From assembly GCF_003202035.1 (NCBI RefSeq), contig NZ_QJKC01000024.1:1-43615 (forward strand): DNA of 43,615 nucleotides, given 5' to 3'. Below, piece by piece: positions 1 through 43,615 of this stretch. The stretch comes from Aquitalea magnusonii. Its GTDB lineage: Bacteria > Pseudomonadota > Gammaproteobacteria > Burkholderiales > Chromobacteriaceae. The notes under the pieces were generated by a model. That model was not told the origin of the DNA, made no database searches, and was given only the letters and a program-made list of their open reading frames with translations. Made by a program: the position numbers and the translations under genes. The first letter of the stretch is position 1; the number at the start of each line of letters is the position of its first letter.

Positions 1-89
1 CGCCTTCCCATCCCGAACAGGACCGTGAAACGCCTTAGCGCCGATGATAGTGTGGCATTCGCCATGTGAAAGTAGGACACCGCCAGACT
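1..89 (+). rRNA. rrf: 5S ribosomal RNA, 3' portion (5' end outside window)
   Basis: The first 89 bases match the 3' two thirds of a bacterial 5S rRNA. The segment CCCATCCCGAACAGG is the loop B/helix III region, followed by GATGATAGTGTGG and the closing AGTAGGACACCGCCAG. About 30 bases of the 5' end lie before the window. The exact 3' end is approximate. A strong terminator follows at once, so this is the last gene of a ribosomal RNA operon read on the plus strand. Confidence 0.93.
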
Positions 90-100
90 CCCCTTTAGAA

Positions 101-127
101 GCCCAGCTCAACAGAGCTGGGCTTTTT
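101..127 (+). terminator. rho-independent terminator of the rRNA operon
   Basis: A perfect 9-bp stem (101-109 pairs with 114-122) closes a 4-base AACA loop and is followed by five T. It lies 11 bases after the 5S rRNA. Confidence 0.9.
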
Positions 128-176
128 GCATTGCATGCGCCCATCTTGCTTTCAATTGCGACGGGTCGTGTCGTGA

Positions 177-202
177 AAATAGCCGCTGAGAAGCGGCTAT
201 TT
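177..202. terminator. bidirectional hairpin terminator between rRNA operon and pssA
   Basis: An 11-bp perfect stem (177-187 with 192-202) closes a GAGA loop, with A-rich and T-rich flanks on both sides. On the minus strand it lies just after the pssA stop codon, and it gives a second barrier to rRNA read-through on the plus strand. Confidence 0.7.
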
Positions 203-231
203 GCATTGATTGGCAGCGGATAGGGGGTGCG

Positions 232-1572
232 CTACAGCATCAGGTTCAGCATGCGATCAATGCGTACCCGGCTGAGCCGGGTGAGGATGGTGCGCACTTT
301 CAGTGGATAGTTACGTACGCTTTCCAGCTGGCGATAGTGGCTGATGCGGGTGGTGTGTTGCAGGATGTGCTGCTGTTCGGCATGGCTTTGCGCTTGCAGT
401 TGCTGTTCCGGATCGTGAATCAGCAAGGCATTTTCCAGATCCAGCCGGAATGCACGTGGATTCATATTGTTGCCGGTCAGCAGAATGTGCTGTGCATCAC
501 ACCACATGCCTTTGAGGTGATAGCTGTTTTCACCTTCTTTCCACAAATGCAGATTAAGCTTGCCGCTTTCGATCTGTGCCTGGCGACGTTTGGCAAAGCG
601 GCGCAGGTTCATTTCATACAAATAGGGCAGGGCACCAATCAGCTTGAAGGGTTCTGTCTCGGGAATGAAAAAATCGTTGGCGGTTTTGTCGCCCACGATG
701 ATGGTGACTTCCACGCCGCGTCGCAGTGCGCGGTTGATGGCGCGCAGTACCGCCATGGGGAAGTTGAAATAGGGCGTGCAGATGACCAACTGGTGCTCGG
801 CCTTGGCGATCAGCTGCAGAATGAGGCGATTCAGTGCATTGCCCTTGCCCAGCCCAACTACCGGGGTAACACCCATGCCGTGCTGGCAGGTTTGCTCGGG
901 CGGCAGGGTGTAGTGCATGGTTTCCAGTCGGCTGCGGAAGGCGCGGATTTCCTTGCGGATGCTGCGGGTGCTGGGTACCGGTTTGTCTAGCCGGAACACA
1001 GCCTCGTCATTGAAAAAGTGTTGGCACAGCAAGCTGACCATGCTGTCGGCCAGTGCGGCATTGTCCAGCAGGTGATAGCGGTCGAAACGGTACTTGTCCT
1101 GCTTGTGCAGATACACATTGTTGAGGCTGGCACCGCTGTAGATCACCTGGTTGTCGATAACGAAACCTTTCAGGTGCAGTACGCCGAACAATTCACGGGT
1201 TTGTGCCGGGACACCATAGACCGGCAGTTCGACCGCGTGACGGCTGCATTCCTCGCGGTACCAGGCAGCATTGCAGCTGTCTTGGCTCTCGCCGATGCGG
1301 CCGCGTTGTGCGCGATGCCAGTCCACCGTGATGCGGATGTCCAGTGCGGGATTGGCCTGTTTGGCTTTGAACAGCGCTGCCAGTATTTCCTGACCGGCCT
1401 CGTCCTGTTCCAGATAAAGTGCCGTGAGATAAATACGCTGCCTGGCGCTGGCGATGGCTGCCAGCAGGGCATGCCGAAACGCGGCTGCGCTGGACAGGGT
1501 GGTAAAGGCGGCGGCGCTCAGCGGAAAACGCGGCAGGCGCTGCAATGAAGGCCGGTCAAGAAGAAATGCCAT
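232..1572 (-). CDS. pssA: CDP-diacylglycerol-serine O-phosphatidyltransferase, phospholipase D type (PssA)
   Basis: Makes phosphatidylserine from CDP-diacylglycerol and L-serine, the committed step to phosphatidylethanolamine; the enzyme acts at the inner face of the cytoplasmic membrane. The 446 residues match the length of E. coli PssA (451) and follow it closely throughout. Two HKD catalytic motifs are visible: H133-x-K135-x4-D140 in HLKGFVID and H352-x-K354-x4-D359 in HLKGMWCD. Other shared blocks are VDWHRAQRGRIG (84-94) and VGDKTANDF (293-301). The C-terminus is rich in Arg/Lys and probably binds anionic lipid. It ends before a bidirectional hairpin and stands alone. This phospholipase-D-like form is the one found in enterobacteria; many betaproteobacteria are known instead for the multi-membrane-span CDP-alcohol transferase form. 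Confidence 0.93.
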   Translation of the reverse strand: MAFLLDRPSLQRLPRFPLSAAAFTTLSSAAAFRHALLAAIASARQRIYLTALYLEQDEAGQEILAALFKAKQANPALDIRITVDWHRAQRGRIGESQDSCNAAWYREECSRHAVELPVYGVPAQTRELFGVLHLKGFVIDNQVIYSGASLNNVYLHKQDKYRFDRYHLLDNAALADSMVSLLCQHFFNDEAVFRLDKPVPSTRSIRKEIRAFRSRLETMHYTLPPEQTCQHGMGVTPVVGLGKGNALNRLILQLIAKAEHQLVICTPYFNFPMAVLRAINRALRRGVEVTIIVGDKTANDFFIPETEPFKLIGALPYLYEMNLRRFAKRRQAQIESGKLNLHLWKEGENSYHLKGMWCDAQHILLTGNNMNPRAFRLDLENALLIHDPEQQLQAQSHAEQQHILQHTTRISHYRQLESVRNYPLKVRTILTRLSRVRIDRMLNLML

Positions 1573-1675
1573 GCGGGATCGATCACGAGTAAAACGGTTG
1601 ATCGGGGCATCCTAGCATCGTTTGCCGGTTTTGGGGCTGCTAGCAGGGTCATGCTGGCCGTCAGCACGTGGGCGG

Positions 1676-2992
1676 CTAGACGCCAAGGGTATCGCGCAGG
1701 CGGTGGTAGAGCGTTGACAGCCGCAGCAGGCTGTCTTCCAGCGAGGCTGGCAGTGGCAAGGGGTGTGCATACAGCTTGTTGAATACATCAAAGCAGCCGA
1801 TATCTCCCGCCATGGTCTCTGCCAGCATGTGCCCGGCCATGCCACTCAATGCGACGCCATGGCCGGCAAAGCCCTGGGCATGATAGATGCGCTGGCTCTG
1901 GCGGCCGATCTGCGGCAGGCGCGCCGGACCGATGTCCACATGCCCACTCCAGGCATAGTCGATCTGCCGGTTTTGCCACTGGGGAAAGATGCGGGCCAGT
2001 CGTGCCTGATACTTGGCCATCATTGCCTGCGGGCTACTGCTGGAACTGCCTGGATAGCCACCAAACAGCAGGCGTTGATCCGGTGTCAGGCGGAAATGCT
2101 CAGGCAAGGGGCTGCCTTCACAAACGGCGGCTCCTTCCGGCAGCAGGCTGCTGGCGAGCGCTGGCGGCAGCGGTGCCGTGACAATGAACTGTGAGCGCAG
2201 CGGTACGATGCAGCGTCGCAATCCGGATGCTAATGGCCCGATATCGACATTGCAGGCCAGTACCATTTTGTCGGCATTGACCCAGCCCTGAGGTGTGCCG
2301 ATTTGCAAGCCGCGTTTGTCCTCGTCGATGGAGGTGACGGGGGAGTGTTCGAACAGCTTTACCCCCGCTTGCGAGGCCGCCCGTGCCAGCCCCTGTGCAT
2401 ATTTGAGCGGGTGCAGATGACCGCAGCCGCTGTCGTAAAGTGCAGCGCTGAAGCAAGGCGAGTCGATGTGGCGGCGCAGTGCTGCTCCTTCCAGCCATTG
2501 CGCGTCGTGATAGCCATAAGCCTGCAGCTGGCGCTGCCGTGCCTGTACCCACTGCTGTTGCCGGCGATTGCTCACGGTGGTGAGGACGCCCCAGTGCAGG
2601 TCGCAGTCGATCTGATGGCGGTGGATGCGGTTGGCAATCAGCGAGACCCCCTCCAGTGAGGCATCCCAGCATTGTCGTGCACCGCGGCCACCCAGCTGTT
2701 TTTCAAATGCAGCCATGCTGGCGGCAAAACCGTGCAGGATATGCCCGCCATTGCGACCGGATGCGCCAAAGCCGACCAGGGCGCCTTCCAGCAAGGTCAC
2801 CGAGAGTCCTTTTTCGGCCAGGCTCAGCGCGGTGGACAGGCCGGTAAAACCGGCCCCCACCACACAGACATCACAGCGTATGACTTCGTGCAGAACCGGG
2901 TAGCGCTCACGCAGTGGCGCCGTGGCCGCGTGCCAGGAGTCGATATGATGGCCATCAAACTGGGCCAGATGCGGTGCGTGTTCACGGTTCAT
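1676..2992 (-). CDS. puuB: FAD-dependent oxidoreductase, gamma-glutamylputrescine oxidase type (PuuB-like)
   Basis: A 438-residue DAO-family flavoenzyme. The FAD-binding Rossmann motif VVGAGFTGLS starts near residue 44 and is followed by GFGASGRNGG (74-83), typical of the PuuB/OrdL group that oxidises gamma-glutamylputrescine to the aldehyde with release of ammonia and H2O2. The gene starts 10 bases after the stop of the puuA-like gene on the same strand, so the two are probably co-transcribed: ligase first, oxidase second. An AAAGAG ribosome site lies about 5 bases before the ATG. The aldehyde dehydrogenase (PuuC) and hydrolase (PuuD) of the pathway are not in the window. The substrate is inferred from the neighbour, since the DAO family is broad. 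Confidence 0.8.
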   Translation of the reverse strand: MNREHAPHLAQFDGHHIDSWHAATAPLRERYPVLHEVIRCDVCVVGAGFTGLSTALSLAEKGLSVTLLEGALVGFGASGRNGGHILHGFAASMAAFEKQLGGRGARQCWDASLEGVSLIANRIHRHQIDCDLHWGVLTTVSNRRQQQWVQARQRQLQAYGYHDAQWLEGAALRRHIDSPCFSAALYDSGCGHLHPLKYAQGLARAASQAGVKLFEHSPVTSIDEDKRGLQIGTPQGWVNADKMVLACNVDIGPLASGLRRCIVPLRSQFIVTAPLPPALASSLLPEGAAVCEGSPLPEHFRLTPDQRLLFGGYPGSSSSSPQAMMAKYQARLARIFPQWQNRQIDYAWSGHVDIGPARLPQIGRQSQRIYHAQGFAGHGVALSGMAGHMLAETMAGDIGCFDVFNKLYAHPLPLPASLEDSLLRLSTLYHRLRDTLGV

Positions 2993-3002
2993 GCAAGCTC
3001 TT

Positions 3003-4331
3003 TCAAGCCTGGCTTAGCAGATGGCGATACTCCCAGGGGCTGACCTGGCGATTGAATTCCTGCCATTCGCTCAGCTTGAGCTGACAATAGGTGGCAACAA
3101 ACTGCGGTCCCAGCATGGCGGCCAGTTCAGCATTGGCGCTCAGCCGCTCCACCGCTTCCAGCTGGGTGCGGGGAAAAGCGTAGGGGCGGCCATAGGCGCT
3201 GCTATCCAGCGGAGCCGTGGGCTGCAGTTCCTGTTGCATGCCAAGCAAACCGCAGGCCAGGGTGGTGGCCAGTGCCAGATAGGGGTTGGCATCCACACCG
3301 GGCAAGCGGTTCTCCACCCGTCTTGCCTGCGGGCCACCATGTGGAATGCGCAAGCCGCAGGTACGGTTGTCGTAGCCCCATTCCACATTGATGGGCGCTG
3401 CGGTAAAAGGGGCCAGCCGGCGGAAGGAGTTGACGTAGGGTGCCAGGAGCAGCAAGGCATCCGGCAGATAATGTTGCAGCCCGGCGATATAGTGGGCGAA
3501 GCGTGGCGCAGGTTGGCCGTTGTCCAGCGAGAAGGCATTGCGGCCGCTATCGGCATGTACCAGGCTCTGGTGGATGTGCATGGCACTGCCGGCATCATCG
3601 GCCAGGGGTTTGGCCATGAAACAGGCTTCCAGCTGATGGCGGGCTGCCGCCTCACGCACCATGCGCTTGAACAGGAAGGCCTGATCGGCCAGCGCAATGG
3701 CATCGCCATGCTGCAGATTGATTTCCAGTTGGCCGCAGCCAACCTCTTGCAGCAAGGTATCCGCACCGATGCCCAGGCATTGGCAGCCATGCTGGATATC
3801 GCCCAGCACCGCATCCAGATCGTGCAGCCGGTCCAGTGAATAGGGCTGGCGCAGGCTGTCGCCGGGGCTGCCGTAGCAGGCCGGGGCTTGCGGAGCGGCA
3901 TCCAGGCTGCTGCGGCGGGCAAACAGATAAAACTCCATTTCCGGCGCGACGACCGGCGTCAGGCCCAGTTCGGCATAGCGTGCCACTACCCGCTTGAGCA
4001 CATTGCGCGGCGCGAACTCCACCAGGCTGCCATCTTCATGCAGACAGTCGTGAATCAGCATGGCGGCCGGTTCGCGGCTCCATGGCAACTGGCGCAGGGT
4101 GCTGGCGTCAGGCAGCAGGCGCATGTCGGGATCGAGCTCGGGCACCAGCTGTTGCAGGCAGTGGCCGCTGACGCTTTGTACCAGGCCAACCTGGGAAAAG
4201 CGCAGCTCGCTGGTGGTGAGCAGGCTGGCCGTGGGGACAAGCTTGCCGCGTGCGCTACCGGTGATATCGGAAAACAGGCATTCGATCGTGCGAATGCCGT
4301 GGCTGTGCAGCCAATTTGCAGAATCTTGCAT
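3003..4331 (-). CDS. puuA: glutamine synthetase family protein, gamma-glutamylputrescine synthetase type (PuuA-like)
   Basis: ATP-dependent ligase that joins glutamate to putrescine, the first step of the Puu polyamine-degradation route; cytoplasmic. The 442 residues show the glutamine-synthetase layout. The small N-terminal beta-grasp domain includes IECLFSDITGSARGKL (16-31), a pattern typical of the PuuA group. The catalytic barrel carries EMEFYL (131-136), QLEIN (201-205), a HIHQSL segment (252-257) and a NPYLALA segment near the C-terminus. The true GlnA adenylylation loop is absent and the protein is shorter than GlnA. It is followed 10 bases later by a PuuB-like oxidase, which supports the polyamine role. 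Other GlnA-like enzymes acting on other amines are possible. Confidence 0.8.
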   Translation of the reverse strand: MQDSANWLHSHGIRTIECLFSDITGSARGKLVPTASLLTTSELRFSQVGLVQSVSGHCLQQLVPELDPDMRLLPDASTLRQLPWSREPAAMLIHDCLHEDGSLVEFAPRNVLKRVVARYAELGLTPVVAPEMEFYLFARRSSLDAAPQAPACYGSPGDSLRQPYSLDRLHDLDAVLGDIQHGCQCLGIGADTLLQEVGCGQLEINLQHGDAIALADQAFLFKRMVREAAARHQLEACFMAKPLADDAGSAMHIHQSLVHADSGRNAFSLDNGQPAPRFAHYIAGLQHYLPDALLLLAPYVNSFRRLAPFTAAPINVEWGYDNRTCGLRIPHGGPQARRVENRLPGVDANPYLALATTLACGLLGMQQELQPTAPLDSSAYGRPYAFPRTQLEAVERLSANAELAAMLGPQFVATYCQLKLSEWQEFNRQVSPWEYRHLLSQA

Positions 4332-4725
4332 GGATGGTCCTTGTGCTAGGCATTGTCGTGAGCCGCCATACGGCGGGTATTACGGCACAACGCTAGCGGT
4401 GACCGACTGCAGTAAACGGCTGGATGAAGAAGCCCAGTGACAAGGCTGTCGGATTGGCCCACGGGCACAGCGCCACCATGGCCAGAGGCCGGGCGGAGAA
4501 GGCTGGTGGACTGCGACGTGCTTGCATGAGGCCGGGCATCCTGATGAGGGGTGGGGAGGATTGCGCTGAATTTTTAAACGGCTTTACCCGGCGGCGTCAA
4601 TTCTTTTTCATGTGCCTGGCGCATGCTGTGGTGGATTTGCCGGGCATGCGGGTGGACAGGCGCATGGCAAGAGCTGACGAAATGTGCAAAAATTCGGTCA
4701 ACTAGACGATTTGCAGGTTTTTTTC
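4332..4725. other. intergenic region between puuA and rppH (394 bp)
   Basis: Divergent spacer that must hold the promoters of the puuA-puuB unit (minus) and rppH (plus). I see one short GC-rich inverted repeat, GCCGCC/GGCGG near 4362-4376, and no clear gene. A plus-strand open frame of 93 codons at 4424-4705 has an Arg-rich composition, no recognisable domain and no good ribosome site, so I do not call it. No convincing -35/-10 pair could be fixed. Confidence 0.5.
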
Positions 4726-5274
4726 ATGCTGGACCGGGACGGATATCGCCCCAATGTCGGAATCATCCTCATTAACGGTAAAAATGAGGTGTTCTGGGGC
4801 AAGCGGGTGCGCGAGCATTCCTGGCAATTTCCGCAAGGAGGCATCAAGCCGGGCGAAAGTCCGGAGGCGGCCATGTACCGCGAGCTTCTGGAGGAGGTCG
4901 GGCTGTTGCCGCAACATGTCAAGATCGTGGGGCGTACCCGCGACTGGCTGCGCTATGACGTGCCCAGCAACTGGGTAAGGCGCGAATGGCGTGGCAGCTA
5001 CAAGGGGCAGAAGCAGATCTGGTTTCTGCTGCGGCTGACCGGGCGCGATTGCGACGTCTGCCTGCGTGCCAGCAGCCATCCGGAGTTCGATGGCTGGCGC
5101 TGGAATGATTACTGGGCGCCGGTGGATGCGGTGATCGAGTTCAAGCGCGATGTGTATATCCGTGCCCTGACCGAATTGTCGCGTTTTCTCAAGGGCCTGG
5201 AAAACTACGACAGCTTTGTGCAGCGCATGCGCCAGCCTGCCTGCGGCTTGCCGGACAAACTGCAGGATCACTGA
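4726..5274 (+). CDS. rppH: RNA pyrophosphohydrolase RppH (Nudix hydrolase)
   Basis: Removes pyrophosphate from the triphosphorylated 5' end of mRNA, which opens the transcript to RNase E decay; cytoplasmic. The Nudix box is complete: G38-x5-E44-x7-R52-E53-x2-E56-E57-x-G59. The blocks [35 protein letters not shown] and FKRDVY follow the E. coli enzyme closely. The start at 4726 gives the family-typical N-terminus [10 protein letters not shown] and 182 residues, with a weak CAGG ribosome site 8 bases upstream; an in-frame start at 4684 would add 14 residues not seen in the family. The gene stands alone, with parE 150 bases downstream. Confidence 0.93.
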
Positions 5275-5427
5275 CGCCGCCTTGCCGGGCGATCGGCCTC
5301 ATTCTTCAAGCAAGCGGCGGCCCAGTGCTGCCGCTTGAGCATCATGCCGGCCCTGCCGTGTGGCGGGGTGGCGACATCATTCAGCTTGGCCCTGGCTGCA
5401 GGGCCGATACAGGCGACGAAACAAGCT

Positions 5428-7392
5428 ATGACTCAACAGTACGACGAATCCTCGGTACGGGTGCTCAAGGGGCTGGAACCGGTCAAGGAACGGCCGGGCA
5501 TGTATACCCGCACCACCGACCCCACGCATATTTGTCAGGAAGTCATCGATAATGCGGCCGACGAGGCGCTGGGCGGCTATGCCCGCAAGATTGCCGTCAC
5601 CGTGCACCAGGATGGCTCGCTGTCGGTGGAAGACGATGGCCGCGGCATTCCGGTAGGTCTGCATCCGCAGGAAGGTGTGCCGGTGGTGGAGCTGGTATTC
5701 ACCCGGCTGCATGCCGGCGGCAAATTCAACAAGAAGGATGGCGGTGCCTATGCCTTCTCCGGTGGTCTGCATGGCGTGGGGGTGTCGGTGACCAATGCCT
5801 TGTCCACCCGGCTGGAAGTCGAGGTCAAGCGCGAAGGCGGCGTGCACCGCCTGGTGTTTTCCGGCGGTGATGTGATTGAACCGCTGGCCCGCGTTGGCGA
5901 CTGTGGCCCGCGCACCAGCGGCACGCGGGTGCGGGTATGGCCGGATGGCAAGTATTTTGAAAGCCCGCGTTACTCGCTGCCAGAGCTGGAACGCCTGCTG
6001 CGCGCCAAGGCAGTATTGCTGCCTGGCGTGGCGGTGACGCTGACGGTGGAGAAGCCCAGCGGTGACGAGGTCAAGGTATGGCAGTACCCGCAGGGCCTGA
6101 AAAGTTATCTGGCCGAGCTGTGCAACGGCGATGAACCGATTGCGCCGCTGTTTGCCGCCGAAGCCTATATCGGTGACGACCACGAGCAATTTGCCAAGGG
6201 CGAAGGCGTGCAGTGGGCGATGGCCTGGTTCGAGGACGGTGCCAGCGGCGAGAGCTATGTCAACCTGATTCCCACCCCTTCCGGCGGTACCCACGAGGCG
6301 GGTTTGCGTGCCGGGGTGTTCGATGCGGTGAAGAGCTTTATCGACCATCACAACCTGCTGCCGCGCGGCGTCAAGCTGATGGCGGAAGACGTGTGGAGCC
6401 GGGTGCGCTTCGTGTTGTCGGCCCGCGTGCTGGACCCGCAATTCCAGGGCCAGACCAAGGACAAACTGACCAGCCGTGATGCCCTGAAGCTGATTTCCAG
6501 CCTGGCGCGTGACCCGGTGGAGCTGTGGCTGAACCAGAATGTGGAAGCCGGCAAGAAAATTGCCGAGCTGGCCATCCGTCAGGCGCAATCACGGCTGAAA
6601 TCGGTCAAGAAAGTCGAGAAGAAAAAAGGCTCTGGCGTGGCGGTGCTGCCGGGCAAGCTGACCGATTGCGAAAGCGAAGACATCGAGCGCAACGAGCTGT
6701 TCCTGGTTGAGGGTGACTCGGCCGGTGGCTCGGCCAAACTGGCGCGCGACAAGGAATACCAGGCCATCCTGCCCTTGCGCGGCAAGGTGCTCAATAGCTG
6801 GGAAACCGACAAGGACCAGCTGTTTTCCAATGCCGAAATCCATGACATCTCGGTGGCCATCGGTGTCGACCCGCATGGGCCGGATGATCACCCGGACTTG
6901 TCCAGCCAGCGTTACGGCAAGATTGCCATCCTGTCCGATGCCGATGTGGACGGCTCGCATATCCAGGTGTTGTTGCTCACCTTGTTCTTCCGCCATTTCC
7001 CGCGGCTGATCGAAAACGGCAATATCTACATCGCGCAGCCGCCGCTGTTCCGGGTGGATGTGCCGGGCTCAGGCAAGAACCGTCCGCCGCGCAAGATTTA
7101 TGCGCTGGACGAGGGCGAGCTTAATGCCATTCTGGATCGTTTGCGCAGTGAAGGGGTGCGTGAGGGCAGCTGGGGCATTTCCCGCTTCAAAGGCTTGGGT
7201 GAAATGAACCCGGAGCAACTGAAGGACACCACCATGAATCCGGATACCCGCCGCTTGTCGCGGGTGCAGGTGCGTCCGGGCGAGCTGGCCCATACCCTGT
7301 CCACCTTCGTCATGCTGATGGGCAAGGGCGAGGCGTCCAGCCGTCGTAGCTGGATGGAAGCCAAGGGCAATGAGGTGGAAGCCGATATCTGA
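5428..7392 (+). CDS. parE: DNA topoisomerase IV subunit B (ParE)
   Basis: ATPase subunit of topoisomerase IV, which with ParC unlinks replicated chromosomes. The 654 residues show the family order: GHKL ATPase domain (EVIDNAADEAL, DDGRGIPVG, GGLHGVGVS), transducer domain with the QTK loop (GQTKDKL), then TOPRIM with EGDSAGGSA and DADVDGSHI, and a C-terminal RFKGLGEMNP block. The short TOPRIM without the large GyrB insertion marks it as ParE rather than GyrB. The start at 5428 gives MTQQYDESSVRVLKGLEPV, matching E. coli MTQTYN...; an in-frame upstream ATG at 5335 would add 31 residues of low-complexity sequence and is not preferred. No parC is in the window. Confidence 0.95.
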   Translation: MTQQYDESSVRVLKGLEPVKERPGMYTRTTDPTHICQEVIDNAADEALGGYARKIAVTVHQDGSLSVEDDGRGIPVGLHPQEGVPVVELVFTRLHAGGKFNKKDGGAYAFSGGLHGVGVSVTNALSTRLEVEVKREGGVHRLVFSGGDVIEPLARVGDCGPRTSGTRVRVWPDGKYFESPRYSLPELERLLRAKAVLLPGVAVTLTVEKPSGDEVKVWQYPQGLKSYLAELCNGDEPIAPLFAAEAYIGDDHEQFAKGEGVQWAMAWFEDGASGESYVNLIPTPSGGTHEAGLRAGVFDAVKSFIDHHNLLPRGVKLMAEDVWSRVRFVLSARVLDPQFQGQTKDKLTSRDALKLISSLARDPVELWLNQNVEAGKKIAELAIRQAQSRLKSVKKVEKKKGSGVAVLPGKLTDCESEDIERNELFLVEGDSAGGSAKLARDKEYQAILPLRGKVLNSWETDKDQLFSNAEIHDISVAIGVDPHGPDDHPDLSSQRYGKIAILSDADVDGSHIQVLLLTLFFRHFPRLIENGNIYIAQPPLFRVDVPGSGKNRPPRKIYALDEGELNAILDRLRSEGVREGSWGISRFKGLGEMNPEQLKDTTMNPDTRRLSRVQVRPGELAHTLSTFVMLMGKGEASSRRSWMEAKGNEVEADI

Positions 7393-7426
7393 GCCAGTCG
7401 CTGTCTGGCGCGGATGGGCAATGCAC

Positions 7427-7452
7427 AAGGGGACCTGCGGGTCCCCTTTGCG
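7427..7452 (+). terminator. terminator after parE
   Basis: An 8-bp perfect stem AAGGGGAC/GTCCCCTT (7427-7434 with 7441-7448) closes a 6-base loop, with a short T run. It lies between the convergent parE and alaX-like genes. Confidence 0.65.
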
Positions 7453-7470
7453 ATGGCGGCTGCCGCAGGT

Positions 7471-8181
7471 TCAGTCGGCCAGCGCGATCACCACGCGCTT
7501 GTTGCGTGCGCCCTTGCTTTCAATCTTTTTCACCAGCAGGCGGCCGATCTCGCCGGTGCTGCGCACATGGGTGCCGCCACAGGGTTGCAGGTCGACACCC
7601 TCAATTTCCAGCAGGCGGATTTCCGGCAAGTCCAGCGGCGGGGTCACCGACATGGTCTTGATCAGCTCCGGACGGGCTTTCAGGGCTTCGCCGCTGGTCA
7701 TCTGGATGCTCACTGCCAGGTCTTGCGCTACCAGCGCATTCAGGCCGGCCTCGATCTCGTCCTTGTCCAGCTCCATGCCTTCCGGCAAATCAAAATCCAG
7801 TCGACCGCCTTCTGCGGTCAGATTGCCGCCGGTGACCCCGGCCTTGATCACCACCGACAGCAGATGCAGGCCTGTATGCACCCGCATGTGGCGGTGACGG
7901 CGTGCCCAGTCCAGCGTCAGGGTGACCGGGCTGCCTGCTGCCAAGCGCGGGGCAGCGGCAGCGGTGATATGGAGTATTTCGCGGGTTTCACGGTTGCGGC
8001 GGGTATCGCTGATGGCCAGCGTGCTGCCATCGGCCAGGCTCAGCGTGGCGGTGTCGCCCGGCTGGCCGCCGCCCAAGGGGTAGCACAGGGTGTCTGCCAG
8101 CACCAGGCCAGCATCGTCATGGCGCACCACCGTGGTTTCCAGCTGGCGTTGGTAAGGGTCGAGGTAAAAGCGTTCCGGCAT
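7471..8181 (-). CDS. AlaX-type alanyl-tRNA editing protein (trans-editing, Ser/Gly-tRNA(Ala) deacylase)
   Basis: A 236-residue free-standing homologue of the AlaRS editing domain; it is expected to hydrolyse mischarged Ser- or Gly-tRNA(Ala) in the cytoplasm. The zinc site is visible as H102-x3-H106 (HTGLHLL) and C201-x3-H205 (CGGTHV). The N-terminal beta-barrel shows the usual YPLGGGQPGD block (34-43). The length suits the AlaX-M class. The start at 8181 is fixed by a strong AAGGAG site 5 bases before the ATG; a longer in-frame reading to 8253 lacks one. The gene is alone and divergent from rluA. Specificity for serine over other amino acids cannot be read from the sequence. Confidence 0.88.
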   Translation of the reverse strand: MPERFYLDPYQRQLETTVVRHDDAGLVLADTLCYPLGGGQPGDTATLSLADGSTLAISDTRRNRETREILHITAAAAPRLAAGSPVTLTLDWARRHRHMRVHTGLHLLSVVIKAGVTGGNLTAEGGRLDFDLPEGMELDKDEIEAGLNALVAQDLAVSIQMTSGEALKARPELIKTMSVTPPLDLPEIRLLEIEGVDLQPCGGTHVRSTGEIGRLLVKKIESKGARNKRVVIALAD

Positions 8182-8279
8182 GACGGCTCCTTGGGTGGCG
8201 AATGATCTGATCATGACAGGGTGATGGCGTTGCGCTGCCATTTCAAGTGGCAATTCCCCGGCAAATACAGGGTGACAGC

Positions 8280-8308
8280 TTGTGAAGCCGCGCCGGGGGT
8301 AAGATAAT
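8280..8308 (+). promoter_or_regulatory. sigma70-type promoter candidate for rluA
   Basis: TTGTGA (8280-8285) and GATAAT (8303-8308) are separated by 17 bases and lie 38 bases before the rluA start codon. Both boxes are close to the consensus. Confidence 0.5.
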
Positions 8309-8345
8309 CGCGGCTCTTTACTTATTCTGTTCCCCTGTTGCCGCC

Positions 8346-9026
8346 ATGAGCCAAGCCCACAATCTGGAAAACTACACGCCGCCGCCGGATACCGGCCTGT
8401 CGGTCATTTACGTGGATGACTGCCTGCTGGTGGTGGACAAGCCGTCCGGCCTGCTGTCGGTGCCGGGGCGCGGCGAGGGCAAGGAGGATTGCCTGGTCAG
8501 CCGGGTGCAAAAAGTGTATCCGGATGCGCTGACGGTGCACCGGCTGGATATGGCGACCTCGGGGCTGGTGATCTTTGGTCGCGGCGCGGCCATGCAGCGG
8601 GCGTTGTCCATCGCCTTTATGGACCGCAAGGTGAAGAAGCGCTATATCGCTGTGGTGGATGGCATTGTCGAAAGCAATAGCGGCACCATCGACCTGCCGC
8701 TGATCATCGACTGGCCCAATCGCCCGCGCCAGAAAATCGACCATGTCGAAGGCAAAGAGGCCATCACCCATTACCGCGTGGTATCGCGCGATACCACACG
8801 CCACACCTCGCGCATGGAGCTGGACCCACAAACCGGCCGTGCCCACCAGTTGCGCATGCATATGCTGCATCTGGAAAGCGGCCACCCGATTCTGGGGGAT
8901 GACATCTACGCGCCGCCGGAGGTGCTGGCCAAGGCCGATCGCCTGCTGTTGCATGCCTCGCGGCTGGTTTTGCGCCACCCGATTACCCGTGAAGAAATGG
9001 AATTCGAGGCACCGGTGCCGTTTTGA
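8346..9026 (+). CDS. rluA: pseudouridine synthase RluA (dual 23S rRNA/tRNA specificity)
   Basis: Isomerises uridine to pseudouridine. E. coli RluA acts on 23S rRNA U746 and on U32 of some tRNAs. The 226 residues match E. coli RluA (219) along the whole length, without the N-terminal S4 domain found in RluC and RluD. The catalytic motif HRLDMATSG carries the Asp at residue 68. DLPLICDWPNRP-like and GRAHQLRMHM blocks also match the RluA subgroup. A promoter candidate lies upstream and a strong bidirectional terminator 20 bases downstream, so it is a single-gene unit. There is no obvious ribosome site before the ATG. Confidence 0.9.
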   Translation: MSQAHNLENYTPPPDTGLSVIYVDDCLLVVDKPSGLLSVPGRGEGKEDCLVSRVQKVYPDALTVHRLDMATSGLVIFGRGAAMQRALSIAFMDRKVKKRYIAVVDGIVESNSGTIDLPLIIDWPNRPRQKIDHVEGKEAITHYRVVSRDTTRHTSRMELDPQTGRAHQLRMHMLHLESGHPILGDDIYAPPEVLAKADRLLLHASRLVLRHPITREEMEFEAPVPF

Positions 9027-9045
9027 TGGTCGGCGCTTGCCCGCA

Positions 9046-9080
9046 AAAAAGCCTGCTTGAACCACAAGCAGGCTTTTTTA
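9046..9080. terminator. bidirectional terminator between rluA and queF
   Basis: A 15-bp perfect inverted repeat (9046-9060 with 9066-9080) closes a 5-base loop. A6 on one arm and T6 on the other make it a terminator for both convergent genes. Confidence 0.92.
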
Positions 9081-9095
9081 CTGTAGACGGCCAGC

Positions 9096-9935
9096 TTACT
9101 GCCGTGCAGTGCGGGTATTGGCGGTGGGCGCGCTTTCCCAGTTGCTGCGCCAGGGGTTGATGTCCAGGCCGCCACGGCGGGTGTAGCGGGCGTATACCGT
9201 CAGCTGCTGCGGTGCGCAGGCGCGCAGGATGTCGGTGAAGATGCGCTCCACGCACTGCTCGTGGAATTCATTGTGCTGGCGGAAGCCAATCAGATAACGC
9301 AGCAGCGCTTCACGGTCCAGCTGCGGGCCGGTGTAGCGGATTTGCACGCTGCCCCAGTCCGGCTGGCCGGTCACCAGGCAGTTGGACTTCAGCAGATTGC
9401 TGCACAGGGTTTCGCTGACGATATTACCGGTGTCGGCACGCAGAATCTCCGGGCAGGGCGCGTAGTGGTCCACGGCGATGTCCTGCTCGTCGATGTAGTC
9501 GCCATCCAGTTCGGCAATGCGCTCGGCGGCAAAGTCCTGCGGCAGCTGCACGCTGACCGTGACGGTGCCACCAGCGGCATTGGACAGGTCCAGCGCCAGC
9601 TGCGCCTGTAATTCAGCCAGGCTGGCGATACGGGTCTGGTTATAGCTGTTCAGGTAGAGCTTGAACGATTTGGATTCGATCAGGTTGGGGCTGTCCGCCG
9701 GAATGCGGAAGGTGGCAATGCCCACCTGCGGCTTGCCGCGTGCATTCAGCCAGGACAGCTCGAAGCCGGTCCAGATATCCACGCCGGCAAAGGGCAGCGC
9801 CTGCTCATCCACGCCGATTTCATCACGCTTCATCTGGCGCGGAATGGGAAACAGCAGGCTGGCGTCGTACTGGTCCTGATAGCTGACGGTCTTGCCCAGC
9901 GGGGACTGTTCCGGTGACATGGCTTGGGGTTGCAT
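9096..9935 (-). CDS. queF: NADPH-dependent 7-cyano-7-deazaguanine reductase (QueF, long type)
   Basis: Reduces the nitrile preQ0 to the amine preQ1 in queuosine biosynthesis; cytoplasmic. At 279 residues it is the two-domain long form seen in E. coli (282). The QueF motif [12 protein letters not shown] lies at 87-98. The catalytic Cys is C186 in [15 protein letters not shown] and the general acid Asp is D193. The start at 9935 has a GGAG site 6 bases upstream; a later ATG at 9920 has none, and the longer reading to 10016 would run into the upstream gene. It begins 22 bases after the murJ stop on the same strand and probably shares its transcript. The other queuosine genes are not here. Confidence 0.94.
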
Positions 9936-9957
9936 AAGGACTCCAGTCAAAACGGGA

Positions 9958-11493
9958 TCAATGTTCACGGCGCATGAACTGGCGCGGGCGGAAGCCCAGC
10001 GCAAACAGCATGGCAAAATAAGTGATGGCGCCGGCCACCACCAGCAAGGTCAGCCAGCATACGCGTTGCCAGGCGTGGCCGTCCCAGTGGATGGGCAGCA
10101 GCCATTGCAGTGCCAGCAACACGGCGGCCATGGCCAGGATGGCCAGGGCCATCTTGCCAAGAAAGCTGCTCCAGCCGGCTTGCGGCTGGTAGATCTTGCG
10201 TTTGAGCAGGGTGGACAGCAGCAGGCTGGCGTTCAGGCAGGAGGCCAGGCCGATGGAGAGCGCCAGCCCGGCATGCTTGAGCGGGAAGACAAAGGCCAGG
10301 TTCATCAGCTGGGTGCAGCCCAGGGTGATCAGCGCAATGCGCACTGGCGTCTTGATGTCCTGGCGCGCATAAAAGCCCGGTGCCAGCACCTTGACCAGAA
10401 TCAGCCCCAGCAGGCCAAACGAATAGGCAATCACCGCCTGCTGCGACATCAGCGCATCGTGGGCGGTAAAGCGGCCATACATGAACAGGGTGGACAGCAA
10501 GGGGCCGGACAGCAGGCCCAGGCCCACGGTGGCCGGTACCGCCAGCAGCAGCGACAGGCGGATGCCCCAGTCCAGCAACACGCTGAATTCGCTGTCGGAC
10601 TTGCTGGCGGCATGCTTGGACAGCGAGGGCAGCAGGATGGTGCCCAGCGCCACGCCCAGTACGCCAGAGGGGAATTCCATCAGCCGGTCGGCGTAATACA
10701 TCCACGACACACTGCCGGTGGGTAGGAAGGAAGCAAAGGTGGAGTTGATCAGCAGCGAAATCTGCGCCACCGACACGCCGAAAATGGCCGGGCCCATCTG
10801 GCGGATCACCCGCCATACCGCGGCATCCTTGAAGTCGAAGATGGGCATGGTGAGCATGCCGATCTGCTTGAGGAAGGGCAGCTGCCATACCAGCTGGATC
10901 AGCCCGCCAACAAACACCGCCCAGGCCATGGCCATGATGGGCGGGTGAAAGCTGTGGGTGAAAAACAGCGCAAACACGATGAAGCTGAGGTTGAGAAAAG
11001 TGGGGGTGAAGGCCGGAATCGAGAACCTGCCCCAGCTATTGAGAATGCTGCCGGTCATCGACGACAGCGAAATGAAAAAGATATAAGGAAAGGACACGCG
11101 CAGGATGTCGGCAAACAGCGCGGCCTTGGCCGGTTCGCGGTAAAAGCCGGGGGCGGAAATCCACATGATGGCCGGTGCGGCCAGCATGCCGATGGCGGTG
11201 ACCAGCAGTAGTACCGAGCCCAGCACGCCGGTGACCTTGGCCACGAATTCGCGCGTTTCGGCCTCGGTTTTCTGGTTCTTGTATTCGCCCAGAATGGGGA
11301 CGAAAGCCTGGGAGAACGCCCCTTCGGCGAACAGGCGGCGCAACATGTTGGGAATCTTGAAGGCGGCATTGAAAGCATCTGCCGCCATGCCGGCGCCAAA
11401 GACGCGGGCGATAAGGGTGTCGCGGACCAGGCCGAGAATGCGCGACACCATGGTCATGCTGCTGACTGCAGCCAGAGCCTTGAGCAGGTTCAT
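9958..11493 (-). CDS. murJ: lipid II flippase MurJ (MviN)
   Basis: Inner-membrane flippase of the MOP superfamily that moves lipid II across the cytoplasmic membrane for peptidoglycan synthesis. The 511 residues match the family length and contain about 14 hydrophobic segments. The N-terminal block [25 protein letters not shown] and [37 protein letters not shown] is diagnostic. It is followed closely by queF and divergent from rpsT. The pairing of mviN and rpsT back to back is common in betaproteobacteria. The ribosome site is weak. Confidence 0.96.
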
Positions 11494-11550
11494 TTATTGG
11501 GGGGAGGGCGGGTTGAGCAAGCCGGCTAGTTTACGCTGGCGGGTTTATTG

Positions 11551-11579
11551 TTGCAAAACCTGAGTTTAAGGCTTAGAAT
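11551..11579 (+). promoter_or_regulatory. sigma70 promoter of rpsT
   Basis: TTGCAA (11551-11556) and TAGAAT (11574-11579) with a 17-base spacer. The -10 box lies 38 bases before the rpsT ATG. Confidence 0.65.
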
Positions 11580-11616
11580 CGCGGGTTTCAGATTCCGCTC
11601 ATCAGGAGAAAGATTC

Positions 11617-11880
11617 ATGGCTAACAGCGCACAAGCTCGCAAGCGTGCACGCACAGCCCTTAAGCAGCGCGCGCATAACGCCAGCCTGCGTACTGCGTTC
11701 CGTACTGCAGTAAAGAAAGTGCTCAAGGCAATTGAAGGTGGTGACAAGGCTGCGGCCAAGGTTGTGTTCCACGCTTCCACCAAAGTAATCGATCGTATCG
11801 CTGACAAAGGCGTGTTCCACAAGAACAAGGCTGCTCGTCACAAGAGCCGTCTGTCTGCTCAGATCAAGGCCATGGCCTGA
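11617..11880 (+). CDS. rpsT: 30S ribosomal protein S20
   Basis: Primary 16S rRNA-binding protein of the 30S subunit. The 87 residues begin with the family signature [14 protein letters not shown] and are strongly basic, with the typical C-terminal [17 protein letters not shown]. An AGGAGAA ribosome site lies at 11604-11610, 6 bases before the ATG; a longer in-frame reading from 11548 would include the promoter and is rejected. It is flanked by a promoter and a strong terminator, so it is monocistronic as in many proteobacteria. Confidence 0.97.
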
Positions 11881-11906
11881 TCCCAGCCCAGCGCTGACGA
11901 ATACGC

Positions 11907-11936
11907 AAAAAGGCCCCGCAACTGCGGGGCCTTTTG
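11907..11936. terminator. bidirectional terminator between rpsT and ackA
   Basis: GC-rich inverted repeat (AAAAGGCCCCGCA at 11908-11920 with TGCGGGGCCTTTT at 11923-11935) flanked by A and T runs. It serves rpsT on the plus strand and the ackA end on the minus strand. Confidence 0.88.
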
Positions 11937-11992
11937 TGTTTGCCGCGCCGGCGCAGCCACGGGGGTGTTGCGCCATTGCCACGACCCGTGCT

Positions 11993-13150
11993 TCAGCCTA
12001 GCAGGGCAAAGGCCTGGCTGGCCATTTCCCCTTCTTCGTCGGTAGCCAGTACGTAGGCATGATGCAGGCTGTCGCTGCTGGTCAATTGCCGGGCATGGGC
12101 CAGATTGGCCGCGTGATCGGCGGCAAAGCCCAGCCAGCCCAGCTGGCCCAGCACGCGGCCACGGACTTCTGCCGAATGCTCGCCGATGCCGGCGGTAAAG
12201 ATGATGGCGTCCAGCCCCTTCATGGCGGCGGCCAGCGAGGCAATTTCGCGCACGATGCGGTAGCAGAACAGCTCCACCGCCTCACGCGCGGCCGGCAGGC
12301 TGCTGGCCAGCAGCTCGCGCATGTCGGCGGACAGTCCGCCGGATACGCCCAGCAGGCCGGAGTTCTTGTACAGCTCGCGCCGCACCTCGCCCACGCCCAT
12401 GCCTTCATGTTCCATCCAGTACAGCACCACTTCCGGGTCCAGATAACCCGGACGGGTGCCCATCATCAGCCCGTCCACTGCCGAAAAGCCCATGCTGGAG
12501 GCCACGCTGCGGCCTTGCTGGATGGCGCAGGCACTGGAGCCGCTGCCCAGATGGCACACCACTACCCGCGCATCGGCCAGCCCCAGGCTGGCCAGCTTGC
12601 GGGTGATCGAGGCATAGGACAGACCGTGAAAGCCGTAGCGGCGCACGCCTTCCTCATGCCAGTGGCGGGCAATGCCGAAGCGGGTGGCCACCTCGGGCTG
12701 GCTGGCGTGAAAGGCGGTGTCGAAGCAGGCCAGCTGCGGCAGCGTGGGGTCGAGCGTGCGGAAGGCATCGATCACCTGCAGGCTCACCGGCTGGTGTAGC
12801 GGGGCCAGCGGAATGAAGGCTTCCAGTGCCTGGCAGCTGTCTTCATCCAGCCGGGTGACGGCGTGGAAGCGGCTGCCGCCATGCACCACCCGATGCACCA
12901 CGGCGGCGACGGCGATGCCGTGATCGGCCAGGGTATTGATCATGGCGGCCACCGCCGCTGCGCGGCTGTCATCGCCCAGCTCGCGTTCTTCCAGCTGCTG
13001 GTGCAGGGTGTCGTGCAGGCTGAGGCTGGTGTGCTTCTGGCCGAAGTGATCGATCAGGCCGCGCATCAGCAGGGCGCCGCCATCCATGGCGTAGGCGCGG
13101 AACTTGAGGGTGGAGGAGCCGGCGTTGACGGCGATCAGGGCCTTGATCAC
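11993..13150 (-). CDS. ackA: acetate kinase (acetate/propionate kinase family)
   Basis: Interconverts acetyl phosphate and ADP with acetate and ATP; cytoplasmic. The 385-residue protein starts with the family phosphate-binding block ALIAVNAGSSTLKF. It contains VVHRVVHGGSRF, CFDTAFH, RRYGFHGLSY and the ATP-site segments VVCHLGSGSSACAI, MGTRPGYLDP and FTAGIGEHSAEVR. The start codon is GTG at 13148-13150 and overlaps the pta stop in a GTGA arrangement, so translation is coupled. The lineage resembles the acetate kinases found with short Pta and FabI proteins rather than the E. coli AckA-Pta pair; this is my impression, not a computed tree. Confidence 0.92.
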   Translation of the reverse strand: MIKALIAVNAGSSTLKFRAYAMDGGALLMRGLIDHFGQKHTSLSLHDTLHQQLEERELGDDSRAAAVAAMINTLADHGIAVAAVVHRVVHGGSRFHAVTRLDEDSCQALEAFIPLAPLHQPVSLQVIDAFRTLDPTLPQLACFDTAFHASQPEVATRFGIARHWHEEGVRRYGFHGLSYASITRKLASLGLADARVVVCHLGSGSSACAIQQGRSVASSMGFSAVDGLMMGTRPGYLDPEVVLYWMEHEGMGVGEVRRELYKNSGLLGVSGGLSADMRELLASSLPAAREAVELFCYRIVREIASLAAAMKGLDAIIFTAGIGEHSAEVRGRVLGQLGWLGFAADHAANLAHARQLTSSDSLHHAYVLATDEEGEMASQAFALLG

Positions 13151-14076
13151 TGGCTGGCTCCACGGCGGCGATGGGCCAGGACATTGGCCACGGCGGCGGA
13201 GGCCAGGCGGCCGGTGGCATCTTCGGCGCGGCTGGTCAGCACAATCGGCACGCGTGCGCCCATCACGATGCCAGCGGAGGAGGCCGCGGCCAGGTAGGTG
13301 AGCTGCTTGGCCAGCATATTGCCGGATTCCAGGTCGGGCACCAGCAGGATGTCCGGGTCGCCAGCCACTTGCGACACGATGCCCTTGGTGTCGGCGGCCT
13401 CATGCGAAATGGCATTGTCGAAGGCCAGCGGGCCATCCAGCAGGGCGCCCTTGATCTGGCCACGGTCGGCCATCTTGCACAGCGCGGCGGCATCCAGCGT
13501 GGCGCGCATGGCCGGGTTGATGGTTTCCACTGCGGCCAGAATGGCCACCTTGGGGCAGGCGATGCCCAAGGCGTGGGTCAGGTCGATGGCGTTCTGGCAG
13601 ATGTCGCGCTTGGTCATCAGGTCGGGTTCGATGCTGATGGCGGCATCGGTGATGAACAGATAACGCGGGTAGCTTTCCACCTTCATGATGAACACATGGC
13701 TGATGCGGCGGTCGGTACGGATGCCGGTGTTGCGGGCCAGCACTTCCGTCATGAATTCGTCGGTATGCAGGCTGCCCTTCATCAGGATGTCGGCATAGCC
13801 GTCACGCACCAGCTTGACCGCCTGTTCGGCCGAGGCATGGCTGTGCGGGGTGTCGATCACTTCGTAGCGCGAGAGGTCGACATCCAGTTCTTCGGCCAGC
13901 TTGTTCAGGCGGCTGCGCGGGCCGATCAGGATGGGCGTGGCAATGCCGTGCTCGGCCGCCTCCACCGCCCCCAGCAGCGCCTCGCGGCTGCAGGGGTGGG
14001 CCACGGCCATGGGCAGCGGACCCTGATTGGTCGCTTGTTGCAGGATATCGTCAAATGCTTTGTCATCGCGGGTCAT
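13147..14076 (-). CDS. phosphate acetyl/butyryltransferase (short Pta-type)
   Basis: Transfers an acyl group between CoA and phosphate, supplying acyl phosphate to the downstream kinase. The 309 residues contain only the PTA_PTB catalytic domain, without the N-terminal regulatory domains of enterobacterial Pta or the MaoC hydratase part found in related bifunctional proteins. Visible blocks include ADILMKGSLHTDEFM, SHVFIMKVESYPRYLFITDAAI, GALLDGPLAFDNAIS and DPDILLVPDLESGNMLAKQLTY. The start at 14076 has a GGAG site 8 bases upstream; a reading to 14202 overlaps fabI and lacks a site. It lies between fabI (61-base gap with a small hairpin) and ackA (overlap). Acetyl versus butyryl preference cannot be decided. 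Confidence 0.88.
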   Translation of the reverse strand: MTRDDKAFDDILQQATNQGPLPMAVAHPCSREALLGAVEAAEHGIATPILIGPRSRLNKLAEELDVDLSRYEVIDTPHSHASAEQAVKLVRDGYADILMKGSLHTDEFMTEVLARNTGIRTDRRISHVFIMKVESYPRYLFITDAAISIEPDLMTKRDICQNAIDLTHALGIACPKVAILAAVETINPAMRATLDAAALCKMADRGQIKGALLDGPLAFDNAISHEAADTKGIVSQVAGDPDILLVPDLESGNMLAKQLTYLAAASSAGIVMGARVPIVLTSRAEDATGRLASAAVANVLAHRRRGASQ

Positions 14077-14110
14077 GGATGGTCTCCGGGCGCGAACGGG
14101 AAAGGGGATT

Positions 14111-14128
14111 GGCCAGCTTGCGCTGGCC
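14111..14128 (-). other. intercistronic hairpin between fabI and pta
   Basis: A 7-bp perfect stem GGCCAGC/GCTGGCC (14111-14117 with 14122-14128) around a 4-base loop, without a T run in the gene direction. It may adjust mRNA stability or read-through inside the unit. Confidence 0.35.
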
Positions 14129-14137
14129 GCCGTGGCA

Positions 14138-14914
14138 TCAGGCCATGATGTGATGGCCGCCATCGACATAGATGGTCTGGCCGGTGAGGCTGCGGGCTGC
14201 ATTGGAAATGAGGAAGGCGCAGGTCATGCCCACGTCTTCGATGTCTACCAGCTTGTTTTGCGGCGCACGAGCGATGGCATCGTCGATCAGCTGGTCGAAG
14301 TGGGCAATGCCGGAGGCGGCACGGGTCTTGAGCGGGCCGGGCGATACGGCATGCACGCGGATGCCCTTGTGGCCCAGTTCGCTGGCCATATAGCGCGACA
14401 CGCTTTCCAGCGCGGCCTTGACCGGTCCCATCATGTTGTAGTTTTCCACCACTTTGTCCGCGCCGTAGTAGCTCATGGTGATCAGCGAGCCGCCATCTTT
14501 CATCAGCGGTTCGGCATGGCGTGCCATTTCCACGAAGGAGTAGCACGATACATGCATGGCTTGCTGGAAACCTTCACGCGAGCAGTCGACGACGCGGCCG
14601 TGCAGGTCGTCCATCGGGCAGAAGGCGATGGAGTGAATGAGGAAGTCCAGCTTGCCCCAGTGTTGCTCGATATTGGCGAACACCTCTTGCATCTGGCCCG
14701 GCTGCTCCACGTCCAGCGGCATCACCAGCGGGGCTTCCAGCTTGTCAGCCAGCGGGCGGACATATTTTTCCGCCTTGGCATTCAGGTAGGTGACGGCGAC
14801 TTCCGCCCCCAGTTCGCGCAGCACGCTGGCGCAGCCGTAGGCGATGCTGTTTTCGTTGGCAATGCCGACAATCAGGCCTTTTTTGCCATTGATGATATTG
14901 CGGATGCTATCCAT
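14138..14914 (-). CDS. fabI: enoyl-[acyl-carrier-protein] reductase, FabI family
   Basis: NAD(P)H-dependent reductase of trans-2-enoyl thioesters, the last step of the fatty-acid elongation cycle. The 258-residue short-chain-dehydrogenase fold shows the FabI-specific cofactor motif GIANENSIAYG near the N-terminus and the catalytic Tyr-x6-Lys in NYNMMGPVKAALES. SPGPLKTRAASGI and YVDGGHHIM also fit FabI. The start at 14914 has an AGAGGA site 5 bases upstream; a start at 14935 has none. It is the first gene of fabI-pta-ackA. Because of that context it may be a second FabI serving acyl-CoA or polyhydroxyalkanoate turnover rather than the essential enzyme; that is inference. Confidence 0.87.
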   Translation of the reverse strand: MDSIRNIINGKKGLIVGIANENSIAYGCASVLRELGAEVAVTYLNAKAEKYVRPLADKLEAPLVMPLDVEQPGQMQEVFANIEQHWGKLDFLIHSIAFCPMDDLHGRVVDCSREGFQQAMHVSCYSFVEMARHAEPLMKDGGSLITMSYYGADKVVENYNMMGPVKAALESVSRYMASELGHKGIRVHAVSPGPLKTRAASGIAHFDQLIDDAIARAPQNKLVDIEDVGMTCAFLISNAARSLTGQTIYVDGGHHIMA

Positions 14915-15019
14915 ATAGTCCTCTGGTAAAACCATTTTTCAAGTAGGTCGATGTCATCGTGGCAGCGTGATGTTGCGAGTGCGTGAAAACAGCATTTTTG
15001 TATTGCGGCGACAGTCGGA

Positions 15020-15025
15020 TATAAT
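15020..15025 (+). promoter_or_regulatory. possible -10 box (TATAAT) in the fabI-fmdB divergent spacer
   Basis: A perfect TATAAT on the plus strand, with the poor -35 candidate TTTTGT (14996-15001) 18 bases upstream. It lies 160 bases before the fmdB-like start and would leave the TGCA-rich repeats inside the leader. Uncertain. Confidence 0.3.
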
Positions 15026-15100
15026 CGAAGGTTTGTGGGTAAGCGACTTGTGTTTGCCTTCTCTGACCGCACTTTGCATCATAGGTCAGGGCCACGCGTT

Positions 15101-15143
15101 TATTGTGCACTGCAGTAAAAGCGTATTGTGCACTGTAGCAAAA
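15101..15143. repeat. two direct repeats of a TGCA-rich 20-mer, candidate operator
   Basis: TATTGTGCACTGCAGTAAAA (15101-15120) recurs at 15124-15143 with two changes, a period of 23 bases or about two helix turns. Each copy holds the palindrome GTGCAC and a CTGCAG or CTGTAG core. The pair lies between fabI (minus) and the fmdB-like gene (plus). The spacing suggests binding of a regulator on one face of the DNA. Confidence 0.6.
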
Positions 15144-15184
15144 ATACGCCATTTATGCCATTTAGATGATGGTTGGAGTGAAAT

Positions 15185-15427
15185 ATGCCGATCTACGAAT
15201 ACCGCTGTACTGCCTGTGGCGCAGCCAAGGAACATCTGCAGAAAATGAGCGATGATCCCATCGCCCAGTGTCCGGCCTGTGGCAGTGCCGACTATCACAA
15301 GCAACTGTCTGCTGCCGGCTTCCAGCTGAAGGGTTCCGGCTGGTATGAAACCGACTTCAAGAACAGCAGCTCCGGTGGAGGTGGCCACAGCTGCGGCAAT
15401 GGTTCTTGCGGCGGCGGGTGCGCTTAA
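15185..15427 (+). CDS. FmdB-family zinc-ribbon protein
   Basis: A small 80-residue protein beginning MPIYEYRCTACG, the signature of the FmdB/CxxC putative regulatory family. Four cysteines in two pairs (CTACG at 8-11 and CPACG at 29-32) form a predicted zinc ribbon. A Gly/Ser/Cys-rich tail (SSGGGGHSCGNGSCGGGC) follows and may hold metal or be disordered. A GGAG site lies 6 bases before the ATG. It is the first gene of an apparent fmdB-DUF502-aspS unit, an order common in betaproteobacteria. The function of the family is not established. Confidence 0.88.
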   Translation: MPIYEYRCTACGAAKEHLQKMSDDPIAQCPACGSADYHKQLSAAGFQLKGSGWYETDFKNSSSGGGGHSCGNGSCGGGCA

Positions 15428-15433
15428 CACCCC

Positions 15434-16099
15434 ATGACACAAATCAAAATGACCGTACGGGGCTACCTGGTGGCCGGCCTGCTGATCTGGCTGCCGCTGG
15501 GTATCACCCTGTGGGTGCTGAACCTGATCATCGGTTCGCTGGACCAGACCCTGAACCTGCTGCCGCACGAGTGGCGGCCCGAGCAGCTGTTCGGCTTCCG
15601 CATACCCGGTCTGGGTGTGGTGTTCGCCTTCCTGATGCTGCTGGGCACCGGCATGTTGGCCGCCAATGTGCTGGGGCAGCGCCTGGTGGATTTCTGGCAC
15701 GGGCTGCTGTCGCGCACGCCTTTTGTCAAATCCATCTACAACAGCGTCAAGCAGGTCAGCGACACGCTGCTGTCGGATTCCGGCCAGGCTTTCAAGAAGG
15801 CGCTGCTGGTGCGCTGGCCGCATCAGGACGCCTGGACGGTAGCCTTCCAGACCGGTTCCCCGGCACCGCAGGTGCTGGCGGAAATGGGCGAGGAAGAACA
15901 TGTCAGCGTTTATGTGCCGACCACGCCTAACCCGACTTCCGGCTATTTCATCATGGTGCCCAAGCGTGACACACGCGAATTGACCATGAGTGTGGACGAC
16001 GCGCTGAAATACGTGATCTCCATGGGGGTGGTGGTACCCAATCCACCGCCGCAGGAGCTGCGCTCCCGCCGGCAGGACGAATCCAATCGCCAGGGCTAG
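15434..16099 (+). CDS. DUF502 family inner-membrane protein
   Basis: A 221-residue protein with two transmembrane segments (about 9-30 and 54-78) and a conserved family core: TPFVKSIYNSVKQVSDTLLS, VRWPHQDAWTVAFQTG, SVYVPTTPNPTSGYFIMVP and SVDDALKYVISMGVV. These identify DUF502. The C-terminal tail is hydrophilic. It starts 6 bases after the fmdB-like gene and ends 80 bases before aspS, in a conserved order. Its function is unknown; the family is widespread in proteobacteria and plants. Confidence 0.88.
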   Translation: MTQIKMTVRGYLVAGLLIWLPLGITLWVLNLIIGSLDQTLNLLPHEWRPEQLFGFRIPGLGVVFAFLMLLGTGMLAANVLGQRLVDFWHGLLSRTPFVKSIYNSVKQVSDTLLSDSGQAFKKALLVRWPHQDAWTVAFQTGSPAPQVLAEMGEEEHVSVYVPTTPNPTSGYFIMVPKRDTRELTMSVDDALKYVISMGVVVPNPPPQELRSRRQDESNRQG

Positions 16100-16179
16100 G
16101 CAATCCAGCGCCTGGCCCGGCTGTGCACTGAACGACATTCAGACTTACCAATACAGAATTCAATACTAAGGGTTACCCG

Positions 16180-17982
16180 ATGCGTACCGACTACTGCGGA
16201 CTTATTGACAAGAAATACCTCGGCCAGACCGTCACCGTGAAAGGTTGGGCGCATCGTCGCCGCGACCACGGTGGCGTGATCTTCATCGACCTGCGCGACC
16301 GCGAAGGCCTGGTGCAGGTGGTGATCGACCCGGACACCCCGGAAGCCTTCAAGCTGGCCGACAGCAGCCGCAATGAGTACGTGCTGGCCATTACCGGCAT
16401 CGTGCGCGAGCGACCGGCCGGCACCGCCAACAGCAAGATGATTTCCGGCGAAATCGAAATCCTGGCCAAGGAAATCGAAATCCTCAACAGCGCCGCCACG
16501 CCGCCCTTCCAGATCGACGACGAGAACATCTCGGAAAACGTGCGCCTGCTCAACCGCGTGATCGACCTGCGTCGCGCCCCGATGCAAAAGAACCTGCGCC
16601 TGCGCTACCGCGTGGCCATGGGCGTGCGTAACCACCTGGACAAGCAGGGCTTCATCGACATTGAAACCCCGATGCTGACCCGCTCCACCCCGGAAGGCGC
16701 CCGCGACTACCTGGTGCCGTCCCGCGTGCATCCGGGCGAATTCTTTGCCCTGCCGCAATCGCCGCAGCTGTTCAAGCAGCTGTTGATGGTGGCCGGCTTC
16801 GACCGCTACTACCAGATCACCAAGTGCTTCCGTGACGAAGACCTGCGTGCCGACCGTCAGCCCGAATTCACCCAGATCGATATCGAAACCTCGTTCCTGA
16901 ACGAGGACGAGATCATGGACATCACCGAAAACATGGCGCAGGAAATCTTCCGCGACGTGATGAATGTCGAGCTGGGCAAGTTCCCGCGCATGACGTACAA
17001 CGACGCCATGTTCCTCTATGGCTCGGACAAGCCGGACCTGCGCGTGTCGCTGCAGTTCACCGAGCTGACCGACCTGATGAAGACCGAAGAATTCAAGGTC
17101 TTCCGTGGCGCGGCCGATATGCCGAATGGCCGTGTGGTGGCCCTGCGCGTACCGGGCGGTGCCGCCCTGTCCCGCAAGGAAATCGACGAGTACACCCAGT
17201 TTGTTGGTATCTACGGTGCCAAGGGTCTGGCCTATATCAAGGTCAACGACAAGAGCAAGATCACCAACGACGAAACCAGCGGCCTGCAGTCGCCCATCGT
17301 CAAGTTCCTGTCGGTGGCCGCGCTGGAAGAAATCATGGCGCGTACCGGTGCCGACAACGGCGACATCATCTTCTTTGGTGCCGACAAGGCCAAGGTGGTG
17401 AATGAAGCCATCGGCGCGCTGCGTATCAAGATCGGCCACGAACGTGGCGAGAAGGATGGTTACTTCGTGCGCGAATGGCGCCCGCTGTGGGTGGTGGACT
17501 TCCCGATGTTCGAACACGACGAAGAAGCCGACCGCTGGACCGCCTGCCACCATCCGTTCACCAGCCCGAAACCGGGTCATGAAGACCTGATGGACACCGA
17601 TCCGGGTGCTTGCCTGGCACGCGCCTACGACATGGTGCTGAACGGTTGGGAAATCGGTGGTGGTTCGGTGCGTATTCACCGCGCCGACGTACAGGAAAAG
17701 GTATTCGCTGCGCTGAAGATCACCCCGGAAGAACAGCAGAACAAGTTCGGCTTCCTGCTGGACAACCTGAAGTTCGGCGCACCCCCGCACGGTGGCCTGG
17801 CCTTTGGTCTGGACCGTCTGGTGACCCTGATGGCCGGTGCCGAGTCCATCCGCGACGTGATTGCCTTCCCCAAGACCCAGCGCGCCCAGTGTCTGCTGAC
17901 CAACGCCCCGAATGCGGTGGACGACAAGCAGCTGCGCGAACTGAACCTGCGTCTGCGTCAGAAAGCCGAGCCGGCTGCCTGA
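16180..17982 (+). CDS. aspS: aspartyl-tRNA synthetase, probably non-discriminating (Asp/Asn)
   Basis: Class II synthetase charging tRNA(Asp), and probably tRNA(Asn). The 600 residues hold the N-terminal anticodon-binding OB fold, class II motif 1 ([25 protein letters not shown]), motif 2 ([28 protein letters not shown]), the bacterial GAD insertion, and motif 3 ([16 protein letters not shown]). H30 in [10 protein letters not shown] sits at the place known from Pseudomonas AspRS (H31) to relax anticodon discrimination, so the enzyme likely supplies Asp-tRNA(Asn) to a GatCAB amidotransferase that is not in the window. Codon use is strongly C-ending, as in highly expressed genes. A terminator follows. 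Confidence 0.96.
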
Positions 17983-18008
17983 GCCAGCTCCTGGCTGACA
18001 TGGCCTGC

Positions 18009-18037
18009 AAAACGGACACCAAGGTGTCCGTTTTTAT
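18009..18037 (+). terminator. terminator after aspS
   Basis: An 11-bp stem AAAACGGACAC/GTGTCCGTTTT (18009-18019 with 18024-18034) closes a 4-base loop and runs into a T-rich tail. Confidence 0.9.
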
Positions 18038-18042
18038 TTATC

Positions 18043-18078
18043 TTGATAATTATCTATGTACATGTGTAAAATTATAAT
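18043..18078 (+). promoter_or_regulatory. AT-rich promoter of the small RHH-like gene, with ATGTACAT palindrome
   Basis: TTGATA (18043-18048) and TAAAAT (18067-18072) are 18 bases apart; a second TATAAT lies at 18073-18078. Between them ATGTACAT (18056-18063) is a perfect palindrome sitting over the spacer, where a repressor could bind, possibly the product itself. Confidence 0.5.
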
Positions 18079-18096
18079 TCATTCAAGGAGAGCAAG

Positions 18097-18366
18097 ATGA
18101 CACAGGTCGCAGAAAACAAGGCCATCGTGGTGGAACGCACCCAGACCGGGGTGAAAATTGAAAAGCGCCTGCTCAAGGTATTGAAGGCGATGGCGGAATA
18201 CCACGACATCACCCTGGGTGATTTGCTGGAAGGCATTGTGTTGCATGCCTTCGATGGCAAGGTGGCGTTTGGTGAGGAGTCGCTGGCGCGCATCCGCCAG
18301 CTCAAAGAGGTATATGGCCTGGAGCTGGATGCCAGTGCCAGTCACCGCCTGCAGGAGAAATCCTGA
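18097..18366 (+). CDS. small protein with ribbon-helix-helix-like N-terminus, function unknown
   Basis: An 89-residue acidic/basic mixed protein. After a short polar N-terminus the segment GVKIEKRLLKVLKAMAEYHD could form a beta strand and first helix of a ribbon-helix-helix fold, followed by ITLGDLLEGIVLHAF as the second helix. The C-terminal FGEESLARIRQLKEVYGLELD looks helical. No catalytic motif is visible. A strong AAGGAG site lies 6 bases before the ATG, and an AT-rich promoter with a short palindrome is directly upstream, which would suit an autoregulated DNA-binding protein. No toxin partner is adjacent. I recognise no named family; the fold assignment is inference. Confidence 0.75.
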   Translation: MTQVAENKAIVVERTQTGVKIEKRLLKVLKAMAEYHDITLGDLLEGIVLHAFDGKVAFGEESLARIRQLKEVYGLELDASASHRLQEKS

Positions 18367-18539
18367 CCGTGACAAGCCAGACCCAAGGGCCGGGTGGCTT
18401 GAAACCAAAGCCTGCCGCCCGCATCTGATAAGGATCGCCAGCAGGGCGAGTCGGCTATTGCGAAACTTTATCGACACGATATGGATTTACAATTGGCCGA
18501 TGATGGGCGGGCTGTTTTATAAAGCCCCCGCATTCCGCA

Positions 18540-18570
18540 GCGTTTGCGCATCGCCCGATACCGCAAACGC
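18540..18570 (+). other. inverted repeat in the leader of the peroxiredoxin gene
   Basis: GCGTTTGCG (18540-18548) and CGCAAACGC (18562-18570) form a perfect 9-bp stem around a 13-base loop, ending 18 bases before the ribosome site. It lies downstream of a weak TATAAA -10 candidate at 18518-18523, so it would be in the mRNA leader, or could be an operator. Confidence 0.45.
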
Positions 18571-18600
18571 TGTCATATCAAGAAACTCAAGGAGATCCGC

Positions 18601-19215
18601 ATGGCCGTACTCGTTGGTAAGCAAGCACCGTTCTTCGCTGGTGAAAAAACCTTCTCCGCCGTTCTGGGCGATGGTCAGATTGTTGACAACTACTCCTTCC
18701 AGGAAGCCACTGCCGGCAAATACGCCGTGGTGTTCTTCTACCCGCTGGATTTCACTTTTGTTTGCCCGTCCGAGCTGATCGCCTTTGATCACCGTCTGGC
18801 CGAATTCAAGGCCCGCAATGTGGAAGTGATCGGCGTGTCCATCGACAGCCAGTTCACCCACGCTGCATGGCGCAATACCCCGGTGGAAAAGGGCGGTATC
18901 GGCCAGGTTGGCTACACCCTGGTGGCCGACATCCAGCACGAACTGTGCAAGGCTTTCGATGTGGAAGCCGATGGTGGCGTGGCCTTCCGCGGCTCCTTCC
19001 TGATCGACAAGGCCGGCGTGGTACAGCACCAGGTGGTCAACAACCTGCCGCTGGGCCGCAATGTGGATGAAATGATCCGCATGGTTGACGCGCTGCAATT
19101 CACCGAAGAACACGGTGAAGTATGCCCGGCCGGCTGGAACAAGGGCAAAAAGGGCATGAAGCCGAGCGCTGATGGCGTGGCTTCCTACCTGGCTGAAAAC
19201 GCCGCCCAGCTGTAA
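18601..19215 (+). CDS. 2-Cys peroxiredoxin (AhpC/Prx1 type)
   Basis: Reduces H2O2, organic peroxides or peroxynitrite; cytoplasmic. The 204 residues carry the peroxidatic Cys C55 in PLDFTFVCPSE, the conserved RGSFLID segment (130-136) and the resolving Cys C175 in HGEVCPAGW, the typical 2-Cys Prx1 layout. A GGIG segment (98-101) is present, but no C-terminal YF motif was seen. A strong AAGGAG site lies 6 bases before the ATG, and a longer reading from 18544 is rejected because of it. The gene stands alone between a leader inverted repeat and a strong terminator; no ahpF is adjacent, so the electron donor is probably thioredoxin. Confidence 0.92.
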   Translation: MAVLVGKQAPFFAGEKTFSAVLGDGQIVDNYSFQEATAGKYAVVFFYPLDFTFVCPSELIAFDHRLAEFKARNVEVIGVSIDSQFTHAAWRNTPVEKGGIGQVGYTLVADIQHELCKAFDVEADGGVAFRGSFLIDKAGVVQHQVVNNLPLGRNVDEMIRMVDALQFTEEHGEVCPAGWNKGKKGMKPSADGVASYLAENAAQL

Positions 19216-19228
19216 TCTTCCTGCTTGC

Positions 19229-19248
19229 GCTGCCGTCATGACGGCAGC
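19229..19248. other. 20-bp perfect palindrome after the peroxiredoxin gene
   Basis: GCTGCCGTCATGACGGCAGC is self-complementary over its full 20 bases, with no loop and no T run. It lies 14 bases before the true terminator. As DNA it could be a protein site; as RNA a stabilising hairpin. Confidence 0.5.
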
Positions 19249-19261
19249 AATCGGCATCCGG

Positions 19262-19285
19262 ACCCCGCTTTCAGGCGGGGTTTTT
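19262..19285 (+). terminator. terminator after the peroxiredoxin gene
   Basis: Stem ACCCCGC/GCGGGGT (19262-19268 with 19275-19281) with a 6-base loop, followed by T. Confidence 0.88.
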
Positions 19286-19334
19286 GCGTTGGGCCTGCTA
19301 TACCGGAATAAACAGCGATAAACAGGTGGCCCAT

Positions 19335-20555
19335 TTGCAATTGTCTTCATCGCGGGTGGAAACGGCAGTTCGCTTGCATGTGCTGCGCCTGACCGTTGAT
19401 GCCCAGCCCTTTTCCATGATCGCCGCGGCCCTGCTGGCGCTGACCCTGCTCATGCATTCGCCCTGGCCTGCCGTGGCGGGCTGGTGGGGCTGCATGCTCT
19501 GTGCCCAGCTGTGTTATCGGCAGCTGCTGCTGCGTTTGTTGCAGCCAGACCGGATTGGCCAGTCGCTCAGCCAGCGCGATTTCCTCTGCTTTTGTGGTGC
19601 CACCTTGTTGATCAGCCTGCTGTGGAGTTGTGCGCCATGGTGGCTGGTGGCCGACAATGATCCCTTGTACATGATGCTGGTGCTGCTGTGGCTGGCGGCC
19701 GTGGCCGCCGCCTATGCCGCCTATTTTTTCAGCGTGCGCCCCCTGTTTTACCTGGCGCTGCTGGTGCTGGTGCTGAGCGCCATGCTCAAGCTGTTGCTCA
19801 GCGGGGTGCCGGTGCTGTATCTGGCCGCGCTGTCCTGCCTGTTGTACGGCATGGCGCTGGTGGTGGTGATCTGGCCCTTGCACCGCATCATCCGCGACAG
19901 CTTTGTCGCACGCGATGAAAACGCTGCGTTGCTGAACGAGCTGGGGGCGCAGCAGCAGCAACTGGAGGCAGTCAATCTGCAGCTGGAAGAGCAGGGGCGC
20001 TTGCTGGATGAAGCCCTGGTCAAGGTGGAGGAGCTGGTGGCGCATGATCCGCTGACCGGCGCACTGAGCCGGCGCGCCATCCTGCTGCAGGGCGAGCGGC
20101 TGCTGGAGCAGGCCAGCCTGGCAGGGCAGCCTTTTTGTCTGGCCATGCTCGACCTGGACCATTTCAAGTCCATCAATGATGGTTTTGGCCATCTGGTGGG
20201 GGATGAGGTGCTGCGCCAGACCTGCCTGCTGCTGGGCGCCGAGCTGCGTGCCAGTGACAGCCTGGGGCGCTATGGTGGCGAGGAGTTCATGCTCTTGCTC
20301 AGCGGTGCGGAGCTGGCCCAGGCCCAGCCGCGGCTGGAGCAGATGCGGCTGCGCCTGCAGCAGCATGACTGGTCGGACTTGACCCGGCAACAGCCGGTGA
20401 CCGTTTCCATCGGCCTGGTGGCCTGGCAGGCCGGGCTGGATCTGCCACAACTGATCCGCCGTGCCGATGATCTGCTCTACGTGGCCAAGCGTGCAGGGCG
20501 CAACCGGGTAATGGTGGAGCAGACGGCAGCACTTGCCGAGAAGGGCCGCGCATGA
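19335..20555 (+). CDS. membrane diguanylate cyclase with intact GGEEF and I-site
   Basis: Makes cyclic di-GMP from two GTP. The N-terminal half has about six hydrophobic segments in the inner membrane, without a recognised sensor domain. A coiled-coil-like stretch rich in Gln/Glu leads into the C-terminal GGDEF domain, with DPLTGALSRR, MLDLDHFKSINDGFGH and an active-site RYGGEEF (codons 20274-20288). RASD five residues before GGEEF is a complete RxxD inhibitory site. The start is uncertain: no ATG occurs until 19416. I chose TTG 19335, which has AGGTGG 5 bases upstream; GTG 19356 is possible, and the open frame back to 19284 begins inside a terminator. It overlaps the next cyclase gene by 4 bases. 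Confidence 0.87.
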   Translation: MQLSSSRVETAVRLHVLRLTVDAQPFSMIAAALLALTLLMHSPWPAVAGWWGCMLCAQLCYRQLLLRLLQPDRIGQSLSQRDFLCFCGATLLISLLWSCAPWWLVADNDPLYMMLVLLWLAAVAAAYAAYFFSVRPLFYLALLVLVLSAMLKLLLSGVPVLYLAALSCLLYGMALVVVIWPLHRIIRDSFVARDENAALLNELGAQQQQLEAVNLQLEEQGRLLDEALVKVEELVAHDPLTGALSRRAILLQGERLLEQASLAGQPFCLAMLDLDHFKSINDGFGHLVGDEVLRQTCLLLGAELRASDSLGRYGGEEFMLLLSGAELAQAQPRLEQMRLRLQQHDWSDLTRQQPVTVSIGLVAWQAGLDLPQLIRRADDLLYVAKRAGRNRVMVEQTAALAEKGRA

Positions 20556-21808
20556 AGCCCGTACTTCCCTTGCTGCAGGAGCAGGCCGGATGGCGTGAAG
20601 AGGCCGACCTGGTGCGTTACTTCATCGACATCGCCTATCGTTCCATTCTGGCGGTGATATGCGGCCTGCCTGTTCTGGTCACCATCATCTACCAGCATGC
20701 CCAGCCCTTGCATCTGGCCTTGTGGTTGCTGCTGTTCGGCCTGGTCGAATGGCGGCTGTGGTGGGTGATCCGCCGCTTCCGTGCCGCCGATCTGCATCCG
20801 GGCAGCGTGTTCCAGCACTACACTGCGGTGCGTGATTGTCTGCTGGCCAATTGTCTGCTGTGGGGCGCCAGCATCTGGGTGATGGATTCGCATCAGCTGG
20901 ATGATCCCTACCACCTGTTGCTGCTGCTGTGGTTGACCGGCATTTTTGCCTTGCTCTGCATCATGATGGCAGCGTGCCGGGATATCCATGCCCTGTTTTT
21001 TGCCACGTTCTGGGCGTATCCGCTGTGTAGTCTGCTGGTGCATGGCCAGCGGCTGGAACTGATGATACTGGCCGGCCTGTTGCTGTATCTGGTGGCGCAG
21101 TGGCGCTTTCTCGGCCGTTTCCACCGTACCTTGTTCGATACCGTCAAACTGCGCCATGCCAATCAGAGCATGATGGAAAACCTGGTCGAGCTGCATGTGC
21201 AGGCGGCGGTCAAGCGCGAAAGACTGCAGCAACAGCAAAGGGAACTGACCGAGGCGATTGCCGAGCGCCAGCGCTTGCTGGAATGCGATGCCCTGACCGG
21301 CTGCTACAACCAGCGCGCCTTGCGCCGCCAGCTGGATGCCCACGCCGCCGCCAGCGCCGCCAGCGGCCGCGAATGGGCGCTGGCGATGCTGGATCTGGAT
21401 CATTTCAAGCAGGTGAATGACAGCTTTGGTCATCAGGCGGGTGATGCGGTGTTGCAGCAACTGGTGCAGCAGTTGTCCAGCCTGCTGCCGCCAGGGCTGG
21501 AGCTGTTCCGTTATGGTGGCGAGGAGTTTGTCATCCTGGCTGCCGGGCTGGCCGAGGCTGAGCTGGCCGCTGCGCTGGATGACATCCGCCACACACTGGC
21601 CGCGGCACGCTGGGAAGCGTTACCGGCCAGCTGGCAACAAACCGTGTCGGCCGGGGTGGTGGCCTGCCAGCCGGGAGACCCGGTCAATCACAGCCTGCAA
21701 CTGGCCGACATGGCCCTGTATGCAGCCAAGCATCAGGGACGCAACCGGGTCTGTCTGGCCAGTGCCCTGGCCACCCCGCCACTGGAACGGTTCAGCCGTA
21801 GCGGCTAG
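20552..21808 (+). CDS. membrane diguanylate cyclase with GGEEF but without I-site
   Basis: A 418-residue protein of the same layout as its upstream neighbour: about six hydrophobic segments in the first 190 residues, a helical linker (ERLQQQQRELTEAIAERQRLLE), then a GGDEF domain with DALTGCYNQRA, MLDLDHFKQVNDSFGH and RYGGEEF (GGEEF codons 21515-21529). Here the I-site position holds PPGL instead of RxxD, so product inhibition at that site is not expected. The start overlaps the stop of the first cyclase in ATGA, so translation is coupled. The two are diverged in the membrane part and are probably ancient duplicates. It is convergent with tesA, only 5 bases apart, with no terminator seen. Confidence 0.9.
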   Translation: MKPVLPLLQEQAGWREEADLVRYFIDIAYRSILAVICGLPVLVTIIYQHAQPLHLALWLLLFGLVEWRLWWVIRRFRAADLHPGSVFQHYTAVRDCLLANCLLWGASIWVMDSHQLDDPYHLLLLLWLTGIFALLCIMMAACRDIHALFFATFWAYPLCSLLVHGQRLELMILAGLLLYLVAQWRFLGRFHRTLFDTVKLRHANQSMMENLVELHVQAAVKRERLQQQQRELTEAIAERQRLLECDALTGCYNQRALRRQLDAHAAASAASGREWALAMLDLDHFKQVNDSFGHQAGDAVLQQLVQQLSSLLPPGLELFRYGGEEFVILAAGLAEAELAAALDDIRHTLAAARWEALPASWQQTVSAGVVACQPGDPVNHSLQLADMALYAAKHQGRNRVCLASALATPPLERFSRSG

Positions 21809-21813
21809 GCGCG

Positions 21814-22413
21814 TTATTTCAGTGGCAGTTTGGCCTTGACCGTGTGCATCATGGTGGCTTGCACGCTGGCCACCGGGTGCAGGCCGTCCGGCTGGAACTT
21901 GCTGATGTCCGTGGCAAAGCCGGCCACCAGCAGCGGCACATAGGGCAGCTGGTTGCGTTTGGCTATGCTGTCGTATACCGCACGGAACTCCGCCGTATAG
22001 CGGGGGCCATAGTTGCTGGGCAGCGCCATGCCCACCAGTACCACCCGCGCTGCCGCCCGCCGTGACAGATTCACCATCTGTTGCAGATTGTCCTGTAGCC
22101 GGGACATGGGCAGGCCGCGCAGGCCATCGTTGGCTCCCAGCTCCAGAATCACGATATCCGGCTTGTGGCGGCGCAGGGCTTCCGGCAGGCGTGCCAGCCC
22201 GCCATCGCTGGTTTCGCCGGAGATGCTGGCATTGATAATCCGGTGTCGTGGCTCCAGATCCTGTTGTAGCAGGCTGACCCAGCCCTGGCCCGGTGCCAGT
22301 CCGTAGCCTGCCGACAGGCTGTCGCCCATCACCAGGATGGTGGCGGCAGAGGCCGGCAGTGCCAGCAGGGCGGCACACAGAACGCTAACAATGTTGACCA
22401 TTGCAGAAGGCAT
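21814..22413 (-). CDS. tesA: periplasmic SGNH esterase/lysophospholipase (TesA)
   Basis: Thioesterase I / protease I / lysophospholipase L1 of the periplasm. The 199 residues begin with a Sec signal peptide cut near LPASA|ATIL. The SGNH blocks are visible: GDSLSAGYGL (catalytic S32), the Gly of SGETS, GANDG (N95) and DGLHP (D176 and H179). The start at 22413 has GGAG 4 bases upstream; a second ATG at 22401 lacks one. The start codon abuts that of the divergent ABC gene: the six bases CATATG hold both. The same divergent tesA/ybbA order is known in E. coli, where the proteins are thought to work together. Confidence 0.93.
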   Translation of the reverse strand: MPSAMVNIVSVLCAALLALPASAATILVMGDSLSAGYGLAPGQGWVSLLQQDLEPRHRIINASISGETSDGGLARLPEALRRHKPDIVILELGANDGLRGLPMSRLQDNLQQMVNLSRRAAARVVLVGMALPSNYGPRYTAEFRAVYDSIAKRNQLPYVPLLVAGFATDISKFQPDGLHPVASVQATMMHTVKAKLPLK

Positions 22414-23106
22414 ATGACTCCAATCGATAACAAGGCAGTGCTGTCGGCGCAGAATCTGGCCAAACAGGTGGTGTTTAACGGCGAGCCGCTGAATATCCTG
22501 CATGCGGCCAGCCTGTCCGTGGGTCCGGGCGAAAGTGTGGCCATTGTCGGTGCTTCCGGCTCCGGCAAATCCACCCTGCTGTCCTTGCTGGCTGGGCTGG
22601 ACCAGCCCAGCAGCGGCGAAGTGGCCCTGTTCGGCCAGTCGCTGGCTGGCCTGAATGAAGACGGCAGGGCATTGCTGCGCAGGGACAAGGTGGGGTTTGT
22701 CTTCCAGAATTTCCAGCTGATGCCGCAACTGACGGCATTGGAAAACGTCATGCTGCCGCTGGAACTGGCCGGGCGCAAGGATGCGCGCGACAGCGCCAGC
22801 CAGATGCTGACGCATGTCGGCCTGGGGCAGCGGCTGCGGCACTACCCGCGCCACCTGTCCGGCGGCGAGCAGCAAAGGGTGGCGCTGGCGCGCGCCTTTG
22901 CCATCCATCCGGGCATCCTGTTTGCCGATGAGCCTACCGGCAATCTGGACGCGGCCACCGGCCGCCAGATCATCGACCTGCTGTTCCAGCTCAATAGCGA
23001 ACAACACACCTCGCTGGTGTTGGTGACCCACGATAACGAACTGGCCAGCCGCTGCGATGCCATTTACCGCCTGGTGGATGGCCGCCTGAACGGAGCGCGG
23101 GCATGA
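22414..23106 (+). CDS. ybbA: ABC transporter ATP-binding protein, YbbA type
   Basis: ATPase of a MacB/LolD-class ABC machine, partner of the YbbP permease encoded next. The 230 residues contain Walker A (GASGSGKST), Q-loop (FVFQNFQLMPQLTALENV), signature (LSGGEQQRVALARA), Walker B (ILFADEPTGNLD) and the switch His (LVTHD). The match to E. coli YbbA (228 residues) is close. It starts immediately next to the divergent tesA start, with AGAAGG a few bases upstream inside the tesA coding sequence, and overlaps ybbP by 4 bases (ATGA). Function known for the family: mechanotransmission-type export or extraction of lipid-like molecules, with TesA as a likely partner. Confidence 0.93.
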   Translation: MTPIDNKAVLSAQNLAKQVVFNGEPLNILHAASLSVGPGESVAIVGASGSGKSTLLSLLAGLDQPSSGEVALFGQSLAGLNEDGRALLRRDKVGFVFQNFQLMPQLTALENVMLPLELAGRKDARDSASQMLTHVGLGQRLRHYPRHLSGGEQQRVALARAFAIHPGILFADEPTGNLDAATGRQIIDLLFQLNSEQHTSLVLVTHDNELASRCDAIYRLVDGRLNGARA

Positions 23107-25592
23107 GCTGGTGGAGTCGTCTGCTGCTGGCTGCCCGCTTTGTGCGGCGCGAAATCGTCTCCGGCGAACTGACCATTCTGGCGCTGGCCCTACTGGTGGC
23201 GGTGACGGCACTGACCAGCGTGAGTTTTTTTTCCGACCGGGTCGAGCGTGCACTGACCACCCAGGCCACCCAGCTGCTGGCAGCCGATCTGGTACTCAAT
23301 GGCAATCAGCCGGCACCGGCAGCCATTCGCCAGGAGGCGCAGCGGCGCGGGCTGCAGCTGGCCGACAATATCAGTTTCCCTTCCATGGTGTTTGCCCAGG
23401 GCCAGGCTACGCTGGCCACCTACAAGGCGGTCAGCAACCATTATCCGCTGCGCGGTGAAATGACCGTGCGCGGTGCGGACGGGCAGCCAAGCACGGGTGT
23501 GCTGCATCCGGCTGCCGGCACCGCCTGGGCCGATGCCCGCCTGCTGCGCAAGCTGGGGCTGAAGCTGGGTGATCGCATCAGCGTCGGCAATAGCTCGCTG
23601 CTGCTCAGCGGCGAAATCCTGCGCGAGCCGGACGGGGCCATGGACCTGTACAACTTCGTGCCGCGGCTGATGTTCAACAGTGCCGACCTGGCCGCCACCG
23701 GCCTGATCCAGGAAGGCAGCCGCGCCCGCTGGCGGCTGATGCTGGCCGGAGACGACCGGCAGATCAGCGCCTTTCGCCAGTGGCTGGGCCAGCATCTGCC
23801 TGCCGGCAGCCGGCTGGAGAATGTGGAAGAAGCGCGCCCGGAAATCCGCACCGCGCTGGAGCGGGCACGCCGTTTCCTCGGCCTCACCGCCATGCTGACC
23901 GTGGCACTGGCCGCCGCCGCCGTGGCGCTGGCGGTACGGCGCTATCTGGCGCGGCACTGGCAGCCGGTGGCGGTATTGCGCTGCATGGGGCTGACCTCGT
24001 CCGAGGTCTTGGGGCTGTTTGTCTGCCTGTTCCTGCTGCTGGGGCTGCTGAGTGGTGCACTGGGGGCGCTGGCCGGCTACGCCGTGCAGCTGGGGCTGAT
24101 GCAGCTGAGCAGCCGTTTTGTCGGCGAAGTCCTGCCCGACCCCGGCTGGCATAGCTGGCTGCTGGGACCGGCCGCCTCGCTGCTGTTGCTGGCCGGCCTG
24201 GCCTTGCCGCCGCTGCTGGCCATCCGCAATGTTTCGCCGCTGGCGGTACTGCGCAACGATGTGGTGCTGGTGCGCAGCAATCTGCTGGCACCGCTGGCGG
24301 CGCTGCTGGCCTTGCTGGCGCTGGCTGCCTGGCAAATGGACGATGTCAGCCTGGCGGCCTGGCTGCTGGCCGGCATGACCGCCTTTTTCGCCGGGGTGGC
24401 GCTGCTGGCCTGGGGCATGTTGTGGCTGCTGCGGCGGCTGCCGGCCGCGCCACGCACCGGCTGGCGCTATGGTGTGGCCAATCTGGCGCGCCGCCCCTGG
24501 CTGGCCATCGTGCAGATCGTGGCACTGGCGGTGGGCATCATGGCCCTGCTGACGCTGACCGTGGTGCGCGACGACCTGATCTCTGCCTGGCAGCACAGCA
24601 TTCCGCCGGATGCCCCCAACAAGTTCGTCATCAATATCCAGCAGAATCAGCGGGCGGCATTGCGCGACCGCTTTGCCGTGGCCGGGCTGCAGCAGCCTGA
24701 GCTGTCACCGATGATTCGCGGCCGGCTGATTGCCATCAACGACAAACCGCTGCGCCCCTCCGCCCTGGCCGACGAGCGCGCCCGCCGGCTGGCCGAACGC
24801 GAGTTCAACCTGTCGTGGCGGGATGATCTGCCACAGGGCAACCGGCTGGTGGCCGGCAGCTGGTGGCAGGGCAAGGCCAAGCCGCAGTTTTCGGTGGAGC
24901 AGGGGCTGGCCGGCACGCTGGGCATCCGGCTGGGCGACACACTGGCCTTTGATATCGGCGGCAGCACCTATCGTGCGCGTGTCACCAGCCTGCGCGCCGT
25001 GGCCTGGGACAGCTTCCGGGTGAATTTCTTTGTGCTGGCACCGCCTTCGCTATTGCAGCAGCAGCCCGCAAGCTGGATCAGCAGTTTCCGGCTGGAAGGC
25101 GCACAGGAAGAATTTGCCAACCGGCTGGTGGCGGCCTTCCCCAATATCACCATCATCGACGTTAGCGCTATTCTGGACGAGGTGCGCGCCATGGTGGACA
25201 AGCTCACCCGCGCCATCGAGGCCATGTTCGTGCTGGCGCTGGCTGCCGGTGTGCTGGTGTTGTGGGCGGCGCTGGCCGCCACCCGTGACGAGCGGCTGTC
25301 CGATATCGCAGTGATGCGTGCCTTGGGGGCCTCGCGCGCGCAGCTGCGCGCCGTGGTGCTGGCCGAGCTGGCCTGGCTGGGAGCGTTTACCGGCTTGCTG
25401 GCGGCGCTGGGCGCCATGGGCATTGGCGGCATTGCTGCCGGCAAACTGTTCAATCTGCCCTGGAGTGTCAATTTCTACTTGCTGCCCATCGGCATGGCTT
25501 GCGGTGTGGTGGTGGTGACACTGGCCGGCTGGCCGCTGGTCGGCCGGGTGGCACGCGCTTCGCCGCTGGCGATTTTGCGCGCAGGGCAGTGA
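23103..25592 (+). CDS. ybbP: ABC transporter permease YbbP (FtsX-type)
   Basis: Large inner-membrane permease of the YbbAP system, 829 residues (E. coli YbbP 804). One transmembrane segment lies near the N-terminus (about 20-41), followed by a periplasmic domain. A first FtsX domain begins near residue 258 (RRFLGLTAMLTVALAAAAVALAV), a further periplasmic part follows, and a second FtsX domain lies at about 690-825, ending PLAILRAGQ. That gives ten hydrophobic helices as expected. Translation is coupled to ybbA by a 4-base overlap. It probably works with YbbA and periplasmic TesA on hydrophobic substrates at the membrane; the substrate is not fixed by sequence. Confidence 0.92.
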   Translation: MSWWSRLLLAARFVRREIVSGELTILALALLVAVTALTSVSFFSDRVERALTTQATQLLAADLVLNGNQPAPAAIRQEAQRRGLQLADNISFPSMVFAQGQATLATYKAVSNHYPLRGEMTVRGADGQPSTGVLHPAAGTAWADARLLRKLGLKLGDRISVGNSSLLLSGEILREPDGAMDLYNFVPRLMFNSADLAATGLIQEGSRARWRLMLAGDDRQISAFRQWLGQHLPAGSRLENVEEARPEIRTALERARRFLGLTAMLTVALAAAAVALAVRRYLARHWQPVAVLRCMGLTSSEVLGLFVCLFLLLGLLSGALGALAGYAVQLGLMQLSSRFVGEVLPDPGWHSWLLGPAASLLLLAGLALPPLLAIRNVSPLAVLRNDVVLVRSNLLAPLAALLALLALAAWQMDDVSLAAWLLAGMTAFFAGVALLAWGMLWLLRRLPAAPRTGWRYGVANLARRPWLAIVQIVALAVGIMALLTLTVVRDDLISAWQHSIPPDAPNKFVINIQQNQRAALRDRFAVAGLQQPELSPMIRGRLIAINDKPLRPSALADERARRLAEREFNLSWRDDLPQGNRLVAGSWWQGKAKPQFSVEQGLAGTLGIRLGDTLAFDIGGSTYRARVTSLRAVAWDSFRVNFFVLAPPSLLQQQPASWISSFRLEGAQEEFANRLVAAFPNITIIDVSAILDEVRAMVDKLTRAIEAMFVLALAAGVLVLWAALAATRDERLSDIAVMRALGASRAQLRAVVLAELAWLGAFTGLLAALGAMGIGGIAAGKLFNLPWSVNFYLLPIGMACGVVVVTLAGWPLVGRVARASPLAILRAGQ

Positions 25593-25604
25593 GCCCATAA
25601 CAAG

Positions 25605-25622
25605 GCGGGCAGGACAGCCCGC
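25605..25622 (+). other. small hairpin between ybbP and the hypothetical gene
   Basis: GCGGGC/GCCCGC (25605-25610 with 25617-25622) around a 6-base loop, directly before the AAGGAG ribosome site of the downstream gene. It could modulate its translation. Confidence 0.3.
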
Positions 25623-25637
25623 AAGGAGTGTGGAGAG

Positions 25638-26162
25638 ATGGATACGCAAGTGTTGGCCGCCATGGCCAAGTGGCCGAATGTGCCGGCGGTGTTTGGCTGG
25701 CTGCGGCTGGATGGACGCGGGCAGTGGTGGATACGTGATGAACGCCTGACGCATGCAGGCATGGTGGCATTTTTCAACCGCAATTACAGCCGCGACGCAC
25801 ATGGCCGCTACTATGTGCAGAACGGCCCGCAAAAGGTGTTTGTCAGCCTGGATGCCGCGCCACTGGTGGCGCGACTGGTCGATGGCACATGGCAGACACT
25901 GCCGTGTGATGACGACGTGCAGGCCCGTGCCGCCTTCATGACGCCCGAAGGCCAGCTGTTTATCGAAATTGCCGGCGAACTGGCCGTGGTGGACGACCGC
26001 GATCTGGCCACGGTGGCCGCCGCCGGCCTGGGGCAATGGGATGGCGATACCACACGGCTGCCCGCCACCCTGCAGCTGCACGACCATCCGCTGCCGCTCA
26101 GCCTGCATACCCTGCCGGCCCTATGGCAGCGTTATGGTGTGGTGACCCGGCCGCAAGCCTAG
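25638..26162 (+). CDS. conserved hypothetical protein downstream of ybbAP
   Basis: A 174-residue soluble protein without signal peptide or membrane segment. It is rich in Trp (GWLRLDGRGQWWIRDERLTH in the first third) and shows a repeated short beta-like pattern, for example GRYYVQNGPQKVFVSLDAAP and GQLFIEIAGELAVVDDRDL. I do not recognise the family. A good AAGGAG site lies at 25623-25628, with GGAG again at 25632, before the ATG at 25638. It starts 45 bases after ybbP on the same strand, across a 6-bp hairpin, and so may be the last gene of that unit. It is convergent with the MFS gene. A structural or modifying role cannot be inferred. Confidence 0.8.
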   Translation: MDTQVLAAMAKWPNVPAVFGWLRLDGRGQWWIRDERLTHAGMVAFFNRNYSRDAHGRYYVQNGPQKVFVSLDAAPLVARLVDGTWQTLPCDDDVQARAAFMTPEGQLFIEIAGELAVVDDRDLATVAAAGLGQWDGDTTRLPATLQLHDHPLPLSLHTLPALWQRYGVVTRPQA

Positions 26163-26242
26163 CAGGACTGACAATCCCCCCCCGCTGCCGCGCGCTGCCC
26201 GGCCTGCGCTACCGGCTAGTGCCGGAGCGCCTGGGCGCGTGC

Positions 26243-27517
26243 TCAATCCAGCCGTACGGCCCTGGCCCGGAGCAGGCGCTGGCGTCCGGCCAGCAGGCCG
26301 AAACACAGTGCAGCGCCAGCGATGCCGCCAAACAGCCAGCCGGCTGGCCGCCAGTTGCCGGCCGCATCATGGATGATGCCGGCTGCCAGCGGACCGGCGG
26401 CGGCGATGGTATAACCCACGCCCTGGGCCATGCCCGACAAGTGTGCCGCCACATGGCTGTCCGGCGAACGCAGCACCAGCAGGCTGAGCGCCATGCTGAA
26501 GGCGCCGCCCTGGCCTATGCCCAGCAGCACGGCCCACAGCCAGAGCTGGCCTGGCGGGGCATACAGCATGCCCAGCAAGCCGGCCAGCGTCAGCGTCATC
26601 ACGCAGGCAATGGGCAGGCGCTGATCCGGGCAGCGCTGGGCCAGCAGCGGCACCCCCAGCGAGGCCAGCACCTGGCTCATGATGGACAGCGACATCATCA
26701 GGCCGGCATCCAGCGGCGACAGCCCGCGTTCGATCAGGATGGACGGCATCCAGCCAAACACGATGTAGGACAGCGAGGACTGCAGGCCCATGTAGGCGGT
26801 GACCTGCCAGGCCAGTGCTTCACGCCACAGGCCGCTGACCTGCCAGTGGCCGGCATGGCGCTGCTGTCCTTGCCCCAGTTGTGGCCACCACACGACGAAG
26901 GCCAGCAGGGCCGGGATCGCCCAGAAAGCCAGTGCCACCTGCCAGCGTTGACCAAACAGATGATCCAGCGGCACGGTGGCGCCGGCGGCCAGCGCCGCAC
27001 CCAGACAGAGCGCCATGGTGTAAACGCCGGTCATCAGCCCGGCCTGCTGCGGAAAGTCGCGCTTGACGATGCCAGGCAGCAGCACGCCGATCATGCCGAT
27101 GGCGGCGCCGGACAGCAGCGAACCCAGCAGCAGGCCGTGCAGGCCCAGCTGGCTGCGCAGGGCGATACCGGCCGCCAGCAGCAAGAGTACGGCGGCAATG
27201 CTGCGCTCGCTGCCAAAGCGGCGTGCCAGTTGCGGCGCCAGCGGGCCGAACAGGCCCAGGCACAGCACCGGCAGCGTGGTGAGCAGGCCGGCCATGGTGG
27301 CGGAAATGCCGATTTCGGTCTTGATCTGCCCCAGTACCGGCGCCAGGCTGGACAGGGCCGGCCGCAGATTGATGCCGATCAGCACCAGGCCTGCCACCAG
27401 CAGCCAGCGTGGTGTGGTGGGTACGGGGGCCTGCTGCACGCCATCATCATCGATTTCGGCGTCGATCAGCAGTTCGTCCGCCAGACTGGGCGGTGCAGAG
27501 GGGGGCGTGCGGGACAT
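26243..27517 (-). CDS. MFS transporter, CynX/NimT family
   Basis: A 12-span major facilitator of the cyanate/2-nitroimidazole transporter group: GINLRPALSSLAPVL in the first span is characteristic (compare N-x-RP in CynX), with LARRFGSERS as the loop 2-3 motif and SGMAQGVGYTIAAAGPLAAG late in the protein. With the ATG at 27517 it has 424 residues and a cytosolic acidic N-terminus (DELLIDAEIDDDG) before the first span. A GTG at 27548-27550, two bases after the regulator stop, would add 11 residues and tighten coupling; neither start has a good ribosome site. It follows a FadR-type regulator gene on the same strand. The substrate is unknown; cyanate is not implied because no cynS is present. 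Confidence 0.85.
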   Translation of the reverse strand: MSRTPPSAPPSLADELLIDAEIDDDGVQQAPVPTTPRWLLVAGLVLIGINLRPALSSLAPVLGQIKTEIGISATMAGLLTTLPVLCLGLFGPLAPQLARRFGSERSIAAVLLLLAAGIALRSQLGLHGLLLGSLLSGAAIGMIGVLLPGIVKRDFPQQAGLMTGVYTMALCLGAALAAGATVPLDHLFGQRWQVALAFWAIPALLAFVVWWPQLGQGQQRHAGHWQVSGLWREALAWQVTAYMGLQSSLSYIVFGWMPSILIERGLSPLDAGLMMSLSIMSQVLASLGVPLLAQRCPDQRLPIACVMTLTLAGLLGMLYAPPGQLWLWAVLLGIGQGGAFSMALSLLVLRSPDSHVAAHLSGMAQGVGYTIAAAGPLAAGIIHDAAGNWRPAGWLFGGIAGAALCFGLLAGRQRLLRARAVRLD

Positions 27518-27552
27518 GGTTTTCTTTGCGGGAGGGGTTGAGCTGGCCACTG

Positions 27553-28263
27553 TCAGCCGGCGTTGGGTGGCAGCAGGGCATCCAGTGCCTGCAATAAGGG
27601 GCCGGTGACGGCTGCGGCGGCCTGGCCGGCCGCTGTGGCATCACGATTGCGAATGGCCGTGACAATGGCCTGATGCGAGGCCAGGTCCGGATCGGGCAGG
27701 GCCTCGTCCTGAATGGAAAAGCGGATGCCCAGTTGCACCGTGCGCGAGAAATAGCGGTACAGCTCGGCCAGTGCCGCGTTGCCGCAGGCATCGGCAATCG
27801 CCAGGTGAAAGTCCAGATCACGGGCAATGAAGTCGTCGGCGTTTGGGTACTGCTGCTGTTCGCCGCGTACCGCCAGGCAGCGTTCAATCCGGGCAATGTC
27901 CTGCTCATCGGCGCGCAGGGCTGCCAGCCTGGCCGTGCTTTCCTCCAGCACCGCCCGTACTTCCAGCTGCTCGCGCAGGCTGGCCCGGCTGATGCTGCGC
28001 ATGGCCTCGGCCGGGCTGGTGATGGCGCGCACATAGGTGCCGTCGCCCTGGCGCACTTCCAGCAGGCCGGCATACAGCAAGACCCGGATGGCTTCGCGCA
28101 CGGTATTGCGGCTGATGCCCAGTTGTTCGGCCAGCTCCGCTTCGGTGGGAATGCGGCTGCCCACGGCCCATGTGCCGCTGGTCAGTCGCTGGCCCAGTTC
28201 CTCCAGCGCCAGATCAACCAGGGAACGCTTGCTGTGTGTCAGTTTGCTCATGGTCATGCTCAT
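27553..28263 (-). CDS. GntR-family transcriptional regulator, FadR/FCD subfamily
   Basis: A 236-residue regulator. The N-terminal winged helix-turn-helix (about 8-75) shows the GntR pattern SGTWAVGSRIPTEAELAEQLGISRNTVREAIRVLLYAGLLEVRQGDGTYV. The C-terminal all-helical FCD ligand domain holds the metal-site residues in RDLDFHLAIADACGN and the late SHQAIVTAIRNRD His. It probably controls the MFS gene that follows within a few bases, in response to a small organic acid or the transported compound. Three in-frame ATG codons (28263, 28257, 28251) compete and no clear ribosome site decides. Direct repeats just upstream may be its operator. Confidence 0.87.
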   Translation of the reverse strand: MSMTMSKLTHSKRSLVDLALEELGQRLTSGTWAVGSRIPTEAELAEQLGISRNTVREAIRVLLYAGLLEVRQGDGTYVRAITSPAEAMRSISRASLREQLEVRAVLEESTARLAALRADEQDIARIERCLAVRGEQQQYPNADDFIARDLDFHLAIADACGNAALAELYRYFSRTVQLGIRFSIQDEALPDPDLASHQAIVTAIRNRDATAAGQAAAAVTGPLLQALDALLPPNAG

Positions 28264-28264
28264 T

Positions 28265-28280
28265 CATCCAATCATCCGAT
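28265..28280. promoter_or_regulatory. candidate operator upstream of the FadR-type regulator
   Basis: CATCCAAT (28265-28272) is followed directly by CATCCGAT (28273-28280), an 8-base direct repeat with one change immediately before the regulator start. Autoregulation by the GntR protein is plausible, although that family usually prefers inverted sites. Confidence 0.3.
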
Positions 28281-28321
28281 GTATTTTGCCGCATGCAGCG
28301 TTCAGGGGCAAGCGGGGTGAG

Positions 28322-28363
28322 GTGGGGAGTGGGGAGTGGGGAGTGGGGAGTGGGGAGTGGGGA
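28322..28363. repeat. heptamer tandem repeat, six copies of GTGGGGA
   Basis: Six perfect head-to-tail copies of the 7-base unit GTGGGGA at 28322-28363, flanked by partial units. Each copy carries a run of four G on the plus strand, so the tract can form a G-quadruplex. It lies between the PsiF-repeat gene (upstream, minus strand) and the FadR-type regulator gene, in a transcribed or promoter region, about 60 bases before the regulator start. Confidence 0.92.
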
Positions 28364-28395
28364 GAGTGGCGGGCTGTCATCGCCCGCCTTACTGC

Positions 28396-28665
28396 TTATT
28401 TGGCTGCGGAAGCAGCGTCCTTCACGCATTTCTTCACAAAGCTGTTCTTGGCGGCGCCGGCCAGTTTCTTGTCGGCAGCCTTGCCTTCACACATGGCTTG
28501 CGGTGCGGCAGCCTTGCTGTCTTTCTCACATTTCTTCAGGAAGCTGGTCTTGGCGGCGCCAGCCAGTTTTTTCTCGGCCGCCTTGGCATCACAGCTGGCG
28601 TCTGCAGCCAGAGCGACATTGGCAGTGGCCAGGGTCAACAGTGCCATCATCACGAATTTGCGCAT
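28396..28665 (-). CDS. secreted PsiF-repeat protein
   Basis: An 89-residue exported protein: a signal peptide (MRKFVMMALLTLATANVALA, cut near residue 20) is followed by two copies of a Cys-framed Lys/Ala-rich repeat, CDAKAAEKKLAGAAKTSFLKKC and CEGKAADKKLAGAAKNSFVKKC. This matches the PsiF repeat of the phosphate-starvation-inducible protein PsiF, which also has two. The two cysteines 21 residues apart in each repeat may form disulfides in the periplasm. An AAAGGAAA site lies 5 bases before the ATG at 28665. A TTGACA-like -35 box is at 28797-28802 (minus strand), with no convincing -10. Phosphate control is not shown by a clear Pho box. Function of the family is unknown. Confidence 0.85.
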   Translation of the reverse strand: MRKFVMMALLTLATANVALAADASCDAKAAEKKLAGAAKTSFLKKCEKDSKAAAPQAMCEGKAADKKLAGAAKNSFVKKCVKDAASAAK

Positions 28666-28820
28666 TGCAGTTTCCTTTAACGTTGGGCGGGAGACATTCC
28701 CGGCGGTCCGGCCGGCATCGAGGGTAAAAACCGGCCTTGGGCAAACTACCATAAAACACATGACAAAAATTATCCATTACGGATTGTTACAGCGCTTGTC
28801 AAAGTTTGTTCCTGATGCGC

Positions 28821-29498
28821 TTACTGGGCCGGCGACAGCGCACGGGCCAGCTGGCGTGCATTCTTGGCAGTCCAGCTATTGATCAGCTTTTTCAGCAGCT
28901 CGGCGGTGATGGCCTCGTCCTTGGTCTTGCTGCCCGGATTTTCCAGCAGGTTGACGCCGCCAGCCAGCAAGGTGTGATCCTGCGAGTCGTCAAGCTGACC
29001 CATGGTGGATACTTTCAGCAGATAGGGATCGGTGCCGGTGGCGAAGCGCGCCAGGTTGAAGGCGGCCTTGATCGGCAGGATGTCGCTGACTGCCAGGCCG
29101 GGTTTGTCCTGCTGGAAGCCGGTCACTGCCACGCGCAGGCGGGCCACGCCCGGCCCCGGCGCGGTGACGACCTGGATTTTTTCCTTGCGCAGCGCGGTTT
29201 CCATGCTCATGCGGTAGTAATGATCGATCTTGTTTTTTTCCGCGGCGACCAGCAGCTGCCAGTGGCCATCGGGCTGTCTTTCCAGAAAGGACAGCGGCTC
29301 CAGTATCACCGCGTGGTACTGCTTGAGGTCGGCGCCGGGTTTGAGATAAAGCATCTGGCCGGGTACTTTGGGATTGGGCTGGAAGGCTTCCGGCGGCAGA
29401 TTGAACAAATGTTGCTGGTTTTCCTCGGCCAGGGCGCTGTGGCTGAGTGCGCTCAGGGCGATAATGGCGCAGGCAAGGCGGAAAAACGGTTTTTGCAT
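28821..29498 (-). CDS. DUF3313 family exported protein
   Basis: A 225-residue protein with a signal peptide (MQKPFFRLACAIIALSALSHSALA|EEN). Many DUF3313 members are lipoproteins; here the only early Cys (C10) is too close to the N-terminus for a normal lipobox, so cleavage by signal peptidase I is more likely. The body shows family-like segments YHAVILEPLSFLE, RLRVAVTGFQQDK and an HTLLAGGVNLLENPG region. The start at 29498 has GGAG 7 bases upstream; a reading to 29570 lacks one. It is divergent from mltG and upstream of the PsiF-repeat gene on the same strand. The role is unknown, probably in the periplasm. Confidence 0.78.
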   Translation of the reverse strand: MQKPFFRLACAIIALSALSHSALAEENQQHLFNLPPEAFQPNPKVPGQMLYLKPGADLKQYHAVILEPLSFLERQPDGHWQLLVAAEKNKIDHYYRMSMETALRKEKIQVVTAPGPGVARLRVAVTGFQQDKPGLAVSDILPIKAAFNLARFATGTDPYLLKVSTMGQLDDSQDHTLLAGGVNLLENPGSKTKDEAITAELLKKLINSWTAKNARQLARALSPAQ

Positions 29499-29590
29499 AA
29501 GGTGTCTCCGGTATGGGGTGGGCAGCATGGGAGAAGGCGGCGAGCCGGGAGTTCCCTGCCGTCGGCACAACGGGTGCAGCGCTTACTATA

Positions 29591-29604
29591 GCTGTCATGA
29601 CAGC
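29591..29604. promoter_or_regulatory. 14-bp palindrome GCTGTCATGACAGC in the DUF3313-mltG divergent spacer
   Basis: A perfect 14-base palindrome. On the minus strand it lies next to a TATAGT -10 candidate (29585-29590), where a repressor could bind. It shares the core GTCATGAC with the palindrome at 19229-19248. Confidence 0.4.
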
Positions 29605-29690
29605 GTGATGCTGGTGCGCATGCAGCTTTGCCAGTGGCAGGCCGCGGCAAGGCCAGCCGGCCCATGCGGCATGTCAGGCGCGGCCCTTGC

Positions 29691-29699
29691 TGGTATCAT
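29691..29699 (+). promoter_or_regulatory. extended -10 promoter candidate for mltG
   Basis: TGGTATCAT is an extended -10 box (TGn plus TATCAT) without a good -35. A transcript from here would start shortly before the chosen GTG codon at 29738. Confidence 0.45.
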
Positions 29700-29737
29700 C
29701 ACAGCCTTGCCCAATCACCCTGTCGCCGATACCCGCC

Positions 29738-30760
29738 GTGCCTGCCAAACCCAGACGAAAATCCCCTGCCTTGTGGCCACGCATCCTGTTGCTGGCCGTG
29801 CTCACTGTTGCCGCCTGGCTGAGCTGGGTGGTGATCATCCCGGTCGACCTGCCGCAATCCCCCTACAAGCTGACCATCGGCCCCAATCGCACGCTGGGGC
29901 AGGTGGCACGTAGCCTGGCGGATGAAGGCATCATCCGCAACCGCAATATCATGATGTTGCTGGGGCGGGCGCAGGGCATGGATCGCAAGATCAAGGCCGG
30001 CCTCTATCAGTTCAATGGCTCGGTCTCGATGTGGAACATCCTGCAGCGGCTGGCTGACGGCCATCCCGACGAGGCCAGCCTGACCGTGATCGAGGGCTGG
30101 AACTTCCGCCAGCTACGGCAGGCCATCGACCGCAATCCCGACATCGTGCATGAAGCGCGTGACTGGAGCGATGCGCAGTTGCTGCAGCAACTGGGGCTGA
30201 ACGACATCAGGCCGGAGGGGCTGTTTTTCCCCAGCACCTATCTGTTCACCCCCGGCAGCAGCGATCTGGAACTGTACCGGCGCGCCTATGCCACCATGCA
30301 GCAGAAGCTGGAAGCGGCCTGGGCTGCGCGCAAGCCGGATCTGCCCTATCACACGCCCTACGAGCTGCTGATCATGGCCAGCCTGGTGGAAAAGGAAACC
30401 TCGCTGGATGCCGACCGTCCGCTGGTGGCGGCGGTGTTTGTCAATCGCCTCAACAAGGGCATGCGCCTGCAGACCGACCCCTCGGTCATCTACGGCATGG
30501 GCACGGCCTATCAGGGCAATATCAGCAAGGCCGACCTGCGCCGCGACACCCCGTACAATACCTATACCCGCAACGGCCTGACGCCGACGCCGATCTCGCT
30601 GCCCGGCCAGGCTGCGCTGGAAGCAGCCGCCAATCCGGCCAACTCCAGCGCCCTGTATTTCGTGGCCAAGGGCGATGGCAGCTCCTATTTTTCGGAAACA
30701 CTGGAACAGCACAATCAGGCCGTGCGCAAATACATTCTGAAGAAAGGCTCCAATGACTGA
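29738..30760 (+). CDS. mltG: endolytic peptidoglycan transglycosylase MltG
   Basis: Inner-membrane lytic transglycosylase (YceG family) that cuts nascent glycan strands and sets their length. A cytosolic basic N-terminus is followed by one transmembrane span (about 13-33), a LysM-like region (LTIGPNRTLGQVARSLADEGII) and the YceG catalytic domain. The catalytic Glu lies in LVEKETSLDADRP (E218, with E220 next), followed by VFVNRLNKGMRLQTDPSVIYGMG. I chose GTG 29738, 340 residues, because it falls just after an extended -10 box; an in-frame TTG at 29687 would lie inside that promoter. There is no clear ribosome site. It overlaps tmk by 8 bases. Confidence 0.92.
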   Translation: MPAKPRRKSPALWPRILLLAVLTVAAWLSWVVIIPVDLPQSPYKLTIGPNRTLGQVARSLADEGIIRNRNIMMLLGRAQGMDRKIKAGLYQFNGSVSMWNILQRLADGHPDEASLTVIEGWNFRQLRQAIDRNPDIVHEARDWSDAQLLQQLGLNDIRPEGLFFPSTYLFTPGSSDLELYRRAYATMQQKLEAAWAARKPDLPYHTPYELLIMASLVEKETSLDADRPLVAAVFVNRLNKGMRLQTDPSVIYGMGTAYQGNISKADLRRDTPYNTYTRNGLTPTPISLPGQAALEAAANPANSSALYFVAKGDGSSYFSETLEQHNQAVRKYILKKGSND

Positions 30761-31382
30761 GCACACCGGGCGTTTCATCACGCTGGAAGGCATAGACGGC
30801 GCCGGCAAGAGCACGCATCTGGGCTTTATCCGCGACTGGCTGGCCGCGCAGGACATCGCGGCTGAATTCACCCGCGAACCGGGCGGCACCCCGCTGGGCG
30901 AGCAGGTGCGCGCGCTGTTGCTGGCGGTGGACACCCAGGTCTCGCTGGAAGCCGAAACCCTGCTGATGTTCGCCTCGCGCCAGCAACTGCTGTCCAGCCT
31001 GATCCGCCCGGCGCTGCAAGCCGGACGCTGGGTGGTGTCCGACCGTTTTACCGACTCCACCTTCGCCTTTCAGGGCGGTGGGCGCGGTGTGCCGGCCGAG
31101 CGTATTGCCGTGCTGGAAAACTGGGTGCAACAGGGCCTGCAGCCCGATCTGACCCTGCTGTTCGATGTGCCGCTGGAGGTTGCCAGCCAGCGCATGGCCG
31201 GCAGCCGCCAGCTGGACCGTTTCGAGCAGGAAAAAGCCGATTTCCACCAGCGGGTGCGCGATGCCTATCTGCAACGGGCAGCACAGGACCCACGCTTCCG
31301 CGTGCTGGATGCCACCCGCAGCATCGCCCAGCTGCAACAGGAAATCGCCGGCCATCTGACCGCCTTGCTGGAGCAACGCTGA
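30753..31382 (+). CDS. tmk: thymidylate kinase
   Basis: Phosphorylates dTMP to dTDP for DNA synthesis. The 209 residues hold the P-loop G13-IDGAGKS-20, the substrate motif TREPGGTPLGEQVR, the DR(Y/F) segment VVSDRFTDSTFAFQGGGRG, and the LID region (AGSRQLDRFEQEK). The start overlaps the mltG stop by 8 bases and the stop overlaps the holB start by one base (TGATG), so the three genes are translationally linked. The mltG-tmk-holB-pilZ-tatD order is conserved in many proteobacteria. Confidence 0.96.
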   Translation: MTEHTGRFITLEGIDGAGKSTHLGFIRDWLAAQDIAAEFTREPGGTPLGEQVRALLLAVDTQVSLEAETLLMFASRQQLLSSLIRPALQAGRWVVSDRFTDSTFAFQGGGRGVPAERIAVLENWVQQGLQPDLTLLFDVPLEVASQRMAGSRQLDRFEQEKADFHQRVRDAYLQRAAQDPRFRVLDATRSIAQLQQEIAGHLTALLEQR

Positions 31383-32383
31383 TGCTGTTTCCCTGGCAAC
31401 AGCAAGACTGGCAGCGGCTGAATGCCGAGCGCGCACGCCTGCCCAATGCCTGGCTGTTCATCGGCCCGGCCGGCACCGGCAAGCTGGAATTCGCCCTGCA
31501 TCTGGCACAGTCGCTGCTGTGCGAACAATTGCAGGCCGATCACCAGCCCTGCGGCCAGTGCGAGGGCTGCCGCTGGTTCGAGCATGGCACCCACCCCGAC
31601 TTCCGCCGCCTGTCGCCGCAGACCGAAGAAGAGGAGGAGGGCAAGGAAGCCAAGCCCGGCCGCAAGCTGCCGCTGATCAAGATCGAGGCAGTACGCCAGG
31701 TGATCGAATTCGCCCATCTCACCGCCCACCGTGCCGGACAGCGCATCGTGGTGGTGGAGCCGGCGGAAAACCTCAATCCGGCTGCGGCCAATGCCTTGCT
31801 GAAAATCCTGGAGGAACCGCCGCAAGACGTGCTGTTCCTGCTGGTGGCGCAGGCGGCACAGCGCCTGCTGCCCACCATACGCAGCCGCTGCCGCCAGTTT
31901 CCCTTGTCGGCCCCCAGTCCGGCTCAGGCGCTGGACTGGTTGCGCCAGCAGGGCGTGAGCAATGCCGAGGCCGAACTGGCCCACAACGGCGGCGCGCCGC
32001 TGTTCGACCATGACCCGGTGCTGGCCAAGCTGCGCAGCCAGTTTGTCGATGGCCTGGGCCAACCCACGTTTGCCAGCATCCTCAATCTGGCCGAGCTGGT
32101 GGACAAGCAGAAGCTGCCGCTGGCCATTCCGCTGGGCTGGCTGGGCAAATGGCTGCACGATCTGGCTGGTTTGAGTCTGGCGGGGATTGTCCGCTATCAT
32201 CCCGAACAGCAAGCGGTATTGCAGCAGCTGGTGGCGCGTTGCGACCCGGTGGCGCTGATGCGTTGCCAGGACGCCCTGCAACAGCTGGCCCCGTTTGGCC
32301 AGCACACGCTCAATACCCGGCTGCAGCTGGAAGCGCTGCTGATGGATTATCTGAAGATTTTCGCCGGAGGCCGCCAGGGCTGA
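31382..32383 (+). CDS. holB: DNA polymerase III subunit delta'
   Basis: Clamp-loader subunit that with tau/gamma and delta loads the beta clamp. The 333 residues show the AAA+ layout, with a P-loop-like GPAGTGK (28-34) and a four-cysteine zinc module (C47, C57, C60, C63 in CGQCEGC). The typical LLKILEEPPQDVLFLL block follows, with TIRSRCR as the SRC motif. The C-terminal collar is helical. An acidic insert (TEEEEEGKEAKPGRK) lies between the zinc module and the second strand. Overlap with tmk by one base indicates coupling. Confidence 0.95.
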   Translation: MLFPWQQQDWQRLNAERARLPNAWLFIGPAGTGKLEFALHLAQSLLCEQLQADHQPCGQCEGCRWFEHGTHPDFRRLSPQTEEEEEGKEAKPGRKLPLIKIEAVRQVIEFAHLTAHRAGQRIVVVEPAENLNPAAANALLKILEEPPQDVLFLLVAQAAQRLLPTIRSRCRQFPLSAPSPAQALDWLRQQGVSNAEAELAHNGGAPLFDHDPVLAKLRSQFVDGLGQPTFASILNLAELVDKQKLPLAIPLGWLGKWLHDLAGLSLAGIVRYHPEQQAVLQQLVARCDPVALMRCQDALQQLAPFGQHTLNTRLQLEALLMDYLKIFAGGRQG

Positions 32384-32415
32384 TCGCCTGCCGCAGCACG
32401 GCAGCGTCGGCCAGC

Positions 32416-32421
32416 TATAAT
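32416..32421 (+). promoter_or_regulatory. -10 box candidate (TATAAT) upstream of pilZ
   Basis: A perfect TATAAT lies in the 108-base holB-pilZ gap, just after a small CTGCCG/CGGCAG hairpin (32388-32404). No good -35 box is seen, so an internal promoter for pilZ is possible but not sure. Confidence 0.4.
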
Positions 32422-32491
32422 GCAGGGGCCAGGTGGATGGCGGCTCGTGGCAGCATGACGCAGCATGACAAGGAAAGCGGAAAACGCGCAT

Positions 32492-32857
32492 ATGGAAAAT
32501 ACCACTCGTCCCGACCTTAGCCGCCCCGGCGTGCTATCGCTGCACATCAAGGAGCGCAGCGCCCTGTTTGCCGCCTACATGCCCTTCCTGAAAAACGGCG
32601 GCATCTTCATTCCCACCAACAAGGACATGAAGCTGGGCGAAGAGGTGTTCCTGCTGCTGACCCTGATGGACGAGCCACAGAAAATCGCCGTGCAGGCCAA
32701 GGTGGTCTGGATCACCCCGGCTGGTGCCAATAACAGCCGGGTACAGGGCATAGGCGTGGAATTTTCGGCCGGAGAAGCCGGCAACCAGGCCAAGGCCAAG
32801 ATCGAAACCCTGCTGGGTGGCGTGCTCAACTCCAGCCGCCCCACCCATACCATGTAA
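32492..32857 (+). CDS. pilZ: type IV pilus assembly protein PilZ
   Basis: Small cytoplasmic protein required for type IV pilus biogenesis, acting through PilB and FimX-like partners. The 121 residues match Pseudomonas PilZ (118) along their length: RPGVLSLHIKERSALFAAYMPFL, NGGIFIPTNK, LGEEVFLLLTLMDEP, VVWITP and a closing RPTHTM. As in that protein, the RxxxR and D/NxSxxG residues that bind cyclic di-GMP are absent, so it is the structural class and not a c-di-GMP receptor. The start at 32492 matches the family N-terminus; an in-frame ATG at 32465 would add nine residues. Confidence 0.94.
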   Translation: MENTTRPDLSRPGVLSLHIKERSALFAAYMPFLKNGGIFIPTNKDMKLGEEVFLLLTLMDEPQKIAVQAKVVWITPAGANNSRVQGIGVEFSAGEAGNQAKAKIETLLGGVLNSSRPTHTM

Positions 32858-32906
32858 TCCCGTTGCCCGGCTGTGGCCGGGCACATTGCCAGCCAGATAC
32901 CACACC

Positions 32907-33698
32907 ATGCTTGTCGATTCGCACTGCCATATCAATTTCCCCGACCTCTCCAGCCGTCTGCCCGAGGTGCTGGCCAATATGCAGCACAACGGTGTCGAGC
33001 TGGCGCTGGTGATCGGCGTCTCCCGCCCCAAATACCCGGAGGTGCTGGCGCTGGCGGAAAACCACGACAATCTGTACGCCACCGTCGGCATTCACCCGGA
33101 CGACCCGGATGCCGAAGAATTCAGCGAAGATGAACTGCTGGCCCATGCCGCCCATCCGCGTGTGGTGGGCATTGGCGAAACCGGGCTGGACTACCACTGG
33201 TGCAAGGGCGACCTGGAATGGCAGCACCAGCGTTTCCGCACCCACATCCGTGCCGCCAGGCGCGCCGGCCTGCCGCTGATCATCCACACCCGTGAATCGG
33301 CCGCCGACACCATCCGCATCCTGCGTGAAGAGGGGGCCGGGCAATGCGGCGGCGTGATGCACTGCTTTACCGAAAACTGGGAAGTGGCACAGGCCGCGCT
33401 GGACATCGGCTTTTATATCTCCTTCTCCGGCATCGTGACCTTCAAGAACGCTGCGCAGATCAAGGAAGTGGCGCAAAAAATGCCGCTGGAACGCATGCTG
33501 GTGGAAACCGACTCGCCCTATCTGGCCCCGATACCCTATCGCGGCAAGCTGAACGAGCCGGCCTATGTGCGCCATGTGGCCGAACATATTGCCGAACTGC
33601 GCGGCATCAGCTTCGAAGAAGTTGCCGCCGCCACCAGCGACAACTTCTATCGCCTGTTCAGCAAGATCCAGCGCCCGCAAGCCGGGCAGCAAGGCTGA
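32907..33698 (+). CDS. TatD-family metal-dependent hydrolase
   Basis: Predicted metal-dependent deoxyribonuclease of the TatD/YcfH family, cytoplasmic. The 263 residues form a TIM barrel. Metal ligands are visible in MLVDSHCHINF (H6 and H8), GIGETGLDYHW, LPLIIHTRES, GVMHCFTENW and LVETDSPYLAP. The position after holB and pilZ corresponds to that of ycfH next to holB in E. coli. The start at 32907 is family-typical; the longer reading overlapping pilZ is rejected. Exact substrates of the family are not settled. Confidence 0.93.
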   Translation: MLVDSHCHINFPDLSSRLPEVLANMQHNGVELALVIGVSRPKYPEVLALAENHDNLYATVGIHPDDPDAEEFSEDELLAHAAHPRVVGIGETGLDYHWCKGDLEWQHQRFRTHIRAARRAGLPLIIHTRESAADTIRILREEGAGQCGGVMHCFTENWEVAQAALDIGFYISFSGIVTFKNAAQIKEVAQKMPLERMLVETDSPYLAPIPYRGKLNEPAYVRHVAEHIAELRGISFEEVAAATSDNFYRLFSKIQRPQAGQQG

Positions 33699-33702
33699 TG
33701 CC

Positions 33703-34485
33703 ATGAGCGCACTGCAGCCGGGTCAACTTGAAATCACCATTCTCGGTTGCGGTTCCAGCTCCGGCACCCCGGCCATCGGTTGCCAGTGTGCCACCTGCAC
33801 CTCAAGCGATCCGCGTAATCACCGCACCCGCTGCTCGGCCCATATCCGCTGCGGCGAGCTGGGTCTGCTGATCGATACCGGACCCGACCTGCGCCAGCAG
33901 GCCCTGCGCGAAGGCATCCGCCAGGTAGACGCCGTGCTGTATACCCACCCGCATGCCGACCATCTCAACGGTATCGATGACCTGCGCGCCTTCTGCTATG
34001 TCCGGCAAGGCGCGGTGGTGCTGTATGGCAATGCCTTCACCATGGACAATATCACCAGCCGCTTTGGCTATGCCCTGCAGCCACCCTCCAAAGTGTGGGA
34101 CAAGCCGGTGCTGCTGCCGGAAGTGGTCAGTGGCCCCTTCCAGCATGCCGGCCTGCCCATTACTCCCATCCCGTTGCAACATGGCAGCTGGCCCTGCCTG
34201 GGCTGGCGCATCGGCAATGCCGCCTGGCTGACCGACCTGTCGCATATCCCGGATGACAGCCTGGCGCTGCTACAAGGGCTGGAGGTGTTGTTTCTGGACT
34301 GCCTGAACATGGATGGCTACCCCTCGCACCTGGGCTTTCATCAGTCACTGCAGTGGGCGGCACGCATCGGCGCCCGCCGCACCGTGCTGATCCACATGAT
34401 TCACCGGCTGGAATACCACGCGCTATCGGCGCTGTGCCCAGCGGGAGTCGAAGTGGGCTATGACGGCTTGCGGGTGGTGGTGTAG
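33703..34485 (+). CDS. MBL-fold metallo-hydrolase, PhnP-like
   Basis: A 260-residue metallo-beta-lactamase-fold enzyme. The metal motif THPHADHLNG gives H82, H84, D86 and H87, and further ligands lie in LTDLSH and the late LIHMIHR segment. Three cysteines C27, C29 and C32 (GCQCATC) match the structural zinc site known in PhnP, the cyclic-phosphate phosphodiesterase, so it belongs to that subgroup. No phosphonate genes are near; related genes occur beside tatD in many betaproteobacteria. It may open a cyclic phosphate ester; the substrate is unknown. It starts 4 bases after tatD with AAGG upstream and is the last housekeeping gene before the polysaccharide locus. Confidence 0.85.
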   Translation: MSALQPGQLEITILGCGSSSGTPAIGCQCATCTSSDPRNHRTRCSAHIRCGELGLLIDTGPDLRQQALREGIRQVDAVLYTHPHADHLNGIDDLRAFCYVRQGAVVLYGNAFTMDNITSRFGYALQPPSKVWDKPVLLPEVVSGPFQHAGLPITPIPLQHGSWPCLGWRIGNAAWLTDLSHIPDDSLALLQGLEVLFLDCLNMDGYPSHLGFHQSLQWAARIGARRTVLIHMIHRLEYHALSALCPAGVEVGYDGLRVVV

Positions 34486-34504
34486 TTGCATTATTGGTAA
34501 CTGC

Positions 34505-34846
34505 TCATTGGTATCTCTGTCCCTTGGTCTGGCATGCCACTATCTCCTGATTCTTTACCCGGCGTGCTATTTTTGCTGCAAAAGCCTGACCATAAAGTGT
34601 TTTGCCGCATGCCAGCGCTGACAACAAGCGATGTAAGGACGGGGAGTGTCGTGAGCTAATCGATATTTCCATGTCGAGACAGCTTGTAATGCCTTGAAAA
34701 GCTTGCCATACCTTTTTGCTAAGCTCAGGATTGTCGATTACAATGCCATAGTGATTACTTTGAAGAAGTTGCCAGGCAGGGCCCTCCCCTGAAGCTGTAG
34801 GCCAGTTCCACTGGTTCTGACTTGCTGGCCATTCATTGCATAATGT
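34505..34846 (-). pseudogene. possible remnant of a coding region, 5' end missing
   Basis: The minus strand is open for 114 codons between an in-frame stop at 34847-34849 and the stop at 34505-34507, in a region of near-even base composition where stops are expected more often. The conceptual product has a natural-looking composition, for example WQLLQSNHYGIVIDNPELSKK and LHRLLSALACGKTLYGQAFA. No start codon occurs at its beginning; the first ATG is at 34672. I cannot name a family. It could be a truncated gene left by exchange at the edge of the polysaccharide locus, or chance. Apart from this and the promoter of the next gene, the 383-base spacer 34486-34868 holds nothing I can identify. 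Confidence 0.3.
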
Positions 34847-34868
34847 TTACTCAAACATGGAGTTTGAT

Positions 34869-35216
34869 ATGAAGAAAATTTTGCTTCTGGCGCTGCTCGC
34901 TACTTTCGGTACTGCTCAAACTGCTTTTGCTGTTGGTGAAGAAGCCGCTGCAGTCGCTCCGGGTTCTGCTGGTGGTGCTGCCGCCGGGTCTACTGGCGCC
35001 GCCGCAGGTGCAGGTGCTGGTACAGCAGGTGCTGCAGCCGGTGCTGGTGCTGCTACGGCAGGTGCGGCAGCAGGTGCAGTCGGTGCTGCTGCAGCGACCA
35101 CCGCAACGATTGGTCTGGGTACGATTGCTGCAATCGGTGCCTCTGTTGCAGGTATCGTTGCCGCTGCTTCGAGCAACAGCAACTCCACCAGCACCCACTC
35201 CACAGCATCTCACTGA
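34869..35216 (+). CDS. small secreted Ala/Gly-rich protein, YjbE/GfcA-like
   Basis: A 115-residue exported protein: signal peptide MKKILLLALLATFGTAQTAFA, then a body of repeated AAAGAG/AGTAG-type blocks, a hydrophobic stretch (TIGLGTIAAIGASVAGIVAAAS) and a polar Ser/Thr/His tail (NSNSTSTHSTASH). This architecture matches YjbE and GfcA (YmcD), the first proteins of the yjbEFGH and group 4 capsule operons of E. coli. Simple-sequence proteins are hard to align, so the assignment rests on layout and on the YjbH gene that follows. GGAG lies 6 bases before the ATG. A terminator-like hairpin directly after it suggests that it is made in excess over the downstream genes. Role unknown, in the periplasm or secreted with the polymer. 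Confidence 0.75.
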   Translation: MKKILLLALLATFGTAQTAFAVGEEAAAVAPGSAGGAAAGSTGAAAGAGAGTAGAAAGAGAATAGAAAGAVGAAAATTATIGLGTIAAIGASVAGIVAAASSNSNSTSTHSTASH

Positions 35217-35247
35217 TGTTGTTGTAGTCTGTCTCGCCGTTTTTGCC

Positions 35248-35280
35248 CAAAAGCCACTGATTTGGTGGCTTTTCTCATTT
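35248..35280 (+). terminator. terminator or attenuator between the yjbE-like and yjbH-like genes
   Basis: Stem AAAAGCCAC/GTGGCTTTT (35248-35256 with 35264-35272), 7-base loop, followed by a T-rich tail (TCTCATTTTT). It ends about 10 bases before the next start codon. Confidence 0.7.
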
Positions 35281-35290
35281 TTCAGGTTCT

Positions 35291-38128
35291 ATGCGCATCA
35301 TTTTTGCCAGAAAATTATTTGTAACCGCCATGGCCATGGGGTTGGTGGGGGGCGTACAGGCCGCACCCAATCTGGATGGGCAGGATGGTTACATAAAAAT
35401 GCCAAATGCATTAACGGGGACTGATGGGACTTGGAGCTGGGGTAATAGTTTTGACCGGCCATATAGTACAACCTGGACTTCAGTCAGTTTTCTGCCCGTG
35501 GTGCAGGCTGGTTTTCGCTATGTCGGTGTGATTGGTGTTCCCGGATTTACCGAAGAGCCTTATAAAAGTGAATATGGTCGCTACAAGGACAAGGTTTTTG
35601 ATGTAAAGATTCAATTGCTTCCCGAAAGCCGCTATCTGCCTGCCATCGCATTTGGCCGGCTGGACTTGTTTGGTACTAATTTGTGGCGAGCAGATTATAT
35701 TGCCATGACCAAGAATTTTGGTTCGCTGGAAGCCAGCCTGGGTTATGGCAGTGGCCTGATCGACAAGGCCTTTGGAGGGCTGCGGTGGACGCCTGAGCGC
35801 TTTCCAAGCTGGTCTTTGGTTGGCGAGTATGATGCGCATAATTACCAGAAAGATTTTAACAGCGCATCGACCTTTGCCTCGCAACGCAAAAAGGGCGTGA
35901 GTACCGGTATCGAATACCGCTGGGGCTGGCTATCCACTCAGGTGGCACACCAGAATGCCACCAATAGCATCAATTTCATGGTCAACATCCCGCTTAATGA
36001 GCGGGAATTTGTCCCCAAATTTCAAGAGCCGGGGTTTTACTCGCCTTCCGAATTGCCCACGCGACCCAGCGCTGCGCAATGGCAAGAGGATGATTCGTAT
36101 CAGATCAAGCTTGCCAAGGCACTGCAAAAACAAGATTACGCTCTGGTTAGCAGTAGCTACGCCAATGGCACATTGTCCCTTAATCTCACCAATACCCGTA
36201 TTTCCAATGTAGGGCGCAGCGTGGGGCGGGCAGTCAGAACTGCCTTGTACTTCATGCCATTGGAGACAAAAGCCATCAAGGTGACGCATACCGAAATGAG
36301 TATGCCGGTGGTGACATATGAATTCTTCAATTTGCCCAAATTGCAGGAATACCTGGCAGGAAAAATCAATCGTGAACAGTTCAATCAATATGTACTGGTC
36401 CGTTCCGCAGACTCCAGCGACCTGATTGTTCAGGATGACCAGACGGCTACGGCGATTGCTGCTGGCCTGCAGGAGGGGATTGATTTCAATGTGGTCTCGT
36501 CAGAAGATGGCGATATCGTACAGTTGCGTAGCCGGGATTCCCTGCTTAATCGTATAAAAATTGCGCCCAAGGTCAGTTTTTTCTTCAACGACCCAAGTGG
36601 TGCCTATTTGTATGATTTGAAAGCGGTTGCAAATTATGATCGCCGGCTGGGCTCGGGTTTGTATTTTAATTCGGAAGTCGGCGCTACGATCGCTACCAAC
36701 AATACCAAAAATATGAAGGCCTCCAATAGTTTGCTGCCACATGTGCGCAGCGATGTGGCCGAGTATATCAATGGTAGCCGGGTGAAAATTGACCAGGCAG
36801 TGGTCAATCAGTTTTTCAAGCCGGGGACGGATTGGTATGGAAGATTTTCTGCCGGTATCTATGAAGAAATGTTTGCCGGTAGCGGTGGCCAGTTATTATA
36901 TTCTCCGGCAGGCAAACGCTGGTCTGCTGATTTGAGTATTGATGCATTGCGCCAGCGAGATATCTATGGCGGCCTGGGTTTCCGCCACTACGATACATTG
37001 CAAACGCTTTTGTCAGTCCACTATCGCCTTCCCTATGACATGACTGCGACAGCAAGGGCTGGCCAGTTTCTGGCCAAGGACGAAGGGCTGCGTTTTGAAT
37101 TGAAACGACGCTTCCGTTCAGGTATTGAAATCGGCGCCTGGTATACCTATACCAATGCTCATGATATTACCTCGCCAGGCTCGCCAAATTCTCCCTATCA
37201 GGATAAAGGGGTGTTTTTCTCTATCCCTCTTGGTCCCATGCTTACAATGGATAACCGCTCGGTTGGCAATTTTGCCTTGTCACCCTGGAGCCGAGATGGT
37301 GGTCAGATGGTGGCCAGTCCGGGCGATTTGTACGGAATTGTCGAAAACAGCCAGCGTGATGCCTCACGTTTTGATGGCCTGGGTAATTTCTCGGAAAGAA
37401 ACGACGAAATCAATCACCCGGCAAATGCCAATCCGATTGAAACATTTCAGCCGTGGCCTGCGGTAAAATTGCGGCTCGATGATTCCGTCAACGAGTTTCC
37501 GGAATTGTCGCCCCTGGTACAGGGCAGTTTGTTGGCAACCGGGGCAATTGGCATTGCGGCCCTGTCGGATAGCCGTTGGGACAGCTTGATGAAACATGGC
37601 CAGCATAACCGCTTGCTCAAATACTGGGGGGATGGTGCCAGCGCAGCACCGGTCATCGGGGCCGGGCTTGCGGGTATGGCCATGGCTTTCGGCGATGAAC
37701 GTCTGCAGAATACCGGCTTTATAGCCTTGCAGGCCGCCGCGGTCTCTGTTGCCGGCAATATGGCGATCAAGCAGGTGGTCAACAGGGCCCGTCCGGGTGA
37801 TGGAAATGGTGCCTGGTCTACCCAGCCGGCAGGGGAGTCGCGTAGTTCCAGTTCGTTTGCATCCACCCATGCGGCAGCCAATTTCGCACTCGTGACCCCT
37901 TTTGCTTCCGAATATGATGCTCCCTGGCTATATGGTGTTGCAGCCGTAGCATCGTTGGGGCGTACTGCTAACCGGCAACACTGGTTATCCGATGTGGTCG
38001 CTGGCGGCCTGGGTGGTTTTGCAGTCGGAAAATGGCTGTGGAGTTCACAGCGGGATGCCAGCCGTTACCAGACCATGTTTGGTCTTGCTCCCAATTCGGC
38101 CAGCATCACGGTGCAGAAATCATATTGA
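35291..38128 (+). CDS. YjbH-type exopolysaccharide outer-membrane protein fused to a PAP2 phosphatase domain
   Basis: A 945-residue exported protein: signal peptide MRIIFARKLFVTAMAMGLVGGVQA, then a YjbH/GfcD-type region (about 25-710) rich in aromatic beta strands, beginning PNLDGQDGYIKMPNALTGTDGTW and containing SLEASLGYGSGLIDKAFGGLRW. Residues of about 750-930 form a PAP2 domain with all three motifs: K827-x6-R834-P835 (KQVVNRARP), S858-T-H860 (SFASTHA in place of the usual PSGH), and R891-x5-H897-x3-D901. Small hydrophobic helices surround them. YjbH proteins of E. coli are about 700 residues and lack PAP2. The PAP2 part may dephosphorylate a lipid-linked or phosphorylated glycan on the periplasmic side. 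AGG lies about 5 bases before the ATG. GC content is lower than in the housekeeping genes. Confidence 0.85.
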   Translation: MRIIFARKLFVTAMAMGLVGGVQAAPNLDGQDGYIKMPNALTGTDGTWSWGNSFDRPYSTTWTSVSFLPVVQAGFRYVGVIGVPGFTEEPYKSEYGRYKDKVFDVKIQLLPESRYLPAIAFGRLDLFGTNLWRADYIAMTKNFGSLEASLGYGSGLIDKAFGGLRWTPERFPSWSLVGEYDAHNYQKDFNSASTFASQRKKGVSTGIEYRWGWLSTQVAHQNATNSINFMVNIPLNEREFVPKFQEPGFYSPSELPTRPSAAQWQEDDSYQIKLAKALQKQDYALVSSSYANGTLSLNLTNTRISNVGRSVGRAVRTALYFMPLETKAIKVTHTEMSMPVVTYEFFNLPKLQEYLAGKINREQFNQYVLVRSADSSDLIVQDDQTATAIAAGLQEGIDFNVVSSEDGDIVQLRSRDSLLNRIKIAPKVSFFFNDPSGAYLYDLKAVANYDRRLGSGLYFNSEVGATIATNNTKNMKASNSLLPHVRSDVAEYINGSRVKIDQAVVNQFFKPGTDWYGRFSAGIYEEMFAGSGGQLLYSPAGKRWSADLSIDALRQRDIYGGLGFRHYDTLQTLLSVHYRLPYDMTATARAGQFLAKDEGLRFELKRRFRSGIEIGAWYTYTNAHDITSPGSPNSPYQDKGVFFSIPLGPMLTMDNRSVGNFALSPWSRDGGQMVASPGDLYGIVENSQRDASRFDGLGNFSERNDEINHPANANPIETFQPWPAVKLRLDDSVNEFPELSPLVQGSLLATGAIGIAALSDSRWDSLMKHGQHNRLLKYWGDGASAAPVIGAGLAGMAMAFGDERLQNTGFIALQAAAVSVAGNMAIKQVVNRARPGDGNGAWSTQPAGESRSSSSFASTHAAANFALVTPFASEYDAPWLYGVAAVASLGRTANRQHWLSDVVAGGLGGFAVGKWLWSSQRDASRYQTMFGLAPNSASITVQKSY

Positions 38129-38138
38129 TCGCGAAGTA

Positions 38139-38161
38139 GGCGTCTCCCTGGAGGAGACGCC
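38139..38161 (+). other. intercistronic hairpin between the yjbH-like and wza-like genes
   Basis: A 9-bp perfect stem GGCGTCTCC/GGAGACGCC (38139-38147 with 38153-38161) around a 5-base loop, without a T run. It may stabilise the upstream mRNA or weaken read-through. Confidence 0.5.
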
Positions 38162-38183
38162 GATTGAAGCAGGCTAATGGTTA

Positions 38184-38199
38184 GCCGACAGTTGTCGGC
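38184..38199 (+). other. second intercistronic hairpin upstream of the wza-like gene
   Basis: GCCGACA/TGTCGGC (38184-38190 with 38193-38199) is a near-continuous 16-base palindrome 31 bases before the chosen start at 38231. If translation began at the alternative ATG 38177, the hairpin would be inside the coding region. Confidence 0.45.
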
Positions 38200-38230
38200 C
38201 TCTGATATTTTGAAAACAGGATGTTCCGTA

Positions 38231-40144
38231 ATGATCAGAAAAGAATTTCGTAACCAGGGCGCAAGGGTCGTTATCAGCATGGCGATGCTCTTTCCTGGTT
38301 TGGTGCTGGCGGCCAATAGCGATGCCGCTGCGGCAGCGGCTTCGGCCAGCAATCCCTTCCTGATGCCAAGCTACCAGGCGGGTGCGGATACGGGACTGCC
38401 ATCCATCACCAATGTGGTCTCACCGGCAGCGGGCGGCGGGGCGGTTCAGGCGCCGGCTGCACAGCTGCAGCCGCTGGCCAGCTTTGTTACCAGCCATCAG
38501 GAGTCGGCCTTTGCCCAATATGTGGACGGGGTGACCGGCAGCAAGCTGGATGTGTTTGGCAGCAACCTGTTTCAGAGCGTGCCCACTACGTTTGCTCCTC
38601 TGAATGCCACCCAGGTCAATGGCGATTACGTGATTGGCGCGGGTGACGAACTGCAAATCCGTGGCTGGGGCATGGTCGATATCGATCTTACCGTTCCGGT
38701 AGACCGCTCCGGCAGCATCTATCTGCCGCGGGTCGGCAGCGTAAAGGTGGCCGGGGTGCGTTTCCGCGATCTGCAGGGATATCTGAAGAAATCAGTCAAC
38801 CGGGTTTTCACCAACTTTGATCTTACCGTCAGCATTGCCCAAACCCGTGCGGTACAGGTGTATATGGTGGGACATGTGGTGCGGGCCGGCACCTATACCC
38901 TCAGCGCCATGAGTACCCTGCTCAATGCGCTGTTTGCCTCTGGTGGCCCTTCCGGTACCGGGACCATGCGTAATATCCAGGTCAAGCGGGGCGGCGAAGT
39001 GGTCACCACCTTCGACCTGTATGACATGCTGGTCAAGGGGGACAAGAGCCATGATATTCCGCTGCAGGATGGTGATGTCATCTACATCCCCGAAGTCGGT
39101 TCACAAATTGCCATTACCGGCAATGTAAAACAGCCTGGCATTTACGAACTCAAAGGCAGCACCACGCTCGCCGATGTGGCCAGCTGGAGTGGCGGCTTTG
39201 ATTCCGCTGCGGAAAACCAGCAAATCATTATTGAAAAAAACGTCGATAACAAATACCAGCCCTTGGTCGACCTGCATGGCAGCAGCGAGCAGCTGGCCAA
39301 ACAACTGCCGCAGTATCCTGTGGCGCCCGGCAATATCCTGCGGGTATTCGCCCCGTCCGCCGTGGCGGTACAGGCGCAAAAGCAACGCGAATTTGTCACC
39401 GTGGCTGGCGAAGTCAAGCAAACCGGTGTGGTGCAGATCCAGAAAGGAGAAACCCTGCGCGAGCTGGTGTCGCGCCTGGGCGGGGTCAGCGACAACGGTT
39501 ATGTCTTTGCCACCAGGGTGACACGCGGCAGCATTGCTGCGGTACAGCAGCAAAAGCTGGACGAACTGGCCGACCGCTTTGAAAAAGATGCCACCACCAA
39601 TGCCCAGCAGCGTATGGCGGGGCTGACCGATGCCGGTTCGATTGCCAATATCCAGGCCGAACTGGCACGGCAGCAAGCATTGGCCAAGAAAATGCGCTCC
39701 ATCAGGGCAGAAGGGCGCATCGTGCTGGAGCTTGGCAATGGCAAGGCCGCAGTGAAGAACCTGCCGGACCTGCCGCTGCAGGATGGTGACCAGATCTACA
39801 TCCCGCGCCGGCCCGACACGGTTGATGTGCTGGGTTCGGTCAACCAGCAGTCCGCCTATATCTACCGCAGCAACCGTACAGCAGCCGACTACCTCAAGCT
39901 GGCTGGCGGGATTACCCGTACCGGAGATGAAGGTGCCATGTATCTGCTGCGTGCCGATGGCACTGTCGACGCCCAGGGTGGCTGGCTGGGTGGGGTAGCA
40001 GGTAGCAATGTCAATCCGGGGGATGCACTGGTGGTGCCGGAGAAGATCGACCGCAGCACCTGGATGGAAAACATCAAGGAATGGACCACCATCCTCTACC
40101 AGTTTGGCCTGGGTGCTGCCGCCCTCAAAGTATTGAAAAACTGA
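38231..40144 (+). CDS. Wza-like polysaccharide export protein with several SLBB domains
   Basis: Outer-membrane export channel component for capsule or exopolysaccharide. The 637 residues start with a signal peptide (MIRKEFRNQGARVVISMAMLFPGLVLA|AN) that has no lipobox Cys, unlike acylated Wza. A poly-export domain follows (YVIGAGDELQIRGWG ... YLPRVGSVKVAGVRF), then repeated SLBB units (AVQVYMVGHVVRAGTYTL, IAITGNVKQPGIYEL, FVTVAGEVKQTGVVQI, VDVLGSVNQQSAYIYR), and a C-terminal helix ILYQFGLGAAALKVLKN that may line the outer-membrane pore as in Wza. Wza is about 380 residues, so this one has extra SLBB units. An in-frame ATG at 38177 exists, but its extension precedes the signal peptide. Confidence 0.88.
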   Translation: MIRKEFRNQGARVVISMAMLFPGLVLAANSDAAAAAASASNPFLMPSYQAGADTGLPSITNVVSPAAGGGAVQAPAAQLQPLASFVTSHQESAFAQYVDGVTGSKLDVFGSNLFQSVPTTFAPLNATQVNGDYVIGAGDELQIRGWGMVDIDLTVPVDRSGSIYLPRVGSVKVAGVRFRDLQGYLKKSVNRVFTNFDLTVSIAQTRAVQVYMVGHVVRAGTYTLSAMSTLLNALFASGGPSGTGTMRNIQVKRGGEVVTTFDLYDMLVKGDKSHDIPLQDGDVIYIPEVGSQIAITGNVKQPGIYELKGSTTLADVASWSGGFDSAAENQQIIIEKNVDNKYQPLVDLHGSSEQLAKQLPQYPVAPGNILRVFAPSAVAVQAQKQREFVTVAGEVKQTGVVQIQKGETLRELVSRLGGVSDNGYVFATRVTRGSIAAVQQQKLDELADRFEKDATTNAQQRMAGLTDAGSIANIQAELARQQALAKKMRSIRAEGRIVLELGNGKAAVKNLPDLPLQDGDQIYIPRRPDTVDVLGSVNQQSAYIYRSNRTAADYLKLAGGITRTGDEGAMYLLRADGTVDAQGGWLGGVAGSNVNPGDALVVPEKIDRSTWMENIKEWTTILYQFGLGAAALKVLKN

Positions 40145-40230
40145 ACCCCGTAGCCTGTTGCCCTGATGGGCGACAGGCTAGCCAAGCAATGCATGGGCAC
40201 CGGCCCAAGTTTACGAGAAAGTCGCCAATA

Positions 40231-41439
40231 ATGACGGATACCACCCGTGAAGCAGCACAAGTCCCGGTTGAAACCGAAATGGATTTACTGGCTGCGCTGA
40301 CGGTCATTCTTAAACACAAAAAAATGATTGCCGCGTCCACCCTGGGCCTGAGCAGCGCCGCGCTGCTGGCCAGCTTGCTGATGACGCCAATCTATACCGC
40401 AACCAGCAGGATCATGCCGCCACAGCAGCAAAGCTCCACCCTTACTGCAATGCTCGGGCAATTGGGTTCACTGGCCGGGGCTGCCGGTTCAATCGCTGGC
40501 CTGAAGAATCCGAATGATTTGTATGTCGGCATGTTGCAAAGCCAGAGCGTGGCCGACAACCTGATTCGCCGTTTCAATCTGCAGCAGCGTTATGAAGCCA
40601 AGACCATGATTGACACGCGTGAAAAGCTCTCCCGCGTTGTTGACATCCTGTCAGGCAAGGATAGTTTGATCACGGTATCGGTTGATGATAAAGACCCCAA
40701 GTTTGCCGCTACCCTGGCCAATGCCTATGTGGAAGAACTGAGTAAGGTCACCCAGCGGTTGGCAGTAACCGATGCCGCCAAGCGCCGGCTGTTTTTCGAG
40801 CAACAGCTGAAAGAGACCAAGGACAAGCTGGCAGATGCCGAAGTCGCCCTGAAGAAAACCCAGGAACAAACCGGCATCCTGCAACCGGAAGGGCAGATCC
40901 AGGTCATCGTATCCAATATGGCGCAGTTGCGCGCCGGCATTGCCAGCAAGGAAGTCGAGCTGAGTGCCATGCGCAGTTTTGCCACCGCACAAAACCCCAA
41001 TTTGCTGAAAACCGAGCAGGAATTGCAAGCCATGCGCGCCCAGCTGGCCAAGCTGGAACAAAACCAGGCTGCCAAAGGCGCCGATATTTTTGTGCCCACC
41101 GGCAAGCTGCCGGAAAGTGGCATGGAGTATATACGCCGTCTGCGCGATGTGAAGTACTATGAAACCATGTTTGAACTGATGGCCAAGCAATTCGAATCCG
41201 CCAAACTGGATGAGTCCAAAGACTCCTCCAGTATTCAGGTATTGGATACTGCAACTGCGCCGGACAAAAAATCCAAGCCCAAGCGTGCTTTGATCTGCAT
41301 TGCCGGGTTTATTACAGGCTTGTTTTTTGGTCTACTTGGCGCTTTTGTTCGTGAGGCCTATATCATTAGCCGGAGTAGTGACCAGAACGGACGCTGGAAA
41401 GCACTTGCTGCCGCCTGGAAAAGTCAGAAGTCATCGTGA
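40231..41439 (+). CDS. Wzz-type polysaccharide chain-length determinant, no kinase domain
   Basis: Inner-membrane polysaccharide co-polymerase of 402 residues. The first transmembrane span lies at about 33-53 (MIAASTLGLSSAALLASLLMT), followed by PIYTATSRIMPP, the Wzz family proximal block. A long periplasmic coiled-coil region rich in Lys, Glu and Gln follows, then a Pro-rich motif before the second span (ICIAGFITGLFFGLLGAFV, about 368-386). The protein ends in a short basic tail. No Walker A or Tyr-rich tail is present, so it is not a Wzc-like tyrosine autokinase. The start at 40231 gives a normal N-terminus, with GAGAAAG about 10 bases upstream. The stop codon lies inside an octamer repeat. 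Confidence 0.88.
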   Translation: MTDTTREAAQVPVETEMDLLAALTVILKHKKMIAASTLGLSSAALLASLLMTPIYTATSRIMPPQQQSSTLTAMLGQLGSLAGAAGSIAGLKNPNDLYVGMLQSQSVADNLIRRFNLQQRYEAKTMIDTREKLSRVVDILSGKDSLITVSVDDKDPKFAATLANAYVEELSKVTQRLAVTDAAKRRLFFEQQLKETKDKLADAEVALKKTQEQTGILQPEGQIQVIVSNMAQLRAGIASKEVELSAMRSFATAQNPNLLKTEQELQAMRAQLAKLEQNQAAKGADIFVPTGKLPESGMEYIRRLRDVKYYETMFELMAKQFESAKLDESKDSSSIQVLDTATAPDKKSKPKRALICIAGFITGLFFGLLGAFVREAYIISRSSDQNGRWKALAAAWKSQKSS

Positions 41440-41464
41440 TATCGTGATATCGTGATATCGTGAT
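41433..41464. repeat. octamer tandem repeat, four copies of ATCGTGAT over the wzz stop
   Basis: Four perfect head-to-tail copies of ATCGTGAT. The TGA stop of the Wzz-like gene (41437-41439) lies inside the first copy, so copy-number change would alter the 3' untranslated region but not the protein. The unit contains GATATC at each junction. Confidence 0.93.
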
Positions 41465-41815
41465 TCGGCCGTTTTTTACCATACAGGTGAATCAGGCATG
41501 TCTGTTGTCTATTTGGTGCAACTGTAACTGACAAGGTTACTACTTGAGATGGGGCAGGGCCAATAAAATGCCTGTCACCTTCACCATCAGCATGGTGCCC
41601 TATGCCTGCTGTCAATCAATCATATTTGACTCCTGCCGCATGCGGAGGGGACTGATTTTGATTATTTAAGATCGCAGTGATTGTTTGTCATTTCTATGGC
41701 ATGAGTTTTCCTGTTGTGTAATTAAAGTGGGAAATATCCGGCCGGCAACTGCAATACACATGACTGTGTATCCATCACACCATTGCATGGTGTATTCGAT
41801 GAAAATGGATTAGAC
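41465..41815 (+). other. intergenic leader region before rmlA
   Basis: This AT-rich spacer separates the export genes from the sugar genes. It holds TTGTCA at 41685-41690 and TAATTA at 41719-41724 at a spacing too wide for a promoter pair, and two adjacent inverted repeats near its 3' end, listed separately. No JUMPstart-type GGCGGTAG element was found. No gene is seen in it on either strand. Confidence 0.5.
41754..41793 (+). other. two adjacent hairpins in the rmlA leader
   Basis: ATACACA/TGTGTAT (41754-41760 with 41765-41771) and ACACCA/TGGTGT (41777-41782 with 41788-41793). The second ends 22 bases before the rmlA ATG. They may be operator sites or an RNA structure that controls translation. 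Confidence 0.45.
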
Positions 41816-42685
41816 ATGCAACGTAAAGGTATTATTCTGGCCGGTGGTAGCGGCACCCGCCTGTATCCGGCAACCCTGGCGGTCAGCAAACAACTGCTGC
41901 CCATCTACGACAAGCCAATGATCTATTACCCGCTCAGCACCCTGTTGCTGGCCGGTATTCGCGACATCCTGATCATTTCCACCCCGCAGGACACCCCGCG
42001 CTTCGAGCAACTGCTCGGCGATGGTAGCCAGTGGGGCATCAATCTGCAGTACGCAGTACAGCCCAGTCCCGATGGCTTGGCCCAGGCCTTCATCATTGGC
42101 GAAGATTTTCTGGCGGGGGCAGCTTCCGCCCTGGTCTTGGGTGACAACATCTTTCACGGGCATGATTTCCCCAAACTGCTGAAAGCGGCCAACGCCAAGC
42201 AGCAAGGCGCCAGCGTGTTTGCCTACCACGTACAGGACCCGGAGCGTTATGGCGTGGTGGAATTCGACGCCCAGGGCAAAGCCTTGTCCATCGAAGAAAA
42301 ACCTGCCACTCCGAAGTCCAACTATGCCGTCACCGGCCTGTACTTCTACGACAATCAGGTCGTCGACATTGCCAAGTCCATCCGCCCCTCACCACGCGGC
42401 GAGCTGGAAATCACCGACGTCAACAACCGCTACTTGCAGCAAGGCCAGCTGGATGTGCAAACCATGGGCCGTGGCTATGCCTGGCTGGATACGGGTACCC
42501 ACGAATCCATGCTGGAGGCCAGCCAGTTCATTGCCACTGTGGAAAACCGTCAGGGCCTGAAAGTCGCCTGTCTGGAAGAGATTGCCTACCTTCAGCAATG
42601 GATAGATGCCGCACAACTGGAAAAACTGGCGCAACCACTGAAAAAAAATGCATACGGAATGTATTTGTTGCAGCTGCTGAAATAA
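41816..42685 (+). CDS. rmlA: glucose-1-phosphate thymidylyltransferase
   Basis: Makes dTDP-glucose from glucose 1-phosphate and dTTP, the first step to dTDP-rhamnose and other dTDP-sugars. The 289 residues match the family length. The N-terminal block [40 protein letters not shown] holds the nucleotide loop (G10-G11-S12-G13-T14-R15) and K25. [10 protein letters not shown] and [16 protein letters not shown] are family blocks. The start at 41816 is family-typical. rmlC follows 14 bases after the stop; rmlB and rmlD are not between them and may lie beyond the window or elsewhere. Confidence 0.95.
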
Positions 42686-42699
42686 AGACCACCTGACTC

Positions 42700-43248
42700 A
42701 TGAAAATCATTGATACCGCAATCCCGGATGTAAAGATTATCGAGCCTGCTGTGTTTGGCGATCAGCGTGGGTTCTTCTTTGAGAGCTTTAATCAGAAGCA
42801 CTTTGACAATGCCATTGGTCGGCCGGTCAATTTTGTTCAGGATAATCACAGCCGATCAAGCAAAGGCGTTCTGCGTGGCCTGCACTACCAGCTGCCACCG
42901 TTTGCCCAGGGCAAACTTGTGCGTTGTGTGGTGGGGAAAGTCTACGATGTCGCAGTCGATATCCGCCGTAGCTCGCCCACTTGCGGTCAATGGGTTGGCG
43001 TCGAGCTATCCGCCGACAACAAGCGCCAGTTGTGGATCCCGGAAGGCTTTGCCCATGGATTTGTCACCTTGTCGGATGCTGCCGAGTTTTTATACAAAAC
43101 AACCAACTATTGGGAAAAATCCGCAGAGCGGGCCATTGTCTGGAATGATCCTGTTTTGAATATAGAATGGCCTGAAATCGATATGCCTCAGCTCTCGGCA
43201 AAAGACCTGGAGGGCGCGTTTTTTGAAAGCGCTATCCTGTTCGATTAG
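42700..43248 (+). CDS. rmlC: dTDP-4-dehydrorhamnose 3,5-epimerase
   Basis: Converts dTDP-4-keto-6-deoxyglucose to dTDP-4-keto-rhamnose. The 182 residues form a cupin. The substrate site FVQDNHSRSSKGVLRGLHYQ holds the catalytic His (H62), QGKLVRCVVGKVYDVAVDIR holds K72, and WIPEGFAHGFVTLSD and FLYKTTNYW complete the family signature. It follows rmlA by 14 bases and probably shares its transcript. RmlC without RmlD could also supply other dTDP-deoxysugars, but rhamnose is the usual product. Confidence 0.95.
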   Translation: MKIIDTAIPDVKIIEPAVFGDQRGFFFESFNQKHFDNAIGRPVNFVQDNHSRSSKGVLRGLHYQLPPFAQGKLVRCVVGKVYDVAVDIRRSSPTCGQWVGVELSADNKRQLWIPEGFAHGFVTLSDAAEFLYKTTNYWEKSAERAIVWNDPVLNIEWPEIDMPQLSAKDLEGAFFESAILFD

Positions 43249-43313
43249 GATGCTCCATTTTTTGCATGATTATCCTGGCTGTATTGGATCAAAGTTATTG
43301 AAAGATAGTGACA

Positions 43314-43615
43314 ATGCGGAATATGAATTTTGATGTTATCAGTGGGCGGAAAATCCGCTTCGCTCTGGTCGGCTGCGGCCGCATTGCCAACAACCATTTC
43401 GGCTCGCTGGAAAAGCATGCCGACCGCGCCGAGCTGGTGGATGTCTGCGACGTAGACCCGGCCGCGCTGCAAGCTGCCGTCGAGCGCACCGGCGCCCGTG
43501 GCCACAGCAATCTCACCGATATGCTGGCGATTACCAATGCCGACATCATCGTGCTGACCACCCCGTCCGGCCTGCACCCGAGCCAGAGCATCGAATGCTC
43601 GGAAGCCGGTTTCCA
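43314..43615 (+). CDS. Gfo/Idh/MocA family sugar oxidoreductase, N-terminal part (cut by window end)
   Basis: The first 100 residues of a NAD(P)-dependent oxidoreductase: a Rossmann nucleotide site KIRFALVGCGRIANNHFGSL, then VDVCDVDP and DIIVLTTPSGLHPSQSI. This resembles the WlbA/WbpB group that oxidises UDP-N-acetylglucosaminuronate at C3 on the way to 2,3-diamino uronic acids, common in O-antigen and capsule loci; the resemblance is only suggestive from this fragment. A second ATG at 43323 could be the start. The gene is 65 bases after rmlC. The rest lies outside the window. Confidence 0.8.
   Translation, partial: MRNMNFDVISGRKIRFALVGCGRIANNHFGSLEKHADRAELVDVCDVDPAALQAAVERTGARGHSNLTDMLAITNADIIVLTTPSGLHPSQSIECSEAGF

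Follow-up and report, generated by a model that had tools for sequence, protein, structure and literature searches.

A predicted YjbH-type outer-membrane double barrel fused to a PAP2 phosphatase domain at a polysaccharide locus of Aquitalea magnusonii

The window, i.e., the whole stretch of 43,615 nucleotides of A. magnusonii contig NZ_QJKC01000024.1 that was analysed, contains a single open frame at 35291–38128 that encodes 945 aa and is read as a YjbH-PAP2 fusion (ORF reading and Pfam); this gene and all neighbours described here lie on the + strand. It is preceded at 34869–35216 by a small secreted ORF rich in Ala/Gly/Ser/Thr, ending in NSTSTHSTASH, which by its sequence resembles E. coli YjbE/GfcA in place and composition; its listed start is a TTG at 34836, and the ATG at 34869 suits a signal peptide. 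Downstream follow a Wza-type OPX export protein with Poly_export and several SLBB domains (38177–40144, likely ATG at 38231 by eye), a polysaccharide co-polymerase (PCP) with Wzz and GNVR domains (40081–41439, likely ATG at 40231 by eye), and the dTDP-sugar genes rmlA and rmlC of the same polysaccharide cluster (41783–43248; rmlA named by NCBIfam, rmlC from its sequence alone), before the contig ends at 43615. A GfcA/YjbE-like ORF upstream with an OPX and a co-polymerase nearby is likewise the arrangement of the GfcD/YjbH systems (DUF940, PF06082; E. coli group 4 capsule, yjbEFGH), with which the fusion also has the double barrel, the middle domain and the plug in common. The NCBIfam profile search has left the fusion itself without a name, and neither GfcB nor GfcC has been named among nine neighbouring ORFs (NCBIfam) or three (Pfam), a weak test that covers the neighbours only.

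A preliminary description of this DNA had proposed an export signal, a long YjbH/GfcD-like region and a C-terminal PAP2 domain, and all three have been recovered. The N-terminus MRIIFARKLFVTAMAMGLVGGVQA is Sec-signal-like and lacks a lipobox Cys (both by eye), with the signal peptide spanning residues 1 to ∼24 (35291–35362, cleavage near VQA/A, by eye) and a low-confidence helix at residues 2–15 in the AlphaFold2 model. Pfam YjbH (PF06082) matches residues 30–685 with 456.6 bits against a cut-off of 24 (E 2.5e-136) and is covered nearly whole (profile positions 6–657 of 658), while PAP2 (PF01569) matches residues 811–922 with 56.4 bits against a cut-off of 27.2 (E 3.5e-15), or 60.1 bits when the domain is scored alone. 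DSSP of the AlphaFold2 model has resolved barrel 1 with 12 strands (residues 47–234; 35429–35992), a middle, periplasmic domain (residues ∼261–415; 36071–36535), barrel 2 with 13 strands (residues 421–663; 36551–37279), and a helix at residues 680–696 that belongs to the C-terminal plug (..RDGGQMVASPGDLY..) and the flexible linker behind it (residues 664–740; 37280–37510). The PAP2 helical domain follows at residues 741–925 (37511–38065; Pfam, AlphaFold2 and Foldseek), with its Pfam core at 37721–38056 and the catalytic residues within 37769–37993, and the chain closes with a low-confidence β-hairpin in the AlphaFold2 models (residues 928–941; 38072–38113). The mean pLDDT is 72.3 for the whole-protein model and 82.8 for the PAP2 domain modelled alone.

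The fusion is thus a predicted outer-membrane double barrel of the GfcD/YjbH type. In the GfcD study (PMC11494523), GfcD-N has 12 strands, the second barrel, GfcD-C, has been modelled with 13, the C-terminal end folds into the channel and plugs it, and simulations place an exit gate for a lipid anchor in GfcD-C, which is the barrel type that bears PAP2 here. The lateral gate of GfcD is a prediction from models and simulations. The plug residues do not vary in 16 fused and unfused sequences (alignment A1), and unfused YjbH proteins stop 20–44 residues past the plug motif, as does E. coli YjbH (698 aa) soon after it, whereas the A. magnusonii chain continues into PAP2; the phosphatase-type domain starts where unfused proteins stop, behind the plug of the barrel. 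A Foldseek search with the whole model has returned mostly outer-membrane barrels, at TM below 0.2 (query length) among the 50 matches listed, which makes it of little help, and phmmer with the whole protein against the PDB (E up to 1) has given eight matches (E 0.21–0.98), none of them a PAP2 enzyme.

PAP2 enzymes are marked by three motifs, C1 (K-x6-R-P), C2 (P-S-G-H) and C3 (S-R-x5-H-x3-D). All seven catalytic residues named in the preliminary description, K827, R834, S858, H860, R891, H897 and D901, stand where it had placed them; they are unvaried across the 25 distinct full-length fusions of our first set (that of A. magnusonii counted), and Pfam has recovered PAP2 in each of 25 fusion C-terminal parts scanned. 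Among 50 distinct fused PAP2 domains, 35 of A. magnusonii's kind and 15 of a longer kind described below, six of these residues are kept without exception (K827, R834, S858, R891, H897, D901) and H860 in 48, the remaining two having Leu, while sequence identity to the A. magnusonii domain drops to 29% among 25 aligned domains (A3). C1 is present as K827...R834-P835 and kept in 50/50; C3 reads G890-R891-x5-H897-x3-D901, with Gly for the first Ser in A. magnusonii and with R, H and D in all 50. C2 deviates from P-S-G-H, being A-S-T-H in A. magnusonii with the functional Ser and His retained; over the 50 domains Pro occurs in 40, Ser in 50 and His in 48, and Gly in 9/15 of the longer kind vs. at most 1/35 of A. 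magnusonii's kind, in which the rule is [P/T/A]-S-x-H and not PSGH.

The same catalytic set is found in the membrane PAP2 lipid phosphatases PgpB, LpxE, LpxT, YbjG and BcrC. Regarding hydropathy, however, the A. magnusonii domain has no 19-residue window with a Kyte-Doolittle mean of at least 1.6, as is the case for 46/50 fused domains (both kinds pooled) and for 10 of 12 stand-alone relatives, whereas by this measure four strongly hydrophobic windows are present in each of E. coli PgpB and LpxT; the transmembrane helices by which PgpB/LpxE-type lipid-phosphate phosphatases are recognised have not been found in the A. magnusonii domain. According to PMC12826051, the substrate of YbjG, LpxT, PgpB and BcrC is Und-PP, and their place of action is the outer leaflet of the inner membrane. 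Since the fused PAP2 part appears soluble-like, such a housekeeping enzyme is a poor model for it, and the idea that an inner-membrane Und-PP phosphatase has been carried along is disfavoured by the hydropathy as well as by the A. magnusonii genome, which has two BacA genes and one further PAP2 gene.

A profile search of the PDB with the PAP2 domain has given 11 matches, nine of which are acid phosphatases (E 0.0085–0.16, aligned over the motif region only), the best being 9htz (E 3.5e-6), named only PAP2 family protein. The class A acid phosphatases (PhoN, PhoC; PDB 1d2t, 2a96, 9qcj) have K-x6-RP, S-x-H and R-x5-H-x3-D as well as low hydropathy in common with the fused domain, which differs in sitting on an outer-membrane barrel and in a C2 that is not PSGH. 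The structure prediction suggested in the preliminary description supports a PAP2 fold, albeit weakly: when the PAP2 model is searched with Foldseek, the top twelve matches are all PAP2-type enzymes, among them glucose-6-phosphatase, acid phosphatases, E. coli PgpB, and LpxE and B. subtilis PgpB, the last two ranking high, at a best E of 0.02 and TM of ∼0.4–0.5, no match reaching E 0.001. The soluble-type composition, together with the acid-phosphatase matches, is what one would expect of a domain carried away from the inner membrane as part of an outer-membrane protein.

Genome samples of 61, 369, 399 and 299 genomes have been searched, and the fusion has been found in 32/399 genomes of the order, spread over 12 families, two of the 32 (G593, G636) being recognised only on reading the DNA. 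An artefact of sequencing or assembly that brought two genes together, which the preliminary description had named as a possible refutation, is ruled out by the 25 distinct full-length fusions and the order survey, i.e., by many independent genomes, and so is a quirk of a single strain. None of nine other genomes of the same genus has given a match, one of the nine being just 61% complete, and none of the 194 plasmid records matched did so over more than 80% of the query. The longer form, of 1211–1486 aa, runs from a GfcC-like domain through YjbH to PAP2, mostly with an additional copy of the YjbH middle domain between the last two; this copy lies directly ahead of PAP2 in six of the eight longer-kind proteins tested. 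A small ORF like that of A. magnusonii lies within 400 bp upstream in 23/31 distinct fusions of its kind and 0/8 of the longer kind, compared with 4/21 unfused YjbH genes and 1/471 other genes of the same loci.

Of 33 distinct fusions for which 1 kb or more of downstream sequence could be inspected, 19 have OPX as their immediate neighbour in the same orientation (BLAST). All 19 belong to Chromobacteriaceae, and 17 of them then have PCP, as at the A. magnusonii locus, the other two loci being short. Outside this family no adjacent co-directional OPX has been seen for 14 distinct fusions, several with only ∼1.5 kb of flank, so that a constant place in wza/wzz loci, a point raised in the preliminary description, holds only in part. 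For the longer kind, a co-directional OPX within 400 bp occurs in 0/11, a count that includes proteins cut by contig ends and leaves out L121 by an E-value rule; OPX stands at 437 bp in L130 and at ∼460 bp in L121, near that limit. As OPX and PCP have been sought by BLAST with the A. magnusonii copies, dissimilar OPX types are missed in these counts. Unfused YjbH genes adjoin OPX as well (10/27), and phosphatase activity is therefore not needed by the export machine in general.

The presence of channel and phosphatase in one protein points to the loss of a phosphate, from the chain or from its lipid anchor, at the exit gate, and we infer, in line with the preliminary description, that a lipid carrier, lipid A or a glycan may be dephosphorylated at the export site. 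That the fusion is a GfcD/YjbH-type exporter with its own tethered phosphatase acting during export is a reading to which we give roughly even confidence, and most likely its putative target is the phosphate of a lipid-linked end or of the glycan. The polysaccharide passed on by, or alongside, the neighbouring OPX/PCP machinery would enter barrel 2 with an end still carrying a phosphate or a phosphate-linked lipid, and PAP2, held on its flexible linker at the lateral gate, most likely on the periplasmic side, would cleave a phosphomonoester or terminal pyrophosphate there. PAP2 chemistry runs through a phosphohistidine, for which H897 would serve, with H860 as proton donor and K827, R834 and R891 holding the phosphate. 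Two outcomes would be conceivable: a trimmed anchor whose tails can pass the lateral gate, or, for a chain already released, a cleared end that lets it exit free. A soluble-type PAP2 need not have a lipid substrate, which counts against a lipid model. More tentatively, PAP2 might supply the enzyme that is missing from the final step of export, processing the phosphate of the lipid-linked end at a GfcD-type lateral gate and thereby deciding between free and anchored chains, a proposal that we regard as possible and rather doubtful.

Several other functions have to be weighed against this. The PAP2 superfamily holds both hydrolases and phosphotransferases, and some acid phosphatases transphosphorylate. 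With the catalytic set of this superfamily, and with LpxT annotated as a lipid A-core phosphotransferase, the domain might, instead of hydrolysing, take phosphate from a donor, either a lipid or a small molecule, and pass it to polysaccharide or lipid A; we consider this quite unlikely, as LpxT has four strongly hydrophobic segments that the fused PAP2 lacks, and a donor or acceptor site is not readable from sequence. The non-canonical A-S-T-H and the two domains with Leu at H860 would suit a domain that has lost catalysis and now works in the export pore as lid, plug or docking element, and a structural role within the fusion is conceivable; the retention of six catalytic residues in all 50 domains, while identity falls so far, makes this very improbable.

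A broad periplasmic acid phosphatase engaged in phosphate scavenging or clean-up, with the barrel as a mere anchor and no role in export, would agree with the nine acid phosphatases among the 11 PDB profile matches, even though the best, 9htz, has only its family name. The partner is nevertheless always YjbH (32 genomes of 12 families), a second architecture adds a GfcC-like domain and in many cases repeats the YjbH middle domain, and OPX adjoins the fusion in Chromobacteriaceae, and thus we judge this reading unlikely. The membrane side of PAP2 is not trivial either, given the 13 strands predicted for the second barrel: with an odd number of strands the chain would finish on the outer face, save where the plug leads it back down, and PAP2 could then be surface-exposed and, working from there, trim phosphates on the polymer as it emerges or in the outer leaflet. 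The AlphaFold2 model and the published GfcD model (PMC11494523) agree on this number. A plug folded into the channel as in GfcD (PMC11494523) and kept in the fusions would, however, bring the chain back inwards, and the middle-domain copy, periplasmic in GfcD, stands between barrel and PAP2 in most of the longer-kind proteins tested (six of eight), which renders a surface-acting PAP2 rather unlikely.

Taking the tethered phosphatase as the preferred reading, a conserved enzyme domain on a barrel with a proposed lipid exit gate would provide an independent genomic clue that the cargo is phosphorylated or carries a lipid linked through phosphate, and the question of the cargo phosphate becomes addressable by one catalytic point mutant. 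If PAP2 were indeed the missing enzyme of the last step, GfcC-YjbH-PAP2 would unite the whole of outer-membrane export and processing in a single polypeptide. Both families are known already, and their joining is a variant for which no paper has been found in the literature searched. The composite EpsX-EpsY translocons and OPX classes 1–3 likewise place an OPX beside an outer-membrane barrel, although EpsX is a single 18-stranded barrel, unlike the double-barrel YjbH (PMC9601211 and PMC9603273); the word phosphatase is absent from the main text of PMC9601211, and the two mentions of it listed from PMC9603273 concern tyrosine phosphatases. In the YfiM-type Lipocone proteins, a lipid-headgroup enzyme has similarly been predicted to work next to an OMP barrel, either fused to it or encoded in one operon, but Lipocone is a different enzyme superfamily, and PAP2 occurs only as an operon neighbour among the 12 of 44 places listed (PMC12419801).

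In the longer loci examined (L032, L033, L035, L065–L072, L077, L078, L080), a profile search has found no PAP2 gene beside an unfused YjbH. A stand-alone PAP2 with a signal-like N-terminus adjoins OPX-PCP, with YjbH not in view, in two relatives (L073, L074), an observation in favour of a PAP2 role at export; this arrangement is known from one family only, in 2/3 matched genomes other than A. magnusonii, and the third (G327) has no OPX by BLAST within the 9.9 kb examined. One further genome (G599) has PAP2 only; a contig start lies close by, and the gene may be truncated. The bootstrap of the PAP2 tree is unsettled and its deeper forks are open, so that the tree does not decide between one and several joinings of YjbH and PAP2. 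A 345-aa PAP2 protein (L112/L139) clusters among the longer-kind fusions in this tree and reads as a probable fission product and not as an ancestor.

In the window, the frame at 35291-38128 (+) encodes a single 945-aa chain whose N-terminus is signal-like and in which Pfam has placed a YjbH match at residues 30-685 (E 2.5e-136) and a PAP2 match at residues 811-922 (E 3.5e-15), both above the curated cut-off. The proposed fusion of YjbH to PAP2 has thus been borne out, and the preliminary description had numbered the seven catalytic residues correctly; the canonical C2 motif has not been recovered, as it reads A-S-T-H here and is looser than canonical. An NCBIfam scan has assigned no name to the protein. 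Both families are known, and what appears to be new is their union together with the three-part GfcC-YjbH-PAP2 form. The fusion has not been found described in the literature on YjbH/GfcD/DUF940, GfcC, PAP2 and polysaccharide export, with most subscription papers and all preprints outside the scope of the search, nor in the available parts of PMC9603273, PMC8592465, PMC9601211, PMC12419801, PMC12220298, PMC12826051 and PMC11494523. A literature match for YjbH with PAP2 concerns Staphylococcus epidermidis, and one for PAP2, polysaccharide export and barrel concerns pili. The YjbH-PAP2 architecture is probably listed in protein databases.

Among 61 genomes, comprising the window's and those around it, 20 have matched, 16 of these along most of the chain. 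Genome contigs have yielded 15 loci, and the frames in them include 27 full-length fusions, one being the window's, carried by Chromobacteriaceae, Chitinimonas and MAGs labelled Betaproteobacteria, Burkholderiales and Rhodocyclaceae. A sequencing join of two genes in the window is ruled out by the 25 distinct full-length fusions, the window's included. The window's own genus is represented in the 61-genome search by nine further genomes, and none of them has matched the fusion; this, together with the lower G+C of the fusion gene (51.6% vs 62.5% in window 1-34485), suggests that the polysaccharide cluster is accessory. Across the order, 43 of 399 genomes have matched at E 1e-20; among the matches listed, YjbH and PAP2 share a single frame in 32 genomes of 12 families, divided equally between the window's kind (16, its own and one partial fusion included) and a longer kind (16, of which genomes G593 and G636 have been counted as fusions only once their DNA was read). 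The remaining matches at this threshold are YjbH alone in nine genomes, PAP2 alone in one (G599), and the two on separate contigs in genome G657. In the class sample (41 of 369 genomes at E 0.001) only the window's is a fusion among the matches listed, and in the phylum sample (35 of 299 at E 1e-8) the window's is joined by one more of the same order. The fusion thus looks confined to the order within these samples.

In the longer kind, frames of 1211-1486 aa carry PF06251 (GfcC C-terminal), then a strong YjbH match, then PAP2. The PF06251 match is weak but repeated, found in all five longer-kind proteins scanned (four above cut-off); a sixth scanned alongside, from locus L134, is of the window's kind. 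Six of eight longer-kind proteins tested have a second YjbH middle domain between YjbH and PAP2. This copy has matched the middle domains of the window's protein, four fused relatives and one unfused relative with 31-53% identity and E down to 3e-32, and at E 1e-3 it has matched the YjbH part of none of the eight longer proteins themselves. Three-domain GfcC-like/YjbH/PAP2 chains occur at loci L120, L121, L122, L127 and L130, the first two lacking the second middle domain. A tree built from 63 PAP2 domains, PgpB among them, places 13 of 15 longer-kind domains in one group (support 95/86) that also takes in three domains of the window's kind and a single stand-alone one; the other stand-alone families sit on longer branches, the bootstrap had yet to converge and the deeper forks stay open. 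On the simplest reading, the fused PAP2 domains would share ancestry and have been reshuffled later. A 345-aa PAP2 protein of G657 (loci L112/L139), nested among longer-kind fusions in the tree, has probably split off; on another contig of this genome a YjbH match carries one in-frame TAG. YjbH frames without PAP2 that extend N-terminally beyond YjbH have been seen at 1013 aa (L017/L078, genome G039) and 1134 aa (L133, genome G741).

Residues K827, R834, S858, R891, H897 and D901 are invariant in 50/50 distinct fused domains, and H860 is Leu in two of the 50, both of one family; these C2 histidine replacements lie at loci L095 and L106 (genomes G551 and G513). All seven residues are retained in 7/12 stand-alone domains. 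Judged from its residues, the window's fused domain is taken to be active. It is also predicted to be of a soluble type: 46 of 50 fused domains (window's included) and 10 of 12 stand-alone relatives lack any 19-residue window of at least 1.6 (Kyte-Doolittle), whereas E. coli PgpB and LpxT have four such segments each. A chain that crosses the inner membrane into the outer membrane could hardly bear several strongly hydrophobic helices. A profile of 25 fused domains has matched 11 PDB sequences at E up to 1, with a PAP2 family protein as the best match (3.5e-6); nine of the others are acid phosphatases and one is a designed protein. Modelled alone, the PAP2 part has reached pLDDT 82.8, and Foldseek has ranked PAP2-type enzymes at all of places 1-12 (TM 0.4-0.5, E from 0.02 upward), with no match at E 0.001.

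The plug behind the second barrel has been retained, with R668, D669, G671, M673, P677, D679, L680 and Y681 invariant in all 16 aligned fused and unfused sequences, and 20-44 residues follow its motif in unfused proteins vs 256-267 in window's-kind fusions. PAP2 has thus been joined on behind the plug rather than replacing it. The AlphaFold2 model of the whole fusion (16 sequences, pLDDT 72.3, pTM 0.58) predicts a 12-strand and a 13-strand part on either side of a middle domain, then a helix at the plug, a linker of low confidence, the helices of PAP2 and, at the end, a small hairpin. This layout agrees with the one modelled for GfcD in PMC11494523, where the strand numbers are 12 and 13, the second barrel has a lateral gate and the C-terminal end lies as a plug inside the channel. 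Most likely, the PAP2 domain would be tethered at the opening of the lateral-gate barrel and remove phosphate from the departing polysaccharide's end, or from its lipid, during exit. In this picture the architecture, the conservation, the plug and the neighbours are observed, the barrels, the gate and the soluble-type domain are predictions, and the membrane side, the substrate and the step are inferred. One topological difficulty is real: after 13 strands the chain would end outside, unless the plug leads it back through the channel. The plug's place in the published model and the extra middle domain ahead of PAP2 in most longer-kind proteins both speak for the periplasmic side.

The window's fusion is preceded by a small ORF (34869-35216), secreted and rich in Ala/Gly/Ser/Thr with a Ser/Thr/His end, and followed by a Wza-type export gene (OPX), a co-polymerase, rmlA, a putative rmlC and the contig end. 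That such fusions always lie in wza/wzz loci is only partly borne out: of 35 distinct window's-kind fusions, 33 have at least 1 kb downstream, and in 19 of these the neighbouring gene in the same direction is OPX, as searched by BLAST with the copy from the window; all 19 are in Chromobacteriaceae, vs 0/14 elsewhere. Within these 14, L034 has OPX 6.8 kb away and L137 a co-polymerase only. L029, with both genes upstream on the opposite strand, has too short a downstream part and is left out of the count. OPX is also adjacent to 10/27 unfused YjbH genes. Pfam has assigned six of ten neighbour proteins from three relatives to sugar-nucleotide/polysaccharide genes (NeuB, 2-epimerase, aminotransferase and dehydratases among them), all in L083 and L087; two others are housekeeping-type (oxidoreductase, gyrase B), and Pfam has matched nothing in the remaining two. 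A stand-alone PAP2 query has found three of 369 genomes besides the window's. In two relatives (L073 and L074) the gene of such a protein, with signal-like N-terminus, lies beside OPX and co-polymerase and divergent from them, with no YjbH in view; in the third genome BLAST has found no OPX within the 9.9 kb examined. The small ORF lies upstream of 23/31 window's-kind vs 0/8 longer-kind fusions, 4/21 unfused YjbH genes and 1/471 other genes, a contrast somewhat flattered by criteria (size, composition, His near the end) set after seeing examples. Its product may be a cargo or matrix protein of the FapF-like first barrel, a candidate role by analogy with an idea raised for GfcD in PMC9603273. 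Further loci with this ORF upstream of the fusion include L021, L081 and L087.
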